Below, in pieces: positions 1-64,000 of a stretch of DNA of 64,000 nucleotides. The position numbers and the translations under genes are program-made. Every line of letters begins with the position of its first letter. Within the stretch, counting starts at the first letter, position 1. Source of the stretch: Algiphilus aromaticivorans DG1253 (GTDB lineage: Bacteria > Pseudomonadota > Gammaproteobacteria > Nevskiales > Nevskiaceae). The stretch lies in assembly GCF_000733765.1 (NCBI RefSeq), contig NZ_JPOG01000001.1:806001-870000 (forward strand). Direction: 5' to 3'. The notes beneath the pieces are model-generated. The model had not been told where the DNA came from and did no database searches. It saw nothing but the letters and a program-made list of their open reading frames with translations.

Positions 1-165
1 GGTGGCGGTTTCTTCCGGGGAGAAGTTCAGGCTGACAATGAGAACGCGGAGGTTGGGCGGCTCTGACACTTTGGTGGGGTCCGATGGGGGTTGTGGATGG
101 GTGGGATCTGGGGCGCTGGGGGTTCTTGCGTTCTGGTGCCGCGCGTGTCTGTCCCTCTCCCCTAA

Positions 166-192
166 CCCCTCTCCCGCAGAGCGGGAGAGGGG
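166..192. repeat. Perfect 12-bp palindromic hairpin in the left-edge intergenic region
   Basis: CCCCTCTCCCGC and GCGGGAGAGGGG flank a 3-nt AGA loop. This looks like one of the short extragenic palindromes that are scattered in many proteobacterial genomes. It is not followed by a T-tract, so it is not a clear terminator. Apart from this hairpin and the manC fragment at 263-369, I see no gene in 1-479. Confidence 0.6.
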
Positions 193-262
193 GACGAGCT
201 TGCTCGGACGCGCAGGGCGGCGGCTTGCAATTTGCTTGCCATTTCCGGGGTGCGGCTGTAGC

Positions 263-369
263 CATCCTCGAAGCGCACGATGTCGTCCTCACCTAGGTAG
301 CTGCCGGACTGGACTTCGATCAGTTCCAGCGGGACGTGACCGGGGTTGTCCAGGCGGTGGCGGGTGCCG
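263..369 (-). pseudogene. Displaced 3'-end fragment of manC
   Basis: These 107 bp align without gaps to 1116-1222 inside the intact manC gene, at a constant offset of 853 bp and with only about six mismatches. Read on the minus strand, the fragment encodes the same residues as manC around [11 protein letters not shown] and [14 protein letters not shown]. The mismatches I checked are synonymous, for example CTCGGC becoming CTAGGT. It therefore descends from a manC copy that was under selection, not from random decay. Identity stops abruptly at 369, and the catalytic part of the gene is missing. The two small genes at 480-910 lie between this fragment and the intact gene. The arrangement resembles a gene 3' end displaced by an insertion or recombination event; that reading is inference. 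Confidence 0.8.
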
Positions 370-479
370 CACTGTCCTGTGGAAGCTATCGGATCGAGGC
401 CTCGATTCCCCGGCAGATTCTGGGTGAGGCCTTCAGTGTCGTGCGGGCATGGAGCGGCAATCGTGGGGCGGATTGCGAT

Positions 480-677
480 TCACGCGGCGATACCTTCGAG
501 TTGCAGATGGCTCACATCCGTGCGCCTGCTGGCGTGCTCGAAAGTGATGGCGCAGACGTTGCCGCTGGCATCCAGCTCCAGCAGCGTGTTCTCGTCCAGA
601 TCGCGAGTTTCTGCGATTACTCGCTCCTGGAACTCGATGTACAACGTGTCCGTATCGTCGAAGTACTGCACTTTCAT
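480..677 (-). CDS. DUF2283 family small protein
   Basis: This 65-residue protein has the layout of DUF2283 proteins. It starts with MKVQYFDDTDTLYIEF, followed by an ETRDLDENTLLELDASGNV segment and a C-terminal ITFEHAS strand. The function of the family is unknown; members commonly sit beside a small partner gene and are suspected to be TA-like. Its ATG overlaps the stop of the upstream 78-residue gene by four bases (ATGA), so the two are translationally coupled. The pair lies between a displaced manC 3' end and the intact manC gene. Confidence 0.75.
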   Translation of the reverse strand: MKVQYFDDTDTLYIEFQERVIAETRDLDENTLLELDASGNVCAITFEHASRRTDVSHLQLEGIAA

Positions 678-910
678 GATCTGACACCTCGATCAAAGAA
701 CGCATTGTGTACCGTCTCTCCGTCGGGAAGCAAAATAACCCGGAGATGCTTGCCATCCGCTTCCGGAATGCATCGCCACCGCCGGATGCCGCCATCTTCC
801 TGGATCTGCTCTTGTTCCGGGTATTCAACGACACTGGCGATCCAGTCATCCTTTATCCCCGAACGATCAGGGCGGGCGCGCGTGACCTCAAAGTATCTTG
901 TGGTTTTCAT
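674..910 (-). CDS. Small conserved partner of DUF2283 (putative toxin-like, DUF4258-type)
   Basis: This 78-residue protein starts MKTTRYFEVTRARPDR and ends near LRVILLPDGETVHNAFFDRG. That closing motif is typical of a small family I recall as regularly preceding DUF2283 genes, with a fold like DUF4258. It contains a central RRWRCIPE patch and no signal peptide or membrane segment. It is the first gene of a two-gene unit, with the DUF2283 start overlapping its stop. A TA-like role is inferred only from the size, coupling and partner. The 167 bp upstream (911-1077) hold no gene and would contain its promoter. Confidence 0.65.
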   Translation of the reverse strand: MKTTRYFEVTRARPDRSGIKDDWIASVVEYPEQEQIQEDGGIRRWRCIPEADGKHLRVILLPDGETVHNAFFDRGVRS

Positions 911-1077
911 TGCGCTTGAGTAGCCGTCGTATGGCGAAGGAGGGTTCGCAGAACTGACACCGATGCAACTGCGACGAACCGAGGTCAGCTGATGGTGGGC
1001 TGAGCATCGAAGGCTACCCTGGGTCCGCGTGCTCTCGTGGGTGGCTGACTCCCGATCTACAGGCGGGGCCTTACGGC

Positions 1078-2508
1078 TTACAAGGCATTCTCCTGCTCCT
1101 GCGTCCGTCCGTAGACATCCTCGAAGCGCACGATGTCGTCCTCGCCGAGGTAGCTGCCGGACTGGACTTCGATCAGCTCCAGCGGCACATGGCCGGGGTT
1201 GTCCAGGCGGTGGCGGGTGCCGAGGGGGATGTAGGTGCTTTCGTTCTCGGTGAGCAGGAAGGTGTCCTCGTCGCGCGTGACGCGGGCGGTGCCGCAGACG
1301 ACGATCCAGTGCTCGGCGCGGTGGTGGTGCATCTGCAGGCTGAGCTTGGCGCCCGGCTTGACGACGATGCGCTTGACCTGGAAGCGAGGGCCTTCGGCGA
1401 TGGTCTCGTAGCTGCCCCAGGGGCGCAGAACGCGGGCGTGCAATTCTGTCTCATAGCGCTCCATCAGCTGTAGGCGCTTCACGAGCTTCTTGACGTCCTG
1501 GGCACGGTTGGCGGGGGCGACCAGCACGGCGTCGGAGGTCTCGACGACGATATGGTCCTGCATGCCGACGGCGGCGACGAGGCGGGATTCGGCGTGCACC
1601 AGGTTGTTGCTGCTGTCTTCCAGCAGGACGTCGCCATGGGTGACATTGCCGTGCTCATCGGCGGGGAGCTTTTGCATGAAGGTCCAGGAGCCGACGTCGT
1701 CCCAGCCGGCGTCTATCGGGACCAGGGCCGCGGCCTGGGTCTTCTCCATGATGGCGTAGTCGATGGAATCCGAGCGGGCGGCGCAGAAGGCGCCGGGTTC
1801 CAGGCGGATGAAGTCGAGGTCCTTGGTGGCGTTGTTCAGTGCTTCGCGGCAGTGCTGGAGCATCTCGTTTTCCAGTCGCTCGGCTTCCTGCAGGAAGGTG
1901 GCGGCCGGGAAGAGGAAGAGGCCGCCGTTCCAGGAGTAGCTGTCGTCGCTGCAGTAGCGCTCGGCGGTGGCGCGGTCCGGCTTTTCGACGAAGGCGTCCA
2001 GCTGGAAGCCGCCCTGGGGCAGGGCGGTGCCGCGCTTGAGATAGCCGTAGCCGGTTTCGGGGCGCGTGGGGGCGATGCCGAAGGTGACGATGCACCCTTC
2101 ACCCGCAACAGTGCTGGCGGTTGCGGCGGCGGCGCAGAAGCTGGCGATGTCCTCGACGGCGTGGTCCGCGCTCATCAGGAAGACCTGGGCCTCGGGGCCG
2201 TAGCGCTCGCTGACGTGCAGGGCGGCGATGGTCGCGGCCGGGGCGGTGTTGCGGCCTTCCGGCTCCAGGATGATGGTGGCGTTGTCGATGCCGATCTCGC
2301 GCAGCTGCTCGGCAACGAGGAAGCGGTGATGGTCGCCGCAGATGACCAGCGGCGGCGCTGCGTCGGGCAGCTGAAGCGCGCGCTGGGCGGTGGCCTGCAG
2401 CAGCGAGACATCGCCGAGGAGCTTGTGGAACTGCTTCGGGAAGCCGTCGCGGGACAGCGGCCAGAGGCGGGTGCCGGTGCCGCCGGCGAGCAGGACGGGG
2501 ACGATCAT
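1078..2508 (-). CDS. manC: Bifunctional mannose-1-phosphate guanylyltransferase / mannose-6-phosphate isomerase
   Basis: The enzyme makes GDP-mannose from mannose-1-phosphate and GTP, and isomerises fructose-6-phosphate to mannose-6-phosphate, in the cytoplasm for exopolysaccharide or LPS sugars. The 476-residue product has the N-terminal nucleotidyltransferase signature LLAGGTGTRLWPLSR followed by PKQ, and an FVEKP motif in the middle. It also has a C-terminal cupin-type isomerase domain with QMHHHRAEHW. The start at 2508 was chosen because MIVPVLLAGG is the normal family N-terminus and the ATG overlaps the upstream phosphomannomutase stop by four bases. Upstream in-frame residues are not family-like. 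Its 3' end exists as a second partial copy at 263-369. Confidence 0.95.
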   Translation of the reverse strand: MIVPVLLAGGTGTRLWPLSRDGFPKQFHKLLGDVSLLQATAQRALQLPDAAPPLVICGDHHRFLVAEQLREIGIDNATIILEPEGRNTAPAATIAALHVSERYGPEAQVFLMSADHAVEDIASFCAAAATASTVAGEGCIVTFGIAPTRPETGYGYLKRGTALPQGGFQLDAFVEKPDRATAERYCSDDSYSWNGGLFLFPAATFLQEAERLENEMLQHCREALNNATKDLDFIRLEPGAFCAARSDSIDYAIMEKTQAAALVPIDAGWDDVGSWTFMQKLPADEHGNVTHGDVLLEDSSNNLVHAESRLVAAVGMQDHIVVETSDAVLVAPANRAQDVKKLVKRLQLMERYETELHARVLRPWGSYETIAEGPRFQVKRIVVKPGAKLSLQMHHHRAEHWIVVCGTARVTRDEDTFLLTENESTYIPLGTRHRLDNPGHVPLELIEVQSGSYLGEDDIVRFEDVYGRTQEQENAL

Positions 2509-3878
2509 GCGGTGACTCCTGATGTCGTGTCGATCATGGCGAGCAGTTCCTCGGTCTTGCGCTGCATGAGTTCGGTGTCGCCACGCGCTTCGACGTTGAG
2601 CCGGATCAGTGGCTCGGTGTTGGAGGCGCGCAGATTGAAGCGCCATTCCGGGTATTCGATGCTGAGGCCGTCGACGCGCTCGATCTTCTGGGCTGCCGGG
2701 GCGTAGTGCTGCTCGATGGCAGCAATGGTCGTGCCAATGTCGGCCACGCGGCGGTTGATCTCGCCGCTGGCCGGGAACAGCGCCATGCGCTCGTCGACCA
2801 GCGCTGACAGCGGCTTGCCGGTCTCCGAGATCAGCGCGGCGATCAGCATCCAGGGCAGGGTGCCGTTGTCGCAGTAGGCGAAGGCGCGGAAATAGTGGTG
2901 CGCGCTCATTTCGCCGCCGTAGAGCGCGTCCTCGGCGCGCATGCGCTCCTTGATGAAGGCGTGGCCCGTCTTGGACTGCACGGCACGGCCGCCGGCGCGC
3001 TCGACCATGGCGATGGTGTTCCAGGTCAGGCGCGGGTCGTGAATGATGGTGGCGCCGGGGGTTTCGCGCAGCAGGGCCTCGGCGAGCAGCCCGACGATGT
3101 AGTAGCCCTCGATGAAGCGGCCTTGCTCGTCGAAGAGGAAGCAGCGGTCGAAGTCGCCGTCCCAGGCGACGCCGAAATCGGCGCCGTGAGCGATCACCGC
3201 GTCGCTGGTGGTCTGTCGGTTCTGCGGCTCCAGCGGGTTGGGGATGCCGTTGGGGAAGTCCGGGTCCGGCTCGGTGTGGATGCCGATGAATTCGATGGGC
3301 AGGTGCGGCTTCAGCGCTTCGATGAGCAGGCCGGCCGTGCCGTTGCCGGCATTGACGACGACGCGTAGCGGGTCGATGCGGCGGTTGGCGACGTAGCCGC
3401 GCAGGAAGGCGACATAGTCAGGGCGCATGTCCACCCGTTCGATCTCCGGGGTGCCCTGGGGCTCTGCAGTGGATGCGGCGACGGCCGCTTCCAGGTCACG
3501 CAGGCCTGTGTCGCCGGAGATGGGGATGGCGTTCTCCCGGACCAGCTTCATGCCGTTGTAGTCGGCGGGGTTGTGGCTGGCGGTGATCATGATGCCGCCG
3601 TCATAGCCGGCTTGCTGCGCCGCGAAGTAGACCTCCTCGGTGCCGCAGTAGCCGATGTCTACCACCGCGCTGCCGCCGTGATTCAGCCCCAGCGCCAGCG
3701 CCTCCAGCAGGCTGCGGCTGGAATGCCGAATGTCGCAGCCTAGCGCGACACGCTGGGGCGCGAAGCGCTCGGCATAGGCCAGGCCCAGGCGGTAGGCGAT
3801 GGTTGGGTTCAGCTCATCCGGCACGCGGCCACGGATGTCGTAGGCCTTGAAGCAGCTCAGGCGGGGGCTGGTCGTCAT
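2505..3878 (-). CDS. manB: Phosphomannomutase / phosphoglucomutase
   Basis: It converts mannose-6-phosphate to mannose-1-phosphate, the step that feeds the following manC gene. The 457-residue protein belongs to the alpha-D-phosphohexomutase superfamily. It carries the phosphoserine loop TASHNP (Ser about 101), the metal-binding DGDFDR loop and the sugar-binding GEMSAHHYF segment. The start at 3878 gives MTTSPRLSCFKAYDIRG, the usual N-terminus of AlgC/ManB proteins. It is translationally coupled to manC through an ATGA overlap. The AlgC-type dual specificity for glucose is possible but cannot be read from the sequence. The upstream gap 3879-4157 holds no gene. Confidence 0.93.
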   Translation of the reverse strand: MTTSPRLSCFKAYDIRGRVPDELNPTIAYRLGLAYAERFAPQRVALGCDIRHSSRSLLEALALGLNHGGSAVVDIGYCGTEEVYFAAQQAGYDGGIMITASHNPADYNGMKLVRENAIPISGDTGLRDLEAAVAASTAEPQGTPEIERVDMRPDYVAFLRGYVANRRIDPLRVVVNAGNGTAGLLIEALKPHLPIEFIGIHTEPDPDFPNGIPNPLEPQNRQTTSDAVIAHGADFGVAWDGDFDRCFLFDEQGRFIEGYYIVGLLAEALLRETPGATIIHDPRLTWNTIAMVERAGGRAVQSKTGHAFIKERMRAEDALYGGEMSAHHYFRAFAYCDNGTLPWMLIAALISETGKPLSALVDERMALFPASGEINRRVADIGTTIAAIEQHYAPAAQKIERVDGLSIEYPEWRFNLRASNTEPLIRLNVEARGDTELMQRKTEELLAMIDTTSGVTA

Positions 3879-4157
3879 GCGGCGCATTGATCGCGGTACA
3901 GGCTGACTATTGTGCACTACAGCATTGGATCGCTGCGGGCGCTTTAGCGGCCGGCTATTGGGACGAGTCAGCCTGTTTGGCGGGTTGTGTGTTTGGCATG
4001 GCGTGAGCGTGGTCAATCCTTTCGATCGGTCGTTCTGTCGATAGTGGATCCCCGATGTGTGGCAATGGCCTCTAGGCCGGCTTGGGTCGTTGTGTTGTTG
4101 CGTGGGACCCTACCTTCGAGTGGAAGCTTGAGGGTCGGTCCGGCTCGGGCCATATTG

Positions 4158-4175
4158 TGACCAATTGAATGGTCA
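4158..4175. promoter_or_regulatory. Inverted-repeat operator candidate of the first Phd/PIN module
   Basis: TGACCA and TGGTCA are separated by 6 bp and lie directly at the antitoxin start. A CATATT hexamer at 4151-4156 could be the -10 element. If so, the operator covers the transcription start, as expected for autorepression by a TA complex, and the mRNA would be nearly leaderless. Confidence 0.4.
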
Positions 4176-4432
4176 TGAATGCTATGGAAAAGACCTCCGT
4201 TACATTGGCAGAAGCCAAGGCCCGCCTCAGCGAATTGACCGCGCGCGCAGCCGCTGGCGAGGACGTTGTCATCACCAAGCGTGGCCGCCCTGTCGGCCGA
4301 TTGACTCGTTTCACGCCGGCCAAGCAAGCGGTGGATATCACGCGCCTGCAAGAGCTGACTGCGGAACTGCCGAAGCCGTCCGCGGCGGATGGCGATGCCG
4401 TAAGCCTCTTGCGGGAAGACGCGCGCTACTGA
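4175..4432 (+). CDS. Phd/YefM-family antitoxin
   Basis: This is a short protein of about 85 residues with the Phd/YefM N-terminal DNA-binding pattern (VTLAEAKARLSEL, then ITKRGRPVGRL). A flexible C-terminal tail ends EDARY and would wrap the toxin. It should neutralise the PIN-domain RNase encoded next and repress the operon. Possible ATG starts are 4169, 4175 and 4184, and none has a good ribosome binding site. I chose 4175, but 4184 is equally defensible. The stop TGA overlaps the toxin ATG by one base (TGATG). Confidence 0.8.
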   Translation: MNAMEKTSVTLAEAKARLSELTARAAAGEDVVITKRGRPVGRLTRFTPAKQAVDITRLQELTAELPKPSAADGDAVSLLREDARY

Positions 4433-4854
4433 TGTTCAATGCGGATACGGGCATCCTGGTTGCCGGGCTGACTAATGAGGTGCGTACCGCCGATGCGCAG
4501 CAATGGCTGGCCGAGCAGTCGGCAGGTGAGCTTGCAATCAGCCAGTGGGTCGACACGGAATTCTCCGCCGCGCTGTCGATGAAGCTGCGCATGGGCCAGC
4601 TGCAATCGAGCGACCGCGCGGAGGTGTTGTCAGCCTTTGCGCAGCTGGTCGCGGAGTCCTTCCATATCCTGCCGATTGGCAGCATGGATTCCGGTGTTGC
4701 TGCGCGCTATGCGGATCAGCACGCTACCGGCTTGCGCGCTGGTGATGCGCTGCACTTGGCGATTGCCGCGAATCAGGGGGCGCGGATCCGTACGCTGGAC
4801 AAGCGCTTGGAGGCGGCGGCCGAGTCCCTGGGCGTGAGTGCGGCATTGATCTAA
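4432..4854 (+). CDS. VapC-family PIN-domain toxin
   Basis: This predicted endoribonuclease of 140 residues is paired with the preceding Phd-type antitoxin. PIN-domain acidic residues are visible at MFNADTG near the N-terminus, in VDTEFSAAL, in GDALHLAIA and in the late LDKRL segment. The start overlaps the antitoxin stop, so the two proteins are made in coupled fashion. The likely action is cleavage of tRNA or rRNA when released from the antitoxin; the target cannot be predicted. The pair sits between the manC/manB operon and a DUF1329 gene, with no link to either. Confidence 0.85.
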   Translation: MFNADTGILVAGLTNEVRTADAQQWLAEQSAGELAISQWVDTEFSAALSMKLRMGQLQSSDRAEVLSAFAQLVAESFHILPIGSMDSGVAARYADQHATGLRAGDALHLAIAANQGARIRTLDKRLEAAAESLGVSAALI

Positions 4855-4863
4855 CCGGTTTTT

Positions 4864-4881
4864 GTCGGGCAGAAGCCCGAC
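4864..4881. repeat. Short extragenic palindrome (GTCGGGC/GCCCGAC)
   Basis: This 7-bp stem with a 4-base AGAA loop lies between the convergent PIN toxin and DUF1329 genes. A similar half-site (AAGCCCGACCTGCG) occurs near 6479. It resembles REP-like sequences. The T-run lies on the 5' side on the plus strand, so it does not fit a normal terminator. Confidence 0.5.
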
Positions 4882-4931
4882 CTACGGGGGGTTGACCGCG
4901 TAGGCCAGGTTTCGGGCCGACATGGACGGTG

Positions 4932-6299
4932 CTAGCGGCTGGCTTCGCGCGAGACGTTCGATGGGTCGAAGTGCCGGTCGTCGAAGTCACGCTCGACGAT
5001 CGGCTCGTGCTCGTTGTGCAGGGCCTGTACCAGGTAGCGGCCGTTCTGGAAGTCGTAGATGGTCTCCGCGACGGGGGCCAGTGCCTTGAAGGCATAGGCC
5101 ATGACGGTATGGCCTTCCTGGAAGCGCCATAGCTCGCCGCGCTGGTCGTAGACGTCCACGAGCCGGATCTGCCAGCCATCCTCGTCGATGTAGAAGGTAC
5201 GGCGGCCGTAGATGTGCGAGGTGCCCTCCTTCACCTCGGATTCGACCACCCAGACGCGGCGCAGCTCGTAGCGGGGCAGCTCCTGGTCGATGTGATCCTG
5301 TTGCACGATGTCTTCGTAGCTGTGCTCGTTGCTGTGCAACCCGTAGCTGTTCGCCGGTACGTACATTTCCTTCTTGCCGACGAGCTTCCAGGAGTAGCGG
5401 TCCATGGCGCCGTTGAACATGTCCAGCTGGTCGTTGGTGCGCTGGCCGTCGGCGGCGGTGCCGGGGTTGTCGTAGGCGACGCTGGGGGCGCGGCGCAAGC
5501 GGCGTTGGCCGGGGTTGTACTGCCAGGCGCGGCGCGGTTCCTTGGTCTGATCCATGGTGTCGTGGACCAGGGTGATGGTGCCGGCCAGGCGTGCTGGCTC
5601 GGTGACCTGCTGGAGAAACCTGATGATGACGTTATCGAGATCCTCCGGCTCCTTGCCCTTGGTGTTGTAAGGGAAGGCGACGTCCTCCTGGATGACGACG
5701 TGGTTGTAGCGGCCGCCCTTGGTCACTGCGAACTGGTTGTTCCAGCGGCGGACGCCAGAGCCCAGATAGCGCACCTTGTGGTTCCACATGGCGGCTTTGC
5801 CGTTTTCCGGGATGGGGAAGGGGTAGCCATTGATGGCATCGACAAGGGCCTCGCCGTTGCCGCCCAGGCTGGCTTCCTTGGCGTTGCGCTTGGTGCCCTC
5901 GTAGATCCACTCCGGGTTGGCGAAGGTGCGGCGCGTCTCGTAGACCTTCATCTTGAAGGTCTCCGGGTGCTGCTCGAACATCTTGATCTGCCCGGCCGAG
6001 AGCTTGTCCTTGTGCTCGTCGACGTTGTCGGCCGTGATGGTGAACTTCGGCGTGTCATCGGGGAAGGGGTTGCAGTACCAGCTACCGGGGCCGTCGTAGC
6101 AGTCCGGGGGCTCGGTCAGGCCGCCGTCCCAGGCGGGGATCGTGCCTTCCTCGTTGCCGGCACGCTTGGCGCCGACCGGAGTCAGCTCGTCGCCGAGCTT
6201 GGCGGCGTCGCCGTCGGCGGCGAGTGTGTGCAAGGGGGTGGCGAGAAGTACCGCGCCCGTCAGCGCGGCGGCGGTCTGGCGGAGGAGTCGCTGTGGCAT
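4932..6299 (-). CDS. DUF1329 periplasmic/outer-membrane-associated protein
   Basis: This 455-residue exported protein matches the DUF1329 family. A Sec signal peptide (LLRQTAAALTGAVLLATPLHTLAA) is followed by LGDELTPVGAKRAGNEEGTIPAWDGGL, the usual start of the mature domain. The start at 6299 was chosen because it places the signal peptide at the N-terminus. The family's biochemical role is unknown. Its genes recur with DUF1302 outer-membrane proteins and RND exporters in bacteria that use hydrophobic substrates, and such an operon lies 28 kb away at 34-39 kb. A role in lipid or steroid trafficking across the envelope is therefore plausible, but inferred. Confidence 0.85.
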   Translation of the reverse strand: MPQRLLRQTAAALTGAVLLATPLHTLAADGDAAKLGDELTPVGAKRAGNEEGTIPAWDGGLTEPPDCYDGPGSWYCNPFPDDTPKFTITADNVDEHKDKLSAGQIKMFEQHPETFKMKVYETRRTFANPEWIYEGTKRNAKEASLGGNGEALVDAINGYPFPIPENGKAAMWNHKVRYLGSGVRRWNNQFAVTKGGRYNHVVIQEDVAFPYNTKGKEPEDLDNVIIRFLQQVTEPARLAGTITLVHDTMDQTKEPRRAWQYNPGQRRLRRAPSVAYDNPGTAADGQRTNDQLDMFNGAMDRYSWKLVGKKEMYVPANSYGLHSNEHSYEDIVQQDHIDQELPRYELRRVWVVESEVKEGTSHIYGRRTFYIDEDGWQIRLVDVYDQRGELWRFQEGHTVMAYAFKALAPVAETIYDFQNGRYLVQALHNEHEPIVERDFDDRHFDPSNVSREASR

Positions 6300-6556
6300 C
6301 TGGCGTCCTTGTTTGAATTCCTCCCCAATGGACACGGTATAAAGCGCCTCGTTCGCATGCGATGTCGGCGTTGGCCATGCTCGCTGGCAACTGGATGGTC
6401 TCGGTGCGGTGATGTTGCGCCGCTTGCAGCGGTCTGTCGGTCTTGCGTCCAAGGTGCTGGATGGGCGGGCAGGGTGTAAGCCCGACCTGCGGATGCCGTG
6501 CTGTTGCCCAATTCGTCGATCTTCGGCCCTAAGCGCGGGCTTACGCTTCCATTTTC

Positions 6557-6577
6557 GTGTACATATAATGTGTACAC
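6557..6577 (+). promoter_or_regulatory. Promoter with -10 box embedded in a GTGTACA repeat operator
   Basis: Two GTGTACA units flank a perfect TATAAT hexamer (6564-6569), the second unit forming the palindrome GTGTACAC. A weak -35 (TTACGC) lies 17 bp upstream. A repressor bound here would mask the -10, which fits autorepression of the antitoxin/toxin operon starting at 6599. Confidence 0.65.
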
Positions 6578-6598
6578 AATTCCATCAGGAGCGTGGCA

Positions 6599-6835
6599 AT
6601 GACCGAGGTCAGCGTGCGCGAGGCGCGAGAGCAGATCTCCCGGCTTTTGGAGCGGGTGCAATCGGGCGAAGAGGTCTTGATCCTGCGCCGGGGCAAGCCC
6701 GCAGCGCGGCTGGTGGGGCCGGCCCCCGGCCATGTCGTGTTCCGGTCGAGGGCGTCGCTGCGTGACGAACTGCCGGCGATGCAGGAGTCGGCGAGTGTGG
6801 CGGTTCGGTCGCTTCGTGATGCCGAACGCTACTGA
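6599..6835 (+). CDS. Phd/YefM-family antitoxin
   Basis: This 78-residue antitoxin has the N-terminal Phd fold (VSVREAREQISRLLERVQSGEEV, then LRRGKPAARLVGP) and a C-terminal tail ending LRDAERY. That tail is similar to the end of the antitoxin at 4175-4432, so the two modules are paralogous types. The ATG at 6599 has an AGGAG site seven bases upstream; a GTG at 6593 is an alternative. It is probably expressed from the TATAAT promoter at 6564 and binds the overlapping GTGTACA palindrome. Its stop overlaps the toxin ATG by one base. Confidence 0.85.
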   Translation: MTEVSVREAREQISRLLERVQSGEEVLILRRGKPAARLVGPAPGHVVFRSRASLRDELPAMQESASVAVRSLRDAERY

Positions 6836-7263
6836 TGCTCTATGTCGATACCAGTGCGCTGCTGCCCTACTATCGGTCCGAGTTGGCCAGCGCGGTGGTC
6901 GAATCGCTTTTGTTGGAGCAGTCTCAGCCAGTGCAGATCAGCGACCTGACGCGCGTGGAATTTGCGTCGGCGCTGGCGCGCTGGGTACGGATGGCCGAGC
7001 TCACGGAATCACAGGCCAACCGGGTGGAGTCGGCTTTCTACGAGGATGTCTCCGAAGGGCGCTTCCAGGTCGCGGCGCTGACGCGTTCCCACTATGAGCG
7101 GGCAAGCCACTGGCTGCTGACACGGCGCACAGGGTTGCGGACGCAGGATGCACTGCATCTGGCGTGCGCAGAAGTGGGCGAGGCGCGCTTGCTGACCCTG
7201 AACGATGATCTTCGCGCTGCAGCGGCGTTCTTCGGGGTGGCAACGCAGGCGTTCCCCCCGTGA
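6835..7263 (+). CDS. VapC-family PIN-domain toxin
   Basis: This 142-residue PIN-domain protein starts MLYVDTSALLPYY, with the first catalytic aspartate at position 5. A conserved glutamate follows in RVEFASAL, then LRTQDALHLACA and the late LTLND segment. It is the ribonuclease partner of the Phd-type antitoxin directly upstream, coupled through TGATG. It belongs to the same general type as the toxin at 4432 but the two sequences are clearly different. The next TA module begins only about 100 bp downstream. Confidence 0.87.
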   Translation: MLYVDTSALLPYYRSELASAVVESLLLEQSQPVQISDLTRVEFASALARWVRMAELTESQANRVESAFYEDVSEGRFQVAALTRSHYERASHWLLTRRTGLRTQDALHLACAEVGEARLLTLNDDLRAAAAFFGVATQAFPP

Positions 7264-7369
7264 TCGCGGCATACGCATGGGGCCGGGCAGGGGGTGCGTG
7301 GAATCGGCTTTGCTGGAGGTGTATCATATTTGTGTCTGTTTGTGTTGCACCCTCATGGAGGTGGAAGCG

Positions 7370-7630
7370 ATGACCAGTTCAACGATTCACATCCGGGTCG
7401 ACGACGAAACGAAAGCCAAAGCTGTGCGCGTCCTGGAAGCCATGGGGTTGGATGTTTCGACCGCCGTTCGTATTTACTTGGTGCGGATCGCCGCAGAGCA
7501 GCGCCTGCCGTTCGAGCTTCGTGTGCCGAACGCTGTGACGCAGGAGGCCATTTCAGAACTGGAAGGTGGGCGTGCCCACCGGGCCGAGAACGTCAACGAT
7601 CTGCTCGATCAGTTGAATGCGGACGATTGA
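7370..7630 (+). CDS. dinJ: RelB/DinJ-family antitoxin
   Basis: This 86-residue ribbon-helix-helix antitoxin reads TIHIRVDDETKAKAVRVLEAMGLDVSTAVRIYL, the hallmark of DinJ/RelB. The start at 7370 has a strong GGAGGTGG site five bases upstream, so the longer in-frame extension is not needed. It should dimerise, bind its operator and neutralise the YafQ toxin whose gene overlaps its 3' end by 14 bases. The symbol is given by family similarity. Confidence 0.88.
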   Translation: MTSSTIHIRVDDETKAKAVRVLEAMGLDVSTAVRIYLVRIAAEQRLPFELRVPNAVTQEAISELEGGRAHRAENVNDLLDQLNADD

Positions 7631-7901
7631 GTACGCTTCGCAATTCAAGCGCGACTACAAGAAGGCCAAAAGGAACCCGCAGTACCGCAGGATCGACAGC
7701 TGCTTAGCGCCTGCTCTTGAAGACTTGGCCAGCGACCGTTCCCTTGAAGGCCCGCCGCTCCGTGACCATCCGTTGTCTGGCCGGTGGAGCGGATATCGCG
7801 AGCTGCACGTCCGGCCCGACCTTTTGCTGATCTACGCGAAAACCGATGCCGAGACGCTGCGCTTGTTTCGCCTGGGCTCGCATTCTGAGGTGTTTGGTTG
7901 A
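7617..7901 (+). CDS. yafQ: YafQ-family mRNA interferase toxin
   Basis: This 94-residue RelE-superfamily toxin is predicted to cleave mRNA on the ribosome. The YafQ signature is nearly complete: FKRDYKKAKRNP at the N-terminus, then LRDHPLSGRW, YRELHVRPDLLLIY and the C-terminal LFRLGSHSEVF. These include the histidines, aspartate and phenylalanine known as the active site in E. coli YafQ. The gene overlaps dinJ by 14 bases in another frame, typical for this pair. Nothing suggests inactivation. Confidence 0.92.
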   Translation: MRTIEYASQFKRDYKKAKRNPQYRRIDSCLAPALEDLASDRSLEGPPLRDHPLSGRWSGYRELHVRPDLLLIYAKTDAETLRLFRLGSHSEVFG

Positions 7902-8023
7902 GGCGGAGGCCGCGCCCGCTTCGGAAGTAGATTTCAGCCTTGCTAGCCTTCCGCTTGCGTCGTTCGGCATGGAAACGGAGTCGCCCTCATGGAAGACATC
8001 CGCGATTACTGGAGCGCTTTCGT

Positions 8024-8248
8024 ATGAGTGAGCTGCATCGTGTGACGATTGATCCCGACATGTGTGGCGGCCGCCCATGCATCCGCGGGCTGCGGATTCG
8101 TGTCAGAGACGTTCTCGAGCTACTCGCTGCGGGTGCTTCAAGGGAAGAGATTCTCGAGGACTATCCCTATCTTGAGGCGGCGGACATCACGGCGGCGCTG
8201 GAATACGCGGCGCGGCAGAGTGATCACTCGGTGTTGTCGGTGGCTTGA
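8024..8248 (+). CDS. Orphan DUF433 antitoxin-like protein
   Basis: This 74-residue protein matches DUF433. Its DPDMCGGRPCIRGLRIRVRDVLELLAAGAS segment and the downstream LEDYPYLEAADITAALEYAA helix are typical of these winged-helix antitoxins. DUF433 genes are normally followed by a DUF5615 PIN-like toxin, but here only a three-codon ATG-CGG-TGC-TAA follows and then the hairpin repeats begin. The toxin is thus absent, and the protein may be an immunity-type orphan or a remnant. A 12-codon open frame just upstream (7989-8027) is too short to call. Confidence 0.8.
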   Translation: MSELHRVTIDPDMCGGRPCIRGLRIRVRDVLELLAAGASREEILEDYPYLEAADITAALEYAARQSDHSVLSVA

Positions 8249-8330
8249 TGCGGTGCTAAGCGTCGCTGGCGCACCGTGAGCGAGCCGTTTCTGCGGCGAC
8301 GAATCGTGGCAGGGCGCGGAGATCGCCGCG

Positions 8331-8428
8331 GTCACTAAACTCGATCTTCCGGATCTCGTTAAGTGACCCGGCCCGGGCCATCCGTGGCCCGGGCGCTAAC
8401 CCGGATTCGACTTGCCACTGGCAAGTCG
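8331..8428 (+). repeat. Three-hairpin repeat element, copy 1
   Basis: Hairpin 1 is 8331-8367 (arms GTCACT/AGTGAC with an inner GATC/GATC pair). Hairpin 2 is 8371-8394 (10-bp stem GCCCGGGCCA, loop TCCG). Hairpin 3 is 8408-8428 (10-bp stem CGACTTGCCA, short loop). The extended outer stem of hairpin 3 seen in copies 2 and 3 is only partly preserved here. A CGCCGC motif precedes hairpin 1, as in the other three copies. The copy fills the gap between the DUF433 gene and copy 2. Confidence 0.85.
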
Positions 8429-8495
8429 GTCGCTGGAGCTTCGAGGACGATTTGTCGTTTGGGCCGCTATGGGGCGTGTAGCGAGAACCGCCGCA

Positions 8496-8606
8496 GGCAC
8501 TAAACTCGGTCATCCGGACCTCGTTAAGTGCCCCTGCTCGGGCCATCCATGGCCCGAGCGCTGAGCCGCGCTGCGACTTGCCCCCGGCAAGTCGGTCGCG
8601 GCTCAG
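8496..8606 (+). repeat. Three-hairpin repeat element, copy 2 (overlaps the luxR stop)
   Basis: Hairpin 1 is 8496-8532; its arms are GGCACT/AGTGCC, a compensated T-A to G-C change relative to copy 1. Hairpin 2 is 8536-8559 (10-bp stem GCTCGGGCCA, loop TCCA). Hairpin 3 is 8561-8606: the outer 10-bp stem CTGAGCCGCG/CGCGGCTCAG surrounds the inner CGACTTGCC/GGCAAGTCG stem. The stop codon of the minus-strand LuxR gene (8603-8605) lies inside the outer stem. Confidence 0.87.
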
Positions 8607-9817
8607 CCCAATCGAATCACCGAGTTGAGGAGAAGGCGCACCAGCATGGTCTGGCGGGTGACGCCGGTCTTGCAGAAGATGGAGCGCAGGTGGGTGCGGG
8701 CGGTGTTGCGGCGCACGTTCATTTCCTCGGCGGCTTCGTCGAGGGTCAGGCCTTCGGCGAGCAGCAGGGCGAGGGTGGCTTCCATGCGGGTCAGGCCGAA
8801 GAGGCGGCGTACCAGCTCGTGCGAGGGCTGGGCGGCGTTGGCTTCGGGGTCGCGCAGGTAGACCACTGCGGCCGGGCGGTTGGCGCCTTCGGAGTACTCG
8901 CCGGCGGGCACGGTCTTGATGAGGATGCCCAGGTTGGCGCGGCCGGAGGGGCGCGTTACGGCCAGGGCGTCGACCATGGATGGGGCGTCGTCCTCGCATT
9001 CGCCCGAGCAGGCGCGGCGGATGATGCGATGCAGCTCGCGCTCTTCCTTGGTGCGGTCGAGACGCAGCGCGTCGCGCGTCATCCAGATGCCGTCCTTTTC
9101 ATCGAGGATGCGGCGCGCTTCCTCATTGGTTTCCATGATGTTGCCGTGCTCGTCGTAGCTGACGATGCCCAGCAGCATGCGGTTGATGGTGCCGGCGAAG
9201 AGCTGGCGCTCGGTCTCCAGGAAGTCCAGGCGCGAGTGCAGCTGGATGGCGCGCTTGAGGTGAGGCAGCACGAAGCCGACCAGCGCCTTGTCCTCGTCCG
9301 AGAAGGCTTCGGCCTCTTCGGTGCGCGTGACGCGCAGGCGGCATTCGATGCCGTCGGCGGTGTAGATGTCGGCGCCCAGCAGGTGCCGGATGCTCAATGG
9401 CTTGAGGTATTCCTGGTAGACAGTGCTGTTCAGCCACTCCTTGCCCACCATCTCTTCGGCCGTGACCACCTGGCCTTCCTTGAGGCGTACGAAGGGGTCG
9501 ATGGAGGAGAAGTGGGAGGTGTAGGAGTCGGTGGCCTGCTGCGTGGTCTCGCCGGTGTTGATCATGACGCCGGAGTTCTCCGCCGACGGCGGGCGCAGCA
9601 TCAGCGTGACGTGTTCGGCGCCGAGGCGCTGCTGGAGGATTTCCAGGGCTTCGCGCCAGGGCGGGGTGCTCAGTGGTCCGTCGTAGAGCGCCCCGACAAG
9701 CGCATCGAGCGCCTGAAAGGCGGGCGAGCCGGTGAGCTCGGCGAGCTCGTTCGTGGCGGACATATCAGGCCGCGTCGCGGCGCGAGCCTCGGCGAGGCTG
9801 GTCTGGGTCAGAGGCAT
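8603..9817 (-). CDS. LuxR-family transcriptional regulator (steroid-cluster regulator candidate)
   Basis: This 404-residue protein has a long N-terminal sensing region with a PAS-like middle (about residues 200-260, FAGTINRMLLGIVSYDEHGN) and a C-terminal LuxR helix-turn-helix (about 340-400, LTRMEATLALLLAEG and RRNTARTHLRSIFCKTGV). There is no receiver domain and no autoinducer-domain signature that I can recognise. Length and layout resemble TeiR, the LuxR-type activator of steroid degradation in Comamonas; that parallel is inference. The start at 9817 has AGGAGA eight bases upstream. The gene is divergent from the ketosteroid isomerase gene across a 257-bp gap that could hold its targets. 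Confidence 0.82.
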   Translation of the reverse strand: MPLTQTSLAEARAATRPDMSATNELAELTGSPAFQALDALVGALYDGPLSTPPWREALEILQQRLGAEHVTLMLRPPSAENSGVMINTGETTQQATDSYTSHFSSIDPFVRLKEGQVVTAEEMVGKEWLNSTVYQEYLKPLSIRHLLGADIYTADGIECRLRVTRTEEAEAFSDEDKALVGFVLPHLKRAIQLHSRLDFLETERQLFAGTINRMLLGIVSYDEHGNIMETNEEARRILDEKDGIWMTRDALRLDRTKEERELHRIIRRACSGECEDDAPSMVDALAVTRPSGRANLGILIKTVPAGEYSEGANRPAAVVYLRDPEANAAQPSHELVRRLFGLTRMEATLALLLAEGLTLDEAAEEMNVRRNTARTHLRSIFCKTGVTRQTMLVRLLLNSVIRLG

Positions 9818-10074
9818 GCTTGTTGTCTCCTGCGATCATTCCGGTCGGGTGGCGTCCCGGCGAAGGCCGGCGCCCCAATCTCATTTACTTTTGCGTCGTA
9901 TCCTGCGCGCCCGGTCAAGCGTTGTCGAGTCGTTGTTTCTAATGAATGGCGACGGGGGTCGTGGCTCGTCCTTGCGGGGGAGGCGTCGCAGCGCGGCTGC
10001 GGTGAGGATGCCGCCACTGTCCGCCGTTGCGGCGTGCAGCCTTTCCGAACCCACGCAGAGGACGGCAGCGACCC

Positions 10075-10458
10075 ATGCCCGAAGAGAGCCAGATGAAGCA
10101 GGCCATGCAGGCCTATATCGACCACTTCAATGCCGCCGACCCGGATGCCGTTGCGGCGCTCTACACCGAGGACGCCACGGTGGAGGATCCGGTGGGCAGC
10201 GAGCCCAAGCGCGGGCGCGAGGCGATTCTGGAGTTCTACCGCATGGCGGTGCAGACGGGGGCGAAGCTCTCCCTGGCCGCGCCCATCCGCGCCTCGCATG
10301 CTGATGCCGCGGCCATGGCCTTCGACGTCAATCTGCAGATGCCGGAAGGCCGCAGCCTGATCCGCGTCATCGACGTCATGCGTTTCGACGACGCTGGCCG
10401 CTTCCGCAGCATGGAGGCCTACTGGGGGCCTTCCGATGTGACGCCCGCCGCCGAATAG
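10075..10458 (+). CDS. ksi: Steroid Delta5-isomerase (ketosteroid isomerase)
   Basis: It isomerises Delta5-3-ketosteroids to Delta4-3-ketosteroids by proton transfer. The 127-residue product aligns along its length with the Comamonas testosteroni enzyme. Starting at 10075, the catalytic tyrosine falls at residue 14 (QAYIDHF) and the general-base aspartate at residue 38 (TVEDPVGSEP). The second acidic residue falls at about 100 (RVIDVMRF), the known active-site positions within one residue. This register supports the 10075 start over the longer frame at 10027 or the ATG at 10093. It is divergent from the luxR-type gene and convergent with kshA. Confidence 0.93.
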   Translation: MPEESQMKQAMQAYIDHFNAADPDAVAALYTEDATVEDPVGSEPKRGREAILEFYRMAVQTGAKLSLAAPIRASHADAAAMAFDVNLQMPEGRSLIRVIDVMRFDDAGRFRSMEAYWGPSDVTPAAE

Positions 10459-10501
10459 GCGGCGGGCACCGCGCCGGGCCGGCATAAGCGGTCCGGCGCC
10501 C

Positions 10502-11611
10502 TCAGGCCTCGAAGACGTGGGCGAGCGTCGGCTTTTCCTGCAGCCCCTGGTCCATTTCGACCACGCGCCGCTTCTGCTGCTCGGCGGGTACCTTGTCGAT
10601 GTCGGTGTAGAACTGCTCGTACCACTCGCGCAGCTGATAGATCGGGCCGTCGCCTTCGCAGAGCAGCGGATTGTCGATGCGCACCTTGTTGTGCCAGATC
10701 TCCACGTCCTCCGAGAAGGCCTTGCAGGTGAGGTCGACGTACTGCTTGATCATGTCGTTGCTCTGCTCTTCGCTCATGCCCGGAATCTTCTTGACCATGA
10801 CGCCGAAGCGCAGCTCGAAGCGGTTCTGGTCGATGGGCACGTGCGAGTTAAGCAGGATCGACTCGATGGGTACGCCCTGCGCCTCACCGAACATATGAGT
10901 GATGTGATACGCGGGCCCGAAGTAAGTTGCGATGGTGGTGAGGTGGCCGTTCGCGCCGCCCAGGCGCTCGTTCTTGCCGACCATCACCTGGGTGGCCTTG
11001 TAGCCTTCGAAGATGTTGGCGAAGTAGAGGACGTTCTCGGAGCCGTGCACCGGCGTGAAGTGCGCCATGTCGCTCTGGTTATCGATCAGCTCGCGGCAGT
11101 TGGTGGCGATGTCCCACTTGACGATATGCCAGTCCGACCATTCGTCGGATTGGGTCGCGTCGATGTGCGGAATATTCTGATCCGCCGGCGGCTCGTTGCC
11201 TTCGGGGTCGTTCCAGACGAAGAGCAGCTGGTTTTCCTCGTAGGTGGGCCATGACCGAATGCGCGCCTTCGGAGGGATGCGCTTGCAGTAGGGAATCTCG
11301 GTGCATTTCCCATCGCTGCCCCAGTGCCAGCCGTGGAAGCGGCAGACAACCGCGTCGCCCTTGACCTCGCCCAGGCCGAGATCGGCGCCCATGTGTGGGC
11401 ACCAGGCGTCCAGCACGTTCAGCTTGCCGGACTCGCCCTGGAAGACCACCAGACGCGTGCCGAAGATGTCCATCGAATGCGGCTTGCCGTCCTTGTAGTC
11501 GGCCGCCAGGCCCAGGCAGTGCCAGCCGCGGGCATAGCGCTCGGGCGGTGCGGCAGACTCGATCTGATGTGTCGGTGCCTTACCGGAAGCGGGGCGGATT
11601 GCAGTGACCAT
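10502..11611 (-). CDS. kshA: 3-ketosteroid 9alpha-hydroxylase, oxygenase component
   Basis: This Rieske non-heme iron oxygenase of 369 residues hydroxylates C9 of 1,4-androstadienedione-type steroids. Together with KstD it triggers opening of ring B. The Rieske ligands are Cys71, His73, Cys90 and His93 (CPHMGADLG and CRFHGWHWG). Mononuclear iron ligands are His183 and His188 in NQSDMAHFTPVHG, with Asp301 as the probable third. The ATG at 11611 is preceded by CTGGAG. Its reductase is probably the kshB gene at 27627-28667, outside this transcription unit. It is divergent from the hsaA-type gene with a 225-bp shared promoter region. Confidence 0.92.
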   Translation of the reverse strand: MVTAIRPASGKAPTHQIESAAPPERYARGWHCLGLAADYKDGKPHSMDIFGTRLVVFQGESGKLNVLDAWCPHMGADLGLGEVKGDAVVCRFHGWHWGSDGKCTEIPYCKRIPPKARIRSWPTYEENQLLFVWNDPEGNEPPADQNIPHIDATQSDEWSDWHIVKWDIATNCRELIDNQSDMAHFTPVHGSENVLYFANIFEGYKATQVMVGKNERLGGANGHLTTIATYFGPAYHITHMFGEAQGVPIESILLNSHVPIDQNRFELRFGVMVKKIPGMSEEQSNDMIKQYVDLTCKAFSEDVEIWHNKVRIDNPLLCEGDGPIYQLREWYEQFYTDIDKVPAEQQKRRVVEMDQGLQEKPTLAHVFEA

Positions 11612-11836
11612 GGGCTACTCCAGAGGTGCTTTTCTATCGAACAGTCTTGGAGGCAGCGGGCCCGGCTGCATCACCCATTTGCGTGAGTCCTTCAGGCGTC
11701 AGGAAGTTCGACAAAAAGGCCGGTAGTCATTTCGGACGATGCCCCGAGGAGGGCCGGGTGGTTGTAATGCATGCACCAATTTTTGCCGTCGGCGGCGTCG
11801 TCCGCCGGCCGATGACTACGACAGCAGGAGCAAGGC

Positions 11837-13030
11837 ATGCAGAACAAGGCCCAGAGCAACGTCACGCCGGCGAGTCCCGAAGTGTTGGTCCAGCGCGCGC
11901 GCGATCTCATCCCGAAGCTGGTGGAGCGTGCACCGGAGGCCCGCAAGAACCGCCGCGTCCCGGACGCCACGATCCGCGACCTGCAGGAAGCCGGTCTCTT
12001 TCGCGTGCTGCAGCCCAAGGCCTACGGCGGCTACGAGATGGATCCGCAGGTCTTCTACGACATCGCCATGACGCTGGCCGAGGGCTGCATGTCCACGGGC
12101 TGGATCTACGGGATCATGGGGGTCCACAACTGGCAGCTCGCACTGTTTGATCCGCAGGCCGCCGCGGATGTCTGGGGCGAGGACACCAGCACGCTGGTTG
12201 CTTCCACCTACATGCCGAAGGGGCAGGTGACGCCGGTCGAGGGCGGCTTCAAGTTCAGCGGGCGCTGGGGCTTCTCCAGCGGCATCGACCATTGCGACTG
12301 GGTGCTGCTCGGCGGGCTGATTTTCACCGACGGCCAGCCGCCGGAATACCGCACCTTCCTGGTGCCGCGCTCGGATTTCCGCGTCGAGGACACCTGGCAC
12401 ACCATGGGTCTGCAGGGCACCGGCAGCAACGATGTGGTCGTCGAGGACGCCTTCGTCCCCGAGTACCGGACGCACAAGGCTTCCGACGGCTTCAACGGCA
12501 CCAACCCCGGCGGCGACACCTTCACCTCGCCGCTCTACAAGATTCCCTTCGGGCAGATTTTCGTGCGCGCTGTCTCCTCGGCTGCCATCGGTGCGCTGGA
12601 AGGCGCGACCAAGTCCTTCCGCGACTGGGCGACCGACTGGACCGGCAACATGGGTTCGAAGACCGCCGAGCAGCCGCTCGCGCAGTTGGCCATTGCGGAT
12701 GCGCTGACGGCCACCGACGAGATGAAGCTGGTGCTGCACCGCAACTTCGAGGAAATCCTCGACAGCATCCACAACAATCAGCCGCTGCCCATCGAGCGCC
12801 GCGTGCACTTCCGCTATCAGGCTGCGCAGGTCGTCGAGCGTTGTGCTGATCGGGTCTCCCGGCTGATGGGGGCGGCCGGTGGTCGCGCCATCTTCACGGA
12901 CTTCCCCGTGCAGCAGCCCTTCCTCGACATCCACACCGCCCGCGCGCACTACGCCAACAACGCCTTCATGTTCGGCGGCAACTACGGCAGCGTGATGCTC
13001 GGCAAGGACAACACCGACTTCTTCCTGTAA
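11837..13030 (+). CDS. hsaA: HsaA-type flavin-dependent monooxygenase (3-HSA 4-hydroxylase family)
   Basis: This 397-residue protein has the acyl-CoA-dehydrogenase-like fold of two-component flavin monooxygenases. HsaA adds a hydroxyl at C4 of the phenolic 9,10-seco steroid 3-HSA using reduced FMN/FAD. Long stretches match HsaA from actinobacteria, including GCMSTGW, GVHNWQLALFD, VWGEDTST and LQGTGSND. A C-terminal DIHTARAHYANN segment holds the histidine expected in the active site. The start has AGGAG upstream. The flavin reductase HsaB is not found next to it and must be supplied from elsewhere. Confidence 0.88.
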   Translation: MQNKAQSNVTPASPEVLVQRARDLIPKLVERAPEARKNRRVPDATIRDLQEAGLFRVLQPKAYGGYEMDPQVFYDIAMTLAEGCMSTGWIYGIMGVHNWQLALFDPQAAADVWGEDTSTLVASTYMPKGQVTPVEGGFKFSGRWGFSSGIDHCDWVLLGGLIFTDGQPPEYRTFLVPRSDFRVEDTWHTMGLQGTGSNDVVVEDAFVPEYRTHKASDGFNGTNPGGDTFTSPLYKIPFGQIFVRAVSSAAIGALEGATKSFRDWATDWTGNMGSKTAEQPLAQLAIADALTATDEMKLVLHRNFEEILDSIHNNQPLPIERRVHFRYQAAQVVERCADRVSRLMGAAGGRAIFTDFPVQQPFLDIHTARAHYANNAFMFGGNYGSVMLGKDNTDFFL

Positions 13031-13051
13031 GCGCGGCCCGGGGGCACGGCA

Positions 13052-14779
13052 ATGAGCACGGAACATTGGGATGAGCGCTTCGATGTGGTCGTCGTCGGCT
13101 CCGGCGCCGGCGGCATGACCGCTGCGCTGCGCGCGCAGACGGAAGGCCTGTCGACTGTCCTGCTGGAGAAGAGCGACCGCTACGGCGGCACAAGCGCCGT
13201 CTCGGGAGGCGGTATCTGGATCCCCTGCAACGACCAGATCGCCGAGCTTGGTGAGTCGGACAGCTACGAGGAGGCGCTCACCTATCTGCGTTACCTCACC
13301 GGCGGTGAGGTGCCGGAATCCCGCATCGAGGCCTATCTGCGGAACGCGCCCGAGATGGTGCGCGCGCTGGCCGCGGACAGCGGCATCCACTACCGGGCCG
13401 TGCACAAGTATCCCGACTATTTCCCGGACAAGCCCGGCGGCAAGCCGGGCTTTCGCACCATGGAGCCGGCCGCCTTCGACGCCGCCCAGCTCGGCGATGC
13501 CTTCTGGCAGCAGCGCGAGCCCTTTGCCGGCACGCAGCTGATGGGCCGCGTGTCCATGGACCAGGTCGAGGCGCATACGCTGTTCACGCGCGGCAAGGGA
13601 TGGTTCCTGCTGACGCTGAAGATGATGGGTCGTTACTGGTCGGATCTTCGCTGGCGCCTCAAGACGCGCCGCGACCGCCGGCTGACGCTGGGACAGGCGA
13701 TGGTCGCCGCATTGCGCCACGGGCTCGATGCACGCGGCGTGCCGATCCGGCTCAATAACGCGCTCGTCGGGCTGATCGAGGAGAACGGTCGCGTCGTCGG
13801 CGTCGAGGTCGATTCGCCGGAGGGCCGCAAGCGCCTGCGCGCCGAGCGCGGCGTCGTGCTCGCCACGGGCGGCTTCGAGTCCAACCAACAGATGCGCGAA
13901 CAGTATCTGCCGCAGCCTACGCGCGCCGAATGGACGGCGGCCCCTTACGGCCTGAATGAGGGCGAGGGCATCCGCGCCGGGCAGGCGCTGGGTGCTGGCA
14001 CGGCATTCATGAACCTCACCTGGGGCACGCCCACCGCGCACATGCCGGATGAGGCGCCGCAGCCGGGGCTCTTTGTCGAGCGCGCGCTGCCGGGCTGCAT
14101 GCTGGTCAACGGCAACGGTCAACGTTTCTGTAACGAGGCCGGGCCGTATACCGAAGTCATCTATGCCATGTACCGCGACCACGAGAAATCCGGTTGCACG
14201 GTGCCGGCGTGGTTCGTCTTCGACGCCACCTTCCGCAAGAAGTATCCGGCCGGGCCAACGCTGCCGGGCAGCATCCAGCCGGATCGCAAGCTTCCGAAAA
14301 AGTGGTGGGACAAGGTCATCTACAAGGCGGATTCGCTGTCCGAGCTCGCCGCCAAGATCGGCATTGATGCTCAGGGCCTGGCGCAGTCGGTGGAGCGCAT
14401 GAACCGCTATTCCCGGCTGGGTGTGGACGCGGAATTCGGCAAGGGCGTCAACGTCTTCGATCGCTACTACAGCGATCCGACCGTCAAGCCGAATCCCTGC
14501 CTGGGGCCGCTGGAGAAGGGGCCTTTCTACGCGCTGCGTGTGGATGCTGGCGAGATCGGCACCAAGGGTGGCTTGACGACCGACGAGCGCGCGCGCGTGC
14601 TGCGCGAGGACGACGGTCAGCCCATCGCCGGTCTCTACGCCGTGGGCAATTGCTCGGCGGCGGTCATGGGTCGCACCTACGCCGGCCCTGGCTCGACGCT
14701 GGGCCCGGCCATGACCTTCGCCTATATCGCCGCGCGCGAGATGGCAGCCGAGGGCGGCGCGCAACGCAAGGCTGCCTGA
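13052..14779 (+). CDS. kstD: 3-ketosteroid Delta1-dehydrogenase
   Basis: This FAD-dependent enzyme introduces the C1-C2 double bond in ring A of 3-ketosteroids. The 575-residue protein begins with a dinucleotide-binding motif (VVVVGSGAGGMTAAL, about residues 12-26) and KYGGTSAVSGGG-like sequence near residue 50. It has a flavoprotein ATGGFESN strand and the substrate-site segment FYALRVDAGEIGTKGG (Tyr about 493), which corresponds to the Tyr487/Gly491 region of Rhodococcus KstD1. It follows the hsaA gene by 21 bases and is followed by an SDR gene, probably in one operon. A Delta4-dehydrogenase specificity is less likely but cannot be excluded. Confidence 0.9.
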   Translation: MSTEHWDERFDVVVVGSGAGGMTAALRAQTEGLSTVLLEKSDRYGGTSAVSGGGIWIPCNDQIAELGESDSYEEALTYLRYLTGGEVPESRIEAYLRNAPEMVRALAADSGIHYRAVHKYPDYFPDKPGGKPGFRTMEPAAFDAAQLGDAFWQQREPFAGTQLMGRVSMDQVEAHTLFTRGKGWFLLTLKMMGRYWSDLRWRLKTRRDRRLTLGQAMVAALRHGLDARGVPIRLNNALVGLIEENGRVVGVEVDSPEGRKRLRAERGVVLATGGFESNQQMREQYLPQPTRAEWTAAPYGLNEGEGIRAGQALGAGTAFMNLTWGTPTAHMPDEAPQPGLFVERALPGCMLVNGNGQRFCNEAGPYTEVIYAMYRDHEKSGCTVPAWFVFDATFRKKYPAGPTLPGSIQPDRKLPKKWWDKVIYKADSLSELAAKIGIDAQGLAQSVERMNRYSRLGVDAEFGKGVNVFDRYYSDPTVKPNPCLGPLEKGPFYALRVDAGEIGTKGGLTTDERARVLREDDGQPIAGLYAVGNCSAAVMGRTYAGPGSTLGPAMTFAYIAAREMAAEGGAQRKAA

Positions 14780-14849
14780 AGTCGGGCGGACCGGCCGGCG
14801 TGCGGCTTTGCCGCGCCGCCGGCACTAAAGAACAAGATCAGGAGACAGC

Positions 14850-15605
14850 ATGGGCAGACTGCAAGGAAAGGTCGCGCTGGTGACCGGCGCCGGCCAGGGC
14901 GTGGGGCAGGGCATCGCCTACGCACTGGCGGCCGAGGGTGCGGCTGTGGCCGTGACCGGGCGCACCGCATCGAAGCTCGACGACACCGTCGCCGGCATCC
15001 GGGAGCGCGGCGGCAAGGGCCTGGCGATTGCTTGCGACGTCAAGGATGCCGCCGGCATCAGCCAGTCCGTCGAGACCACCGTCCGCGAGCTGGGCGGGCT
15101 CAACATTCTGGTCAACAACGCCCAGGAAGTTCCGCTCGGCGCGCTGAACGACGTCACCGACGAGGCCTTCACGGCGGGCTGGGAATCCGGCCCGCTGGCG
15201 AGCTTCCGGTTGATGAAGGCGGCTTACCCGCACCTCAAGGGCGACGGCAATATCGTCAATCTGGCCTCGCCCGCGGCGCACCGCTGGGATATGGCCGGCT
15301 TCGGCTGCTACGGCGCCGTCAAGGAAGCCATCCGCCAGCTGACGCGCGCCGCGGCCTGCGAGTGGGGCGGCGAGGGCATCCGCACCAACGCCATCCTGCC
15401 GCTGGCGGCGTCGCCGGCCATGGCCTGGTGGATGCGCGAGTATCCGGAGCAGGGCGAGGCCTTCGTCGGCACCGTGCCCATGCAGCGCGTCGGTGATTGC
15501 GAGGCTGATATCGGTCGTTTCGTCGCAACCCTGTGTTCGGCTGATTGCGCCTATGTGAATGGTCAGAGCATCGCCTTGGATGGCGGGCAGGCTCGAATTG
15601 CATAG
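14850..15605 (+). CDS. SDR-family oxidoreductase
   Basis: This classical short-chain dehydrogenase of 251 residues has the NAD(P) motif TGAGQGVGQG (about residues 12-21), an NNAQ strand and a catalytic YGAVK at about 155. The C-terminal VNGQSIALDGGQ is typical. The ATG has AGGAGA upstream. It lies in the same direction as kstD and hsaA, so it probably acts on a hydroxyl or keto group of a steroid intermediate; the exact substrate cannot be read. The next 569 bases are non-coding and full of hairpins. Confidence 0.87.
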   Translation: MGRLQGKVALVTGAGQGVGQGIAYALAAEGAAVAVTGRTASKLDDTVAGIRERGGKGLAIACDVKDAAGISQSVETTVRELGGLNILVNNAQEVPLGALNDVTDEAFTAGWESGPLASFRLMKAAYPHLKGDGNIVNLASPAAHRWDMAGFGCYGAVKEAIRQLTRAAACEWGGEGIRTNAILPLAASPAMAWWMREYPEQGEAFVGTVPMQRVGDCEADIGRFVATLCSADCAYVNGQSIALDGGQARIA

Positions 15606-15745
15606 AGAGGCTCGAGGAGGATGATTACGAAACTTCTCCTCCTCGCGAGACGAGTCAGTACAGCGGACGCTATTGGCACCGTCTCGCCAGCGGTTCCGCG
15701 CTTCATAGCGAATGCGCTACCGGATGATGCCGCGCGGCCGGCGCG

Positions 15746-15773
15746 GGTTACTTTGGTTTCGGCCAAAGTAACC
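15746..15773. repeat. Perfect 11-bp palindrome (GGTTACTTTGG)
   Basis: GGTTACTTTGG and CCAAAGTAACC surround a 6-base loop. Similar GTTACTTTGG/CCAAAGTAAC palindromes are common between genes in Xanthomonas- and Pseudomonas-like bacteria. It lies 15 bp from repeat copy 4 and about 140 bp after the SDR gene. No T-tract follows. Confidence 0.65.
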
Positions 15774-15788
15774 AAAGCCATGGGCGAG

Positions 15789-15888
15789 TCCGCTGCGAAT
15801 GCCCGGTGGGCATTCGCAGCGGAGGAGCGCCCGGACAAGGATGTCCGGGCAGGGTCACTTAGCGAGGCAGGAGCCGAGCTTAGTGACC
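15789..15888 (-). repeat. Three-hairpin repeat element, copy 4 (inverted)
   Basis: Read on the minus strand, hairpin 1 is 15888-15853 (GGTCACTAAGC paired with GCTAAGTGACC except one mismatch). Hairpin 2 is 15850-15829 (9-bp stem GCCCGGACA, loop TCCT). Hairpin 3 is 15823-15789 (perfect 16-bp stem TCCGCTGCGAATGCCC, loop ACC). The order, spacing and loop motif match copies 1-3, while the arms of hairpins 2 and 3 are mostly different. The 5' flank again ends in CGCCGC. Confidence 0.83.
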
Positions 15889-15964
15889 GCGGCGGTTTGA
15901 GCGAAAAGGCGGCGCTACAGATGCCTTGCACTTACAGGCCATGCGTCGCGCAAGGATCGCCGCT

Positions 15965-16074
15965 GTCACTAGATTCGGTCTTCCAGACCTCATCAAGTGA
16001 CCCTGGCTGGGCCATCCATGGCCCAGCCGTGATGCGCGCTGCGACTTGCCACCGGCAAGTCGGTCGCGCATCAC
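15965..16074 (+). repeat. Three-hairpin repeat element, copy 3
   Basis: Hairpin 1 is 15965-16001 (GTCACT/AGTGAC plus an inner GGTCT/AGACC stem). Hairpin 2 is 16005-16028 (10-bp stem GGCTGGGCCA, loop TCCA). Hairpin 3 is 16029-16074: the outer stem GTGATGCGCG/CGCGCATCAC surrounds the CGACTTGCC/GGCAAGTCG stem. It lies head-to-head with copy 4, 76 bp away, and about 100 bp upstream of the old yellow enzyme gene. The whole 15606-16174 gap has no other gene. Confidence 0.87.
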
Positions 16075-16174
16075 CCCTCAAGGGCACGGATCGCTCTGGC
16101 TCGCCGCTTCGCGGCATCGCTGCTGAGTCGTTCCTGTTCGTTTCTGGTTGCAATCGTCCTCGAGGGTGTACGCC

Positions 16175-17410
16175 ATGACTGCTCCCGCTGAGATCGCCGA
16201 GGCCTACACGCCGCTGAGCATCGGCCCGCTGCAGCTGCGCAACCGCTTCATCAAGTCCGCTACCAACGAGGGCATGGCCAGGGGCGGTGTGCCCTCGCAG
16301 GCGCTGGTCAATCACCATCGCCGCATGGCGGCGGGCGGGGCGGCGATGACGACGGTGGCCTACTGCGCGGTGACGCCGGACGGGCGCACCTTCGAGGATC
16401 AGGTCTGCCTCGATGAGGCGACGCTGCCGCATCTGCCAGCACTCACCGAGGCCGTGCACGCTGAAGGCGGCGCGGCCTGCGCGCAGATCACGCACGGCGG
16501 CTGTTTCACCTTCCTGCCCGAGATGTCGACGCGTTATCCGCTGTCGGCCTCCGGCGGATTCAACCCGCCCGGCGTCATCAGCGGCCGCTTCTTCAAGACC
16601 GCCATGGACGAGGACGACATGGAGGCCGTGGCAGAGGCCTTCGTGATGGGAGCGAAACGCGCCCAGGCAGCCGGCTTCGACGCGGTCGAGATCCACATGG
16701 GGCATGGCTATCTGCTGTCGCAGTTCCTGTCGCCGCTCTACAACCGTCGCAAGGACGGCTGGGGCGGTGACGCGGCCGGCCGCGTGCGCTACCCGGCCGA
16801 GGTGTTGCGGCGCGTCGTGGCCGCTGTCGGCGATGAACTGGCAGTGACCTGCAAGATCAGTGTCGTCGAGGGCCACAAGCGCGGGCCCGCCATCGAGGAT
16901 GTCATCACTACGGTGCGCGCCCTGGAGGCTGCCGGTGCGCACATGGTGGTGCTCTCCGGCGGCATGAACGTTGAAGCGCCCTGGCAGATCTTCGGCAGCA
17001 ATATGCCGAAGGCCGCCGTCACGCAGATTCAGAACGGCGTCGTGCGCACGGCCACCAAGCTGATGCGGCTGGTGGAGCCGAAGATCACCTTCCGCGAGCT
17101 GTATCTGCGCGAGTACTCCAAGCGGATTCGCGAGGCCGTGCCGACGCTCAAGCTGGCCTATCTGGGCGGGGCGAAGAGCGTGGACGGCGTGGCGCAGATC
17201 ATGAATGACGGCTTCGACGCCGTGGTCATGGGCCGCGCGCTGATCCACGATCCGGCTCTGGTCAACAAGTTTGCCGGTGGCGAACTGCGCGTGTCGGGTT
17301 GTACGGCCTGCAATGAGTGCGTGGTGACGATGTACGGCCCCGGCGGCACGCACTGCGTGCTGACCGAAAGCGGCGACGCTGAGGCCAACGCCCGCCCCGC
17401 GGCCGGTTGA
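16175..17410 (+). CDS. Old yellow enzyme-family NADH:flavin oxidoreductase
   Basis: This 411-residue FMN TIM-barrel protein belongs to the OYE / 2,4-dienoyl-CoA reductase group. Visible motifs are LQLRNRFIKSATNEG near the N-terminus, QITHGG, and the substrate-site HMGHGYLLSQFLSPLYNRR. A cysteine cluster (GCTACNECVV with a later Cys) could hold an iron-sulfur centre, although the large NAD-binding C-terminal domain of dienoyl-CoA reductases is missing. The context suggests reduction of a conjugated double bond in a steroid. The start at 16175 gives MTAPAEIAEAYTPL; an in-frame extension to 16148 is unlikely. It begins a tightly packed four-gene operon. Confidence 0.88.
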   Translation: MTAPAEIAEAYTPLSIGPLQLRNRFIKSATNEGMARGGVPSQALVNHHRRMAAGGAAMTTVAYCAVTPDGRTFEDQVCLDEATLPHLPALTEAVHAEGGAACAQITHGGCFTFLPEMSTRYPLSASGGFNPPGVISGRFFKTAMDEDDMEAVAEAFVMGAKRAQAAGFDAVEIHMGHGYLLSQFLSPLYNRRKDGWGGDAAGRVRYPAEVLRRVVAAVGDELAVTCKISVVEGHKRGPAIEDVITTVRALEAAGAHMVVLSGGMNVEAPWQIFGSNMPKAAVTQIQNGVVRTATKLMRLVEPKITFRELYLREYSKRIREAVPTLKLAYLGGAKSVDGVAQIMNDGFDAVVMGRALIHDPALVNKFAGGELRVSGCTACNECVVTMYGPGGTHCVLTESGDAEANARPAAG

Positions 17411-17411
17411 T

Positions 17412-18389
17412 ATGGCGGACGATACGGACATCACCGTCTGGGCGCGCGCGAATCTCGGCCCGCGCCAGGGCGCACGAGCGCTGGTCACGGGCGGTGCCAG
17501 CGGCATCGGTCTGAGTGTGGCGCGCGGGCTGGGCGCACTGGGTGCCGAGGTCTGCATCGCCGACGTCAATGCCGAGGGCGGGGAGGCCGCCGTCGCGGCG
17601 CTGCGCGCTGAGCTGCCGGAGGCGGACTTTTCCTTCGCCCGGCTGGATCTGGTCGACCCGGATTCGGTGGCCGCCTTCTGTGACGGATTCGACGGCCCGG
17701 TGCTGGATATCCTCGTCAACAACGCCGGCATTCTGCCGCCGCTGCGGCGGATTGAAACGTTCGCCGGCCAGGAACTGGCCTTTGCCATCAGCGTGCTCGG
17801 ACATTTCGCCCTGACCGCCCGGCTACTGGGCCGCCTGGAAGCTGCCGATGCGCCGCGCGTGGCCTGGCTGTCCAGCCTTGTGCACAGGCGCGGCACGATA
17901 CGGCTGGACGATCTTGCCTGCCATGACTATGAGGCCCAGCACGCCTACAACCAGGCCAAGATCGCGAGCCTGATGCTGGCGCTGGAATGCGAGGCGCGTG
18001 CCCGCGCCCATGGCGCGAAGCTGGTGTCTCTGGCTGCGCACCCGGGTGTTGCGCGCACTGCCATCGGCCACAGCCGCGATGGGCAGCCGCGCCAGAATCT
18101 GCACGACCGGCTCACCGATTTCGCCTTTCACGCGGCCATGCGGTTGCTCGGCCAGCCGGCGGAAGTCGCGGCGCGGCCGGTGCTGCGCGCAGCCACCGAT
18201 GCGCAACTGCCGGGTGGCAGCCTGTTCGGTCCCGGCGCGCTGGGCGAGACGCGCGGAGCGCCGCGCCTTCTGACGCCCACGGCCGTGGCGCGAGAGTCGG
18301 GCGCTCGTGCGCAGCTGTGGGACTACTGCTGCGAAGCCACCGGCACCGATTTCGACTGGGATGGGATCAGCAAGGGGAGAGCGGCATGA
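17412..18389 (+). CDS. SDR-family oxidoreductase (retinol dehydrogenase-like)
   Basis: This 325-residue SDR has a TGGASGIGLS cofactor motif at about 27-36, NNAGIL, a catalytic YNQAK near residue 178 and a SLVHRRG serine strand. The long C-terminal part resembles retinol dehydrogenase and WW-domain oxidoreductase-type SDRs. It starts one base after the OYE stop and its own stop overlaps the next ATG by four bases. It is therefore translationally coupled on both sides and probably oxidises or reduces a lipophilic alcohol such as a hydroxysteroid. Confidence 0.85.
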   Translation: MADDTDITVWARANLGPRQGARALVTGGASGIGLSVARGLGALGAEVCIADVNAEGGEAAVAALRAELPEADFSFARLDLVDPDSVAAFCDGFDGPVLDILVNNAGILPPLRRIETFAGQELAFAISVLGHFALTARLLGRLEAADAPRVAWLSSLVHRRGTIRLDDLACHDYEAQHAYNQAKIASLMLALECEARARAHGAKLVSLAAHPGVARTAIGHSRDGQPRQNLHDRLTDFAFHAAMRLLGQPAEVAARPVLRAATDAQLPGGSLFGPGALGETRGAPRLLTPTAVARESGARAQLWDYCCEATGTDFDWDGISKGRAA

Positions 18390-19252
18390 GCGAAAGAGGG
18401 AAGGCGCTGGCGACTGTCTGGTTCGCCTACGCGGTGGCCATCGCCGCCGGTGCGGTGACGCTGTGGCTGATGGAAGGATCGGCGCTGTGGCGCGCCTTCG
18501 TGGCCGATGTGGTGGCCACCGTCGTCATTTTCGGTTTCAGCCGCGCCTACAGGAACTCCAGCTTCTACGACGCTTACTGGAGCGTGATTCCGCCGCTGCT
18601 GGGTGCCTATTGGTGGTGCGCCGCCGGTGCGCCCAATGATGCGCGTGCGCTGCTCGTCATGGCACTGGTGCTGTTCTGGGGTATCCGCCTGACCTGGAAC
18701 TGGGCACACCACTGGACCGGCATGCAGCACGAAGACTGGCGCTATCCGATGGTGCGCAACGCCAAGCCGAAGATGGCGCTGTTCACGGACTTCTTCGGCA
18801 TTCACTTCTTTCCGACTATCCAGGTCTTCCTGGGCTGTCTGCCGCTCTATGCCGCTACCACGTATTCGCGGCCGCTCAACTGGCTCGATGCGGTGGCGGC
18901 GGTGGTGACCTTCGGCGCCATCTGCATCGAGATGATCTCGGATCTTCAGCTCAGAAGCTTCCTCAGGACGGCCAAGCCGGGCGAAGTCATTCGCAGCGGC
19001 CTGTGGGGCTGGTCGCGGCATCCAAACTATTTCGGCGAGATCAGCTTCTGGGGTGGTCTGGCGCTGTTCGGGCTGGCGGCGCATCCGGAAGGGTGGTGGT
19101 GGCAGATCATCGGTGTCATCGCCATGGCGCTGATGTTCATCTTCGCCAGCATCCCGATGATGGAAAAGCGCAGCCTCGAGCGGCGCCCGGCCTACGCCAA
19201 GCTCATGCGTGAAGTCTCGATGCTGGTGCCTCTGCCACCGAGGCGCGGCTGA
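18386..19252 (+). CDS. DUF1295 integral membrane protein, steroid 5alpha-reductase fold
   Basis: This 288-residue polytopic inner-membrane protein has about seven hydrophobic segments. The C-terminal signature SGLWGWSRHPNYFGEISFWGGLALFG is the NADPH-binding end of the steroid 5alpha-reductase/isoprenylcysteine methyltransferase superfamily. DUF1295 proteins reduce or modify lipophilic double bonds, but few are characterised. ATGA overlap with the upstream SDR and TGATG overlap with the downstream Rieske gene make this a coupled operon. A Delta4- or sterol-reductase role fits the neighbourhood but is inferred. A second, different member of the fold lies at 23417-24208. Confidence 0.83.
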   Translation: MSERGKALATVWFAYAVAIAAGAVTLWLMEGSALWRAFVADVVATVVIFGFSRAYRNSSFYDAYWSVIPPLLGAYWWCAAGAPNDARALLVMALVLFWGIRLTWNWAHHWTGMQHEDWRYPMVRNAKPKMALFTDFFGIHFFPTIQVFLGCLPLYAATTYSRPLNWLDAVAAVVTFGAICIEMISDLQLRSFLRTAKPGEVIRSGLWGWSRHPNYFGEISFWGGLALFGLAAHPEGWWWQIIGVIAMALMFIFASIPMMEKRSLERRPAYAKLMREVSMLVPLPPRRG

Positions 19253-20283
19253 TGACCGCGCACCCGCTCACCGTGCCCACCGAGGCGCCGGAGCGGGTGC
19301 CGGCCGGCTGGTACACGGTGGCTGCCGGCGCTGCGCTGCAGCCCGGGGCGCTGCAGTCGGCGCGAATTGCCGACATCGATCTGGTCGTCTACCGCACGGC
19401 CGACGGGCAGGCGCATTGCGTGCACGATCGCTGCCCGCATCTGGGCGGCCGCTTCAGCCAGGGTGGCTGGGTCGACCACGAGCTGCTGGTCTGCCCGGTG
19501 CATCGCTTTTCCTTCGATCGCGAAGGGACCTGCCAGCGCACCGGCTACGGCAGCGCCGCGCCCAAGGCCTGCACCCAACCCTGGCCCTGTCTGGAGCGCA
19601 ACGGCCTGGTCATGGTCTGGTATCACCCCGAGGGCGTCGCGCCCGGCTGGGAGCCGGAGGCTCTCGATGCCAGCGGCCATCTCGGGCTGAAGGTCTGGAA
19701 CGATGCCGTGGCGGCGCCGGCGCAGCTGATCATGGAAGGCATCGCCGACCAGGGCCATCTGCAGACCGTTCACGGCTACGAGGCGGTGGCGCGCACTGCC
19801 GAGTTCGACACGAGCGGAGCCAGCCTGCGCACGGCCTATCGCTTCGACAACCCCGGCGATCCGCCGCGCTGGCTGCCGGCGGCGCTGCGCAATCGGCTAC
19901 AGGGCGGCCAGGAAGTGCGCTTCGAGTACTGCGCCTGGGGGCTGGGATACTCGGTGACCGATGTCGAAATCCCGGCGCTGGGCCTGGGCATGCGGACTTA
20001 CGTCAATCCCACGCCGGTCGCACCCGACCGCTGCCAGCTCTGGCACGGCATGGCGCTGCGCCGGATCAGCGACCCTGGCCGGATCAGCACCGCCCTGAAG
20101 CCGCTGCCACGCGGGATGGTCGAGGCGCTGATGCAGGCCGTGCTGCGCCGCGGCTATCTGAAGGATATCCACGACGACATGCGGCTCTGGGAGCGTCTGG
20201 AGCCCGTGGCCAAGCCCGCGCTGGCGCCCGGCGACGGCCCCGTCGCCGCGCACCGGCGCTGGGCGGCGCAGTTCTACGATTGA
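19252..20283 (+). CDS. Rieske non-heme iron oxygenase (possible sterol/steroid hydroxylase or desaturase)
   Basis: This 343-residue oxygenase has Rieske ligands Cys61, His63, Cys81 and His84 (CPHLGGRF and CPVHRFSF) and an iron-binding segment EGIADQGHLQTVHGY with Asp166, His169 and His174. It is clearly different from KshA in this window. Rieske oxygenases with this layout include the DAF-36/Neverland cholesterol 7-desaturases, so sterol chemistry is a reasonable guess, not a demonstrated match. It closes the OYE-SDR-DUF1295 operon. Its electron donor is not in the operon; KshB is the only candidate reductase nearby. Confidence 0.82.
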   Translation: MTAHPLTVPTEAPERVPAGWYTVAAGAALQPGALQSARIADIDLVVYRTADGQAHCVHDRCPHLGGRFSQGGWVDHELLVCPVHRFSFDREGTCQRTGYGSAAPKACTQPWPCLERNGLVMVWYHPEGVAPGWEPEALDASGHLGLKVWNDAVAAPAQLIMEGIADQGHLQTVHGYEAVARTAEFDTSGASLRTAYRFDNPGDPPRWLPAALRNRLQGGQEVRFEYCAWGLGYSVTDVEIPALGLGMRTYVNPTPVAPDRCQLWHGMALRRISDPGRISTALKPLPRGMVEALMQAVLRRGYLKDIHDDMRLWERLEPVAKPALAPGDGPVAAHRRWAAQFYD

Positions 20284-20289
20284 GGCGTG

Positions 20290-20305
20290 TGCTAGCACGC
20301 TAGCA
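20290..20305. promoter_or_regulatory. Inverted-repeat operator candidate upstream of the FitAB-like module
   Basis: TGCTAGC and GCTAGCA are separated by 2 bp, about 40 bp upstream of the ribbon-helix-helix antitoxin gene. A TAGAAT hexamer at 20312-20317 may be the -10 box. FitAB-type complexes bind inverted repeats in their own promoters, which fits this site. Confidence 0.5.
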
Positions 20306-20346
20306 TTCGCCTAGAATGGCGGGCTGCAAGCCGATGGAGCTCGGAT

Positions 20347-20574
20347 ATGACGGACCTGCACGTGCGCGATGTCGACCCGGAAGTGGTGGCCGCCCTGAAG
20401 GCCATGGCGGCGCGGCAAGGGCGTTCCATGTCCCAGGTGCACCGGGAACTTCTGGAACGCGCCCTGCGTCCCGATAAGCGTTCGTTGGCGGCGCATTTGC
20501 TGACGATTCCGGAAGTCGGGTGCGACGAGGATTTCGAACGCGTCGACGAACCGCCGCGCGATGTATTTGATTGA
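20347..20574 (+). CDS. FitA/VapB-like ribbon-helix-helix antitoxin
   Basis: This 75-residue protein has the pattern LHVRDVDPEVVAALKAMAARQGRSMSQVHRELLERAL. It forms the strand and two helices of FitA-type antitoxins that bind DNA as dimers. The acidic C-terminal tail ending DVFD would bind the PIN toxin. It overlaps the toxin gene by 14 bases. The inverted repeat at 20290 is the likely operator. It follows the Rieske gene by 63 bases but has its own promoter-like sequence. Confidence 0.85.
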   Translation: MTDLHVRDVDPEVVAALKAMAARQGRSMSQVHRELLERALRPDKRSLAAHLLTIPEVGCDEDFERVDEPPRDVFD

Positions 20575-20977
20575 CACCAATGTGGTCTCGGAACTGCGCA
20601 AGGGGCGCAGAGCCGATCCGGGTGTGCGCGCCTTTTTCGAGGACGCCGCGAACGAGCAGGTGTCGCTATTCCTTTCCGTCATCACACTCGCCGAGCTGGA
20701 TGCTGGCGTTACGCGCGTGCGCGGCCGGGGCGACCACGAGCAAGCCGCGCATCTGGCTGCCTGGCTGCAGGCGATCCGGCGTGACTACGGAAGCAGTCTG
20801 CTCGCGGTGGATGAGTCGGTTGCCGCTCAGCTCGGCCCGCTGCTGGCGCACGGGCGCGGTGGGGTCGTCGACCGCATGATCATGGCGGCGGCGCTGGCCC
20901 ACGGCCTGACCGTCGTGACGCGCAATACCCGCGACTTTGCGGCGGTCGCTACGCGCAACCCCTTCGCGCACCAGTAG
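20561..20977 (+). CDS. FitB/VapC-like PIN-domain toxin
   Basis: This 138-residue PIN protein begins MYLIDTNVVSELRKG (Asp5), then shows SVITLAELDAG (Glu), a VVDRMIMAAALAHG helix with Asp, and the terminal VTRNTRDF. All four acidic positions of the PIN site are thus visible. It is the RNase partner of the overlapping FitA-like antitoxin. Just downstream lies a decayed fragment of an SDR C-terminus, then another TA module. Confidence 0.9.
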   Translation: MYLIDTNVVSELRKGRRADPGVRAFFEDAANEQVSLFLSVITLAELDAGVTRVRGRGDHEQAAHLAAWLQAIRRDYGSSLLAVDESVAAQLGPLLAHGRGGVVDRMIMAAALAHGLTVVTRNTRDFAAVATRNPFAHQ

Positions 20978-20988
20978 GGTCAGTCGAT

Positions 20989-21044
20989 CCCCGGCGTCCG
21001 GGGAAACCAAGTAGTACTGGCCGGCTAGCGTGCCGCCGTCGACG
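20989..21044 (-). pseudogene. Remnant of an SDR gene 3' end
   Basis: On the minus strand this stretch encodes VDGGTLAGQYYLVSPDAGD. It matches the C-terminus VDGGMLTGQYYVGFPGAPG of the intact SDR at 21797-22585. Thirty bases (21011-21040) align without gaps at an offset of 819 and include the identical 14-mer GTAGTACTGGCCGG; a 2-base offset shift follows. No other part of the gene is left. It sits between two TA modules, so the modules probably entered or replaced a duplicated SDR gene. Confidence 0.6.
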
Positions 21045-21118
21045 TTGCGCACGCCGCCACGCATTGCATGCACTGCAGGCGTTGGGTGCCTCAACATTCT
21101 TGCGCTATCCTCCGATTC

Positions 21119-21340
21119 ATGATCAGACCCGCGCTAATTGCCGAAGTCCAAAAGCTCAGCCCGACCGAGCGGCTGGAATTGATCAGCGCCGTATGGGATT
21201 CGCTGCCTCATGCGCAGCTGCCAGTCTCCGATGCAGAGAAGCGGCTTTTGGATCAGCGGCTAGCCGATGCCGAGGCCAATCCGGATGATGAATCCTCATT
21301 GTCGGATGTAGTTGCTCGGCTGGAACACCGTAGCCATTGA
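21119..21340 (+). CDS. Addiction-module antitoxin (short ParD-like family)
   Basis: This 73-residue protein reads LIAEVQKLSPTERLELISAVWDSL, followed by a D-A-E-K-RLLDQRLADAEANPDD helix. This is the standard pattern of the small putative addiction module component family paired with ParE/RelE toxins. The ATG at 21119 is the family-typical start; the frame opens further upstream without similarity. The final codons overlap the toxin start by four bases (TTGA). Confidence 0.83.
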   Translation: MIRPALIAEVQKLSPTERLELISAVWDSLPHAQLPVSDAEKRLLDQRLADAEANPDDESSLSDVVARLEHRSH

Positions 21341-21636
21341 CTTACCGCGTCCGGATCCGTCGGCCAGCTGAAGCGGATATCCAGCAGGCCGAGGACTGGT
21401 ACGACGAGCAGCGACCGGGATTGGGCGTGGATTTCCGGAGCGAAGTCATTTCGTTGTTGTATCGGCTCGGTGATACGCCCCTAATCCATGAGCAGGCTTA
21501 TGGGGAGGTGCGGCGCGCCCCTGTGCGTCGGTTCCCGTTTCTCGTTTGGTATCGCGTCAGCGGCGACAATGCCCAAGTCCTGGCGTGTTCTCACTGTCGC
21601 CAGCACCCCGGCGCGGTATTTCAGAGGTTTCGGTAG
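21337..21636 (+). CDS. ParE/RelE-superfamily toxin, TTG start
   Basis: This 99-residue toxin has the ParE/RelE layout: VRIRRPAEADIQQAEDWYDEQRPGLGVDF helices, then a beta-sheet with RRAPVRRFPFLVWYRV. The C-terminal end is VLACSHCRQHPGAV. The start codon is TTG, fixed by the TTGA overlap with the antitoxin stop. It probably inhibits gyrase or cleaves mRNA; the family does not allow a choice. The following 160 bases carry no gene. Confidence 0.85.
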   Translation: MTYRVRIRRPAEADIQQAEDWYDEQRPGLGVDFRSEVISLLYRLGDTPLIHEQAYGEVRRAPVRRFPFLVWYRVSGDNAQVLACSHCRQHPGAVFQRFR

Positions 21637-21796
21637 CGTGGTGGGTTGGCGGGCGGTTCGGTGGCACGGAGCGGTTGGCGACACCTGAGCTAGCCGATGC
21701 GCAGTGGCAGAGCGCCTGACCTGATTCCCAGTGTCACGCATTTGAGGGAGAGGCTTAAGCGTTTGGACCCCGGCGCCGCAAAGCGCAATGGTCAAA

Positions 21797-22585
21797 TCAT
21801 TCCACCCCCGGCGCCCCCGGAAATCCGACGTAGTACTGGCCGGTGAGCATGCCGCCGTCTACGGCGATCTCGGAACCGCAGAGGTAGGAGGCCGCGTCGC
21901 TGGCCAGGAAGGCGCTGACGCGGGCCACTTCGTCGGGGTCGCCGACGCGCTGCAGCGGCACCATGTGGTAACGCTTGTTGACCTCGGCGCGTTCCTCTGA
22001 GAAGGGGTTGCCCATGGAGGTGTCGACGCCGCCGGGGTGCACCGAGTTGACGCGTACGCCGCGGTGGCCGTACTCCATGGCCGCCACGCGCGTCAGCCCG
22101 CGGATGCCCCACTTGGTGGAGCAGTAGGCACCCAGCCCGTTGGCGCCCTTCATGCCGTCTGCCGAGGAGATGTTGACGATCGAGCCGGAACCGCGCTCCA
22201 GCATGTGCGCGCCAATGATACGTACGCCCAGGAAGGTGCCTTCCAGATTGATGCCGAGCACGCGCTTGTAGTCATCCAGGCTGGTTTCCTGGATGGTGCG
22301 GAAGAGCAGCACGCCGGCGTTGTTCACCAGCACGTCGATCTGCCCGAAAGCCTCCAGCGCGGCATCGCGCGCCGCTGTCCATTCGGCCTCGGAGCTGACG
22401 TCCAAATGCACGAAGCGCGCGGCCTCACCCAGCTCGGCTGCCAGCGCGGTGCCCTCGTCGTCGAGGACGTCGCCGATCAACACGCGCGCGCCTTCTGCGA
22501 CGAAGCGGCGCACCGTTGCCGCGCCCATGCCGCGGGCGCCGCCCGTGATTACGGCGACCTTGCCGTCGAGATTGCCTTCTGCCAT
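21797..22585 (-). CDS. Hydroxysteroid dehydrogenase-type SDR
   Basis: This 262-residue SDR has TGGARGMGAATVR (about 14-26), NNAGVL, SSADG and YCSTK (catalytic Tyr about 155). The C-terminal region is HPGGVDTSM and DGGMLTGQYYVG. Overall it resembles 3alpha,20beta-hydroxysteroid dehydrogenase and related enzymes that interconvert steroid alcohols and ketones with NAD. The start at 22585 has GGGAGA upstream. It follows the NTF2-like gene by 47 bases in the same direction. Part of its 3' end is echoed in the remnant at 20989-21044. Confidence 0.87.
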   Translation of the reverse strand: MAEGNLDGKVAVITGGARGMGAATVRRFVAEGARVLIGDVLDDEGTALAAELGEAARFVHLDVSSEAEWTAARDAALEAFGQIDVLVNNAGVLLFRTIQETSLDDYKRVLGINLEGTFLGVRIIGAHMLERGSGSIVNISSADGMKGANGLGAYCSTKWGIRGLTRVAAMEYGHRGVRVNSVHPGGVDTSMGNPFSEERAEVNKRYHMVPLQRVGDPDEVARVSAFLASDAASYLCGSEIAVDGGMLTGQYYVGFPGAPGVE

Positions 22586-22632
22586 TGCCGGTCTCCCTTG
22601 TCGTATTGTCGTGTCGAGCCTTTCGAGCGGGC

Positions 22633-23427
22633 TCAGATATAGATGCGCAGTTGCTCGATGTGCCGCGGGCCCTTGAAGCGAAAGAGCGCGATGCCACGCC
22701 GTTCGCCGATGTGAATCGTGGCGGTCACGTAGTCGCCAGCGGCGATGAGCTTTTCCCAGAACAGGCCGCCGAGTTCGGCGCCCAGCTCCTGTGTCGAGGC
22801 CGTGGGCTGGCCGGGTAGATCGATGCGACAGGGTTCGCCCAGACACTGCTTCAATCCGTTGCGGTGACCGTCGCGCAGCGCGCGCAGGCAGCCCTCGGCG
22901 CGCGCCTTGCCGCGGCTACCGACACCGCCGAAGCCGCGCATGAAGCCGAGCATTCCGCCCAAGCCTTGGTGCCGCAGCATGTGGCTGGACAGCGCAGCGT
23001 GGCTTCGCATGCCCTTCATCCCGGCGCGCAGCGACTGGCCGATCATCTGCGGCAGTTCCCAGTGCGCGCAGAGCCGGCGCACGCGCAGCGCGTCCTCGCT
23101 GCCCGTTAGCTCGTAGCGGATGTGTGCGGGGACGCCCAGCTCCAGCCCGGTCGCCATGCGCGTATGGATGATGACGTCGCGCGCGACGGAATCGCCGCAG
23201 GCCAGCTCGTGCGCAACCTCGAAGTGGATAGTGTTGGGCGCGATGAAGGTGTCGTAGAAGCACGCGATGGCTGCAGGCCCGGCGTGCGGGCGCGAGCCGA
23301 CGGGGTCGTGGATCTCCGCGTTCTCGGCGAAGAGGCCCAGCCAGGCCGCGCGGTCGTGCGCCGCCACCGCCTCCGGCGAGGCGCTCACGCAGGCCAGCAT
23401 GGCCTGCGCCGGCCAGTCAGAGGACAT
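22633..23427 (-). CDS. Tandem NTF2-like (ketosteroid isomerase-fold) protein
   Basis: This 264-residue protein contains two NTF2-like halves. The N-terminal half has LFAENAEIHDPVGSRPHAGPAAIACFYDTFI, which matches the DPVGS active-site loop of ketosteroid isomerase. The C-terminal half, from about residue 165, ends YVTATIHIGERRGIALFRFKG. A glycine- and methionine-rich linker (MLGFMRGFGGVG) lies between. The catalytic tyrosine of KSI is not evident, so it may be a binding protein, hydratase or altered isomerase. Its start overlaps the 5alpha-reductase-like gene by 11 bases, so the two are probably co-translated. Confidence 0.72.
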   Translation of the reverse strand: MSSDWPAQAMLACVSASPEAVAAHDRAAWLGLFAENAEIHDPVGSRPHAGPAAIACFYDTFIAPNTIHFEVAHELACGDSVARDVIIHTRMATGLELGVPAHIRYELTGSEDALRVRRLCAHWELPQMIGQSLRAGMKGMRSHAALSSHMLRHQGLGGMLGFMRGFGGVGSRGKARAEGCLRALRDGHRNGLKQCLGEPCRIDLPGQPTASTQELGAELGGLFWEKLIAAGDYVTATIHIGERRGIALFRFKGPRHIEQLRIYI

Positions 23428-24208
23428 AGGGGATCAGGGCGCGCCGCTGCGCGGGGTAGTCCGGGAACTGTTCGCGGTACCAGCGGTGCGTGGCCAGCGC
23501 GCGCGGCACCAGGTTCGAGGCCGTGATGAGCAGAATCATGACGCCCGGCAGCCCCCAGGTCAGGACCGCGAAGCCGGTCCAGGCGACGATCTCGCCGAGA
23601 TACTGTGGATTGGAGACCCAGCGGAAGCCCCAGCCAAAGGGAATGCGATAGCGCGGCGCATCGGGGGGCGGATTCGGTTCGCGCAGGTTCCGCATGACCG
23701 ACTCCGAGGTCAGGATCAGCAGGAGCCCGACCGCGTAGATCGCCAGCCCGATCAGAAAGCGCGGATCGGTCAACCAGCCGGGTGTCAGATGCGTGCCGTA
23801 CTCGGTGAACCACAGCGCGTGCAGGTAGCCGTGGATACCGGTAACGAACATGCCCATGGCCATGACCATGAGACTGAAGCTGCTGCGCGCACCGGGCGCG
23901 GCGCGGATCGCCAGCGGGAAGAACCAGCCGCGGTTGCCGTAGTGGAGGATCCAGATGCCGGCGAGTACCAGCGTCGTGACGGTCCAGGCGTCCGTGTCGC
24001 TGGCCAGGAAGAAGACCAGAAAGGCCACCGTGGCTGGGATCTCCATCAGCCACCAGCCCAGCTTGGGATGGAGATTGATGCCACCGCCCTGCGCGAAGCG
24101 GCCGTAGGGGGCGGGCGTGAAGATGCTGCCCAGGAAGGTGACGACGGCGAATGCCAGGCCGATGGCCAGCACCGTGTCGAAGACTGCGTCGCCTGTGTAC
24201 CAGCTCAT
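23417..24208 (-). CDS. Steroid 5alpha-reductase (SRD5A)-like membrane protein
   Basis: This 263-residue integral membrane protein has about six to seven hydrophobic helices. The C-terminal signature YRIPFGWGFRWVSNPQYLGEIVAWTGFA closely follows the NADPH-binding end of eukaryotic SRD5A1/2, including the NPQYLGE core. Such enzymes reduce the Delta4 bond of 3-ketosteroids. It heads a three-gene minus-strand operon with the NTF2-like and HSD-like genes. It is distinct from the DUF1295 protein at 18386, so the cluster carries two different members of the fold. Confidence 0.87.
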   Translation of the reverse strand: MSWYTGDAVFDTVLAIGLAFAVVTFLGSIFTPAPYGRFAQGGGINLHPKLGWWLMEIPATVAFLVFFLASDTDAWTVTTLVLAGIWILHYGNRGWFFPLAIRAAPGARSSFSLMVMAMGMFVTGIHGYLHALWFTEYGTHLTPGWLTDPRFLIGLAIYAVGLLLILTSESVMRNLREPNPPPDAPRYRIPFGWGFRWVSNPQYLGEIVAWTGFAVLTWGLPGVMILLITASNLVPRALATHRWYREQFPDYPAQRRALIPYVL

Positions 24209-24405
24209 GCTTCTCTCCCCCTAGCGCGATCATTGTTTCGGAGCTTGTCGTCTCCGTTGCTGTGATGGTGCCGGGGGCTGGGGGTGATGGGCCTCATGCG
24301 AATGCATGAAGGCGTGTGCGACAGCAGCGCTTCTCGAGTTGCAGCGTGGCTGCAGCGATGGGGTCTCCAGCGAGCACGAAGCCAGTGATTGCAGATTTCT
24401 AAAAT

Positions 24406-24422
24406 GCCATCATAATGATGGC
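24406..24422. promoter_or_regulatory. Perfect 8-bp inverted-repeat operator candidate
   Basis: GCCATCAT and ATGATGGC are separated by one base, 21 bp before the antitoxin start at 24444. A TAAAAT hexamer at 24400-24405 directly precedes it. The placement fits autoregulation of the following TA pair. Confidence 0.6.
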
Positions 24423-24443
24423 GGGTAATGAAGGTGAAATCAT

Positions 24444-24698
24444 ATGGCGAGGATGACTATCCGAAATATTTCCGATCCGCTGCACCGGGCGCTCAAGGCG
24501 CGGGCCGCAGCCAATGGGCGCAGCGCTGAAGCGGAGGTGCGCTGGATTCTGGGCGAGGCCGTGAAGCGGCCCGACGGGCTGCGCATGGGCGAGGCCCTGC
24601 ATGCTCTCGGCCGGGAACTGGCGATCAGTGATGCCGATGTCGATGCCATCGAAGCGCAGCGCAGCACCCAGGCGGCGGAGCCGCCGCGTTTCGAGTGA
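24444..24698 (+). CDS. FitA/VapB-like ribbon-helix-helix antitoxin
   Basis: This 84-residue antitoxin reads MTIRNISDPLHRALKARAAANGRSAEAEVRWILGEAV, the strand-helix-helix of FitA/StbC proteins. The C-terminal part (ISDADVDAIEAQ, ending PPRFE) is the toxin-binding tail. The perfect palindrome at 24406 is the probable operator. Its stop overlaps the toxin GTG start (GTGA). It lies divergently beside the 5alpha-reductase operon, within the steroid cluster. Confidence 0.88.
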   Translation: MARMTIRNISDPLHRALKARAAANGRSAEAEVRWILGEAVKRPDGLRMGEALHALGRELAISDADVDAIEAQRSTQAAEPPRFE

Positions 24699-25135
24699 TT
24701 GTTCTCGACACCAATGTCGTTTCCGAGATGATGCGTCCGCGGCCTGACGCGGCTGTACGCGAGTGGCTGGATGCCCAGGCTCCGGAAACGCTCTATCTCG
24801 CCAGCCTGAGCCTCGCTGAACTCTGCTTTGGCGTTGCGGCTCTGCCTGAGGGACGACGGCGCGCCAAGTTGTCTGCAATGGTGGATGGCATTGAATCGCT
24901 CTTTCGCGGACGGGTGCTCGTCTTCGATGCCGCTGCCGCCCGGCGTTTCGCGACGCTGGCGGCCGCTGCGCGCGCGACCGGTCTGGGGTTCCCGCGGCCG
25001 GATGGCTACATTGCGGCCATTGCCGCGGAATACCGCTACAGCGTGGCAACGCGCGATACCGGTCCTTTTGAAGCGGCTGGCATCAGTGTCATCAATCCTT
25101 GGCGCATGCCAGCCGGGGATGGGGCGGGAGGCTAG
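24695..25135 (+). CDS. FitB/VapC-like PIN-domain toxin, GTG start
   Basis: This 146-residue PIN toxin starts with GTG in a GTGA overlap. Visible active-site residues are in VLDTNVVSEMM, SLSLAELCFG, PRPDGYIAAIAAEY and ATRDTGPF. The usual DAxIAA motif reads DGYIAA, a mild deviation that need not abolish activity. It ends six bases before the stop of the convergent SDR gene at 25141. Confidence 0.9.
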   Translation: MIVLDTNVVSEMMRPRPDAAVREWLDAQAPETLYLASLSLAELCFGVAALPEGRRRAKLSAMVDGIESLFRGRVLVFDAAAARRFATLAAAARATGLGFPRPDGYIAAIAAEYRYSVATRDTGPFEAAGISVINPWRMPAGDGAGG

Positions 25136-25140
25136 CCGCC

Positions 25141-26010
25141 CTACTGCACCACCGCCGGATGCGCCTGACAGGGCTCGCCCAGCATCTCCCGATGCGACGG
25201 CGGCTGACGGCCGTCTTCTTCGGTGATGCCGTATTCCTGCGCCAGCTCGGCGCCGATCAGGGTCTTGCCGGAGCGCTCCATGCGCTGTTCGTCGCGATAC
25301 AGCGCGGCGACGAGATTGCCGGTGAACTCCGGCGTCTCGGCGATTTCCCAGAAGCCGGTGTACTTGTCCGGCTCGCGGCTCATGACGCGGCGCGTGCGGT
25401 CGGTCTGCAGCATGCCCATCCAGATCGAAGCCGTGGCCACGTTGTGCGGCTTGAGATCCACCGCCATGTCGGCTGCGAACTTGTCGACGGCCACTTTCTG
25501 TGCGCCGTAGGCCGGCCCGTGCATGTAGCAGCGCGCGCCGAAGGATGAGGTGAAGACGATGAGCCCGCCGCCACGGCCGACCATCTGCGGCGCGGCATGC
25601 CAGCTGGCGACGTAGCCGGACTTGATGCCGACGTCGAAGACCTGGGTCATGTCCAGCGGCTTCTCCCAGAAGCCGCCCGGCTCGATGAGCTGGTCGTGCA
25701 GGAAGGTGGCGTTGTTGACGAGGATGTCGCAGCCGCCCTGCTCCATTTTCACGCGCTCGAAGAGCGCTTCGACCTGTGCGTCGTCGGCATGGTCGCAGGC
25801 TACCGCGATGCCCTTGCCGCCGGCCTGGTTCACCAGCTCGGCGGTGGCGCCCACCGTGCCGGGCAGGTCGGCGTCGCCCTCATTGAGCGTGCGGCCGGTG
25901 ACATAGACCGTTGCGCCGTGTCCGCCCAGGGCGAGGGCAATTCCCTTGCCGGCCCCACGCGAGGCGCCGGTGACCACGGCCACCACGCCTTCAAGCTGCT
26001 TGTCGCTCAT
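25141..26010 (-). CDS. DHRS1-like SDR oxidoreductase
   Basis: This 289-residue SDR has TGASRGAGKGIALALG at about residues 14-29, NNATFL, SSFGARC and YGAQK (catalytic Tyr). The arrangement, with a long insert after the N-terminal strands, resembles human DHRS1, an SDR reported to act on steroids. It is downstream of fadD3 in the same direction, separated by 42 bases, so it probably belongs to the kshB-fadD3 operon. Its substrate cannot be read. Confidence 0.83.
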   Translation of the reverse strand: MSDKQLEGVVAVVTGASRGAGKGIALALGGHGATVYVTGRTLNEGDADLPGTVGATAELVNQAGGKGIAVACDHADDAQVEALFERVKMEQGGCDILVNNATFLHDQLIEPGGFWEKPLDMTQVFDVGIKSGYVASWHAAPQMVGRGGGLIVFTSSFGARCYMHGPAYGAQKVAVDKFAADMAVDLKPHNVATASIWMGMLQTDRTRRVMSREPDKYTGFWEIAETPEFTGNLVAALYRDEQRMERSGKTLIGAELAQEYGITEEDGRQPPSHREMLGEPCQAHPAVVQ

Positions 26011-26052
26011 CGCTTCTCCTTCTTGAATTTCGTCGCTTATCCGGTCCTGCTA

Positions 26053-27630
26053 TCAAGCAGCCGGTTTCTCGTTGCGCAGTTCGTATTTCAGGACCTTGCC
26101 CGAGGCATTCATCGGCAGGGATTCGCGCACTTCCACGTAGCGCGGCGCCTTGTAGTTGGCCATCTGCTCGCGGCACCAGTCGCGGAAGGCTTTTTCGTCG
26201 AGGCTCTGACCGCTTCTCGGCACCACGAAGGCCTTGCCGACCTCGCCCATGCGTTCGTCCGGAACGCCGACCACGGCGACCTGCGCGACGGCCGGGTGGG
26301 CGCTGATCAGGCGCTCGATCTCGGCGGGGTAGCAGTTGAAGCCGCCGCAGATGTACATGTCCTTGAGGCGGTCGGTGATCCGGAGATAGCCGCGCTCGTC
26401 CAGGCTGCCGACGTCGCCGGTATGCAGCCAGCCCTCGGCATCGATGGCCTTGGCGGTAGCTTCCGGGTCCTCGAAATAGCCCTGCATGACGTTGTAGCCG
26501 CGTACGACGATCTCGCCGGCTTCCTCTGCAGGCAGCAGCCTGCCGTCCTCGCCCATGCAGGCCAGATCGATGCCCGGCAGCGCGCGGCCGACGGTGTTGA
26601 CGATGGTTTCGGCGTCGTCGTCGGCGTCGCAGAGCGTGACGATGCCGCAGGTTTCGGTCAGTCCGTAGCCGGTGAGCACGATGTCGAAGCCCAGCTCGGC
26701 GCGCACGCGCTCGATCAGGCTGGGCGCCACGGCCGCGGCTCCGGTGATCGTGGCGCGCAGGCTGGAGAGATCGCGCCTGGACAGCTCGGGGTCGTCGAGC
26801 AGGCTGACGAAGAGGGTGGGCGGTCCCGGCAGCACCGAGATGCGGTCGGAGGCGATGCGCTCGACGACCTTGGTCGTATCGAACACGGCCTGCGGATAGA
26901 CGGCCATGCCGTGCATCAGCCCGGCGAGCCAGCCCACCTTGTAGCCGAAGGCGTGAAAGAAGGGGTTGATGATCAGATAGCGGTCGTCGGCCGAGAGCCC
27001 CATGCATCGCGACCACTCGCGGATCGCGCGCAGGTTCTGGCCGTGGGCCGTGACCACGCCCTTGGGCAGACCGGTGGTGCCCGAGGTGAACATGATGTCC
27101 ATGACGCTGTCGGCGTCGAGCGCTTCGAGGCGCGCGTCGACGGCGGTGCGCCCATCCTTGGGTGCTGACTCGAGGAGGGCTTCCCAGGTCGTGTCGCCGG
27201 CTGCTGCATCGTGCAGAACCACGACATGCTCGAGACTGTCGGGGCGGTGGGCGTCGAGCTGGCTGGGATAGTGCGCATCGAGGAAGCGGCCGGCGCAGAA
27301 CAGCAGCTTGGCGCCGCTTTTTTCCAGAATGTAGCCAGCCTCGTTGCCGCGCATGCGTGTATTGATCGGTACCAGCACCGCGCCGGCGCTGTGGATGGCG
27401 AGTGCGGCCATCACCCACTGCACCGTGTTGGGCGCCCAGATGGCGACGCGATCGCCGGTTTCGATGCCCTGGGCGATCAGCGCCGCCGCAGCGCGATAGC
27501 GGATGGCGTCCAGCTCGCTGTAAGTCGTGACGCCGCCCTGCTCGTCAACGAGGGCGGGGCGATCACGATGGTGGCGGACGGCTTCGGCGAAGACGCCCGG
27601 GGTCGTTTGGGGCAGTGCGTCCTGGCTCAT
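26053..27630 (-). CDS. fadD3: FadD3-type CoA ligase (HIP-CoA synthetase)
   Basis: FadD3 activates HIP, the C/D-ring propionate left after rings A and B are removed, to its CoA thioester. The 525-residue protein has the AMP-binding motif FTSGTTGLPKGVV, the INPFFHAFGYK and GPPTLFVSLLDDP segments, YGLTETCG and DRLKDMYICGGFNCYPAEIE. It resembles mycobacterial FadD3 closely at these sites, better than general acyl-CoA ligases. The start at 27630 overlaps the kshB stop by four bases (ATGA). Linkage with kshB supports a steroid C/D-ring role. Confidence 0.87.
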   Translation of the reverse strand: MSQDALPQTTPGVFAEAVRHHRDRPALVDEQGGVTTYSELDAIRYRAAAALIAQGIETGDRVAIWAPNTVQWVMAALAIHSAGAVLVPINTRMRGNEAGYILEKSGAKLLFCAGRFLDAHYPSQLDAHRPDSLEHVVVLHDAAAGDTTWEALLESAPKDGRTAVDARLEALDADSVMDIMFTSGTTGLPKGVVTAHGQNLRAIREWSRCMGLSADDRYLIINPFFHAFGYKVGWLAGLMHGMAVYPQAVFDTTKVVERIASDRISVLPGPPTLFVSLLDDPELSRRDLSSLRATITGAAAVAPSLIERVRAELGFDIVLTGYGLTETCGIVTLCDADDDAETIVNTVGRALPGIDLACMGEDGRLLPAEEAGEIVVRGYNVMQGYFEDPEATAKAIDAEGWLHTGDVGSLDERGYLRITDRLKDMYICGGFNCYPAEIERLISAHPAVAQVAVVGVPDERMGEVGKAFVVPRSGQSLDEKAFRDWCREQMANYKAPRYVEVRESLPMNASGKVLKYELRNEKPAA

Positions 27631-28667
27631 TCCGGATAGGTGATGCGTAGCTGTGAGGATGTGGGCAGCGCCTGGCAGGAAAGGATCCAGCCTTCGGCGA
27701 GCTCGGCGTCGTCGAGCACGACGTTGTTGCGATGCGTGACGCTGCCTTCGTCGAGTCGACACATGCAGGCGCCGCAGGCACCGCTGCGACAGGAGAAGGG
27801 CGCCTCGATGCCCGCTTCCTGGAAGGCGTCGAGCAGGGGTTGGTCGGCGCGGCCTTCGGCTTCGACGGTCTGTCCGTCGATGTGCACGGTCAGCGCGACC
27901 GGGCCCTCGGGGGCGTCGGCTGCCGGCGCGGCCGGCTCGGCGAGCGCGTCGGCGTCGCTCGGTAGCGAGACGAAGCGCTCCACGTGCACACGATTGCGCG
28001 GCAGGCCCATGGCATGCAGGGCAGCGGTGGCCGTGTCCATGAAGACACCGGGACCGCAGACAAAGCAATCGGCGCGTTCCCAGCCGCGGGCGAGCATGGT
28101 GAGCTGCGTCTGCGTGGGGTAGCCCTGCACGCTGTCGAGCCAGTGGATGATCTCCAGGCGGTCGGGGTGTTCGCGCGCCAGCTCGGCCAAGGCTTCCCGG
28201 AAGATGATCGAGGCCTCGTCGCGATTGGCATAGATCAGCCGTACGTGGCCCCGGCCCGCTGTCAGCACCGATTGCAGAATGGAATAGCAGGGCGTGATGC
28301 CGCTGCCGCCGGCGAACATCAACAGGTCGGCGTCCAGCGTGCGTGGCACGAAGACGCCGGCCGGCGGCATGACCTCGAGCGTGTCACCGGGGGTGATGTT
28401 GTCGCAGATCCAGTTCGAGGCGCGGCCATCGTCGATGCGTTTGATGGTGACCTGCAGCGGCTCTCCGGCATAGGGATTCGAGGACAGCGAATAGCAGCGC
28501 GGCAACGCGCCGTCGTCGTGCGGCACGTGCAGCTGCAGGTGCTGGCCGGGTTTGTAGGCGAAATCGTCGAGCAGGTGCTCGGGGACGGCGAAGCGCAGGG
28601 AGTGCGCATCCGCTGTCTCGGTGATGACTTCGTCGACCGTCAGGCGATGGTAGGCAGGTACGTTCAT
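27627..28667 (-). CDS. kshB: 3-ketosteroid 9alpha-hydroxylase, ferredoxin reductase component
   Basis: This 346-residue electron-transfer protein passes electrons from NAD(P)H through FAD to the Rieske oxygenase KshA. The FAD domain has RCYSLSS (about 57-63), the NAD domain has FAGGSGITPCYS, and the C-terminal plant-type ferredoxin has Cys293, Cys298, Cys301 and Cys331 (CRSGACGACMC). This order is that of KshB/PaaE-type reductases. The ATG at 28667 gives the family-like MNVPAYHRLTV; the upstream extension overlaps the neighbouring SDR gene. It is coupled to fadD3. A role for the second Rieske oxygenase is also possible. Confidence 0.9.
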   Translation of the reverse strand: MNVPAYHRLTVDEVITETADAHSLRFAVPEHLLDDFAYKPGQHLQLHVPHDDGALPRCYSLSSNPYAGEPLQVTIKRIDDGRASNWICDNITPGDTLEVMPPAGVFVPRTLDADLLMFAGGSGITPCYSILQSVLTAGRGHVRLIYANRDEASIIFREALAELAREHPDRLEIIHWLDSVQGYPTQTQLTMLARGWERADCFVCGPGVFMDTATAALHAMGLPRNRVHVERFVSLPSDADALAEPAAPAADAPEGPVALTVHIDGQTVEAEGRADQPLLDAFQEAGIEAPFSCRSGACGACMCRLDEGSVTHRNNVVLDDAELAEGWILSCQALPTSSQLRITYPE

Positions 28668-28677
28668 TTCCGGTGAA

Positions 28678-29442
28678 TCAGCCGTCGAGCATTGCCCAGC
28701 CGTTGTCGACGCGCATCTCGGCACCGTTAACGAAGCGGGACTCGTCGGAGGCCAGGTAGATCACCATCCAGGCCAGGTCGCGCGGCTCGGCCATGCGCGA
28801 CATGACCTCTTCCATATCCGGCATGTCGGGCAGCTGGCCGGGTTCTATGCTCTCGTGCAGCTTGGCCACCATGGGCGTCTTGATGCCGTCCGGCACCACC
28901 GCGTTGCAGCGGATCGGCAAGTGGTGGCGCTTGCAGTGCGCGGCGACGCTGCGGGTCAGCGCGAGGACCGTACCCTTGGAAGCGCTGTAGGCGGCAAAGG
29001 TCGACTGCCCCATGATTCCGGAGATCGATCCCATATTGATGATCGAGCCCGAAGGGCGCTGCTTCATCGCCTTCAGGCCGAAGCGGCAGCCCAGGAAGTA
29101 GCCGTCGGCGTTCACGCGCATGATCTTGTGCCACAGATCCAGCGAGGTGTCCTCGATGGAGCCGGGCAGCAGGATGGCGGCGTTGTTGACCAGTACGTCC
29201 ACACCGCCGAAGTGCTTCTCGGCTTCGGCCATGACGCGCTCCCAGTCGCTTTCCGAGCTGATGTCGTGCTTGAGGAAAAGCGCGTCGGTGCCGAGCTCCT
29301 TGGCGATGCTGTTGCCGGCCTCCTCGTCGACGTCGGTGATCACCACGCGCGCGCCCTCGGCGACCATTAGCCGCGCGTCCTCGCTGCCGAGTCCGCCGCC
29401 GCCGCCCGTGATGAGGGCCACCTTGTCCTTGAGTCTGTCCAT
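28678..29442 (-). CDS. SDR-family oxidoreductase (hydroxysteroid dehydrogenase-like)
   Basis: This 254-residue classical SDR has ITGGGGGLGSEDARL at about 11-25, DVDEEAGNSI after the second strand (NAD preference), NNAAIL, and a catalytic GSISG...YSASK pair. It lies ten bases upstream of kshB and is probably the first or second gene of the SDR-kshB-fadD3-SDR operon. Oxidation of a ring hydroxyl is the likely job. The exact position on the steroid is unknown. Confidence 0.85.
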   Translation of the reverse strand: MDRLKDKVALITGGGGGLGSEDARLMVAEGARVVITDVDEEAGNSIAKELGTDALFLKHDISSESDWERVMAEAEKHFGGVDVLVNNAAILLPGSIEDTSLDLWHKIMRVNADGYFLGCRFGLKAMKQRPSGSIINMGSISGIMGQSTFAAYSASKGTVLALTRSVAAHCKRHHLPIRCNAVVPDGIKTPMVAKLHESIEPGQLPDMPDMEEVMSRMAEPRDLAWMVIYLASDESRFVNGAEMRVDNGWAMLDG

Positions 29443-29513
29443 GCGCTGCTTTTCTTCCTTGCTGATTCTGTATGCCGCGGGAGGTGTACCGACCTGCTAT
29501 CCCGGCCGGTGGA

Positions 29514-31211
29514 TCAGGCCGCCTCGGTCGAGGCGCTCTGCTGCGGGTTCTTGCTCGCGAGCACGGCACCGGCACGGCGGCCGGACCACAGGCAGTCCGC
29601 CAGCGAAAGACCGCTGACGTAGCCGTTGGAGGCCAGCCCCACGGCTGCCCGGCCGGCGGCATAGAGCCCCGGGACGGCTTGGCCGTCGTCACGCAACACC
29701 GCACCGCTGTGCTCATCGACACGCAGGCCGCCGAGAGTGATGGCCGGGCAGGGGAACATCGGATTGCCCGCCGAAATATCGATGGCGTAGAAAGGGCCGG
29801 TGGTGAGCGCGTGCCGCATCTTGTCCGACTTGCCCAGCGGGTCGGGCTGGCCGTCGCGGATGGCGTTGCTCATGCTGGCTGCCGCGCCCTGCAGGTTGGT
29901 GGCCGACAGGCCCAGCTTCGGTGCCAGGCTCGCCAGTGTCTTCGCGCGCTTGGCGAAGAGCATCAGCAGCAGCGAGGGGATGGCCTGGAAGGCCCAGAGC
30001 TTGCCGAAGATTGCTTCGCGGATCGCGCGGCGCCGGAGCTCGCGGTCGAGGATCAGCCAGGCGCGACCGTCGTGTTCTTCGCACATGCGCACGCCCAGCT
30101 TCGCGCCATAGACCTCCTCGTTGCAGAAACGCTTGCCCTGACTATCGACGATCAGACCCTCGGGCCAGGGCGACGGCGGGTTGATGAAGCGCCAGGCCGA
30201 GACTTTCTCCAGGCGAGCGGTGCTGCCACCAGCGGACAGACCGAGCCGGATGCCGCTGCCGTCGCAGCCGGTGGCGCCGAGGCGCAGGTTGTCCATGTAG
30301 CTGGGCGCGTGCTCGGAGAGCATTTCCCGGTTGAAGACGAAGCCGCCGGTGGTGAGCACCACGCCACGCGTCGCGCGGATGCGCAGCGTTTCGGCTTCCT
30401 CGGCCTCTATACGCGCGACCCGCGCACGCAGCTTGTCGGCGAGGCCGCCGGCGACGTTGTGCAGGCGCTGGGCGAGGGCGCTTAGCCGCGCGTGACGCTT
30501 GGCGGCCTTGGACCCCGGCGGCAGGCGGCCGACCTCGGCACCCAGCACGGCGCCGGAGTCGCGGTCAGTGATCAGGCGGCGTACGGCGGTCTGGCGACTG
30601 ACGCGGATGTCGCGCGCGGCTACCGCTTCCTGCAGCGCGGCGAAAAGCTTCCAGCCGGACATGCCCGGTGCGGCCGTGCGGTGGCCGCGCGGCGCGGGCT
30701 TGGCGATGGCAGCGTTCTCGGGAACGGTTTCGCTGCCCGAGAAGTAAAGATAGACCCCGTCGCGCGGGTAGGAGGTCTTGGGAGGCTTTGACTCGCTGGC
30801 GAAGGGTATGCCCAGCGTTTCCAGCCACTCCAGCAGGCCGACGCTATCCGCGCAGAAACGTTGCAGGGTCTCGGGGCTGACGGCGTCGCCGACCTCCGTG
30901 GCCAGATAGGCAGCCATGGCTTCGGGGCTGTCTTCGAAGCCGGCTTCGCGCTGGTAGCGCGTGCCACCGCCAGCGTAGACCACGCCGCCCGACAGTCTTG
31001 AGGCCCCGCCGCCGTCGAAGCGCTCGCAGATGAGGGCGTCGGCGCCGTCGTCATGCGCGCTGATGGCGGTGGCTGCGCCCGCGGCACCGAAGCCGAGCAC
31101 GAGAACCTGGACTTCCTGGTCCCAGCTTGCACCGGCCGGGTCAATGGCCAGCGGCTGTGCAATCGCCAGTGTGCCGTCGCGTTGGCTGTTGCTGTGTGGG
31201 TCGCTGGCCAT
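29514..31211 (-). CDS. FAD-dependent ketosteroid dehydrogenase-like flavoprotein
   Basis: This 565-residue flavoprotein of the fumarate reductase/KstD superfamily has a VLVLGFGAAGAATAI dinucleotide motif (about 35-49), GGGASRLSGGVVYAGGG, and a VVLTTGGFVFN strand. The C-terminal segment FYAIDISAGNPMFPCPAITLGGL differs from the KstD active-site segment of the gene at 13052. It could be a Delta4(5alpha)-ketosteroid dehydrogenase or another ring desaturase; specificity is inferred only from context. The ATG at 31211 was preferred over the TTG at 31238. Confidence 0.82.
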   Translation of the reverse strand: MASDPHSNSQRDGTLAIAQPLAIDPAGASWDQEVQVLVLGFGAAGAATAISAHDDGADALICERFDGGGASRLSGGVVYAGGGTRYQREAGFEDSPEAMAAYLATEVGDAVSPETLQRFCADSVGLLEWLETLGIPFASESKPPKTSYPRDGVYLYFSGSETVPENAAIAKPAPRGHRTAAPGMSGWKLFAALQEAVAARDIRVSRQTAVRRLITDRDSGAVLGAEVGRLPPGSKAAKRHARLSALAQRLHNVAGGLADKLRARVARIEAEEAETLRIRATRGVVLTTGGFVFNREMLSEHAPSYMDNLRLGATGCDGSGIRLGLSAGGSTARLEKVSAWRFINPPSPWPEGLIVDSQGKRFCNEEVYGAKLGVRMCEEHDGRAWLILDRELRRRAIREAIFGKLWAFQAIPSLLLMLFAKRAKTLASLAPKLGLSATNLQGAAASMSNAIRDGQPDPLGKSDKMRHALTTGPFYAIDISAGNPMFPCPAITLGGLRVDEHSGAVLRDDGQAVPGLYAAGRAAVGLASNGYVSGLSLADCLWSGRRAGAVLASKNPQQSASTEAA

Positions 31212-31268
31212 TGCCTGTCCGCGCGCCTGTCGCTGCAATCGAAGCCTCGATTATTCGTATATGGCGAA

Positions 31269-31285
31269 TCCGGGCTTCGTCCGGA
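31269..31285. repeat. Short CCGG palindrome of a common extragenic repeat
   Basis: TCCGG and CCGGA flank GCTTCGT, with AATGAC just after. A related hairpin (CCCGGCGAAGGCCGG) occurs at about 9857-9871. Such GTCATTCC...CCGGA elements are widespread in proteobacterial intergenic DNA. Confidence 0.45.
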
Positions 31286-31296
31286 ATGACTAGCCT

Positions 31297-31749
31297 TCAG
31301 CTCGCGCCCGTGTTGAGGGCTTCGGGAACGTTGTGATCGAAGCACTTCTCTTCGCTGCGCCGGCTGATGCGCCAGCCCTGCGCGGTGCGCACCAGCTCGT
31401 CCACGTACCAGAGGCCAAGGAACATGGTCTGCCGCACGCCGCCGGCCAGCTCCACGGTCATCGGGTTGAAGCAGACACAGCGCGCCCTGGCCGTGTCGCC
31501 GTCGACCTGGATGCTGATGTTGCCGATCATGTGGCAGTAGGCCGGGAAGTTGGGCAGCACTTGGGCGAGCCAGGGTTTGACCTTGTCATAGCTGCCTTCG
31601 ATGCCCCCCATGGCGGTGTAGTCGATGTGCGCGTCCGGTGTGAACACGGCGTCGAGGGCATCGAAGTCGCGGGCATCGATGGCGTTGACGTAGGTCACCA
31701 GCACCGACTCGATCTCGAGGCGGTCCGAGATGGTCTGCAGGTCGAGCAT
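31297..31749 (-). CDS. SnoaL-like (NTF2-fold) protein
   Basis: This 150-residue protein of the SnoaL_4-type NTF2 fold reads LEIESVLVTYVNAIDARDFDALDAVFTPDAHIDYTAMGG, then WLAQVLPNFPAYCHMIGN and a C-terminal GWRISRRSEEK strand. Such proteins are isomerases, dehydratases or small-molecule binders. The start at 31749 has a strong AGGAGG site. A clear paralogue, with the same VNAID/DYTA-GGI pattern, lies at 40173-40679. The substrate is probably a steroid intermediate, inferred from context. Confidence 0.82.
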   Translation of the reverse strand: MLDLQTISDRLEIESVLVTYVNAIDARDFDALDAVFTPDAHIDYTAMGGIEGSYDKVKPWLAQVLPNFPAYCHMIGNISIQVDGDTARARCVCFNPMTVELAGGVRQTMFLGLWYVDELVRTAQGWRISRRSEEKCFDHNVPEALNTGAS

Positions 31750-31906
31750 GGTTGTCTCCTCCTTGGTTATCGCGTGAGCGTGCGGCGGCACGCTCACCAC
31801 GGCACCGTCCGAGTGCATGAGCCATCGCGAATTCCCGGTGGCAAGGTTCGGCCGTGCATGGCTGGCCGAGATGCGGGTGTGGCGGCCGTTCTGCGCGATC
31901 GCTTCT

Positions 31907-32488
31907 TCAGCCCTGCGTCACGGCCAGCGTCCGCGCACAGGCCAGCGCCTCGCGACGCAGGGCGGCGTCGCCGCCGGGCGGGTTGCGCCCGTCGCCCCGG
32001 AACAGCGAAAGCCCCTCGATCATCGCCGTGATCAGCACGGAGCGTCGCCGGCGCTGCGCCGGGCGCATCTCCGGGCTGGCTTGAGCGATCAGGGATTCCA
32101 CGGCCGTGCTGTAGCGCTGGTAGAAGCCGGCCATGATGTCGGCGATATCGCGATTGCGTGCCGACAGCGCCCACAGCTCCCAGAACAGCCGGCAGCTTCC
32201 GTCGTCATCCTGCTCGTTGAGCAGCATGGCTAGCAGTGCTTCCAGATCCTTGGAGCCGCTCGCCTCGAAGCGCTCGCGAGCGCGATCCAGCTCACGCGTG
32301 AACAGCGCTGACAGCAACTCCACCAGTGTCGGGAAGTAGTACTGCAGGTTGGAGAGGCGGATGCCGAGGCGCTCCGCGACCTTGCGCAGCGAGAAATCGG
32401 CGTAGCCGGCCTCGATCAATGTAGACGCGGCTGCATCCAGGATCTGGTCGCGCCGCTCGCGGCCCTTCGTGCTGGCAGGCGCTTTCAT
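31907..32488 (-). CDS. TetR-family transcriptional regulator
   Basis: This 193-residue repressor has an N-terminal TetR helix-turn-helix (RDQILDAAASTLIEAGYADFSLRKVAERLGIRLSNLQYYFP) and a ligand-binding C-terminal helical domain. The ATG at 32488 is preferred over a GTG nine bases upstream. It is divergent from the saccharopine-dehydrogenase-like gene. The shared promoter region holds two 17-bp operator-like boxes, so it probably represses itself and that gene. The inducer is unknown; a steroid or fatty acyl-CoA would fit. Confidence 0.88.
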   Translation of the reverse strand: MKAPASTKGRERRDQILDAAASTLIEAGYADFSLRKVAERLGIRLSNLQYYFPTLVELLSALFTRELDRARERFEASGSKDLEALLAMLLNEQDDDGSCRLFWELWALSARNRDIADIMAGFYQRYSTAVESLIAQASPEMRPAQRRRRSVLITAMIEGLSLFRGDGRNPPGGDAALRREALACARTLAVTQG

Positions 32489-32532
32489 ATGAAGCACGGC
32501 CTTTTATGGCGAGCGCTCCAGCATACCCAGGG

Positions 32533-32576
32533 TTAGGTCGCTTGACTAATTACAAGAAAGTAGGTCGAATGACCAA
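32533..32576. promoter_or_regulatory. Two tandem TetR operator candidates
   Basis: Box 1 (32533-32549) reads TTAGGTCGCTTGACTAA and box 2 (32560-32576) reads GTAGGTCGAATGACCAA. They share 13 of 17 positions, each with partial dyad symmetry (GGTC/GACC), and start 27 bp apart. They lie between the divergent tetR (32488) and 32698 genes, the expected place for autoregulation. Confidence 0.7.
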
Positions 32577-32697
32577 TATCAGCAAGTGGCGCGCGCTGGA
32601 TTACCCGCGAGCAATGTGCACCCGGCTTTCTTCATCACCGGCGAAGCCGCTTGCTGATCGGGATGTGCGAGACAAGTGACAGGAAGGAGGATGCGAA

Positions 32698-33846
32698 GTG
32701 ATTCCAGATAGTTCCGAGTCGAGGTCCGTGGTGATCGTGGGTGGCTATGGCGTAGTCGGCAGCCAGGTCGCTAGCCTGCTGGCGGCCCGTGATCCACAAC
32801 TCGAGCTGCTGATTGCCGGCCGCGACGCGATCAAAGCAGCCGCAGTTGCTGACACCTTGCCGCGGGCCCAAGCGGTGGCTGTGGATCTGAACGACATCGA
32901 CCCCTTGCACGGCCTGTCCCAGCTGCCGGATCTGGTGTTGTGCGCGGCCAACGATCTGCACGACAAGCTGCTGCGAGCGTGCGCGGCTCGCGGCGTTGCG
33001 CTGATCGATATCACGCGCTGGCCGGCGCGCATTCAGGACGCGCTGCGCGTGCTACCTGCAGTTAGTGGTGCCGAGGCGCCGGTGGTGTTGGCTTCCTCAT
33101 GGATGGCGTCGGTGCCGGCGACGCTGGCCGCGTACGTCGCGCGCGGCATGCATCGAGTGACGTCCGTCGAGATCGATATTCTCTATGCCCTGGCGGATCG
33201 GGCCGGTCCCGACTCGGTGGCGTATCTCGATCGCCTGGCCACTCCCTTCGAGGCGATGGTGGATGGCGAATGGGTCCGGCGCCGGCCCTTCGCGGAGTCG
33301 GCGCGGGTGGCCTTCGACGGCGCCGGCCACGCGACAACCTATCGCTTCGACACACCGGACCAGATGACCTTGCCGGCCATCACCGGCGCCGGCAGTGTCA
33401 CCGCCCGCATCGCCTTTGACGATGCCTGGGCCACCGGCGCGCTGGCCCTCCTGATCCGTTCGGGTATCTGGCGCCTCATCAGCGGACCGCGCTTCGCGGG
33501 GCTGCGTCGTCGCATGCTCTACAACCCCGGCGAGGGAGGTCATCACCGCATTCGGATCCAATTCAGCGGTCGCGATGCGCAGGGCGCCGGTGTGTCGCGG
33601 GAGCTGATACTGGATGATCCGGCAGGGCAGACCCACCTGACGGCGGTGGGCGCTGTTATTCAGATAGAGCGCGTGATGGGGTTACGCGGGCACGAGCGGG
33701 CCGCGGTGCCGGAGGGGGCACAGTACGCCGAGGCCGTGACCGATGGCGCGCTGGCAGTGGAGACCCTGCGCCAGTGCGGAGTGGAGGTGGCGGGCCTCGA
33801 CGCGACCGCTGGCGCCGACGGCGAGCCGGGGCGGCGCGCGGCGTAG
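32698..33846 (+). CDS. Saccharopine dehydrogenase-like NAD(P)-binding protein, GTG start
   Basis: This 382-residue protein has an N-terminal Rossmann motif (VVIVGGYGVVGSQVASLLAARD) and the saccharopine-dehydrogenase/trans-acting enoyl reductase layout. It is not a lysine enzyme by context. Members of this superfamily act on lipids and polyketides. The GTG start at 32698 is supported by a GGAAGGAGG site seven bases upstream. It is divergent from the TetR gene and probably under its control. The exact reaction is unknown. Confidence 0.8.
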   Translation: MIPDSSESRSVVIVGGYGVVGSQVASLLAARDPQLELLIAGRDAIKAAAVADTLPRAQAVAVDLNDIDPLHGLSQLPDLVLCAANDLHDKLLRACAARGVALIDITRWPARIQDALRVLPAVSGAEAPVVLASSWMASVPATLAAYVARGMHRVTSVEIDILYALADRAGPDSVAYLDRLATPFEAMVDGEWVRRRPFAESARVAFDGAGHATTYRFDTPDQMTLPAITGAGSVTARIAFDDAWATGALALLIRSGIWRLISGPRFAGLRRRMLYNPGEGGHHRIRIQFSGRDAQGAGVSRELILDDPAGQTHLTAVGAVIQIERVMGLRGHERAAVPEGAQYAEAVTDGALAVETLRQCGVEVAGLDATAGADGEPGRRAA

Positions 33847-34150
33847 TCCCGGCCCGGTTCGCGGGCGTTCCCCACCGCGAGCGGGCGCGCAGCTGCCGGC
33901 GGGGAGCGGGGCGGGGCTTCGTCCCTTCGGACGACGCACCGGCTGGCCGGCCGGTTGAAGAATACGCGCGTAATCAACAAGAACCACCATTACTCATGCA
34001 GGGAACATCGCCGTCCGCCGCGCGCTGTGCCGGCGTCCGTGGCAGGCCGCGCGCGGCCGCCGCGGCGCGCGCCACCACCTATCCGCGGTGCTCCCGCGCG
34101 TCGACACTGCGCGTTGGCGAGCGCGTTGAGTCCATGCTCTGGGACGCGGC
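33847..34150. other. Gene-free stretch upstream of the RND operon
   Basis: These 304 bases contain no credible gene. The open frames there are GC-rich shadows. The sequence near 33960-33995 is locally AT-richer (AATCAACAAGAACCACCATT) and may contain the promoter of the RND-LolA-DUF1302 operon. No clear -35/-10 pair or terminator is visible. Confidence 0.4.
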
Positions 34151-36649
34151 ATGAGCGCTGACGGTCAAAGCTTCTTCCATCGCATCCGCACCGGCTTTGA
34201 GGGCGCCTTCGCGCGCTGGGGGGAGTTCTGCCATGACCACCCGTGGTGGATCGTCCTCATCCTCGTCGGCGCGCTGGCCTATCTCGCCACCGAGTTCGAC
34301 ACGATGGAGGTCGATACCTCCAACGAGGTCTACCTGCACAAGGACGACCCGGCACGGGTGGCGTACACCGCCTTTCAGGAGGAATTCGGTAAGGACGAGC
34401 GGCTGGTGGTGCTGGTCGAGTCCGACGGCGATATCGTCAACGAGCGCTTCCTCCGTCAGCTCGAGGCTTGGCACGAGCGCCTGAAGGAGATCCCGCAGGT
34501 CGACAAGGTGGATAGCCTGATCAATGCGCGGCTCACCATCGGTCGCGAGGACGAGTTGATCGTCAAGGATCTGCTCGAGGATTGGCCGCAGACCGAGACG
34601 GAGTTCGATGCGCTGCGCGAGCGCATCCGCAGCAATCCGCTCTATCGCAACCATTACGTCAATCCGGACCTGACGAAGACTGTCCTGATTGTTACGCCGG
34701 ATGCCCACACGGCGAGCTATTCGGGCGCCGGGGCCAGCGACGACGTCGACGACTTCGACTTCAGCGCCGGTTTCGGTGATGACACCGCATCGGCCGAGGA
34801 TCCGGAGAGCGAATCGAAGGACGCGGAAGATGAAGCCAAGTTCATCACCGACGACGAGATCTACGCGATAATCGACACGGTTCGCGAGCTTGAGTCGGAC
34901 TTCGCCCGCCCCGACTTTCGGATTGGCGTCTCCGGATCGCCCTTCATGATGCACCAGCTGAATTTCATCCTGGGGCGGGACATGTTCGTCTTCTCCGGGG
35001 TCGGGATCCTGGTGATTGCGGCGCTGCTCTTCGCCTTGTTCCGGCGCTGGGTGATGGTGGTGCTGCCGGTGGGTGTCTCTGCACTGGCGGTGTACTCGAC
35101 CTTCGGGTTGATGGGCGTTCTGGGCATGGTGATCACGCCTTCCGTGCAGATCCTGCCCTCGCTGCTGCTGGCTGTCGGTGTCGGCAGCGCAGTGCATATC
35201 CTCACCGTCTACTTCCAGGCCGTGGATCGTGGCGACGACAAGCGTGGCGCGCTTCGCTACGCCCTCGGCCATTCCGGCCTTGCCGTGCTGATGACGGGGC
35301 TGACCACTGCCGGTGGCCTGGTCTCCTTCATTACCGCGAATCTCGCACCCGTGGCCGATATCGGCATCATCGCGCCCATCGGCATTCTCAGCACGCTGGT
35401 GTTCTCGCTGGCGCTGCTGCCCGCGCTGATCGCGATCATCCCCTTCCGGAACAAGGGGCTGCGCGACGAGGCCTCGGGGCCGTTGCAACGCTTTCTGATG
35501 TGGTGCGCGGATGTCTCCACAACGCATCCGCGGCGCGTCGTCGGGATCTGGTTCGCGCTCATTGCCGTTTCGTTGATTCTGATTGCGCAGATCCGTCCCA
35601 GCCATTTTCCGCTGGACTGGTTCCCCGAGGGCAGCGAGATCCGCGACGCTACCGAGACCATTGACGCGCATTTCGGTGGCGCGACTTTCACCGAGATCGT
35701 GGTCGATACCGGCGAGGAGAACGGCCTGCACGATCCCGAGCTACTGCACGCGGTGGATCGGGCCATGCGCTTCACCGAGGAGCTGGAGGTCAGCGGCGTG
35801 CAAGCGGGCAAGGCGACCTCGCTGCTGGACATCAACAAGGAGCTGCACCAGGCACTCAACGGCAACGATCCGGACTATTACCGCATCCCCGACGACCGTC
35901 AGCTCATCGCCCAGGAGCTTCTGCTCTTCGAGAATTCGGGTTCCGACGATCTGGAGGACATCGTCGATACCCGATTCAGCAAGATGCGCATCACCGTGAA
36001 GATGCCCTTCGTCGACGGTATCCATTACGCGGACTATCTCAAGGAGTTCAAGAGCGGTTTCCGGGAGATCATCGGCGAACGTGCCGACGTTACCTTCACG
36101 GGGGTGATCGCTCTGCTGGCTGGCAGCGTCAAGGTGCTGATGGGCGACACCATCCGCGCCTATCTGCTGGCCTTCTGCATCATCCTGCCGCTGATGATGC
36201 TGATCGTCGGCTCGGTGCGTATCGGGCTCATCGCGATGATTCCCAATCTGGCGCCCATTGCTCTCACGCTGGCGCTGATGCCGGTGCTCGGTATTCCGCT
36301 CGACGCCTTCACCATTTTGGTCGGCTCCATCGCCCTGGGGCTGGCTGTCGACGACACCATTCACTTCATGCACAACTATCACCGCTACTACGCTGAGCTC
36401 GGCGATGCGCCTAAGGCGGTGCGGGAGACGCTGCGCACGACCGGCAAGGCGCTGCTGGTCACGACATTGGTGCTGTCCAGTGCCTTTTTCGTCTACCTGC
36501 TCGGCACGATGCACAACCTCCAGGATTTCGGCCTGCTCACCGGCTTCTGCATCATCGTGGCTTTCCTGGCGGACGCCCTTCTGGCCCCCGCGCTGATGAT
36601 GCTGGTGGCGCAGCGTCAAGCGAAACAACGCAAGGAGAAGACGGCATGA
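34151..36649 (+). CDS. RND-superfamily (MMPL/HpnN-like) lipid exporter
   Basis: This 832-residue inner-membrane transporter has an N-terminal helix (WWIVLILVGALAYLATEF), a large periplasmic domain to about residue 275, and a block of five helices. A second helix then leads into a second periplasmic domain from about 480, with a final block of five helices to the C-terminus. This duplicated layout is that of RND exporters of the HpnN/MMPL type, which move hydrophobic lipids such as hopanoids. The first periplasmic loop carries an unusual acidic run (about residues 196-235, rich in D and E). It overlaps the LolA-like gene by four bases, so the two act together. Substrate: probably a lipid or sterol. 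Confidence 0.87.
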   Translation: MSADGQSFFHRIRTGFEGAFARWGEFCHDHPWWIVLILVGALAYLATEFDTMEVDTSNEVYLHKDDPARVAYTAFQEEFGKDERLVVLVESDGDIVNERFLRQLEAWHERLKEIPQVDKVDSLINARLTIGREDELIVKDLLEDWPQTETEFDALRERIRSNPLYRNHYVNPDLTKTVLIVTPDAHTASYSGAGASDDVDDFDFSAGFGDDTASAEDPESESKDAEDEAKFITDDEIYAIIDTVRELESDFARPDFRIGVSGSPFMMHQLNFILGRDMFVFSGVGILVIAALLFALFRRWVMVVLPVGVSALAVYSTFGLMGVLGMVITPSVQILPSLLLAVGVGSAVHILTVYFQAVDRGDDKRGALRYALGHSGLAVLMTGLTTAGGLVSFITANLAPVADIGIIAPIGILSTLVFSLALLPALIAIIPFRNKGLRDEASGPLQRFLMWCADVSTTHPRRVVGIWFALIAVSLILIAQIRPSHFPLDWFPEGSEIRDATETIDAHFGGATFTEIVVDTGEENGLHDPELLHAVDRAMRFTEELEVSGVQAGKATSLLDINKELHQALNGNDPDYYRIPDDRQLIAQELLLFENSGSDDLEDIVDTRFSKMRITVKMPFVDGIHYADYLKEFKSGFREIIGERADVTFTGVIALLAGSVKVLMGDTIRAYLLAFCIILPLMMLIVGSVRIGLIAMIPNLAPIALTLALMPVLGIPLDAFTILVGSIALGLAVDDTIHFMHNYHRYYAELGDAPKAVRETLRTTGKALLVTTLVLSSAFFVYLLGTMHNLQDFGLLTGFCIIVAFLADALLAPALMMLVAQRQAKQRKEKTA

Positions 36650-37452
36650 CCTACATCAACAGGCTCCTCACGCTGGCCATTCTGCTCGGCCTGTCGCTGT
36701 CGGCCGCGGCCGAGATGTCGGCGCGCGAGATCATGCAGAAGGTCTACGACCGCGATGACGGCAACAACGCGGTGATGGACATGAAGATGGCGCTTATCGA
36801 CGCCGACGGCGATACGCGCCGGCGCGCGATCCGCTCCTTTCGACGCGACGACCCGGAGAACCCCGAGGATGCCCAGAGCGTCATGTTCTTCCTGGAGCCG
36901 GCCAACGTCGAGGGCACCGGATTCCTGACGTACGACTACGACGACAGCGACAAGGACGATGACCAGTGGCTCTACCTGCCGGCGCTGAAGAAGGTCAAGC
37001 GCATCGCTGCCTCGGACAAGAGCGGCAGCTTCATGGGCACCGACTTCACCTACGCCGACATGAGCACGCCGGATATCGAGGACTACAGCTACGAGCTGAT
37101 GAAGGAGACCCAAGTCGGCGAGCACAAGGTCTGGCAGATCCTGGCCGAGCCGAAGTCCGAGGACGAGGTCGAGCGCACCGGCTACAGCAAGACGGTGAGC
37201 TTCGTGCGGCAGGACAACTTCGTGGTCATCCGCTCGGCCCACTGGCTCGCAGACGGCGGCCGCATGAAGTTCATGGAGGTCAAGGAGCTGGAGAAGGTCG
37301 ACGGCATCTGGACGCCGCTGCACATGGTCATGACGACCAAGAAGGGTAAGCAGACCGAGCACGCCAGCGTGCTGCGCTGGGAGAACATCAAGTACGACCA
37401 GCCCCTGGAGGATGCGCTCTTCACGCAGCGGCGCCTGAGGCAGGGGCTGTAG
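36646..37452 (+). CDS. LolA-like outer-membrane lipoprotein-sorting protein
   Basis: This 268-residue periplasmic protein has a signal peptide (LLTLAILLGLSLSAAAE). The mature LolA/LolB-like half-barrel begins MSAREIMQKVYDRDDGNNAVMDMKM and includes WLYLPALKKVKRIA and GTDFTYADMS. These proteins carry lipids or lipoproteins through the periplasm. It is translationally coupled to the RND exporter and followed by an outer-membrane beta-barrel gene. It therefore forms the middle part of a three-component export or import route. Confidence 0.86.
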   Translation: MTYINRLLTLAILLGLSLSAAAEMSAREIMQKVYDRDDGNNAVMDMKMALIDADGDTRRRAIRSFRRDDPENPEDAQSVMFFLEPANVEGTGFLTYDYDDSDKDDDQWLYLPALKKVKRIAASDKSGSFMGTDFTYADMSTPDIEDYSYELMKETQVGEHKVWQILAEPKSEDEVERTGYSKTVSFVRQDNFVVIRSAHWLADGGRMKFMEVKELEKVDGIWTPLHMVMTTKKGKQTEHASVLRWENIKYDQPLEDALFTQRRLRQGL

Positions 37453-37472
37453 TCCTGCTGCAGGATTCAGGC

Positions 37473-39020
37473 ATGCGCGCCCGATCTCCCGCGCCGCGGC
37501 GTTGTGCCGGGGCCATGGCGGTGGTGCTCCTGCTCGGCCTCGCGCCGAATGCCGGCGCGCAGGACGACATGGACGACATGCTCGGCGGTTTTGACGACAA
37601 CGAGGACTACGCCGACGTCATCGAAGTCGACGACCCGTCTTCGGCTGCGCCGGAGCGTCGACGTATCTGGGGCCTGAGTGGCAGCCTCGCGGCTGCGGCC
37701 AGCTACAACTACCGGGACCATCGCTCGACGACCGGCACGGACTACTCCGGGCTGTCGAAGTTGCGCCTGCGCGGCACGATCACGCTGGAAGGGCGCTTCG
37801 GTGACAACTGGCGCTCCGAGATCGACCTTAGCGGCTGGCAGGACCTCGCTTATGCCTGGCGCGACGCCGACTACACGCAGGCCGTTCTGGACGCCTACGA
37901 AAAAGAGCTGGAGGTGCTCGACGCCTGGGTGGCCGGCGAGGTACTGCCATCCACTGATCTCAAGCTGGGGCGGCAGATCGCCGTCTGGGGCTTCTCGGAC
38001 AATCTGCGCGTCCTCGACGTGCTCAGCCCGCTGGACAATCTGGAGCCGGGGCTGGCCGACATCGAGGATCTGCGCCGGCCGGTCGGCATGGCGCGTCTGG
38101 ACCACTACATCGGGCCCTGGCGGCTGAGCGCCTTCGCCACCCCCGAGCACCGTTTTTCGCGCAACCCACCTTTCGGTAGCGACTTCTACAGCGTCACCGA
38201 CGGCGAGGGCAATGCGGCGCGTTTCCGCGAGATCCGGCCGGATGACTTCGACAGCGTCGATTACGCCTTTGGCGCGCTGGGACGCTTCTCGGGTTGGGAT
38301 CTCAGCTTCAACTACGCGCGTTACTGGGCCGACCAGCCTTATCTCGACGCCAGCGGATTCGATCGCAGCGACGCCGCCGCTACGCAGGAGGATTTCGAGA
38401 ACGATGTCGTTCTGCGGCACAGCCGCGTCACGCTTGCCGGCTTTGGCAGTCAGCTGACGCAGGGTGGCTGGCTCTTCAAGCAGGAAGCCGCAGTCATCGA
38501 CGGCCTGGAGCTGACACGCAGCACGCCCTTGGAGCAGCCGCTGCCGCTGATCAACGCCCTGCCCATCGTCGGCGCGCTGGTGCCCGACACGGGCGGGCAG
38601 ATCCTGCCCGAGGACGCGCGCGAAGTCCGGCGCTACGACATGCTGCTCGGTGTCGAGTACTTCGGCATGGCTGATACCACCTTCAGCTTCGACCTGGCCG
38701 CGCGCCGGATCGCGGATTTTGACCAGGACCTGGCGCGCTCCGGCTATCTGAAATGGCGCAGCGAGACAGCCTTCCGCATGACCCGGGATTTCCTCAACCA
38801 GCGCCTGCGCATGCTGCTCATCACGGTGCTCTTCAACCGTGATGGCGAATTCTGGACCAGTACCGGCGGTGCGATTCACCGCGCGAGTGCCGAATACGAG
38901 CTGACCGGCAGCGTCGAGCTCACCGGCGGTGTCGCCGTCTACGAAGGGGGTAATCAGGAGCCCTTCAATGTGGCGGGGGACAACGACCGCGTCTTCGGGG
39001 AAGTGAAGTGGTCCTTCTGA
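37473..39020 (+). CDS. DUF1302-like outer-membrane beta-barrel protein
   Basis: This 515-residue exported protein has a signal peptide (MAVVLLLGLAPNAGAQ) followed by an acidic linker (DDMDDMLGGFDDNEDYADVIEVDD). Alternating beta strands then rich in aromatic residues end in phenylalanine (EVKWSF), the outer-membrane assembly signal. Size and pattern match DUF1302-type proteins that accompany RND exporters and DUF1329 proteins. It follows the LolA-like gene by 20 bases. The role is probably an outer-membrane channel or docking protein for lipid transport. Confidence 0.8.
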   Translation: MRARSPAPRRCAGAMAVVLLLGLAPNAGAQDDMDDMLGGFDDNEDYADVIEVDDPSSAAPERRRIWGLSGSLAAAASYNYRDHRSTTGTDYSGLSKLRLRGTITLEGRFGDNWRSEIDLSGWQDLAYAWRDADYTQAVLDAYEKELEVLDAWVAGEVLPSTDLKLGRQIAVWGFSDNLRVLDVLSPLDNLEPGLADIEDLRRPVGMARLDHYIGPWRLSAFATPEHRFSRNPPFGSDFYSVTDGEGNAARFREIRPDDFDSVDYAFGALGRFSGWDLSFNYARYWADQPYLDASGFDRSDAAATQEDFENDVVLRHSRVTLAGFGSQLTQGGWLFKQEAAVIDGLELTRSTPLEQPLPLINALPIVGALVPDTGGQILPEDAREVRRYDMLLGVEYFGMADTTFSFDLAARRIADFDQDLARSGYLKWRSETAFRMTRDFLNQRLRMLLITVLFNRDGEFWTSTGGAIHRASAEYELTGSVELTGGVAVYEGGNQEPFNVAGDNDRVFGEVKWSF

Positions 39021-39126
39021 AATGGGATGGCGGCTTCCAGAGCCTCCTTCGTCTGCTGCATCGGGGTGAAGTCGGCCGGCCGGCGCCCCGTTATGGTCAA
39101 CCCATTACCTTGGAATCTGGAAAGAC

Positions 39127-40176
39127 ATGAAAACGGCGATCACTGGAGCTTGCGGTTATGTCGGGCTGAATCTGGTCCGGACACTTCTTGATGCCGGGCA
39201 CGAGGTCGTGGCGCTGGATCGCGTGCATTCGCCGCATCTGGATACGCGGGCCAGCTGGCAAGAGCTGGATATTTTCGACGGGCCGGGTCTGCGGCGTGCG
39301 CTCGACGGTGTTGAGGTTGTTTTCCATCTGGTAGCGAAGATCTCGCTGCTGCAGGAAGACGAGGCCACCTGGCACGTCAATGTGGAAGGCGTAAAAGCGG
39401 TCGCTGAAGGCGCACTGGCAGCCGGCGTACGCCGTATGGTGCACGTCAGCTCGATCGCCTCCTTCGATATGTACCAGAATCGGGGGCGGACTATCGACGA
39501 GACCGCACCGCGCTCGACTGACGCGGCGCTTCCGGTCTACGCGCGTTCGAAATACGCCGGCGAGTGCGAGTTGCTCAAGGTCGCGGAACGCGGCCTAGAG
39601 GCGGTCGTCTGCTATCCCACTGGCGTGTTCGGGCCGGAGGATTTCGGATCGCCGATGCCCCACCTGAACGGCAACATGGTGGACGCCGCCCGTGGCCGCC
39701 TGCCGGTGATGGTGGAGGGTGGTTTTGATCTGGTCGACGTGCGCGATGTCGCACAGGGCCTGCTATTGGCGGCCGAGCACGGCCGCAACGGCGAGAACTA
39801 CCTGCTCGGTGGCGACTTCGTCTCGATGATCGAGGCCTGCCGCATGTCCGCACGGTTGGTCGGGGAGCGCGGCCCCCGCATCATGCTACCGATGAAGGTG
39901 CTCAAGACGATCGCGGCGATCGTTGGGCCACTCGCCCGGCTCCTGGGCAAGGAGGCAGGCTCCTTCTCCGAGGTGGCGCTTGCCACCATCGAGACGTCCG
40001 GGCCGATTGACCACTCCAAGGCCAGCCGGGAACTCGGTTATCAGGCACGGCCAACCGAGGAAACGCTGCGCGATCTGCTGACCTTCTGCATCGACCACGG
40101 CATTCTGCAGTCTCGTGGCAATGGGCTGCAGGATGACGGCAGCGGCTTGCGTGGCGCGAGCGAACGCGACGCATGA
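39127..40176 (+). CDS. Extended SDR / 3beta-hydroxysteroid dehydrogenase-like enzyme
   Basis: This 349-residue extended SDR has ITGACGYVGLNLVRTLL at the N-terminus, a VVFHLVAKISL strand, HVSSIAS and a catalytic YARSK at about residue 140. It belongs to the NAD-dependent epimerase/3beta-HSD family, whose members oxidise 3beta-hydroxy sterols or reduce dihydroflavonols. The neighbouring transport operon and the steroid cluster suggest a sterol substrate. The start has GGAAAG upstream. Its stop overlaps the next gene by four bases. Confidence 0.83.
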   Translation: MKTAITGACGYVGLNLVRTLLDAGHEVVALDRVHSPHLDTRASWQELDIFDGPGLRRALDGVEVVFHLVAKISLLQEDEATWHVNVEGVKAVAEGALAAGVRRMVHVSSIASFDMYQNRGRTIDETAPRSTDAALPVYARSKYAGECELLKVAERGLEAVVCYPTGVFGPEDFGSPMPHLNGNMVDAARGRLPVMVEGGFDLVDVRDVAQGLLLAAEHGRNGENYLLGGDFVSMIEACRMSARLVGERGPRIMLPMKVLKTIAAIVGPLARLLGKEAGSFSEVALATIETSGPIDHSKASRELGYQARPTEETLRDLLTFCIDHGILQSRGNGLQDDGSGLRGASERDA

Positions 40177-40679
40177 GCAGCGCTGACGCGGACGCCCACG
40201 GGGCTTTGCAGCAACTGGCGATCGAATACGCCAACGCCATCGACGCCCAGCAATGGGATCGCCTGGACGACGTCTTCCTGGCGGATGCCTGGATCGATTA
40301 CACCGCGGTCGGCGGCATCGCCGGGCACTATCCGGAGGTGAAGGCGTGGCTGCCGAAATCCCTGGGTCTGTTCGGTGGTTATATGCACTTCGTCGGCAAC
40401 TTCGCTTTTCGAATCGACGGAGACACGGCGACCGGGCAGGTGGCCTGTATCAACCCCATGGTGCTGCCGGGCCTGATACCAGGGCTGAAGCGGACCATGG
40501 CGATCGGCGTCTGGTATGACGATCAATACCGCCGCACCGAACAGGGATGGCGCATCCAGCAGCGCCGTGAGCGCAAGAGTTTCACGCTCAACGAGCCGCT
40601 GTGGATGATGATCGGGACCTGGATCTATCGGCGTCGCAATATGCGCGATGCCGAGAAGCGTCAAGCCAAGCCATCCTGA
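40173..40679 (+). CDS. SnoaL-like (NTF2-fold) protein
   Basis: This 168-residue paralogue of the protein at 31297-31749 shares IEYANAIDAQQWDRLDDVF, AWIDYTAVGGI, MHFVGNFAFRIDGDTA and GWRIQQRRERK. It has an extra C-terminal tail with a hydrophobic WMMIGTWIY stretch and a basic end. It is coupled to the 3beta-HSD-like gene through ATGA. It probably binds or isomerises the same steroid. The convergent malate synthase gene ends 21 bases downstream. Confidence 0.82.
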   Translation: MSSADADAHGALQQLAIEYANAIDAQQWDRLDDVFLADAWIDYTAVGGIAGHYPEVKAWLPKSLGLFGGYMHFVGNFAFRIDGDTATGQVACINPMVLPGLIPGLKRTMAIGVWYDDQYRRTEQGWRIQQRRERKSFTLNEPLWMMIGTWIYRRRNMRDAEKRQAKPS

Positions 40680-40699
40680 GTAGAGCCGAAGCGCTAGCG

Positions 40700-42883
40700 T
40701 CAGGCCCCTGCCTTCTTCTTCAGACGATAGGCGTGCAGCAGCGGCTCGGTGTAGCCGCTGGGCTGGGTGGTCCCCTCGAAGATCAGCGCGCTTGCAGCCT
40801 GGAAGGCGATGCCGTCGAAACCCGGCGCCATCGGCTCGTAGCTGGGGTCGCCGGCGTTCTGGCGGTCGACGACCTCGGCCATGCGCTTGAGCGTGTCGGT
40901 GACCTGCTCGCGGGTGCACAGGCCATGTAGCAGCCAGTTCGCGATGTGCTGGCTGGAGATGCGCAGTGTGGCGCGATCCTCCATCAGGCCGACATCGTTG
41001 ATGTCCGGCACCTTGGAACAGCCGATGCCCTGGTCGATCCAGCGCACGACGTAGCCGAGGATGGTCTGCGCGCTGTTGTCCAGCTCGTGCTGGATCTCGT
41101 CGGCGGACAGGCTCTTCGGATCGTCGAGCAGCGGAATGGTGAGGATGTCATCGAGGCTGGCGTGCTCGCGATTCTTCAGTTCCTTGATGCGCGCGAAGAC
41201 GTCCACCTGGTGATAGTGCAGGGCGTGCAGCGCCGCGCCGGTGGGTGAGGGCACCCAGGCGGTGGTGGCACCGGCCTTGGGGTGACCGATCTTCTGCGCC
41301 ATCATCGCCGCCATCTCGTCGGGCATGGCCCACATGCCCTTGCCGATCTGGGCGCGGCCGGGCAGGTCGCAGCGGATGCCGACGTCGACATTCCAGTCCT
41401 CGTAGGCCTTGATCCAGGTGGTCTGCTTCATCTTGGTCTTGGCGACCACCGGGCCGGCCTGCATGCTGGTGTGGATCTCGTCGCCGGTGCGATCGAGGAA
41501 GCCGGTGTTGATGAAGACGACGCGCGAGGCGGCCTTGCCGATGCAGTTCTTGAGGTTGACCGTGGTGCGGCGCTCCTCGTCCATGATTCCGATCTTCAGC
41601 GTGTCGCGCTCCAGGCCGAGGGCATCCTCGACGGCCTCGAAGAGTTCGACGGCGAAGGCGACTTCCTCGGAGCCGTGCATCTTCGGCTTCACGATGTAGA
41701 CCGAGCCGCTGCGCGAGTTGCCCTTGCGGTCGCGGTTGCTGCTATCGGCCTTGAGATCGTGCATGGCGGCGAGGGCGGTGACGAAGGCATCCATGATTCC
41801 TTCGAAGATCTCGTTGCCCTCGGCGTCGACGATGGCCGGGTTGGTCATCAGATGACCGACATTGCGCACGAAGAGCAGGGAGCGGCCGTGCAGGCGCAGC
41901 TCGCCGCCGTCGGGCGTCGTGTAGAAACGGTCCGGGTTCAGGCGGCGCGTGTAGGGCTTGCCGCCCTTTTCCATCTGCTCCTCGAGGTCGCCCTTCATCA
42001 GGCCCAGCCAGTTGCGGTAGACCTCGACCTTCTCCTCGCCGTCGACCGCGGCCACGGAATCCTCGCAGTCCATGATGGTGCTGACCGCGCCTTCGACCAG
42101 CAGGTCCTTGACGCTGGCGGCGTCGGTCTTGCCAATGGGGTGCTCGGGGTCGATCTGGATCTCGACGTGCAGGCCGTTGATGCGCAGCAGCACGCCCTTG
42201 GGCTTGGCAGCGTCGCCGGCGTAGCCGACGAACTGCTTGGGGTTGGCGAGCGCACTGGCCTTGCCATCGGCCAGCTTCACGCTGAGCTTGCCGTTGGCGA
42301 TGGTGTAGGCGGTGGCGTCGGCGTGGCTGCCATCGGCCAGCGGCGCGACCGCGTCGAGATGTGCGCGCGCCCAGGCGACGACCTTGTCGCCGCGCACCGG
42401 GTTGTAGGCGCCGCCGCGTTCGGCGCCGCCGTCCTCGGGAATGATGTCGCTGCCGTAGAGGGCATCGTAAAGACTGCCCCAGCGCGCGTTGGCCGCGTTC
42501 AGCGCATAGCGCGCGTTGCGCACCGGCACCACCAGCTGCGGACCGGCCTGGGCGCTGATCTCGCTATCGACGTTCTTGGTGGAGGCCTTGACGTCGCCGA
42601 CGTCCGGCTCGATGTAGCCGAGCTCGCTAAGGAAGGCCTTGTAGGCGGCGTGATCGTGCGGCTGCCCCTTGCGCGCCGTGTGCCAGTCGTCGATCTGCTT
42701 CTGGATCGTCTCGCGCTTCTCCAGCAACTCGCGGTTGCGCGGCGCGAAGCGGGTAATGGCTTTTTCGAGGCTGGCCCAGAAGTGCGCCGGCGTGACCTCG
42801 GTGCCGGGGCAGATCTCCTTGTCGATCAGTTCCTTGAGCTCCGTGGCGACGCGCAGCCCGCCGACCTGCGTGAAATCGGTCAT
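40700..42883 (-). CDS. glcB: Malate synthase G
   Basis: It condenses glyoxylate and acetyl-CoA to malate, allowing growth on acetyl-CoA-yielding substrates such as steroids or fatty acids. The 727-residue product is the normal length of the monomeric G isoform. Family sequence is seen throughout, for example [64 protein letters not shown] and a C-terminal [17 protein letters not shown]. The start at 42883 ([12 protein letters not shown]) has GGAAGG upstream. It is transcribed alone. Isocitrate lyase is not in the window. Confidence 0.96.
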
Positions 42884-42987
42884 CGCTTCCTTCCTGATAG
42901 TTCTGAGCAATATCGGCCTATTTTAGTCGCCTCCACCGGTGGAGCGATTTCGCGTGCCGCGCGGCCGGTCACGGGCGCCGCCTCGAC

Positions 42988-45366
42988 TCACTCCTCCCAG
43001 GCCGGCGGCAGCAGCGCGCGCACATCGGCACGGCTGTAGCGCGGGTCGATGAGGTAGACGCAACCGGCGTCGTCGGCCGAGCGGATGACGCGGCCGGCTG
43101 CCTGCACGACCTTCTGCAGGCCTGGGTAGAGATAGGTGTAGCGCCAGCCGCTGTCGGCGCCGAAGATGCCCTCGATGGCCTCGGCCATGCGATCGTGCAG
43201 CGGGCTCACAGGCGGCAGCCCCAGCGTGGCGACGAAGGCGCCGATCAGGCGCTCGCCGGGCAGATCGATGCCTTCGGCGAAGACGCCACCCAGCACCGCG
43301 AAGGCGATCGCCGGACTGTCGGGCCGGAAGTCGCCGATGAAGGCCTGTCGCTCGGCCTGCGCCATACCGGCATGCTGCCGCCGCTGCGGAACTTCCGGAT
43401 GATGCGTGGCCAGCGCGTCGGCGACGTCCTGCATGTAGGTGAAGCTGCTGAAGCAGGCGAGGTAGTTGCCCGGACGCTGCTGAAACTGCCGCGCCATGAG
43501 TGCTGCGATCGGCCGTGCCGAGGCGGTGCGGCCGCGCCAGGTGGTGTCGATGTGAGTGACGCGATGCACCGCCAGGCGTTCCGGGTCGAAGGGCGAGGGC
43601 GCCTCCAGTGTCGTCGTGGCTTCCGGAAAGCCGAGCAGTTGGCGGAAGTAGTCGAAGGGTGCCAGCGTTGCCGAGAAGGCGACGACGCCGGCGGCGTCGC
43701 GCAGCCGCGGCGCCAGATGCGGCGCCGGCACGACGTTGTGAATCGCCAGCCCGATCTGCTCGTTGGCGAGCAGGCCGGTGTCGCGCCCCCGCTGCAACTC
43801 GCAGAGGCTGTGCGGGCCGAAGATGTCGCAGAGCTGCTGGAAGGCCAGCAGATTGAAGTACAGGCCGAGCAGCTCCGTATCCGGCCGCGCCGGATCCTCG
43901 GCCAGATGGCCGCCCAGCGCGCTGACGGCGCGGGTGACTGCGTCGCGCAGCTGCTGCGGCGGCGCTTCCGGTTCGCTGTGGCCTTCGGGCAGGTCGATTT
44001 CCAGCCGGCCCAGCGCCTGATCCAGCCGGCCGAGAGCGGAGCGCGCGTCGGCGGGCAGCTTCGTCTGCAGCGCGTGCAGCTCACCCTGCGCCAGGCTGGC
44101 CGAATACATGGCGCGGGCGCGCGCCACCAGATTGTGCGCCTCGTCGACGAGCAGGCCGGCGCGCCAGTCCTGCTCGCGCGTCAGCGCGTGCAGCAGGGCG
44201 TGGCGGTCGAAGTAGTGGTTGACGTCGCCGATGACCACATCCGCCCAGCGCGCCATCTCCTGGCCCAGGTAGTAGGGGCAGATGCCATGCGCGCCGGCCA
44301 CGCCGCGCAGCGCGTTCAGATCCAGCCGGCGCAGGCTTCGCGCCTGCTCGCGCGCGGCTGGCAGGCGGTCGAAGAAGCCGCGCGCCAGTGGGCAGCTCTG
44401 GCCGTGGCAGGCCTTGTCCGGATGTTCGCAGGCGGTATCGCGCGCGCTTAGCTCCAGCGCGCGTAGCGGCAGCGGCTCGTCGTCGTCCCGCAGGGCGGCG
44501 ATGGCCTCGCGCGCAGCCAGCCGGCCGGAGGTCTTGGCCGTCAGCCAGAAGACGCGGTCGAGATGCCCGGCGCCCAGCGCTTTCAATGCCGGGAACAGCG
44601 TGCCCATGGTCTTGCCGGTGCCGGTCGGCGCCTGCGCCAGCAGGCGGCCGCCGTCGCGGAAGGCGCGGAAGGCGTCGCGCATCAGCATTCTCTGGCCGGC
44701 GTGGCGTTGCGCGAAGGGGAAGACCATGGCGGTCAGCGCGGCGTCGCGCGTGGTGCGGTGTTCCTGCTCGCCCTTCAGCCATTGCGCGTAGCGGGCCGCG
44801 CGCTCCTCCAGCCAGGCACTGAGTTCGTCGCTGCTGAAGGTCTCGGTGTCGCTGTGCTCGCGGCGCTCGTCGACGTCGTAATAGACCAGCCGCAGCGCTA
44901 CCGTTTCGAGCTTCTCGGCTGCGGCATAGAGCGCGCCGTAGCAGCGCAACTGCGCCCAGGCCAGCGCGCGGTGATTCTCCGGCACGCGCTCGATGCCGCC
45001 GCGGAAGGTCTTGACCTCCTCCAGCACCGGGCCGTCCGCGTCGATGCCGTCGATGCGGCCACCGATGCGCAGCCCGGCAATGTCGCCGCTGACCGGTACC
45101 TCGCGCCGGTAGTCCGCTCCGCGCATCGAAGCCACGGCCTGGTGCCCGGCGATGCCTTCCTCGGCGCTGGGCGCGGGCGTGAAGCGATGATCGAGATCGC
45201 CGCTGCGCGCCACGAAGGCGCAGAGGCTGCGTACGGCAATGCGTGGACGGTTGTCGCCTTTCTCCGCGACACCGCCGTCACCCGCCGGAAATGACGGTCC
45301 AGTAGACTCGGTTCCGGCCGGTCGGGAGGCTTCGAATCGTTCGGGGATGTCGGGCCGGTTCGTCAT
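42988..45366 (-). CDS. DinG/XPD-type helicase with N-terminal PD-(D/E)XK nuclease-like domain
   Basis: This superfamily 2 DNA helicase of up to 792 residues has Walker A at QAPTGTGKT (about 245-253) and a DEAH box in LLVDEAHNL. It also has a four-cysteine iron-sulfur-type region (TACEHPDKACHGQSC and HGICPYY) and a C-terminal QAAGRVIRS motif VI. The N-terminal 200 residues show a nuclease-like pattern (GRIDGIDADGPVLEEVK, with Asp106, Glu117 and Lys119). The start is uncertain: family similarity begins at about RIAVRSLCAF (residue 43), and the ATG at 45366 lacks a clear ribosome site. It is divergent from the subtilase gene, only 21 bases away. Confidence 0.85.
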   Translation of the reverse strand: MTNRPDIPERFEASRPAGTESTGPSFPAGDGGVAEKGDNRPRIAVRSLCAFVARSGDLDHRFTPAPSAEEGIAGHQAVASMRGADYRREVPVSGDIAGLRIGGRIDGIDADGPVLEEVKTFRGGIERVPENHRALAWAQLRCYGALYAAAEKLETVALRLVYYDVDERREHSDTETFSSDELSAWLEERAARYAQWLKGEQEHRTTRDAALTAMVFPFAQRHAGQRMLMRDAFRAFRDGGRLLAQAPTGTGKTMGTLFPALKALGAGHLDRVFWLTAKTSGRLAAREAIAALRDDDEPLPLRALELSARDTACEHPDKACHGQSCPLARGFFDRLPAAREQARSLRRLDLNALRGVAGAHGICPYYLGQEMARWADVVIGDVNHYFDRHALLHALTREQDWRAGLLVDEAHNLVARARAMYSASLAQGELHALQTKLPADARSALGRLDQALGRLEIDLPEGHSEPEAPPQQLRDAVTRAVSALGGHLAEDPARPDTELLGLYFNLLAFQQLCDIFGPHSLCELQRGRDTGLLANEQIGLAIHNVVPAPHLAPRLRDAAGVVAFSATLAPFDYFRQLLGFPEATTTLEAPSPFDPERLAVHRVTHIDTTWRGRTASARPIAALMARQFQQRPGNYLACFSSFTYMQDVADALATHHPEVPQRRQHAGMAQAERQAFIGDFRPDSPAIAFAVLGGVFAEGIDLPGERLIGAFVATLGLPPVSPLHDRMAEAIEGIFGADSGWRYTYLYPGLQKVVQAAGRVIRSADDAGCVYLIDPRYSRADVRALLPPAWEE

Positions 45367-45387
45367 TCAAAACAAGGGAGATATTCA

Positions 45388-46683
45388 ATGCGTCAAAGCA
45401 AGGGAGCGCTTGCGGCGCTCGGTCTTTCGCTGATGCTCAGCGTACCGGCAGCCAACGCGCAGCTTTTGGGAGGAGTCCAGTCCACGCTCGGCGGGCTGGT
45501 CGGTGAAGTTGGCGACACGCTGGGCGAGGTGCTCAATGCGGGCGCGCCGGATGCCATTGAGGGACAGTACATCGTCGTGCTGGAAGACGACGCCGGCCCC
45601 GTCACTTCCGTTGTGCAGCAGCTTCTGGGCACCGTTGGCGGTGAGCTCCTCGGCGAGCTGCCCATTATTAACGCGGCGGTGGTGCGCGTGGACGCTCTGT
45701 CGGCCCGCATCCTGGCGGCAAGCCCGCTCGTCGACTATGTCGAGCAGGATCAGCTGATGCACGCGACGGCCACCAGCACGCAGACGCCCGCCACCTGGGG
45801 GCTGGATCGCAGCGACGAGCGCCAACGCCAGCTCGACAATGCGTACAGCTATCCCGGCGACGCGGCCGCTGGCGCACACATCTACATCATCGACACCGGC
45901 CTGCGCGCCAGTCATGAGGAATTCGTCGGCCGCGTCGGCGGTGGCCGCAACTTCGCCGGCACCGGCTTCCTCGGCCTACCCATTCCGCTGCTTGGCCCGG
46001 TCCTCGACGGCCTGCTCGGCGGCGAGCCGGACCCGGAAGACTTCTCGGACTGCAACGGGCACGGCACGCATGTCGCCGGCACTGCGGCCGGTACGACTTA
46101 CGGCATCGCCAAGCAGGCAACGGTCTACGGCGTGCGCGTGCTGGACTGCGCCGGAAGCGGTGCCAACTCGGCGGTGATCGCGGGTATCGACTGGGTGGCC
46201 GAGAACGCGCAGATGCCGGCCGTGGCGAATATGAGCCTGGGCGGCGGTGCCTCGACGGCGCTGGATGATGCCGTGCGCGCGGCCGTTGACGCTGGTGTTG
46301 TCATGGTGGTCGCGGCCGGTAACGACGACGCCGATGCCTGCGGCGGCTCGCCGAACCGCGTCGCCGAGGCCGTCACGGTGGGCTCGACGACGATCAACGA
46401 CGATCGCAGCAGCTTCAGCAACCGCGGCAGCTGTGTCGACCTCTTCGCGCCGGGTAGCGACATTACTTCCGCCTGGTACGAGAATGACACGCAGACCAAC
46501 ACCATCAGCGGTACCTCGATGGCGTCTCCGCATGTCGCTGGCGCAGCGGCTTTGCTGGTCGACGAGGGAGCTGGCGATGTGCAGGCCGTCTTCGATTTGC
46601 TGATCGACGACGCTACCAGCGACGTCCTCAACGGGATCGGCTCCGGTTCCCCGAACCGGCTGCTCTATGTCCGGCCCGAGTAA
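45388..46683 (+). CDS. Secreted subtilisin-like serine protease (S8)
   Basis: This 431-residue secreted protease has a signal peptide (LAALGLSLMLSVPAANAQ) and an inhibitor I9-type propeptide (about 58-125, GQYIVVLEDDAG to VDYVEQDQLMH). The catalytic domain has Asp169 (IIDTG), His225 (NGHGTHVAG), oxyanion Asn312 (AAGND) and Ser377 (GTSMASPH). All residues needed for activity are present. It lacks extra C-terminal domains. The start has GGGAGA upstream. A strong terminator follows at 46709. It is probably an extracellular nutrient-releasing enzyme. Confidence 0.94.
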   Translation: MRQSKGALAALGLSLMLSVPAANAQLLGGVQSTLGGLVGEVGDTLGEVLNAGAPDAIEGQYIVVLEDDAGPVTSVVQQLLGTVGGELLGELPIINAAVVRVDALSARILAASPLVDYVEQDQLMHATATSTQTPATWGLDRSDERQRQLDNAYSYPGDAAAGAHIYIIDTGLRASHEEFVGRVGGGRNFAGTGFLGLPIPLLGPVLDGLLGGEPDPEDFSDCNGHGTHVAGTAAGTTYGIAKQATVYGVRVLDCAGSGANSAVIAGIDWVAENAQMPAVANMSLGGGASTALDDAVRAAVDAGVVMVVAAGNDDADACGGSPNRVAEAVTVGSTTINDDRSSFSNRGSCVDLFAPGSDITSAWYENDTQTNTISGTSMASPHVAGAAALLVDEGAGDVQAVFDLLIDDATSDVLNGIGSGSPNRLLYVRPE

Positions 46684-46708
46684 AGGACACTAGTTGCGAG
46701 CAGGTAAG

Positions 46709-46734
46709 ACGGGCGCCGATCGGCGCCCGTTTTT
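46709..46734 (+). terminator. Rho-independent terminator of the subtilase gene
   Basis: A perfect 10-bp stem (ACGGGCGCCG/CGGCGCCCGT) with a 2-base turn is followed by TTTT. It lies 26 bases after the protease stop. Confidence 0.9.
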
Positions 46735-46881
46735 CGTGGAGCCGCCCCAAGTCCGTCGACGCATGCTGGACACGTGGCGGACGCGGACAGCGTCGCGAGA
46801 TCCTGCCCGATATTGTCGGAATCGTCGGAGGCCTCCCCCCGGTCTTCGACACCTCCGTAGTCGATGCAATGATCGACACTG

Positions 46882-46909
46882 GCCCCGGCTATTCGCCGGG
46901 GCTCTTTTT
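46882..46909 (+). terminator. Second Rho-independent terminator with no gene directly upstream
   Basis: An 8-bp stem GCCCCGGC/GCCGGGGC with a 5-base loop is followed by TCTTTTT. It lies 150 bp beyond the protease terminator and before the response regulator gene. No recognisable gene precedes it, so it may end a small RNA or a short unrecognised gene within 46735-46881. Confidence 0.75.
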
Positions 46910-46953
46910 CGTGTGGCGCCGTATTGCCTTGTCGCCGGCATAGCGCAGAGTGG

Positions 46954-48270
46954 ATGATGGCGGTATTGATGGATCGCCCACTGCATGGAGGCGATCACCC
47001 GCCAATCCGCGAGGAGGTGCCATTGCCGCTTGAAGCGACGCCCGGGCAGACGCGACGCATCTTGATCCTCGATGACGATGCGCTGGTCGGGCAGACCATT
47101 CAGATGATGATCGAGGAGCAGGGCATCGGCGAAAGCCGCGTCCTGAGCACTTCCGATGAATTCTTCGCGGTACTCGGGGAATGGGAGCCCTCGCATGCCA
47201 TTCTCGATCTCGCGATGCCGGGAATGGACGGCGTGCAGATCATTCGCGAGCTATCGGAGCGGGCGCCGGATATCCGGATCGTGCTGCTCAGTGGGCTCGG
47301 CCAGCGGGTTATCGACTCGGCTCGCATCTACGCGCGCGAGCGCGGGCTGCATGTGGACGGTGCGCTGGAAAAGCCGGTGTCGTCGGCTCGGCTACGCCAG
47401 GTCCTCTGCTCCCTGCCGGCCGACGATGGGCTGATTCCGATTGCCGAGCTGTCCTCGCAGCCGGATATCTCGGTGGCCGACATTCGGGGCGCGCTGAGTC
47501 GCGGCGAGATTGAGCCCTTCTACCAACCCCGGGTCAATTGCGCCACGCGCAGCCTCGTCGGTTTTGAAGCGCTTGCGCGATGGCGACGGGGCGAGCAGGA
47601 CATCGTCATGCCACCGCGCTTTCTGGATCAACTGGAAAGCGGTGGGCTGATGGATCAGCTGACCGAGTCGATGGCGGAGCAGGCCCTGCGCTGGTTCTCC
47701 GGCCAATCCAGTTTCGGCTCGGGGCTGACCCTGAGCCTGAACATCGCGCGCGAGAGCCTGCGCAGCGAAGCGCTGCTGGAACAGCTGGTGGGGCGTTGTA
47801 AGGCGCTGGAGCTAGACCCGACCCGCATCGTGCTGGAAGTGAGCGAATCCGCTGTCATGTCCGAGCCGAAAGAGGCAGTGGGGCTTTTCACTCGGGCGCG
47901 CGCCCGCGGCTTCGAGCTGTCGGTTGACGACTTCGGCAGCGGTTACGCTTCGTTGGCGCAATTGGTAAGGCTGCCCTTCTCCGAGCTCAAGATCGATCAA
48001 GGGGTCGTGCGCGCAGCTACGCAATCGCGGCAAGGGGAGCTCTTGCTCAGCACCATTGTCGATCTGGCCGCAAATCTGCAGATGCGCGCTACCGCGGAAG
48101 GTGTCGAGGATGCTGTCACTTGCGAGCTGCTCGCCAGCATGGGATGCAGCTGCGCGCAGGGCTTCTTCTTCTCGGAGGCCTTGCCGGCCGATGAGGTGAC
48201 AGGCTGGGCCGAGCGCTGGGAGGCAAGCCAGTCCTTGCCGTGGGAGTCGCCTCCGCTGCGCTACGGCTGA
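46954..48270 (+). CDS. Response regulator with EAL c-di-GMP phosphodiesterase domain
   Basis: This protein of about 438 residues joins a receiver domain (LDDDALV acidic pocket, phospho-acceptor Asp at about 85 in ILDLAMPG, Lys at about 140 in EKP) to an EAL domain. The EAL motif (FEALARW) is intact, as are NIARESL, LEVSES, DDFGSGYAS, LKID, AEGVE and QGFFFSEAL. The enzyme should therefore hydrolyse c-di-GMP to pGpG under control of phosphorylation. No sensor kinase is adjacent. Starts at 46924, 46954, 46957 and 46969 are possible. It lies between a protease gene and the flagellar block, so a role in motility is likely. Confidence 0.9.
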   Translation: MMAVLMDRPLHGGDHPPIREEVPLPLEATPGQTRRILILDDDALVGQTIQMMIEEQGIGESRVLSTSDEFFAVLGEWEPSHAILDLAMPGMDGVQIIRELSERAPDIRIVLLSGLGQRVIDSARIYARERGLHVDGALEKPVSSARLRQVLCSLPADDGLIPIAELSSQPDISVADIRGALSRGEIEPFYQPRVNCATRSLVGFEALARWRRGEQDIVMPPRFLDQLESGGLMDQLTESMAEQALRWFSGQSSFGSGLTLSLNIARESLRSEALLEQLVGRCKALELDPTRIVLEVSESAVMSEPKEAVGLFTRARARGFELSVDDFGSGYASLAQLVRLPFSELKIDQGVVRAATQSRQGELLLSTIVDLAANLQMRATAEGVEDAVTCELLASMGCSCAQGFFFSEALPADEVTGWAERWEASQSLPWESPPLRYG

Positions 48271-48298
48271 CCCCGGCGGTTTCCCTTGCGGCGCACGT

Positions 48299-49036
48299 TC
48301 AGGGATGGCGCTGCAGCCACCAGCGTTCGATGGTAGTGACGCTGCGTTGCAGCAGCTCGGCGTCGCGGGGTGCCGTGACGCGCAGGGTGCCGCCGATGCG
48401 CTGGCCGTCGCGGCCCTTCGCGACGGTGCAGACAGTCAAGGGCAGTTTCAGGTCGCGCTCGGGCAGCGGCAGCACGCAGTCGATCTCGTCACCCTCGTGC
48501 AGCGGCAGATCCTCGCGGCTGAGGAGCAGGGCGGCGCCGGACGCCGAGATGTCGAGCAGGCGGGCCGGACGCGCGTGATTGTCGAGGATCAGCCGGGCTG
48601 GCGATGCGACGAGAGTGGCAGGAACCGTGACGCGGTAGTCCCGGCGGCGCTCGAAGTAGCTCAGGCGCGAAGGCCAGTCGACCATCAGACTGGCGTCCGC
48701 GGGGTCGTCGTCGCTGGTATTGCCGATAAGGCTGTCGATGCGCGTCACCATCACCAGCGCCGCACCATCGAGTTGGCTCTGCACGTAGAGCCGGGTGTCC
48801 GCGTGCAGTGGCCCCCCCGGTGGTCGCGGGCGCGGGGCATCGAGCACCAGATAGCGTCGTGCCAGATCCATGGAAAGCAGCATGGAAGTGAACTCACGCG
48901 GGCTGTTGGCCGGGCGGATCGTCAGCAGGTTGCGCATGCGGCGCAGCCGCACGAGCAGGCGGCAGACTTCCTCCGGGTCGTCAATGGCGCCGGAAGTATC
49001 GACTTCAGCCGGCGGGGAAGGCGAGATGTCCGCCAC
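48299..49036 (-). CDS. ycgR: PilZ-domain flagellar brake protein (YcgR-like)
   Basis: This 245-residue protein has an N-terminal YcgR-type domain and a C-terminal PilZ domain. The PilZ c-di-GMP signature is present as RRRDYR and DISASGAAL. On binding c-di-GMP such proteins slow the flagellar motor. It overlaps flgN by 32 bases and is the last gene of the flgA-flgM-flgN unit, which links it to flagellar assembly. The symbol is by similarity; E. coli YcgR is the best-known member. Confidence 0.87.
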   Translation of the reverse strand: MADISPSPPAEVDTSGAIDDPEEVCRLLVRLRRMRNLLTIRPANSPREFTSMLLSMDLARRYLVLDAPRPRPPGGPLHADTRLYVQSQLDGAALVMVTRIDSLIGNTSDDDPADASLMVDWPSRLSYFERRRDYRVTVPATLVASPARLILDNHARPARLLDISASGAALLLSREDLPLHEGDEIDCVLPLPERDLKLPLTVCTVAKGRDGQRIGGTLRVTAPRDAELLQRSVTTIERWWLQRHP

Positions 49037-49304
49037 GCTCGTAGCGCTCCGTTGTCAGGCCCAGGGCATCCAGGCGGTCGCGCGACTGACCGAGCCGGGC
49101 GCGCAGCATGCCGCCGAGGCGGCGCTGGGTAGCGGCGAGCGCGCCGAGTGTCTCGGTGTCGCGCTCCGGGTCACGCGCCAGCGCGGTCGCGGCGGTCTGT
49201 AGAGCCGTGGTGGCGTTGCGCACGCTTGTAGCGTCACCGTCGGCCAGCGCCCGCATCAACTCATCCTGGGCCTCGGCGACGGCCGTGGCAGCGGTGCGGC
49301 TCAT
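49005..49304 (-). CDS. flgN: FlgN-like flagellar export chaperone (short)
   Basis: This 99-residue helical protein follows flgM with a four-base overlap. FlgN guides the hook-associated proteins FlgK and FlgL to the export gate. The C-terminal MLRARLGQSRDRLDALGLTTERY resembles the end of FlgN proteins, but the usual 140-150 residues are reduced to 99, mostly from the N-terminal part. The assignment rests mainly on synteny. It may be a shortened but functional variant. Confidence 0.65.
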   Translation of the reverse strand: MSRTAATAVAEAQDELMRALADGDATSVRNATTALQTAATALARDPERDTETLGALAATQRRLGGMLRARLGQSRDRLDALGLTTERYERGGHLAFPAG

Positions 49305-49576
49305 CCGAGCCGGCTCCCGAGGGCAGCCTCAAGGCCGATCAGCGCGTCGGCAATGCGCTGGCTGTCCGGCTGATAGCGGCCCTCGTCGACGGCGCGCCGC
49401 AGCTCGGCGACGCGACTGCTGTCGAAGGGCGCCGTGCCGCCGGCCTCGTTGCGCGCGGTGAGCACAGGGGCGTCGCCGCGGGCGTCGGAAGGCGCGGCCG
49501 CCGCGTCGGCGGGCCGCACATTGCCGCCGGCGCTGCCGCGGACCGCGGCATTGGCCTTTGTGGGATCGATCTTCAT
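49301..49576 (-). CDS. flgM: Anti-sigma-28 factor FlgM
   Basis: FlgM holds sigma-28 (FliA) inactive until it is exported through the finished hook. The 91-residue protein starts with the family motif MKIDPTKANA and ends with the helical sigma-binding region SSRVAELRRAVDEGRYQPDSQRIADALIGLEAAL. The start at 49576 has AGGAAGG upstream, and a sigma-28 promoter sits just ahead. The longer frame reaching 49672 is therefore not used. It overlaps flgN by four bases. Confidence 0.92.
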   Translation of the reverse strand: MKIDPTKANAAVRGSAGGNVRPADAAAAPSDARGDAPVLTARNEAGGTAPFDSSRVAELRRAVDEGRYQPDSQRIADALIGLEAALGSRLG

Positions 49577-49611
49577 GCTGGCGCCTTCCTGCGACGACGG
49601 GTTCGCAGGCT

Positions 49612-49638
49612 GTATCGGCGCGATGACGGGAGACTTTA
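49612..49638 (-). promoter_or_regulatory. Sigma-28 (FliA) promoter of flgM
   Basis: On the minus strand TAAAGTCT (49638-49631), an 11-bp spacer and GCCGATAC (49619-49612) match the FliA consensus TAAAGTTT-N11-GCCGATAA at 14 of 16 positions with exact spacing. It lies inside the region between flgA and flgM and would make flgM subject to feedback by the sigma factor it inhibits. Confidence 0.85.
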
Positions 49639-49668
49639 GGCCGGCCAGCAGGCCGGAAAGTGTCGGAT

Positions 49669-50328
49669 TCATGGCGAGACCTCGACGGTGCCGGCGGCGA
49701 CGATGCTGGCTTCCACCTCGCGGCCGGACTGGGTGTTGCGTACGCGCACGACGTCATCGCGGCCGCCGGCGGCCATTGCCTGGCCGGGCATGCGAACCTC
49801 GATGCCGTGGGCACGGCTGATGATGGTGACGCGGTCGCCGGTGGCGACCAGGCGCGATCGCTCGATGTCGGCCGGGCTGAGCACATGGCCGGCGGCCAGA
49901 CTGCGCCGGGGGCGGCGGCCCACCACATCGTCGGCGCCGCCGAACCAGCCGTAGCCGAGACTGGCGGTGTCGCGTGGCATCATGCGGATGTCGGCGGCGC
50001 GCAGTGCCTCGCCGGCTGCGACGGAGCGCTGCAGCACGGCGACCTCGGTACGGCCGCCGCTGCGCACCGGCACATAGATGCGCCAGGCGGGTTGGCTGCA
50101 GGTGATTTCAACGCTGGCGCCACTGCGATTGCGCGCACGTACCCGGCCCTCCGGTGCGCGCCGGCAGCGCGGCACGCGGGTGTTGGGGTCAATGGCTGCG
50201 CTCGCGGCTTCGTCGCCGACCGCGGTGGCCGCCGCGTGCTGCAGACGCTGTGCATCTTCCCACTGCGCAACGGCCAGCGGTGCGGTGAGCAGCAGGAGCA
50301 GGGCGAGCAGGATTCGGACAGGCGACAT
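49669..50328 (-). CDS. flgA: Flagellar P-ring assembly chaperone FlgA
   Basis: This 219-residue periplasmic protein has a signal peptide (ILLALLLLLTAPLAVAQ) and a C-terminal SAF-type domain with VLQRSVAAGEALRAADIRMM and LAAGHVLSPADIE. It ends with GIEVRMPGQAMAAGGRDDVVRVRNTQSGR. It assists assembly of the FlgI P-ring. The start at 50328 places the signal peptide at the N-terminus and lies about 20 bases after the predicted sigma-54 start site. It is divergent from cheV. Confidence 0.9.
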   Translation of the reverse strand: MSPVRILLALLLLLTAPLAVAQWEDAQRLQHAAATAVGDEAASAAIDPNTRVPRCRRAPEGRVRARNRSGASVEITCSQPAWRIYVPVRSGGRTEVAVLQRSVAAGEALRAADIRMMPRDTASLGYGWFGGADDVVGRRPRRSLAAGHVLSPADIERSRLVATGDRVTIISRAHGIEVRMPGQAMAAGGRDDVVRVRNTQSGREVEASIVAAGTVEVSP

Positions 50329-50360
50329 GGGCAAAGGCCGTTGGGCGTGCCCGGAATGAG

Positions 50361-50375
50361 GCAATGCCCGTGCCG
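50361..50375 (-). promoter_or_regulatory. Sigma-54 promoter of flgA
   Basis: On the minus strand the sequence CGGCACG-GGCA-TTGC matches the -24/-12 consensus TGGCACG-N4-TTGC with only the first base different and correct GG-N10-GC spacing. The predicted start is about 21 bases before the flgA ATG. This suggests FleQ/RpoN-type control of the flagellar cascade. Confidence 0.8.
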
Positions 50376-50406
50376 TGGCCGCTCGTCGGCGACGGATGGC
50401 GGGGAC

Positions 50407-50433
50407 TCAAGCCTGCGGCGTCCGGGCCGATGA
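50407..50433 (+). promoter_or_regulatory. Possible sigma-28 promoter of cheV
   Basis: TCAAGCCT, an 11-bp spacer and GCCGATGA resemble a FliA promoter (12 of 16 consensus positions). The -10 ends 7 bases before the cheV ATG, so the transcript would be almost leaderless, which weakens the call. Confidence 0.3.
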
Positions 50434-50440
50434 CGGCGTC

Positions 50441-51349
50441 ATGGACACCGGACTCTTGCAGAGCATCGACCAGCAGACCCGGCTAGCGGGCTACAACCGG
50501 CTGGCGCTGCTGATCTTCTCGCTAGGTGGGCAGGCGACCTTCGGCATCAATGTTTTCAAGGTGCGCGAGGTTCTGCCCATGCCGGCGCTACAGCAGCTGC
50601 CGCGGGCGCATCCGCTGGTGCGCGGTATCTTCGATTGCCGTGGCGTGGTTATGCCGGTGGTCGATCTCGCCGCGGCACTGGGGCTGGCCGGCGGACAACC
50701 GGCCTCGCACGTGGTGGTCACCGAGTTCAACCGGCGTCTGCAGGCCTTCGCGGTAGGCGGTGTCGAGCGCATCCTGCACGTCGATGTCGCCGACGTGCTG
50801 CCGCCTGAAGATGCCGACGGCTTCCTAACAGCGATGACGCGTTTCGAGCAGCGCACCGTACAGATCGTCGATGTCGAGCGTGTCCTCGTCGAGATCGGCG
50901 GCGGTGGCGAGCGCATCGCGGCGGCCGCGCCGCAGCAGCAGAACGGCTGGCGCGCGCTGATTGCCGACGATTCGGTGGTGGCGCGGCGACAGGTGGAGGA
51001 CACCGTGCGCAGCCTCGGCCTGGACTGCATCTGCGTGCCGGACGGCGCGCGCGCGCTGGAATGGCTGCGCGATCAGGCGGCCGCGGATCGTCTGGGCGAT
51101 CTGGCGCTGGTCATCTCCGACGTCGAGATGCCGCGGCTGGACGGTTACGCCCTGACCGCCGAGATCCGGCGCGATGCGGCGCTGCAGGGCCTCTTCGTGC
51201 TGCTGCACACTTCGTTGTCGGGCGTGAGCAACAGCGCGATGGTTACGCGCGTGGGCGCCGATCGCTTCATCACCAAGTTCTGCCGCGAGGAGCTGGCGCG
51301 CGCCATCGCCGAGCGGCTGCAGGCGCTGGGCGTGGCCGAGGCGGCCTGA
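50441..51349 (+). CDS. cheV: Chemotaxis protein CheV
   Basis: This 302-residue protein couples an N-terminal CheW-like domain (QTRLAGYNRLALLIFSLGG, GIFDCRGVVMPVVDLAAALG) to a C-terminal receiver domain (IADDSVVARRQVEDTV, LVISDVEMPRLDGY, ITKF). CheV links chemoreceptors to CheA and buffers its phosphorylation. The start gives MDTGLLQSIDQQTRL, the expected family N-terminus. Its position between flgA and flgB is conserved in Pseudomonas-type flagellar loci. A cheR gene, often next, is missing here. Confidence 0.92.
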   Translation: MDTGLLQSIDQQTRLAGYNRLALLIFSLGGQATFGINVFKVREVLPMPALQQLPRAHPLVRGIFDCRGVVMPVVDLAAALGLAGGQPASHVVVTEFNRRLQAFAVGGVERILHVDVADVLPPEDADGFLTAMTRFEQRTVQIVDVERVLVEIGGGGERIAAAAPQQQNGWRALIADDSVVARRQVEDTVRSLGLDCICVPDGARALEWLRDQAAADRLGDLALVISDVEMPRLDGYALTAEIRRDAALQGLFVLLHTSLSGVSNSAMVTRVGADRFITKFCREELARAIAERLQALGVAEAA

Positions 51350-51411
51350 GCCGCCGCCCGGCGGCTCGAGTGCCGCCGCTCGTCGGTATGGGCCTCAAGG
51401 GTCGGGGCAGG

Positions 51412-51425
51412 GGTATGCCGGTTGC
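51412..51425 (+). promoter_or_regulatory. Possible sigma-54 promoter of the flgB operon
   Basis: GG (51412-51413), 10 bases, then GC (51424-51425) within GGTTGC give the right -24/-12 spacing and a perfect TTGC -12 half. The -24 half (GGGGTATG) is weak. It lies about 37 bases upstream of the flgB start. Confidence 0.4.
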
Positions 51426-51461
51426 TCGGCTTCCAGGGCATTCGTCCTTGGGGAGCCCGCA

Positions 51462-51794
51462 ATGGCCCATCCGCTCTTCGGTATCCACGCCAACGCCCTG
51501 TCGCTGCAGTCGCAGCGGCTGGAGATGATCGCCGGCAATCTGGCCAACGCCGATACGCCCGGCTACCGCGCTCGCGACATCGACTTCAAGGCCGCGCTGG
51601 AAGCCGCCGCGGCCGGCCAGCAGCGTCCCGCCGAGACGGTCTACCGCACGGTCGATGCTGCGCTCGACGGCAACAGCGTCGACGCCTCGAAGGAGCAGGC
51701 CGCCTTCGCCGACGCCGCGCTGCGCTACGAAGCCGCGCTGCGCTTCATCGACGGGCGCGCCTCGTCGATGATGACGGCGATCACCGGGCAGTAG
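51462..51794 (+). CDS. flgB: Flagellar basal-body rod protein FlgB
   Basis: This 110-residue rod subunit has the conserved N-terminal motif LEMIAGNLANADTPGYRARDIDFKAAL. A C-terminal helical stretch, LRYEAALRFIDGRASSMMTAI, follows. It lies first in a ten-gene run of the same direction (flgBCDEFGHIJKL). The start is typical (MAHPLFG). FlgC follows after 8 bases with a GGAGG site, so they are co-transcribed. Confidence 0.95.
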   Translation: MAHPLFGIHANALSLQSQRLEMIAGNLANADTPGYRARDIDFKAALEAAAAGQQRPAETVYRTVDAALDGNSVDASKEQAAFADAALRYEAALRFIDGRASSMMTAITGQ

Positions 51795-51802
51795 GAGGCG
51801 CC

Positions 51803-52204
51803 ATGTCCAGCATGCGCATCTTCGATATCGCCGCCAGCGCCATGAGCGCGCAGAACACGCGCCTCAACGCCACCGCCAGCAATCTTGCCAACGCCGACAG
51901 CGTCGCCGGCACCGCCGAGGGCGCCTATCGCCCGCGCGTACCGCTGTTCCACACGCTGATGGACGACGCCGGGGTCGCGGGCGTGGCCAGCGGCGGTGTT
52001 GTCGATTCGGCCAAGCCGGCCGAGGCGCGCTACGAACCCGGCCATCCCATGGCCGACGAGCAGGGCTATGTCTACGCCCCGCCCATCAATTCCGTCGAGG
52101 AGATGGCCAACATGATTTCCGCCTCGCGCTCCTACCAGAACGCGGTCGACGTCATGAGCACCTCCCGCGACCTCATGCTCGCCACGCTGCGTCTCGGGAA
52201 GTAA
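51803..52204 (+). CDS. flgC: Flagellar basal-body rod protein FlgC
   Basis: This 133-residue proximal rod protein starts MSSMRIFDIAASAMSAQNTRLNATASNLANADS and carries the FlgC middle motif GHPMADEQGYVYAPPINSVEEMANMISASRSYQNAVDVM. Its start at 51803 is set by GGAGG eight bases before the ATG. It is followed by flgD after three bases. Confidence 0.95.
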   Translation: MSSMRIFDIAASAMSAQNTRLNATASNLANADSVAGTAEGAYRPRVPLFHTLMDDAGVAGVASGGVVDSAKPAEARYEPGHPMADEQGYVYAPPINSVEEMANMISASRSYQNAVDVMSTSRDLMLATLRLGK

Positions 52205-52207
52205 GCC

Positions 52208-52870
52208 ATGGATATCGCCAGCAGTTCCGCCAACCCCTTCGCCGCCCTCGGTCTGGCGCGCGAAGCGCCCGAGCAGCAGAAGCAGGAGCTGGGCCAGGAG
52301 GATTTCCTGCGCCTCATGCTCGCCCAGCTACAGAATCAGGATCCGCTCAAGCCGCAGTCCAACGGCGAGTTCCTGGGCCAGATGGCGCAGTTCGGCATCG
52401 TCGACGGCGTGCAGGAACTCAACAGCGGCTTCGCCGACCTCGGCGGTCGTCTGGCCGGCGAGCAGACGCTGTCGGCGGCGGCGCTGCTGGGCCGCGATGT
52501 GCTGGTCGATGCCGAAGGCCGCTACAGCGGCGATGGCATCGCCGGCAGTGTGCAGCTCGACCGCCCCGCCGAGCGCGTCGCCATCGAAGTCGTCGACGGC
52601 AGCGGCCGCACCGTGCGCCAGCTCAGCTTCGATGGCAGCGCCGGCGGTGAGATCACTTTCGCCTGGGATGGTCGCGACAGCGAAGGCGAAATGCTGCCGG
52701 CCGCCGACTACAGCCTGGTCGCCAGAGCCGAGCGCCCGGGCGGCAGCGAGCAGCTCGCCACCTGGCTGGCCGCACCGGTGCGTGCGGTTAGCCGCGACGG
52801 CAACAACGTCCGGCTCGAGCTGGATGGTCTGCCCCCGACGCCGCTTTCCGATATCCGTCGCATCTCCTGA
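52208..52870 (+). CDS. flgD: Flagellar hook-cap protein FlgD
   Basis: This 220-residue hook assembly scaffold has the N-terminal FlgD signature LGQEDFLRLMLAQLQNQDPLKPQ, followed by GEFLGQMAQFGIVDGVQELN. The C-terminal Tudor/FN3-like region contains FAWDGRDSEGEMLPAADYSL. It is discarded after hook completion. It is tightly packed with flgC upstream and 59 bases from flgE downstream. Confidence 0.94.
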   Translation: MDIASSSANPFAALGLAREAPEQQKQELGQEDFLRLMLAQLQNQDPLKPQSNGEFLGQMAQFGIVDGVQELNSGFADLGGRLAGEQTLSAAALLGRDVLVDAEGRYSGDGIAGSVQLDRPAERVAIEVVDGSGRTVRQLSFDGSAGGEITFAWDGRDSEGEMLPAADYSLVARAERPGGSEQLATWLAAPVRAVSRDGNNVRLELDGLPPTPLSDIRRIS

Positions 52871-52929
52871 ATCGCCCGCCGACCCCGAAGCAATCCCGAA
52901 TCCTTCTCGAATCTTCCCCGGAGCCCGCC

Positions 52930-54150
52930 ATGTCCTTCTCCACCTCGTTGTCCGGCCTCAATGCCGCTTCCGAGAACCTGAATGTCACCAGCCACAACGT
53001 GGCCAATGCCAACACCACCGGCTTCAAGGGCTCGCGCGCCGAGTTCGCCGATGTCTTCGCCAATGCCGGGCAGGGGCTGACCGACCGCGCTGTCGGCGGC
53101 GGCGTGCGCCTCGCCGGCGTGCGCCAGCAGTTCGACCAGGGTTCCGTGGAATTCACCAACAAGCCACTGGATCTCGCCGTTTCCGGCGAGGGCTTCCTGA
53201 CCTTCGCCAATGGCGAGGAGCTGAGCTATTCGCGCGCCGGCGCGCTTGGCACCGACCGCAACGGTTTCGTCACCAACCCACAGGGTGGACGGCTGCAAGT
53301 CTTCCCGGCCGACGGCAATAACGGCTTCGATACCGGCCGGCTGGAAGATCTTCAGGTGTCCACGGCCGACAACCCGCCGCAGGCGACCACGCGCATCGGG
53401 GCCGGCATCAATCTGCCCGCCGGCTCGGATGTTCCGGCCACCACCCCCTTCGATCCCGACGACACCAGCAGCTTCAATCACACCACCTCGGTGACGGTAT
53501 TCGACTCCCTCGGTCAAGCGCGCACGGCCGCCCTCTACTTCTCGAAGACCGCCAACGACGGTGAGTGGGAGCTGCGCACCCGCGTCGACGGTCAGGATGT
53601 CGGCGGCCCGCAGACCATCGCCTTCGACACCGCCGGCCAGCTGAGCACGCCGGCGGGCGGCGAGATCGCGCTGCCGGCGCAGGCGCTGGGCGGCGGTGTC
53701 GACGACCTCGAGCTGACGCTGGGTCTGAGCGATATCACCCAGTACGGCGGCGGCTTCAGCGTCGACGCCCTGCGACAGGACGGCTTTTCCACCGGCCGCA
53801 TGACCGGCCTGGAAGTGACCAAGGAGGGCATCGTCCAGGCCCGCTTCACCAACGGTCAGGCCAGCCCGCTGGGACAGATCGCATTGACCAGCTTTGCGAA
53901 CCCCGAGGGGCTTTCCAAGCTCGGTGACACGAACTGGGGCGAGAGCTTCAACTCCGGTCCGGCCATTCGCGGAGTTGCTGGCTCCGGCGACCTCGGCCGC
54001 ATCGAGTCCGGTGCGCTGGAGGCCTCCAATGTCGATCTGACCAAGGAGCTGGTGAACATGATCACTGCGCAGCGGACCTTCCAGGCCAACGCCCAGATGA
54101 TCACCACCAACGATCAGGTCACCCAGACCGTGCTGAACATCCGCCGCTAG
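52930..54150 (+). CDS. flgE: Flagellar hook protein FlgE
   Basis: This 406-residue hook subunit has N-terminal SLSGLNAASENLNVTSHNVANANTTGFKGSRAEFADVF and the C-terminal ESGALEASNVDLTKELVNMITAQRTFQANAQMITT motif. The central region holds the FlgE domains (TTPFDPDDTSSFNHTTSVTVFDSLGQ). The size is normal for short hook proteins. flgF begins 16 bases later. Confidence 0.95.
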   Translation: MSFSTSLSGLNAASENLNVTSHNVANANTTGFKGSRAEFADVFANAGQGLTDRAVGGGVRLAGVRQQFDQGSVEFTNKPLDLAVSGEGFLTFANGEELSYSRAGALGTDRNGFVTNPQGGRLQVFPADGNNGFDTGRLEDLQVSTADNPPQATTRIGAGINLPAGSDVPATTPFDPDDTSSFNHTTSVTVFDSLGQARTAALYFSKTANDGEWELRTRVDGQDVGGPQTIAFDTAGQLSTPAGGEIALPAQALGGGVDDLELTLGLSDITQYGGGFSVDALRQDGFSTGRMTGLEVTKEGIVQARFTNGQASPLGQIALTSFANPEGLSKLGDTNWGESFNSGPAIRGVAGSGDLGRIESGALEASNVDLTKELVNMITAQRTFQANAQMITTNDQVTQTVLNIRR

Positions 54151-54165
54151 TAGCGCGCCCCCGCC

Positions 54166-54894
54166 ATGGATCGCTCCCTCTACATCGCCGCTAACGCCGC
54201 CACGCTCGCTCTGCGCGGGCAGGCGGCGAACAGCAACAACATCGCCAACGCCACAACCAGCGGCTTTCGCGCCGAGATGGTGGCCTCCGAGGCAATGCCG
54301 CTGTCGGATTCCCGACACTACTCGCGCACGCTGCCCGTTGGTGTGTCAACGGCCGATGGCGCGTTGCAGCACACCGGCGATCCGCTGCACGTGGCCATGC
54401 AGGGGGATCATTACCTCGGCGTGCTCGGCCCCGACGGTGAGCCGGCTTACACCCGCGCCGGCGATCTCAAGCTCAACGCCAACGGCCAGCTCGTCACCGG
54501 CGCCGGGCATCCGGTGATGGGGCAGAACGGGCCCATCGCCGTGCCACCGCACGAGCAGATCGCCATCGGCGCCGACGGCACGCTCTCCATCGTGCCGCAG
54601 GGCGCGGCCGACGGCACCCTCGTACAGCTCGACCGTCTGCAGGTATCCGCGATCTACGGCGGCGATATCCGCCGTCGCGACGACGGCCTGCTGCGGCTGC
54701 GCGAGGGCGGCGAAGCGGTACCGGCGGCGGGCGAGGTGCTCGCCACCGGCAGCATCGAAGGCGCCAACGTCAATACCGCCGAATCGCTCGTCAAGATGAT
54801 CGAGCTGTCCCGGGCCTTCGAGCTCAACGTCAAGCTCATGCAGAGCATTGACCGCAACGCCGAGGCCGGATCGCGCTTGATCCGCCGCGGCTAG
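54166..54894 (+). CDS. flgF: Flagellar basal-body rod protein FlgF
   Basis: This 242-residue rod protein starts MDRSLYIAANAATLALRGQAANSNNIANATTSGFRAEMV and ends with VNTAESLVKMIELSRAFELNVKLMQSIDRNAEAGSRLI. Its stop codon TAG (54892-54894) lies inside the left terminal inverted repeat of the MITE-like element, so the insertion now supplies the end of the gene. The protein itself appears complete. Confidence 0.94.
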   Translation: MDRSLYIAANAATLALRGQAANSNNIANATTSGFRAEMVASEAMPLSDSRHYSRTLPVGVSTADGALQHTGDPLHVAMQGDHYLGVLGPDGEPAYTRAGDLKLNANGQLVTGAGHPVMGQNGPIAVPPHEQIAIGADGTLSIVPQGAADGTLVQLDRLQVSAIYGGDIRRRDDGLLRLREGGEAVPAAGEVLATGSIEGANVNTAESLVKMIELSRAFELNVKLMQSIDRNAEAGSRLIRRG

Positions 54895-55161
54895 GGCCTG
54901 TTAACCATCACCGGGTCGCCGCGTTGCAGCCCGAAATCCGTGCAGGCAAGGAACGAGGAGAGAAATTTGGAAATCGCAAATGAACGACGAGTGACGCCGC
55001 CTGGGCGGATTTCGGGCGCAACCCGGAGGGCCGGGATCAATTTCCCGCAATCCGGCGTCGTCACTCGCTCGTGTAGTGCGGCTACACCACGCTCGCTCCT
55101 CCTGGGCTTGCGTGAAATTGATCGCCGGCGCGGCGACGCGCTGATGGTTAACAGGCCCTAG
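54891..55161. mobile_element. MITE-like element between flgF and flgG
   Basis: A perfect 20-bp terminal inverted repeat, CTAGGGCCTGTTAACCATCA (54891-54910) and its complement (55142-55161), bounds 271 bp without a gene. Internal inverted repeats pair GTCGCCGCG (54915-54923) with 55129-55137, GCCCGAAATCCG (54929-54940) with 55006-55017, and GATCAATTTC (55035-55044) with 55114-55123. Both ends carry TA or CTAG at the boundary, consistent with a TA or CTAG target duplication as made by IS630/Tc1-like transposases. It is non-autonomous, and the element family is not identified. Right after it, GGAG serves as the flgG ribosome site. Confidence 0.82.
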
Positions 55162-55172
55162 GAGTCACCGCC

Positions 55173-55958
55173 ATGATGAAAGCACTGTGGGTTGCCAAGA
55201 CCGGACTCGAAGCGCAGGACACGCGCATGTCCGTGGTCTCCAACAATCTCGCCAATGCCAACACCACCGGCTTCAAGCAGGATCGCGCCGTCTTCGAGGA
55301 TCTGCTCTACCAGACCGTGCGCCAGCCTGGTGGCGCCACCACGCAGCAGAGCGATATGCCGACGGGCCTGATGCTGGGAACCGGCGTGCGCGTGGCGGCT
55401 ACCGAGAAGAATCACGCCCAGGGCAATATGCAGCAGACCGGCAATGCGCTGGACGTCGCCATTGATGGCCGCGGCTATTTCGAGATCCAGATGGCCGACG
55501 GCAGCCTCGCCTATAGCCGCGACGGTAGCTTCAAACTGTCGGCGCAGGGCGAGCTGGTGACTGCGCAGGGCTTCCTGCTGCAGCCGCCTGTGAACGTGCC
55601 CGACGGCGCGCAGAGCGTCACCATCGCCGCCGACGGCACGGTCAGCGCGAAGCTCGCCGATCAGGCGCAGCCGCTGGAGATCGGGCGCATCACGCTTACC
55701 GATTTCGTCAATCCCGCCGGCCTGCAGCCGCGCGGCGGCAACCTCTACGCCGAGACGGCGGCCAGCGGCCCGCCGCAGCAGGGCACGCCGGGCCTGGACG
55801 GCCTGGGAAGCCTGGCGCAGGGCGCGCTGGAGGCTTCCAACGTCAATATCGTCGAAGAGCTGGTGTCCATGATAGAGACGCAGCGCGCCTACGAGATGAA
55901 CTCCAAGGCGGTGAGCGCGGCCGACGACATGCTGCGCTTCGTCAACCAGCAACTCTAG
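55173..55958 (+). CDS. flgG: Flagellar distal rod protein FlgG
   Basis: This 261-residue distal rod subunit has MMKALWVAKTGLEAQDTRMSVVSNNLANANTTGFKQDRAVFEDLLYQ at the N-terminus. The C-terminal motif is QGALEASNVNIVEELVSMIETQRAYEMNSKAVSAADDM. The ATG pair at 55173/55176 follows GGAG from the end of the MITE-like element. Expression of flgG-flgL must read through that element or start within it. Confidence 0.95.
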   Translation: MMKALWVAKTGLEAQDTRMSVVSNNLANANTTGFKQDRAVFEDLLYQTVRQPGGATTQQSDMPTGLMLGTGVRVAATEKNHAQGNMQQTGNALDVAIDGRGYFEIQMADGSLAYSRDGSFKLSAQGELVTAQGFLLQPPVNVPDGAQSVTIAADGTVSAKLADQAQPLEIGRITLTDFVNPAGLQPRGGNLYAETAASGPPQQGTPGLDGLGSLAQGALEASNVNIVEELVSMIETQRAYEMNSKAVSAADDMLRFVNQQL

Positions 55959-55968
55959 GCCCGCGATC

Positions 55969-56631
55969 ATGCACAGGCTTGCCCTTATCCTGGTTCTGGC
56001 ACTGCTCGCCGGCTGCGCGTCGACGCCGTCGCCCATCGACGAGCCGCCAGAGCCTGTCAGCTATCCCGAGCCCGAGGCCGGAACCGCTGGCAGTCTCTAC
56101 CGGGGCAACAGTGCCATGGCCCTCTTCGCCGATCAGCGCGCGCGGCGGCCGGGCGACGTGCTCACCATCCTGCTGCAGGAGAATACGCAGGCGCGGACTT
56201 CCTCGAGCACCGAAACCAGCAAGAGCAGCGGCATCTCGCTGCCCAACCCGACGCTCTTCGGGCGGCCCGTGACGAAGGGCGGGGTGCCTATCCTCGACAC
56301 GGCCGTGGACACCGACAACAGCTTCAGCGGCAGCGGCGCCAGCGAGCAGACCAACCAGCTCGACGGCTTCATCAGCGCGCGCGTCATGGAGGTCACGCCG
56401 AACGGCCTGCTGCGCGTGCGCGGCGAGAAGCGGCTGCGCATCAACCGCGGCGACGAGATCATCGTGGTGACTGGCCTCGTACGCCCGCAGGACATCGGCG
56501 CCGACAACACCGTGCCATCGCTGCGCGTAGCTGACGCAGATATCGCCTATCGCGGCCGCGGCCAGCTTGGCCAGGTGAATCAGCAGGGCTGGCTCGGCCG
56601 CTTCTTCAACTCACCTCTGTGGCCCTTCTAG
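55969..56631 (+). CDS. flgH: Flagellar L-ring lipoprotein FlgH
   Basis: This 220-residue outer-membrane lipoprotein forms the L-ring. The signal peptide ends in a lipobox (LLAGC, Cys16). Family motifs are SLYRGNSAMALFADQRARRPGDVLTILLQENTQA and GNLVRVRGEKRLRINRGDE-like sequence followed by VTGLVRPQDI. It ends WPF. The next gene, flgI, begins 9 bases after the stop. Confidence 0.94.
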   Translation: MHRLALILVLALLAGCASTPSPIDEPPEPVSYPEPEAGTAGSLYRGNSAMALFADQRARRPGDVLTILLQENTQARTSSSTETSKSSGISLPNPTLFGRPVTKGGVPILDTAVDTDNSFSGSGASEQTNQLDGFISARVMEVTPNGLLRVRGEKRLRINRGDEIIVVTGLVRPQDIGADNTVPSLRVADADIAYRGRGQLGQVNQQGWLGRFFNSPLWPF

Positions 56632-56640
56632 GTGACGGCA

Positions 56641-57756
56641 ATGTCCAAGCACCGCAGCTTCTATCTGGCGCTGGCCCTGATCGCGATGCTGGTCGTGGCC
56701 TCGGCCGCGCACGCCGATCGCCTCAAGGATCTGGCCGACGTCGAGGGCGTGCGCGCCAACCAGCTCATCGGCTACGGTCTGGTGGTCGGCCTCGACGGCA
56801 CCGGTGACCAGACCAGCCAGGCGCGCTTCACCGTGCAGTCGCTGAAGAGCCTGCTCACCCAGCTCGGCGTGACTATCCCGCCGGATGTCAATCCGCAGCT
56901 CAAGAATGTCGCCGCCGTGGCGGTGCACGCCGAGCTGCCTGCTTTCGCCAAGCCGGGTCAGACCATCGACATTACCGTCAGCTCACTGGCCAACGCTGGC
57001 AGCCTGCGCGGCGGTTCGCTTTTGATGACGCCGCTCAAGGGGCCGGACGGCCAGGTCTACGCCATGGCCCAGGGCAGCCTCGTCGTCGGCGGCTTCGGTG
57101 TCTCCGGGCGCGACGGCTCGCGGGTGTCGGTGAACGTGCCTTCGGCAGGCCGCATTCCCGGCGGTGCCATCGTTGAGCGCGCCGTAGCCAGTACCACTGA
57201 CCCTGGCGATCACATCACGCTGAATCTGCACAGTGCCGATTTCACCACGGCTGCGCGCATTACCGAGTCGCTCAACGCCGTCTACGGCGCCGGCACGGCC
57301 GAGGCGCTCGACGCCGTCTCGGTGCGCGTCGCCGCACCGCGCGACGCCTCCCGGCGCGTGCGCTTCATGGCCGAGCTGGAGACGATGGAGGTCGACCCGG
57401 GGCAGGCGGCGGCGCGGGTGGTGGTCAACAGTCGCACCGGCACCATCGTCATTGGTTCGAATGTGCGCGTGTCGCCGGCGGCGGTGGCGCATGGCTCGCT
57501 GAGCGTGACCATCTCCGAATCCTTCGGCGTGTCGCAGCCCAATGCCTTCAGTGACGGCGAGACCGTAGTCGTGCCCGAGAGCCGCATCCGCGTCGAGGAG
57601 GAGGACAGCCGCATGTTCCTCTTCGACCCGGGTGTGACGCTGTCCGATCTGGTGCGCGCGGTCAACGAGGTGGGCGCGGCACCGGGCGATCTCATCGCCA
57701 TCCTCGAAGCTCTCAAGCGCGTCGGTGCGCTGCGCGCCGAGCTGGTGGTGATCTGA
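56641..57756 (+). CDS. flgI: Flagellar P-ring protein FlgI
   Basis: This 371-residue periplasmic P-ring protein has a signal peptide ([18 protein letters not shown]) and the family motif [32 protein letters not shown]. Later segments are [42 protein letters not shown] and a C-terminal [28 protein letters not shown]. The ATG at 56641 has AGGTGA five bases upstream and is preferred over the GTG at 56632. It depends on FlgA for assembly. Confidence 0.95.
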
Positions 57757-57758
57757 GC

Positions 57759-58661
57759 ATGAATCCGGCCGCAGCCAATGCCATGCCGGCCAACGGCGCC
57801 AATCTAGACGCATTGCGCCGTCAGGCCGTCGCCGACCCGGATGCCGCATTGCCTGAAGTTGCGCGTCAGTTCGAGGCGCTGCTCACGACGCAGATGCTGT
57901 CGGCCATGCGCTCGGTGAGCCTCGGCCCGGACGACGCCGGCAAGCACGCCGAAACCTGGCGCGCGATGATGGATGGCGAACTGGCGCAGGCGCTGTCGCG
58001 CAGCGGCAAGGGCCTGGGGCTGGCCGAGCAGCTGGTCGCGCAGCTGAAGCGCGGTGGTATTCAAGACGCCGCGGCGACAGCCGATAAGGTGGGCATGAAG
58101 CTGCCCGAGCATCGCATCGAAGCCCGGCGCGCCGCCCCAGTGGCAGCGGCGCCGGCAAGCGGCGCCGGCGGTGCCGGCAATCCGCGCAACTTCGTCGAGC
58201 GCATCCGTCCGCACGCCGAGGCCGCAGCTGCCGCGCTGGGAGTGCCCCTGCGCGCGGTCGTTGCCCACGCCGCGCTGGAGTCGGGCTGGGGCGCGTACGC
58301 GCCCGGGGACAACTTCTTCGGCATCAAGGCCGACAGCCGTTGGCAGGGGCCGAGTGCCACGCGCGCCACGCTTGAATTCGAGGATGGCGCGCTGCAGCCC
58401 CGGCGCGAAGCCTTCCGTGATTACGATGGCCCGGCGCGCGCCTTCAGCGACTATGTCGACTTCCTGCGCTCCAACCCGCGCTACACCGGCGCGCTCGCCA
58501 ATAGCGACGGCGAGGCTTTCCTGAATGGGCTGGCCGAAGCCGGCTACGCTACCGACCCCGGCTATGCCGACAAGCTGTCGCGCGTCTACCGCTCGTCGCT
58601 TCTGGATGCCGCACTTGATGCCTCGCCGGCACCGCCGGAGCCGAGGGAGCAGAGACTATGA
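57759..58661 (+). CDS. flgJ: Flagellar rod-cap / peptidoglycan hydrolase FlgJ
   Basis: This 300-residue two-domain protein has an N-terminal rod-scaffold part (EVARQFEALLTTQMLSAMRSV) and a C-terminal glucosaminidase (GH73-type) domain from about residue 148. That domain has AHAALESGWGAYAPGDNFFGIKA, including the catalytic Glu, and later FRDYDGPARAFSDYVDFL. It opens the peptidoglycan for the rod. The stop overlaps the flgK start by four bases. Confidence 0.94.
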   Translation: MNPAAANAMPANGANLDALRRQAVADPDAALPEVARQFEALLTTQMLSAMRSVSLGPDDAGKHAETWRAMMDGELAQALSRSGKGLGLAEQLVAQLKRGGIQDAAATADKVGMKLPEHRIEARRAAPVAAAPASGAGGAGNPRNFVERIRPHAEAAAAALGVPLRAVVAHAALESGWGAYAPGDNFFGIKADSRWQGPSATRATLEFEDGALQPRREAFRDYDGPARAFSDYVDFLRSNPRYTGALANSDGEAFLNGLAEAGYATDPGYADKLSRVYRSSLLDAALDASPAPPEPREQRL

Positions 58662-60511
58662 GCGACATGCTGCGTATCGGCACCTCGGCGCTGCTGGCCT
58701 ACCAGCGCTCGCTGAGCACGACTTCGCACAACGTTGCCAATGCGGGGGTCGAGGGCTACTCGCGCCAGCGGGTGGGCCTGTCGGCACAGGTTGCCGGCTC
58801 GCCTTTCGGCTCGGGTGTCACCGTTACCGGTGTCGAGCGCATGACCGACGTCTACGCCAACAGCCGCCTAGTCGACGACAGCAGTGGCCTGGCCGCGAGC
58901 GGACGGCTGGCCGATATCGCCGCGCGCGTCGATCGGCTGATGTCCGACGCCGACACCGGCATGTCGGGCGCCATCAGCGAGTTTTTCGCTGCCGCACAGG
59001 ATGTGGCGGCCGAGCCGAACAGCCTGGCCGCGCGCGAAGTGCTCTTGGGCAGCGCCGAGAGCCTCACCAGCCGTGCCGGCGCGCTGTCCTCGGCGCTGAA
59101 TCGCCTCGACGGCGAGATCGACCAGCGCGCCGCCAGTGTGGTCGAAGAAGCCAATGACCTGATCGCGCAGATGGCGCGCGTCAACCGCGACATCGCCGCC
59201 GGCGCAGGCAGCGTCAACGATCTGCGTGACGAGCGCGATCGGCTGACTCGACAGCTGTCGGAGCGCATCGGCATCCGCACGACGTTGCAGGACGGCGACC
59301 AGCTCAATGTCTATACCCGCGACGGGCATGCGCTGCTGCTCGGTGCGCAGCCCGGTCGCCTACAGATGCAGTCCGACCCGTCCGACCCTTCGCGCCAGCG
59401 GCTGACTGTGGGTGGCGGCAACGGCAGCATACCGATTGCAGCCCCCAGTGGCGGCGAGCTGGGCGGGCTCTTCTCTGCGCGTGGCCAGATTATCGACCCG
59501 GCGCGCGATCGGCTCGGCGCGCTGGTCGGCGACCTCGCCACCGCAGTCAATGCCGCGCAGGCCGCCGGCACCGATCTCGACGGTGCCGCCGGTGCGCCGC
59601 TGTTCCGGCTGGGAGCGCTTGGCGCCGTGCCGAATGCCGCCAATACGGGCGGTGCCACGCTGGCCGCGAGCATCGCGGGCGATGCCCCGCTGCCCGAAGG
59701 CGGCTTCACGCTGCGCTACAGCGGCGGCGCCTGGCAGATCAGCAGCGGCGGGCAGGGGCAGTCTCTTTCGGGCAGTGGCAGTGCGGCCGACCCACTGCGT
59801 ATTGGCGGCGTGGCTGTCACCGTCTCCGGAACGCCCGCCGAGGGCGACCGCTTCCGGTTGCGCCCGGGTGCCGACGCGCTCGCCGGGCTGCAGACCAGCA
59901 GTATCGGCGCGCGCCAGATCGCGGCCGCCGGTGCGCTGGCGCCGACGCAGGATGCGGCCAATGCCGGCACGCTGGAGCTGCGCGCGCTGGAAACCACCGA
60001 CGCCAGCAACCCCGGCGCGCGTGCGCCGGCCGAGATCGTATTCGATGATCCGAACAGCTATCGCATCGATGGCGGCGCCTTGCAGACCCTCGGCGGTGAC
60101 GGCCGCATTGACGGGCCGGGCTGGTCCCTGCAGCTCGCCGGACGCGCGGAGGCCGGCGATCGCATCCAGCTGACGCCCACCGGCGCGAACAGCGGCGACA
60201 ACGCCGGCGCCAGCCGCTTGGCGGCGCTGGCCAGCATGCCGCTGACGGCTTCCGGCTCTACGCCTGCCGGCGGTTACGCCGACCTGGTGGCCAGCGGCGG
60301 CGTCGTCAGCCGTCAGGCTGAGGCCTCGCGCGACGGTTTCGAGCGTTTGATGGCGGCCGATGAGGCCGCGGCGAGCGCCGTCTCCGGCGTCAATCTCGAC
60401 GAGGAGGCCGCGAATCTGCTGCGTCTGCAGCAGGCCTACCAGGCCGCATCCAAGGTCATCGCGGTGGCCGACGATCTCTTTCAGTCCCTGCTCGCGGCCG
60501 TTCGGAGATAA
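58658..60511 (+). CDS. flgK: Flagellar hook-associated protein 1, FlgK
   Basis: This 617-residue hook-filament junction protein has N-terminal SALLAYQRSLSTTSHNVANAGVEGYSRQRVGLSAQ. A C-terminal segment, SGVNLDEEAANLLRLQQAYQAASKVIAVADDLFQSLL, completes the match; both ends match the family. The long central region is rich in Gly, Ala and Asp and variable between species. It is exported with FlgN help and followed after three bases by flgL. Confidence 0.94.
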   Translation: MSDMLRIGTSALLAYQRSLSTTSHNVANAGVEGYSRQRVGLSAQVAGSPFGSGVTVTGVERMTDVYANSRLVDDSSGLAASGRLADIAARVDRLMSDADTGMSGAISEFFAAAQDVAAEPNSLAAREVLLGSAESLTSRAGALSSALNRLDGEIDQRAASVVEEANDLIAQMARVNRDIAAGAGSVNDLRDERDRLTRQLSERIGIRTTLQDGDQLNVYTRDGHALLLGAQPGRLQMQSDPSDPSRQRLTVGGGNGSIPIAAPSGGELGGLFSARGQIIDPARDRLGALVGDLATAVNAAQAAGTDLDGAAGAPLFRLGALGAVPNAANTGGATLAASIAGDAPLPEGGFTLRYSGGAWQISSGGQGQSLSGSGSAADPLRIGGVAVTVSGTPAEGDRFRLRPGADALAGLQTSSIGARQIAAAGALAPTQDAANAGTLELRALETTDASNPGARAPAEIVFDDPNSYRIDGGALQTLGGDGRIDGPGWSLQLAGRAEAGDRIQLTPTGANSGDNAGASRLAALASMPLTASGSTPAGGYADLVASGGVVSRQAEASRDGFERLMAADEAAASAVSGVNLDEEAANLLRLQQAYQAASKVIAVADDLFQSLLAAVRR

Positions 60512-60514
60512 GGC

Positions 60515-61417
60515 ATGCGCATCGCTTCCGAGACCATTTTTCGCCAGGCCGTTGCGGCCATGCAGCAGGCACAGACCGATCTGGCGCGCGGCCAGGAGCA
60601 GCTTTCCAGCGGCGAGCGCATCCAGCGCGCCGGCGAGGATCCCAGTGCCTTTTCCAGCGCGGCGCGCATGGCTGCACGCGAGGCGCAGCTGGAGAGCTTC
60701 GCGCGCTCCGGTGAGCGCGCCACCCAGCGACTGTCGCTGGCCGAGACGCGCATCGCCGAGACGCGCGACGTGCTCGACCGCGTCCGCGAGATCGCCGTGC
60801 AGGGCAACAGCCCGGCGCTTTCGGCCACCGATCGTCAGGCGCTGGACACCGAGCTCGCACAGATCCGCGAGCAGCTGATGCAGTCCATGAATGCCACTGA
60901 CGGCGCCGGGCGGGCGCTTTTCGCCGGCACGGCTGAGGGTGAGGCCTTCACGGTAGCCGGCGACGGCAGCCTGCGCTACGCTGGCGACTCCGGCGCGCGC
61001 CGCATCGCGATCAGCGAGAACGCCAGCGTCATCGACGGCGAGCCCGGCAGCCGCGTCTTCGGTAGCGATGGCAGCAACGTCGTGGATGCTGTCGACGGTC
61101 TGCGTGCCGCCCTGGCCGAGCCGGACGCGACCCTGCGTGCGACCGGAATCGCCGATTCCCTTGACGCGCTGGACCTGCGCCTGGATGCGTTGTCGCTGGC
61201 ACGCGGGCGCATTGGCGCGCGCCTGTCTGCCGTCGAGCAGGCGGCCGATGTCGGCGTCGCCGAGCGCGACCAGCTCACCGCTGCGCGCTCGAAGCTGATG
61301 GATACCGACATCGCCAAGGCCGTAACGGAGGTCGCTCAGGCCGGGAATCGCCTGACGGCAGCCCAGCAGAGCTATCTCCAGGTCCAGCGCGGTTCGCTCT
61401 TCGATCTCATCCGCTAG
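60515..61417 (+). CDS. flgL: Flagellar hook-associated protein 3, FlgL
   Basis: This 300-residue flagellin-like junction protein has N-terminal MRIASETIFRQAVAAMQQAQTDLARGQEQLSSGERIQRAGEDPSAFSSAARM. The C-terminal LMDTDIAKAVTEVAQAGNRLTAAQQSYLQVQRGSLFDLIR is a coiled-coil end typical of FlgL. It is the last gene of the flgB-flgL run. No flagellin gene follows; a GGDEF-EAL gene begins 93 bases later. Confidence 0.94.
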   Translation: MRIASETIFRQAVAAMQQAQTDLARGQEQLSSGERIQRAGEDPSAFSSAARMAAREAQLESFARSGERATQRLSLAETRIAETRDVLDRVREIAVQGNSPALSATDRQALDTELAQIREQLMQSMNATDGAGRALFAGTAEGEAFTVAGDGSLRYAGDSGARRIAISENASVIDGEPGSRVFGSDGSNVVDAVDGLRAALAEPDATLRATGIADSLDALDLRLDALSLARGRIGARLSAVEQAADVGVAERDQLTAARSKLMDTDIAKAVTEVAQAGNRLTAAQQSYLQVQRGSLFDLIR

Positions 61418-61510
61418 TCGGAGCGCCGCTACCGTCTTGCGGGTCGGGCGTGCCCGGATATGGTTGCGACTGCATTGTCGGTTGGTCGTCCGCTGCCTAA
61501 AGAATCGGCC

Positions 61511-64000
61511 ATGACTGCATCTACTCCGCGACACGAAGCTGAAGCTTCATCCGAAGCCTCCTCGGAATTCGGCGATCTTGATCACCGCTATCGAGCGGTA
61601 TTCAACTCCACCTACCAGTTCATGGCCGTAGTACACCGCGATGGCTGGGTGCTGGACGTCAACGATGCCGCGCTGGCCTTCGCCGGCGTGGCGCGCGAGT
61701 CGGTAATCGGCAAGCGCGTCTGGGACACGCCCTGGTTCGCCTACAGCGCGGCTGCTGCGCAGCGCGTGCGCGAGGCCTTGCAGCGTGCGCGGCAGGGTGA
61801 GCTGGTGCGCTACGAGGAAACCATTGCCGGTTGCGCGAGCGCGCGCGCCGAGATCGACTTCTCCATCAAGCCGGTCGTGGGTGACGCGGGCGCGGGCAGC
61901 CTGCTCATCGCGGAAGGTCGCGACCTCACCGAGCGCCAGGTGGCGCGCGGTGCGCTTCTGGAATCGGAGGAACGACTGCGCTTGAGCTTCGATCTGGCGC
62001 CCACCGGTAAGGCCCTGGTCGACCTCGATGGCAGCTTTCTGAAGGTGAACCATGCGCTCTGCAGCCTGCTCGGTTACGACCAGGAAGAGCTGCTGCGCAT
62101 GGGCTGGCGAGAGATCAGCCATCCTGACGACCTCGAAGTTGGCCGCCAGCTGGCCGAGGACACGGTGGCCGGCAAGCGGCGCGGCTACCGCTTGTTCAAG
62201 CGCTATCGGCATCGCGCCAGCCACTGGGTGCATGTGCAGCTGGATGTGAACATCGCGCGCGACACCGAGGGCGCGCCGCTCTATTTCATCGCCCAGATCC
62301 AGGATGTATCGGCGCGCCGTCGCGCCGAGGAGGCGCTCTTCGAGGCCAAGGAACTGGCGCAGGTAACCCTCGCCGCGATCGGCGACGGTGTTGTGCGTAC
62401 CGATGCGAGCGGTGTCATCAGCTACGTCAACGACGCCGCCTGCGCGCTGCTCGGCCGGCCGCGCAACTCCCTGGTCGGTCAGCGCTTCGGCGCATGCGTG
62501 ACGCTGCATGCACAGGAGGGCGACGACCCGCTTCCCGATCCGGTGGACCATCTGTTGCGTTTGGGTGTCGAAGTCGATGCCGATCCTTTTCCGCGCCTCG
62601 CCGCCACCGGTGGCGCCCTCATTCCGGTGCGCTACACGCTGAAGCCGATGATGGGGCGCGACGGTGGCGTGCTGGGCTGCGTCTTCGTTGTCCAGGATGT
62701 CTCCGACGCCAGCCAACTCAGCGCGCGCTGGGCGCATCAGGCCCGGCATGATCCGCTGACTGGGCTGCTCAATCGCCGCGCCTTCGAGGACTCTCTCGAT
62801 GAATGCAGTGACAGCGTCGCCGATAGCGGTGATCTGTCGTCGCGCCAGCACGCCCTGATCTACTTCGACTTCGATCACTTCAAGATCGTCAACGACACCT
62901 GCGGCCATAGCGCGGGCGATCGTATGCTGGTGGACCTCTCGCGTCTGCTGCGTCGCCGCCTGCGCTCCGGCGATCAGCTGGCACGGCTGGGTGGCGATGA
63001 ATTCGCGGCGCTGCTTCTCGATTGCACGCTGGAGGATGCGAAGATCATTGCCGGCAAGCTGCTGGAGAGTGCCCGGGCCTTTCGTTTCGAGTTCGGTGAG
63101 CGCCGCTTTGGAGTGACCCTGAGCGTGGGTGTGACCGCGGTCGGCGCCAGTGTCGACGAGACGCTGGCGCGTGCCGATACCGCCTGCTATGTCGCCAAGC
63201 ACGACGGTGGCAACCGTGTGCACGTTTCTCACGAGCGCGACGCCGGTGTTCGCCGCATGCGGCGCGAGATGGATTGGGCCAACCAGCTGCAGGCGGCGCT
63301 GTCCGGGGAGGCCGACCGGCTCGTGCTGCAGCAGCAGGCCATCGTCTCGCTTGCCGACGGCAAGGTGCACGGCCACGAGATCCTGCTGCGCTTCCGGCGG
63401 GAGGACGGTGAACTCGTGATACCGGAGCACTTCCTGCCGGCGGCGCGGCGCCTGGGCTTGATGCCGCAGATCGACCGCTTCGTGCTCGCCAGCGTGGTGG
63501 ATGCCGTAGCTGCCGGACACGCTCCCGAAGGACCACTCTGGATCAATCTCTCCGCCGCCTCGATCACCGATCCCTGTTTCGAGGCGGAGGCGATGATGCT
63601 GCTCGATGCAGCCGGCCTGGGCGCAGAGCGCTTGAACTTCGAGATTGCGGAGGGGGGCGTTGCCGGCAACGCGCTGGCGAATGCGCCGTTGGTGAGCGCG
63701 CTGCGACACCGCGGCCACGGTATCTGGCTTGACGATTTCGGCACCGGCTTCGACGCCTTCGAGACCCTGCGTCTGCTGCGTCCCGATGGCATCAAGATCG
63801 AGGGCCGCACCGTCATGCATCTTGAGAGCGAGCCGGTCTACCGGCATCTGCTCGATGCGGCCTGCGCGGCTATGCGCGAAATGGACGGCTTGGTGGTCGC
63901 CGAGGGCGTTGAGAACGAGGCGGCCAAGGCGGAGCTGCTTCGGCGGGGCGTGACCCTGGCGCAGGGCTATGCGCTGTCGGGTGTGGTACCGCTGGCGGCG
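61511..64000 (+). CDS. PAS-GGDEF-EAL c-di-GMP signalling protein (truncated by the window end)
   Basis: The open frame from ATG 61511 continues past 64000, with 830 residues visible. Order: at least three PAS-like modules (about 25-140, 150-280, 290-410), a GGDEF domain with an intact RLGGDEF motif (about 495-500) and an EAL domain. GGDEF activity, making c-di-GMP, is supported. The EAL domain is altered: HEILLRF has EIL in place of EAL, NFEIAEGGV replaces the usual glutamate-rich turn, and IKIEG has Glu for the conserved Asp. DDFGTGF, AEGVEN and QGYALS are retained, so phosphodiesterase activity is uncertain. Membrane helices were not seen. Confidence 0.9.
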   Translation, partial: MTASTPRHEAEASSEASSEFGDLDHRYRAVFNSTYQFMAVVHRDGWVLDVNDAALAFAGVARESVIGKRVWDTPWFAYSAAAAQRVREALQRARQGELVRYEETIAGCASARAEIDFSIKPVVGDAGAGSLLIAEGRDLTERQVARGALLESEERLRLSFDLAPTGKALVDLDGSFLKVNHALCSLLGYDQEELLRMGWREISHPDDLEVGRQLAEDTVAGKRRGYRLFKRYRHRASHWVHVQLDVNIARDTEGAPLYFIAQIQDVSARRRAEEALFEAKELAQVTLAAIGDGVVRTDASGVISYVNDAACALLGRPRNSLVGQRFGACVTLHAQEGDDPLPDPVDHLLRLGVEVDADPFPRLAATGGALIPVRYTLKPMMGRDGGVLGCVFVVQDVSDASQLSARWAHQARHDPLTGLLNRRAFEDSLDECSDSVADSGDLSSRQHALIYFDFDHFKIVNDTCGHSAGDRMLVDLSRLLRRRLRSGDQLARLGGDEFAALLLDCTLEDAKIIAGKLLESARAFRFEFGERRFGVTLSVGVTAVGASVDETLARADTACYVAKHDGGNRVHVSHERDAGVRRMRREMDWANQLQAALSGEADRLVLQQQAIVSLADGKVHGHEILLRFRREDGELVIPEHFLPAARRLGLMPQIDRFVLASVVDAVAAGHAPEGPLWINLSAASITDPCFEAEAMMLLDAAGLGAERLNFEIAEGGVAGNALANAPLVSALRHRGHGIWLDDFGTGFDAFETLRLLRPDGIKIEGRTVMHLESEPVYRHLLDAACAAMREMDGLVVAEGVENEAAKAELLRRGVTLAQGYALSGVVPLAA

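Follow-up and report, generated by a model that had tools for sequence, protein, structure and literature searches.

What are the four copies of a three-hairpin element that lie in a 64,000-nucleotide stretch of the Algiphilus aromaticivorans DG1253 genome (the window)? The original prediction placed them at 8331-8428 (copy A), 8496-8606 (B), 15789-15888 on the minus strand (C) and 15965-16074 (D). We conclude, with a probability of roughly 0.55, that they represent a small (~160–200 bp) non-coding, non-autonomous, site-specific and guide-directed mobile DNA element, whose mobility we infer.

All four copies are where they were predicted, and each matches our covariance model R1. Copy A with its foot spans 8325-8430 on the plus strand (94.5 bits), has a GCCGC foot at hairpin 1, and contains hairpin 1 at 8331-8367, hairpin 2 at 8371-8394 and hairpin 3 at 8408-8428. 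Copy B, on the same strand, spans 8490-8606 (94.9 bits), with hairpins at 8496-8532, 8536-8559 and 8561-8606. Copy C spans 15784-15893 on the minus strand (71.1 bits), with hairpin 1 at 15854-15887, hairpin 2 at 15829-15850 and hairpin 3 at 15789-15823, and copy D spans 15959-16076 on the plus strand (98.9 bits), with hairpins at 15965-16001, 16005-16028 and 16029-16074. Every copy has intact hairpins 1 and 2, and the hairpin 3 stems of B, C and D are fully paired; in A, where the outer stem of hairpin 3 has decayed, only the inner part pairs. A small internal loop interrupts the hairpin 3 stem in B and D. The right end of C is canonical (GGACTCGC|CC at 15783/15784, minus strand), and in D and B the hairpin 3 foot is fully paired.

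The right end of copy B supplies the TGA stop codon (8603-8605, minus strand) of a LuxR-like regulator of 404 aa, as read from the ORF list and translation; the gene occupies 8603-9817 on the minus strand, and its GerE match (E=1.1e-4, 22.2 bits) is just below the Pfam cut-off of 23.5. Copies C and D form a head-to-head pair within a composite of ~450 bp (15672-16122), whose neighbouring genes code for a short-chain dehydrogenase and an Oxidored_FMN protein according to Pfam searches. When we compared 15 D-type loci all-vs-all with BLAST, parts of the composite turned up again beside other D-type copies of the same genome. Thirteen of the 14 other loci matched the window copy beyond unit D, over 454 and 434 bp in two loci and in shorter pieces in the remainder, and one matched in unit D only. 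D-type copies have a near-constant foot, GATCGCCG, in common, and they may have spread as parts of the larger composite.

The claim that the arms change with pairing kept, and that the structure is therefore under selection, was borne out. Folded as single-stranded DNA, copies D and C gave z=-9.6 and z=-9.5, and 0 of 200 shuffles were as stable; copies A and B were folded as RNA only, without shuffles. An alignment of 16 copies had 43 double changes where shuffles gave 12.7, and one of 73 distinct rows had 274 where they gave 72.7, in each case reached by 0 of 500 shuffles; the 73-row counts are biased towards the structure because a model of it served to find and align the rows. Shifting the pairing partners by 1–3 columns abolished the signal. 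A weaker measure, the number of further pair types, was reached by 50 of 500 shuffles for the 16 copies and by 17 of 500 for the 73 rows. In hairpin 1, which carries a TC/TC internal loop, 161 changes were double and 6 one-sided (73 rows). G-U changes are few, and pairing is kept mostly by direct Watson-Crick double changes. This narrows the earlier proposal of action as RNA or single-stranded DNA: since the changes are almost all between Watson-Crick pairs, they favour hairpins that work as DNA rather than RNA.

Covariance-model searches found further copies in the genome and in relatives, so four was too low a count. There are 48 copies in the 3.8-Mb genome (R1, E<=0.01), and 13 of 61 genomes bear copies with R1, this one included (12 of 60 relatives). 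With a second model, R2, the count is 18 of 85 genomes of the order. A pattern search found copies in Lysobacterales, with four of its 29 matches (three Novosphingobium, one Deltaproteobacteria) set aside because by eye they look like chance matches in coding DNA. A class-wide scan found copies in other Gammaproteobacteria, in at least 10 of 369 genomes, a lower bound because the scan scored 13 candidates per genome. No viral contig matched the one exact pattern that we searched for, copy D had no blastn match among plasmids, and we saw no polymorphic insertion within a species. Orientation relative to GC skew was positive for 20 of 30 copies in the genome, but these copies are not independent and the signal is too weak to use.

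The elements are inserted at tRNA genes, at the rnpB 3' end and, in mnmG, murG, purA, argC, yhhQ and other genes, among the first or the last codons. At recurrent insertions the split-off gene end occurs twice, and the spare copy beside the element, which we call X, begins the full unit; a short guide and hairpins 1, 2 and 3 follow it in that order. Copies at gene 5' ends are inverted relative to the gene, and some sites are arrays with duplicated gene ends. For mnmG, one genome (G009) and an element-free one (G020) differ by an inserted unit; the gene start that the unit displaced is alike in both, as is the gene body, with values for its first four 60-nt windows of 0.93, 1.0, 0.95 and 0.95. 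In several 3'-end copies the right end of the element provides the stop codon (copy B, and by reading also at HIT and pstB).

Such stop codons, together with the strong conserved structure, are what a structured RNA or a terminator cassette without mobility could offer. We consider this very unlikely, since it leaves the inverted 5'-end insertions, the arrays with duplicated gene ends and the site complementarity described below unexplained. The elements also lack an Rfam match: nothing on them was above the gathering score in the whole window, at nine loci or in the window segment 8200-16300, and two sub-threshold matches touch the copies at one other locus (L038). The earlier statement that no named family was known thus holds for RNA families, and a literature search, at the level of search results, found no description of this element.

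X may have been brought in with the element or copied from the target at insertion. If it was copied, nicks staggered by ~50–60 bp, as in target-primed reverse transcription, would have left X as a target-site duplication of unusual length and the guide as a copy of the target. The rnpB X copies are indeed alike over 47–48 bp, non-coding DNA included, and the rnpB 3' flank of G001, as far as shown, has no element. At argC (L133) ~53 identical bp extend past the start codon. However, the similarity of X copies ends at the start or stop codon in several insertions, and across 10 protein-gene insertions the copies differ in 29 synonymous and 13 non-synonymous codons (a count that leaves out two mnmG rows and argC, and in which one of the 13, at L143, was read across the junction), which would not be expected of a dead duplicate. 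On balance we find duplication of the target rather improbable as the origin of the whole pattern.

The guide-directed reading draws on complementarity between the foot of hairpin 1 and the insertion site, which we observed in one class of insertions. In 15 of 19 protein-gene insertions the foot is complementary to the site over 6–12 nt, and in these same rows the match lies 0–4 nt from hairpin 1, which starts 77–89 nt from the junction. We hand-chose 28 insertions with a readable duplicate or left junction, counting one row with an array-internal, misassigned junction (murG L150) as it stood. The longest complementarity to the insertion's own site was at least 6 nt in 16/28 and at least 9 nt in 10/28, against at least 6 nt in 92 of 660 control pairings with other targets, where the maximum was 8. 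For 20 representatives, the observed sum was reached by none of 5000 permutations. Seven of the 12 rows without a guide match are at tRNA D-arms and rnpB, with hairpin 1 at 57–70 nt from the junction; the others are mnmG (G018), tRNA-Pro (G006), tRNA-Ser (G216), cobO (L139) and murG (L150). At a second cobO insertion (L141) the 6-nt match sits 24 nt from hairpin 1. None of the nine tRNA and rnpB insertions in this set had a guide match. Four further, previously unused tRNA insertions gave 8 and 10 nt in two and 4 nt in two (G052 L199, with an array-internal junction only, was left out), and in one guide-matched tRNA-Ser insertion hairpin 1 is only 56 nt from the junction. No guide was shown for the window copies A–D. 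When one unit was folded as DNA with its flank (z=-3.4), the minimum-energy structure retained hairpin 1 but left the guide unpaired with the left junction.

The right end provides a second clue. Twenty of 68 distinct copies have the foot pattern G-Y-TC...TC-R-C|CC at hairpin 3, with the kind of TC/TC loop that hairpin 1 has, and there the hairpin 3 foot coincides with the junction. The Y/R pair is C-G in 10 of them, T-A in 10 and mismatched in none (some of the 20 are closely related to one another); the other 48 do not fit the strict pattern. Read by eye, the hairpin feet are GATCGCCG, TTGGCCGC or target-specific.

In the mechanism that we propose, the element would insert at a site abcde|CC, ahead of the CC. 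Its guide, located at the 5' foot of hairpin 1, would pair with target bases to the left and right of the cut, typically through GG and ~5 nt or more, which would let the target strand fold onto it. In the canonical form the TC/TC internal loop is common to hairpins 1 and 3, and these two may be the end structures for one nuclease or transposase, whose cuts would fall at the left junction paired with the guide and at the hairpin 3 foot. X repeats the end of the entered gene: a start with its ribosome-binding region, the last codons, a tRNA 5' part or the rnpB 3' end. Because X repeats the gene end, the gene would stay intact, conserved genes could be entered harmlessly, and the same site could be entered again to give arrays. 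We infer movement as single-stranded DNA, with one enzyme for both ends that is supplied in trans.

A guide of 6–12 nt directly 5' of a conserved hairpin scaffold is also what programmable RNA guides look like, and a transcript of guide and scaffold, like a bridge RNA or omega RNA, might steer a nuclease or recombinase to abcde|CC. IS110/IS1111 elements use such a bridge (seek) RNA, with a dinucleotide at both junctions and a guide complementary to the target, as here. But the guide in our elements is at a hairpin foot and not in an internal loop, IS110 does not track with them (present in 5 of the 13 genomes with the element and 21 of the 48 without), G-U pairs are few, and a hairpin 3 foot at the junction in 20/68 copies is expected of a DNA end. 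We therefore regard RNA guidance as unlikely.

No Y1 transposase (PF01797) was detected in the genome, and Y1 does not track with the element, occurring in 7 of the 13 bearing genomes (this one counted among the 13) and 36 of the 48 others; this speaks against the suggested substrate of a REP-type transposase. Like REP, REPIN and BIME repeats with their RAYT, the elements are numerous, intergenic, palindromic DNA repeats found as singlets and head-to-head pairs, but spread by a REP-associated Y1 transposase is extremely improbable here, given a genome without Y1, a larger plan of three distinct hairpins, insertion within gene ends that are duplicated, and hairpin feet that on visual reading lack GTAG or CGTC. 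A hairpin-1-only model, R3, found no autonomous form with cargo in 16 genomes. Six R3 matches without an R2 counterpart, all at E<=0.05, were inspected. Two strong ones stop at a contig end just past hairpin 1 (G013, G021), and of four weaker ones, one is a further unit (G076) and three have no canonical unit. At another locus of G013 (L186), two inverted copies ~9.3 kb apart adjoin ordinary open frames.

Among known systems, IS200/IS605 elements, of which PATEs are non-autonomous derivatives, insert without target duplication; here X stands on both sides of the hairpins, which may be a point against an IS200/IS605-like reading. Further differences are the lack of a detected Y1 transposase or Y1 association, a gene-end copy of 56–89 nt between junction and hairpin 1, guides of 6–12 nt, a third hairpin between the end hairpins, and conserved gene ends as targets. 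The likenesses are subterminal hairpins at both ends with a common irregularity (in part of our copies), a right-end hairpin that adjoins the junction, and directional insertion. In the IS200/IS605 ends described in PMC6006769, a guide lies immediately 5' to the hairpin foot and pairs with the target flanking the left end. Our left-hairpin guide matches the flanking target in the same way in 15/19 protein-gene, 2/4 further tRNA and 0/9 earlier tRNA/rnpB insertions.

Other systems have parts of the plan. tRNA-targeted islands are integrative elements that bring along a copy of the end of their target gene, and as here this copy restores the gene and repeated insertion gives arrays; our units, in contrast, are non-coding, shorter than ~200 bp and without an integrase gene, have many unrelated targets and are complementary to their sites. 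Rickettsia palindromic elements are also small palindromes in genes, but they are translated in frame with the protein, whereas here the gene end is replaced. Judged by its junctions, which read |CC, the element also differs from integron attC cassettes, which have R boxes and a crossover at G|TTRRRY.

Tentatively, and as a possibility that goes further than our main reading, these elements may represent a new class of selfish DNA: gene-less homing elements shorter than ~200 bp, re-aimed by a guide of 6–12 nt in their own DNA and mobilised by an unrecognised enzyme, whose spread among conserved genes would rest on the functional substitute that each brings for the gene end it destroys. If true, the insertion system would be programmable and gene-friendly, and its DNA substrate very small. 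Guide-matched insertions show target and guide together, so its pairing rule would be readable from genomes and testable. Such a system would also show how selfish DNA can persist in essential genes, and would point to a DNA-hairpin enzyme still to be identified in Gammaproteobacteria.

The element is a small non-coding DNA repeat whose full form has a copy of a gene end, X, followed by a short guide and then by hairpins 1, 2 and 3. The original prediction placed four copies in the window, and we confirmed its coordinates for all of them: copy A at 8331-8428, copy B at 8496-8606, copy C at 15789-15888 (minus strand) and copy D at 15965-16074. Hairpin 1 consists of an outer stem, an A, 3 bp, a TC/TC loop, a stem and a loop with TCC, while hairpin 2 in the window copies has a 9-10 bp stem and a TCCN loop. 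Hairpin 3 varies in length among copies, and copy A has lost its outer stem. Folded as single-stranded DNA, copies D and C gave z=-9.6 and z=-9.5. Across 73 distinct rows (unpaired cells are 9% of all), hairpin 1 has changes on both sides in 161 cells and on one side in 6; for hairpin 2 the counts are 113 and 12, with 11 of those 12 at the loop-closing pair. If RNA were the selected form, a larger share of G-U pairs would be expected; we infer that the pattern fits DNA hairpins.

The right end reads TCRC|CC in many copies, though not all, and both copy B and the tRNA-Gly arrays depart from it. A strict hairpin 3 foot, G-Y-TC...TC-R-C|CC, has the same kind of TC/TC loop as hairpin 1. It fits 20 of 68 distinct copies and not the other 48; in all 20, some of which are close relatives, Y and R pair (10 C-G, 10 T-A).

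With copy A as the query, BLAST yielded 51 matches at E<=10, several of them head-to-head pairs. R1, a covariance model of hairpins 1 and 2 built from 16 copies, found 48 copies in the own genome at E<=0.01 and 56 at E<=1; counting the own genome, it found copies in 13 of 61 genomes and 9 of 21 genera. R2, a broader model built from 75 copies, found copies in 18 of 85 genomes within the order and, at reduced sensitivity, in 10 of 369 within the class. An exact pattern hit 29 stretches in named records, four of them chance-like. These records include Rehaibacterium, which belongs to Lysobacterales, and Lysobacter, Rudaea, Rhodanobacter and Chiayiivirga, whose placing we assume, in part from record titles. 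Local GC skew is positive on the element's plus strand in 20 of 30 own-genome copies; a weak replication-strand bias is possible.

Insertions recur at the ends of conserved genes. In tRNAs they fall in the D-arm (Gly, Thr, Pro, Arg) or the anticodon arm (Pro), and in rnpB (identified by Rfam) at the 3' end. In mnmG, named from its translated end and a protein search, the site is near codon 16. For other protein genes, named from their translated ends, it lies in the first codons (murG, purA, argC, yhhQ) or the last codons. The gene body retains an intact end (X_c) next to the element, and the end that was displaced (X_n) is found past hairpin 3. At a second type of site the element's right end supplies the stop codon: copy B provides the TGA of a LuxR-like gene (8603-8605), and by reading the same holds for HIT and pstB outside the window.

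Evidence on where X comes from is mixed. In favor of its being brought in with the element, genomes G009 and G020 share the native mnmG start and have similar gene bodies, and G009 has a different start beside the element; an old insertion lost in G020 would equally produce this. Codon differences in the X copies of 10 insertions (29 synonymous, 13 non-synonymous) also favor X being carried in. Local duplication is supported by rnpB of the own genome, whose counterpart in genome G001 has no element in the 3' flank inspected, and by argC at locus L133.

Immediately 5' of hairpin 1, some copies have bases that are reverse-complementary to their insertion site, as with GCGCGGATCGAC in genome G011, TGGTCGGATAA in G037, ATGGTTTTTT in G071, ACGCCGGCACCG at mnmG in G009 and GGGGCGACG at purA. 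Among 28 insertions chosen by hand, the guide matched its own site over at least 6 nt in 16 and at least 9 nt in 10. Cross pairings with other targets reached at least 6 nt in 92 of 660 (7 or 8 nt in 16, 9 nt in none), and a permutation test on 20 representatives gave 0 of 5000. Of the 19 protein-gene rows, 15 have a match that stops 0-4 nt short of hairpin 1, which itself begins 77-89 nt from the junction. The tRNA and rnpB rows had a match in 0 of 9, and seven of these nine (D-arm, rnpB) had a spacing of 57-70 nt. Four tRNA insertions fetched afterwards were each tested once: the own tRNA-Pro matched over 8 nt (spacing 85 nt), tRNA-Ser of genome G006 over 10 nt (spacing 56 nt), and the remaining two over 4 nt each. 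The guide is thus a feature of only some family members, and the distance from junction to hairpin 1 has exceptions.

Y1 and IS110 enzymes were considered and none was found to serve the element, nor did a search with hairpin 1 only in 16 genomes find an enzyme. We do not assign the element to IS200/IS605, because no Y1 transposase was found in its own genome and Y1 shows no association with the element.

Some copies adjoin or contain other sequence. Outside the window, at locus L038:1897-3066 (G000:C1, about 2785250-2786420), a tRNA-Gly gene next to an element array seems to be split by a group II intron (RF02012, E=1.9e-20). Further along is an intact tRNA-Gly(CCC), ahead of an open frame that by eye resembles the intron's protein; the likeness to the element is the same "bring a replacement" logic. 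What looks by eye like an IS3-type transposase end splits one copy at locus L035 (about 1600-1750), and at L040:1620-1890, L019:1190-1340 and L192 additional hairpin-like sequence lies within hairpins 1 and 2.

The two units A and B point in the same direction. Copies C and D form a head-to-head pair within a composite of ~450 bp (15672-16122), between a short-chain dehydrogenase gene and an Oxidored_FMN gene. Beyond the C-D pair it holds additional palindromes (left, TTTGGTT..GGCCAAAG; right, CGCTTCGCG), which also adjoin other D-type copies, that is, copies resembling D. The D-type copies inspected in the own genome have a fully paired hairpin 3 foot. When the composite was compared with 14 other D-type loci, 13 matched beyond unit D, mostly in pieces. 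None of copies A-D yielded a duplicate whose left junction could be read; these window copies may have spread with the composite instead of by guided insertion.
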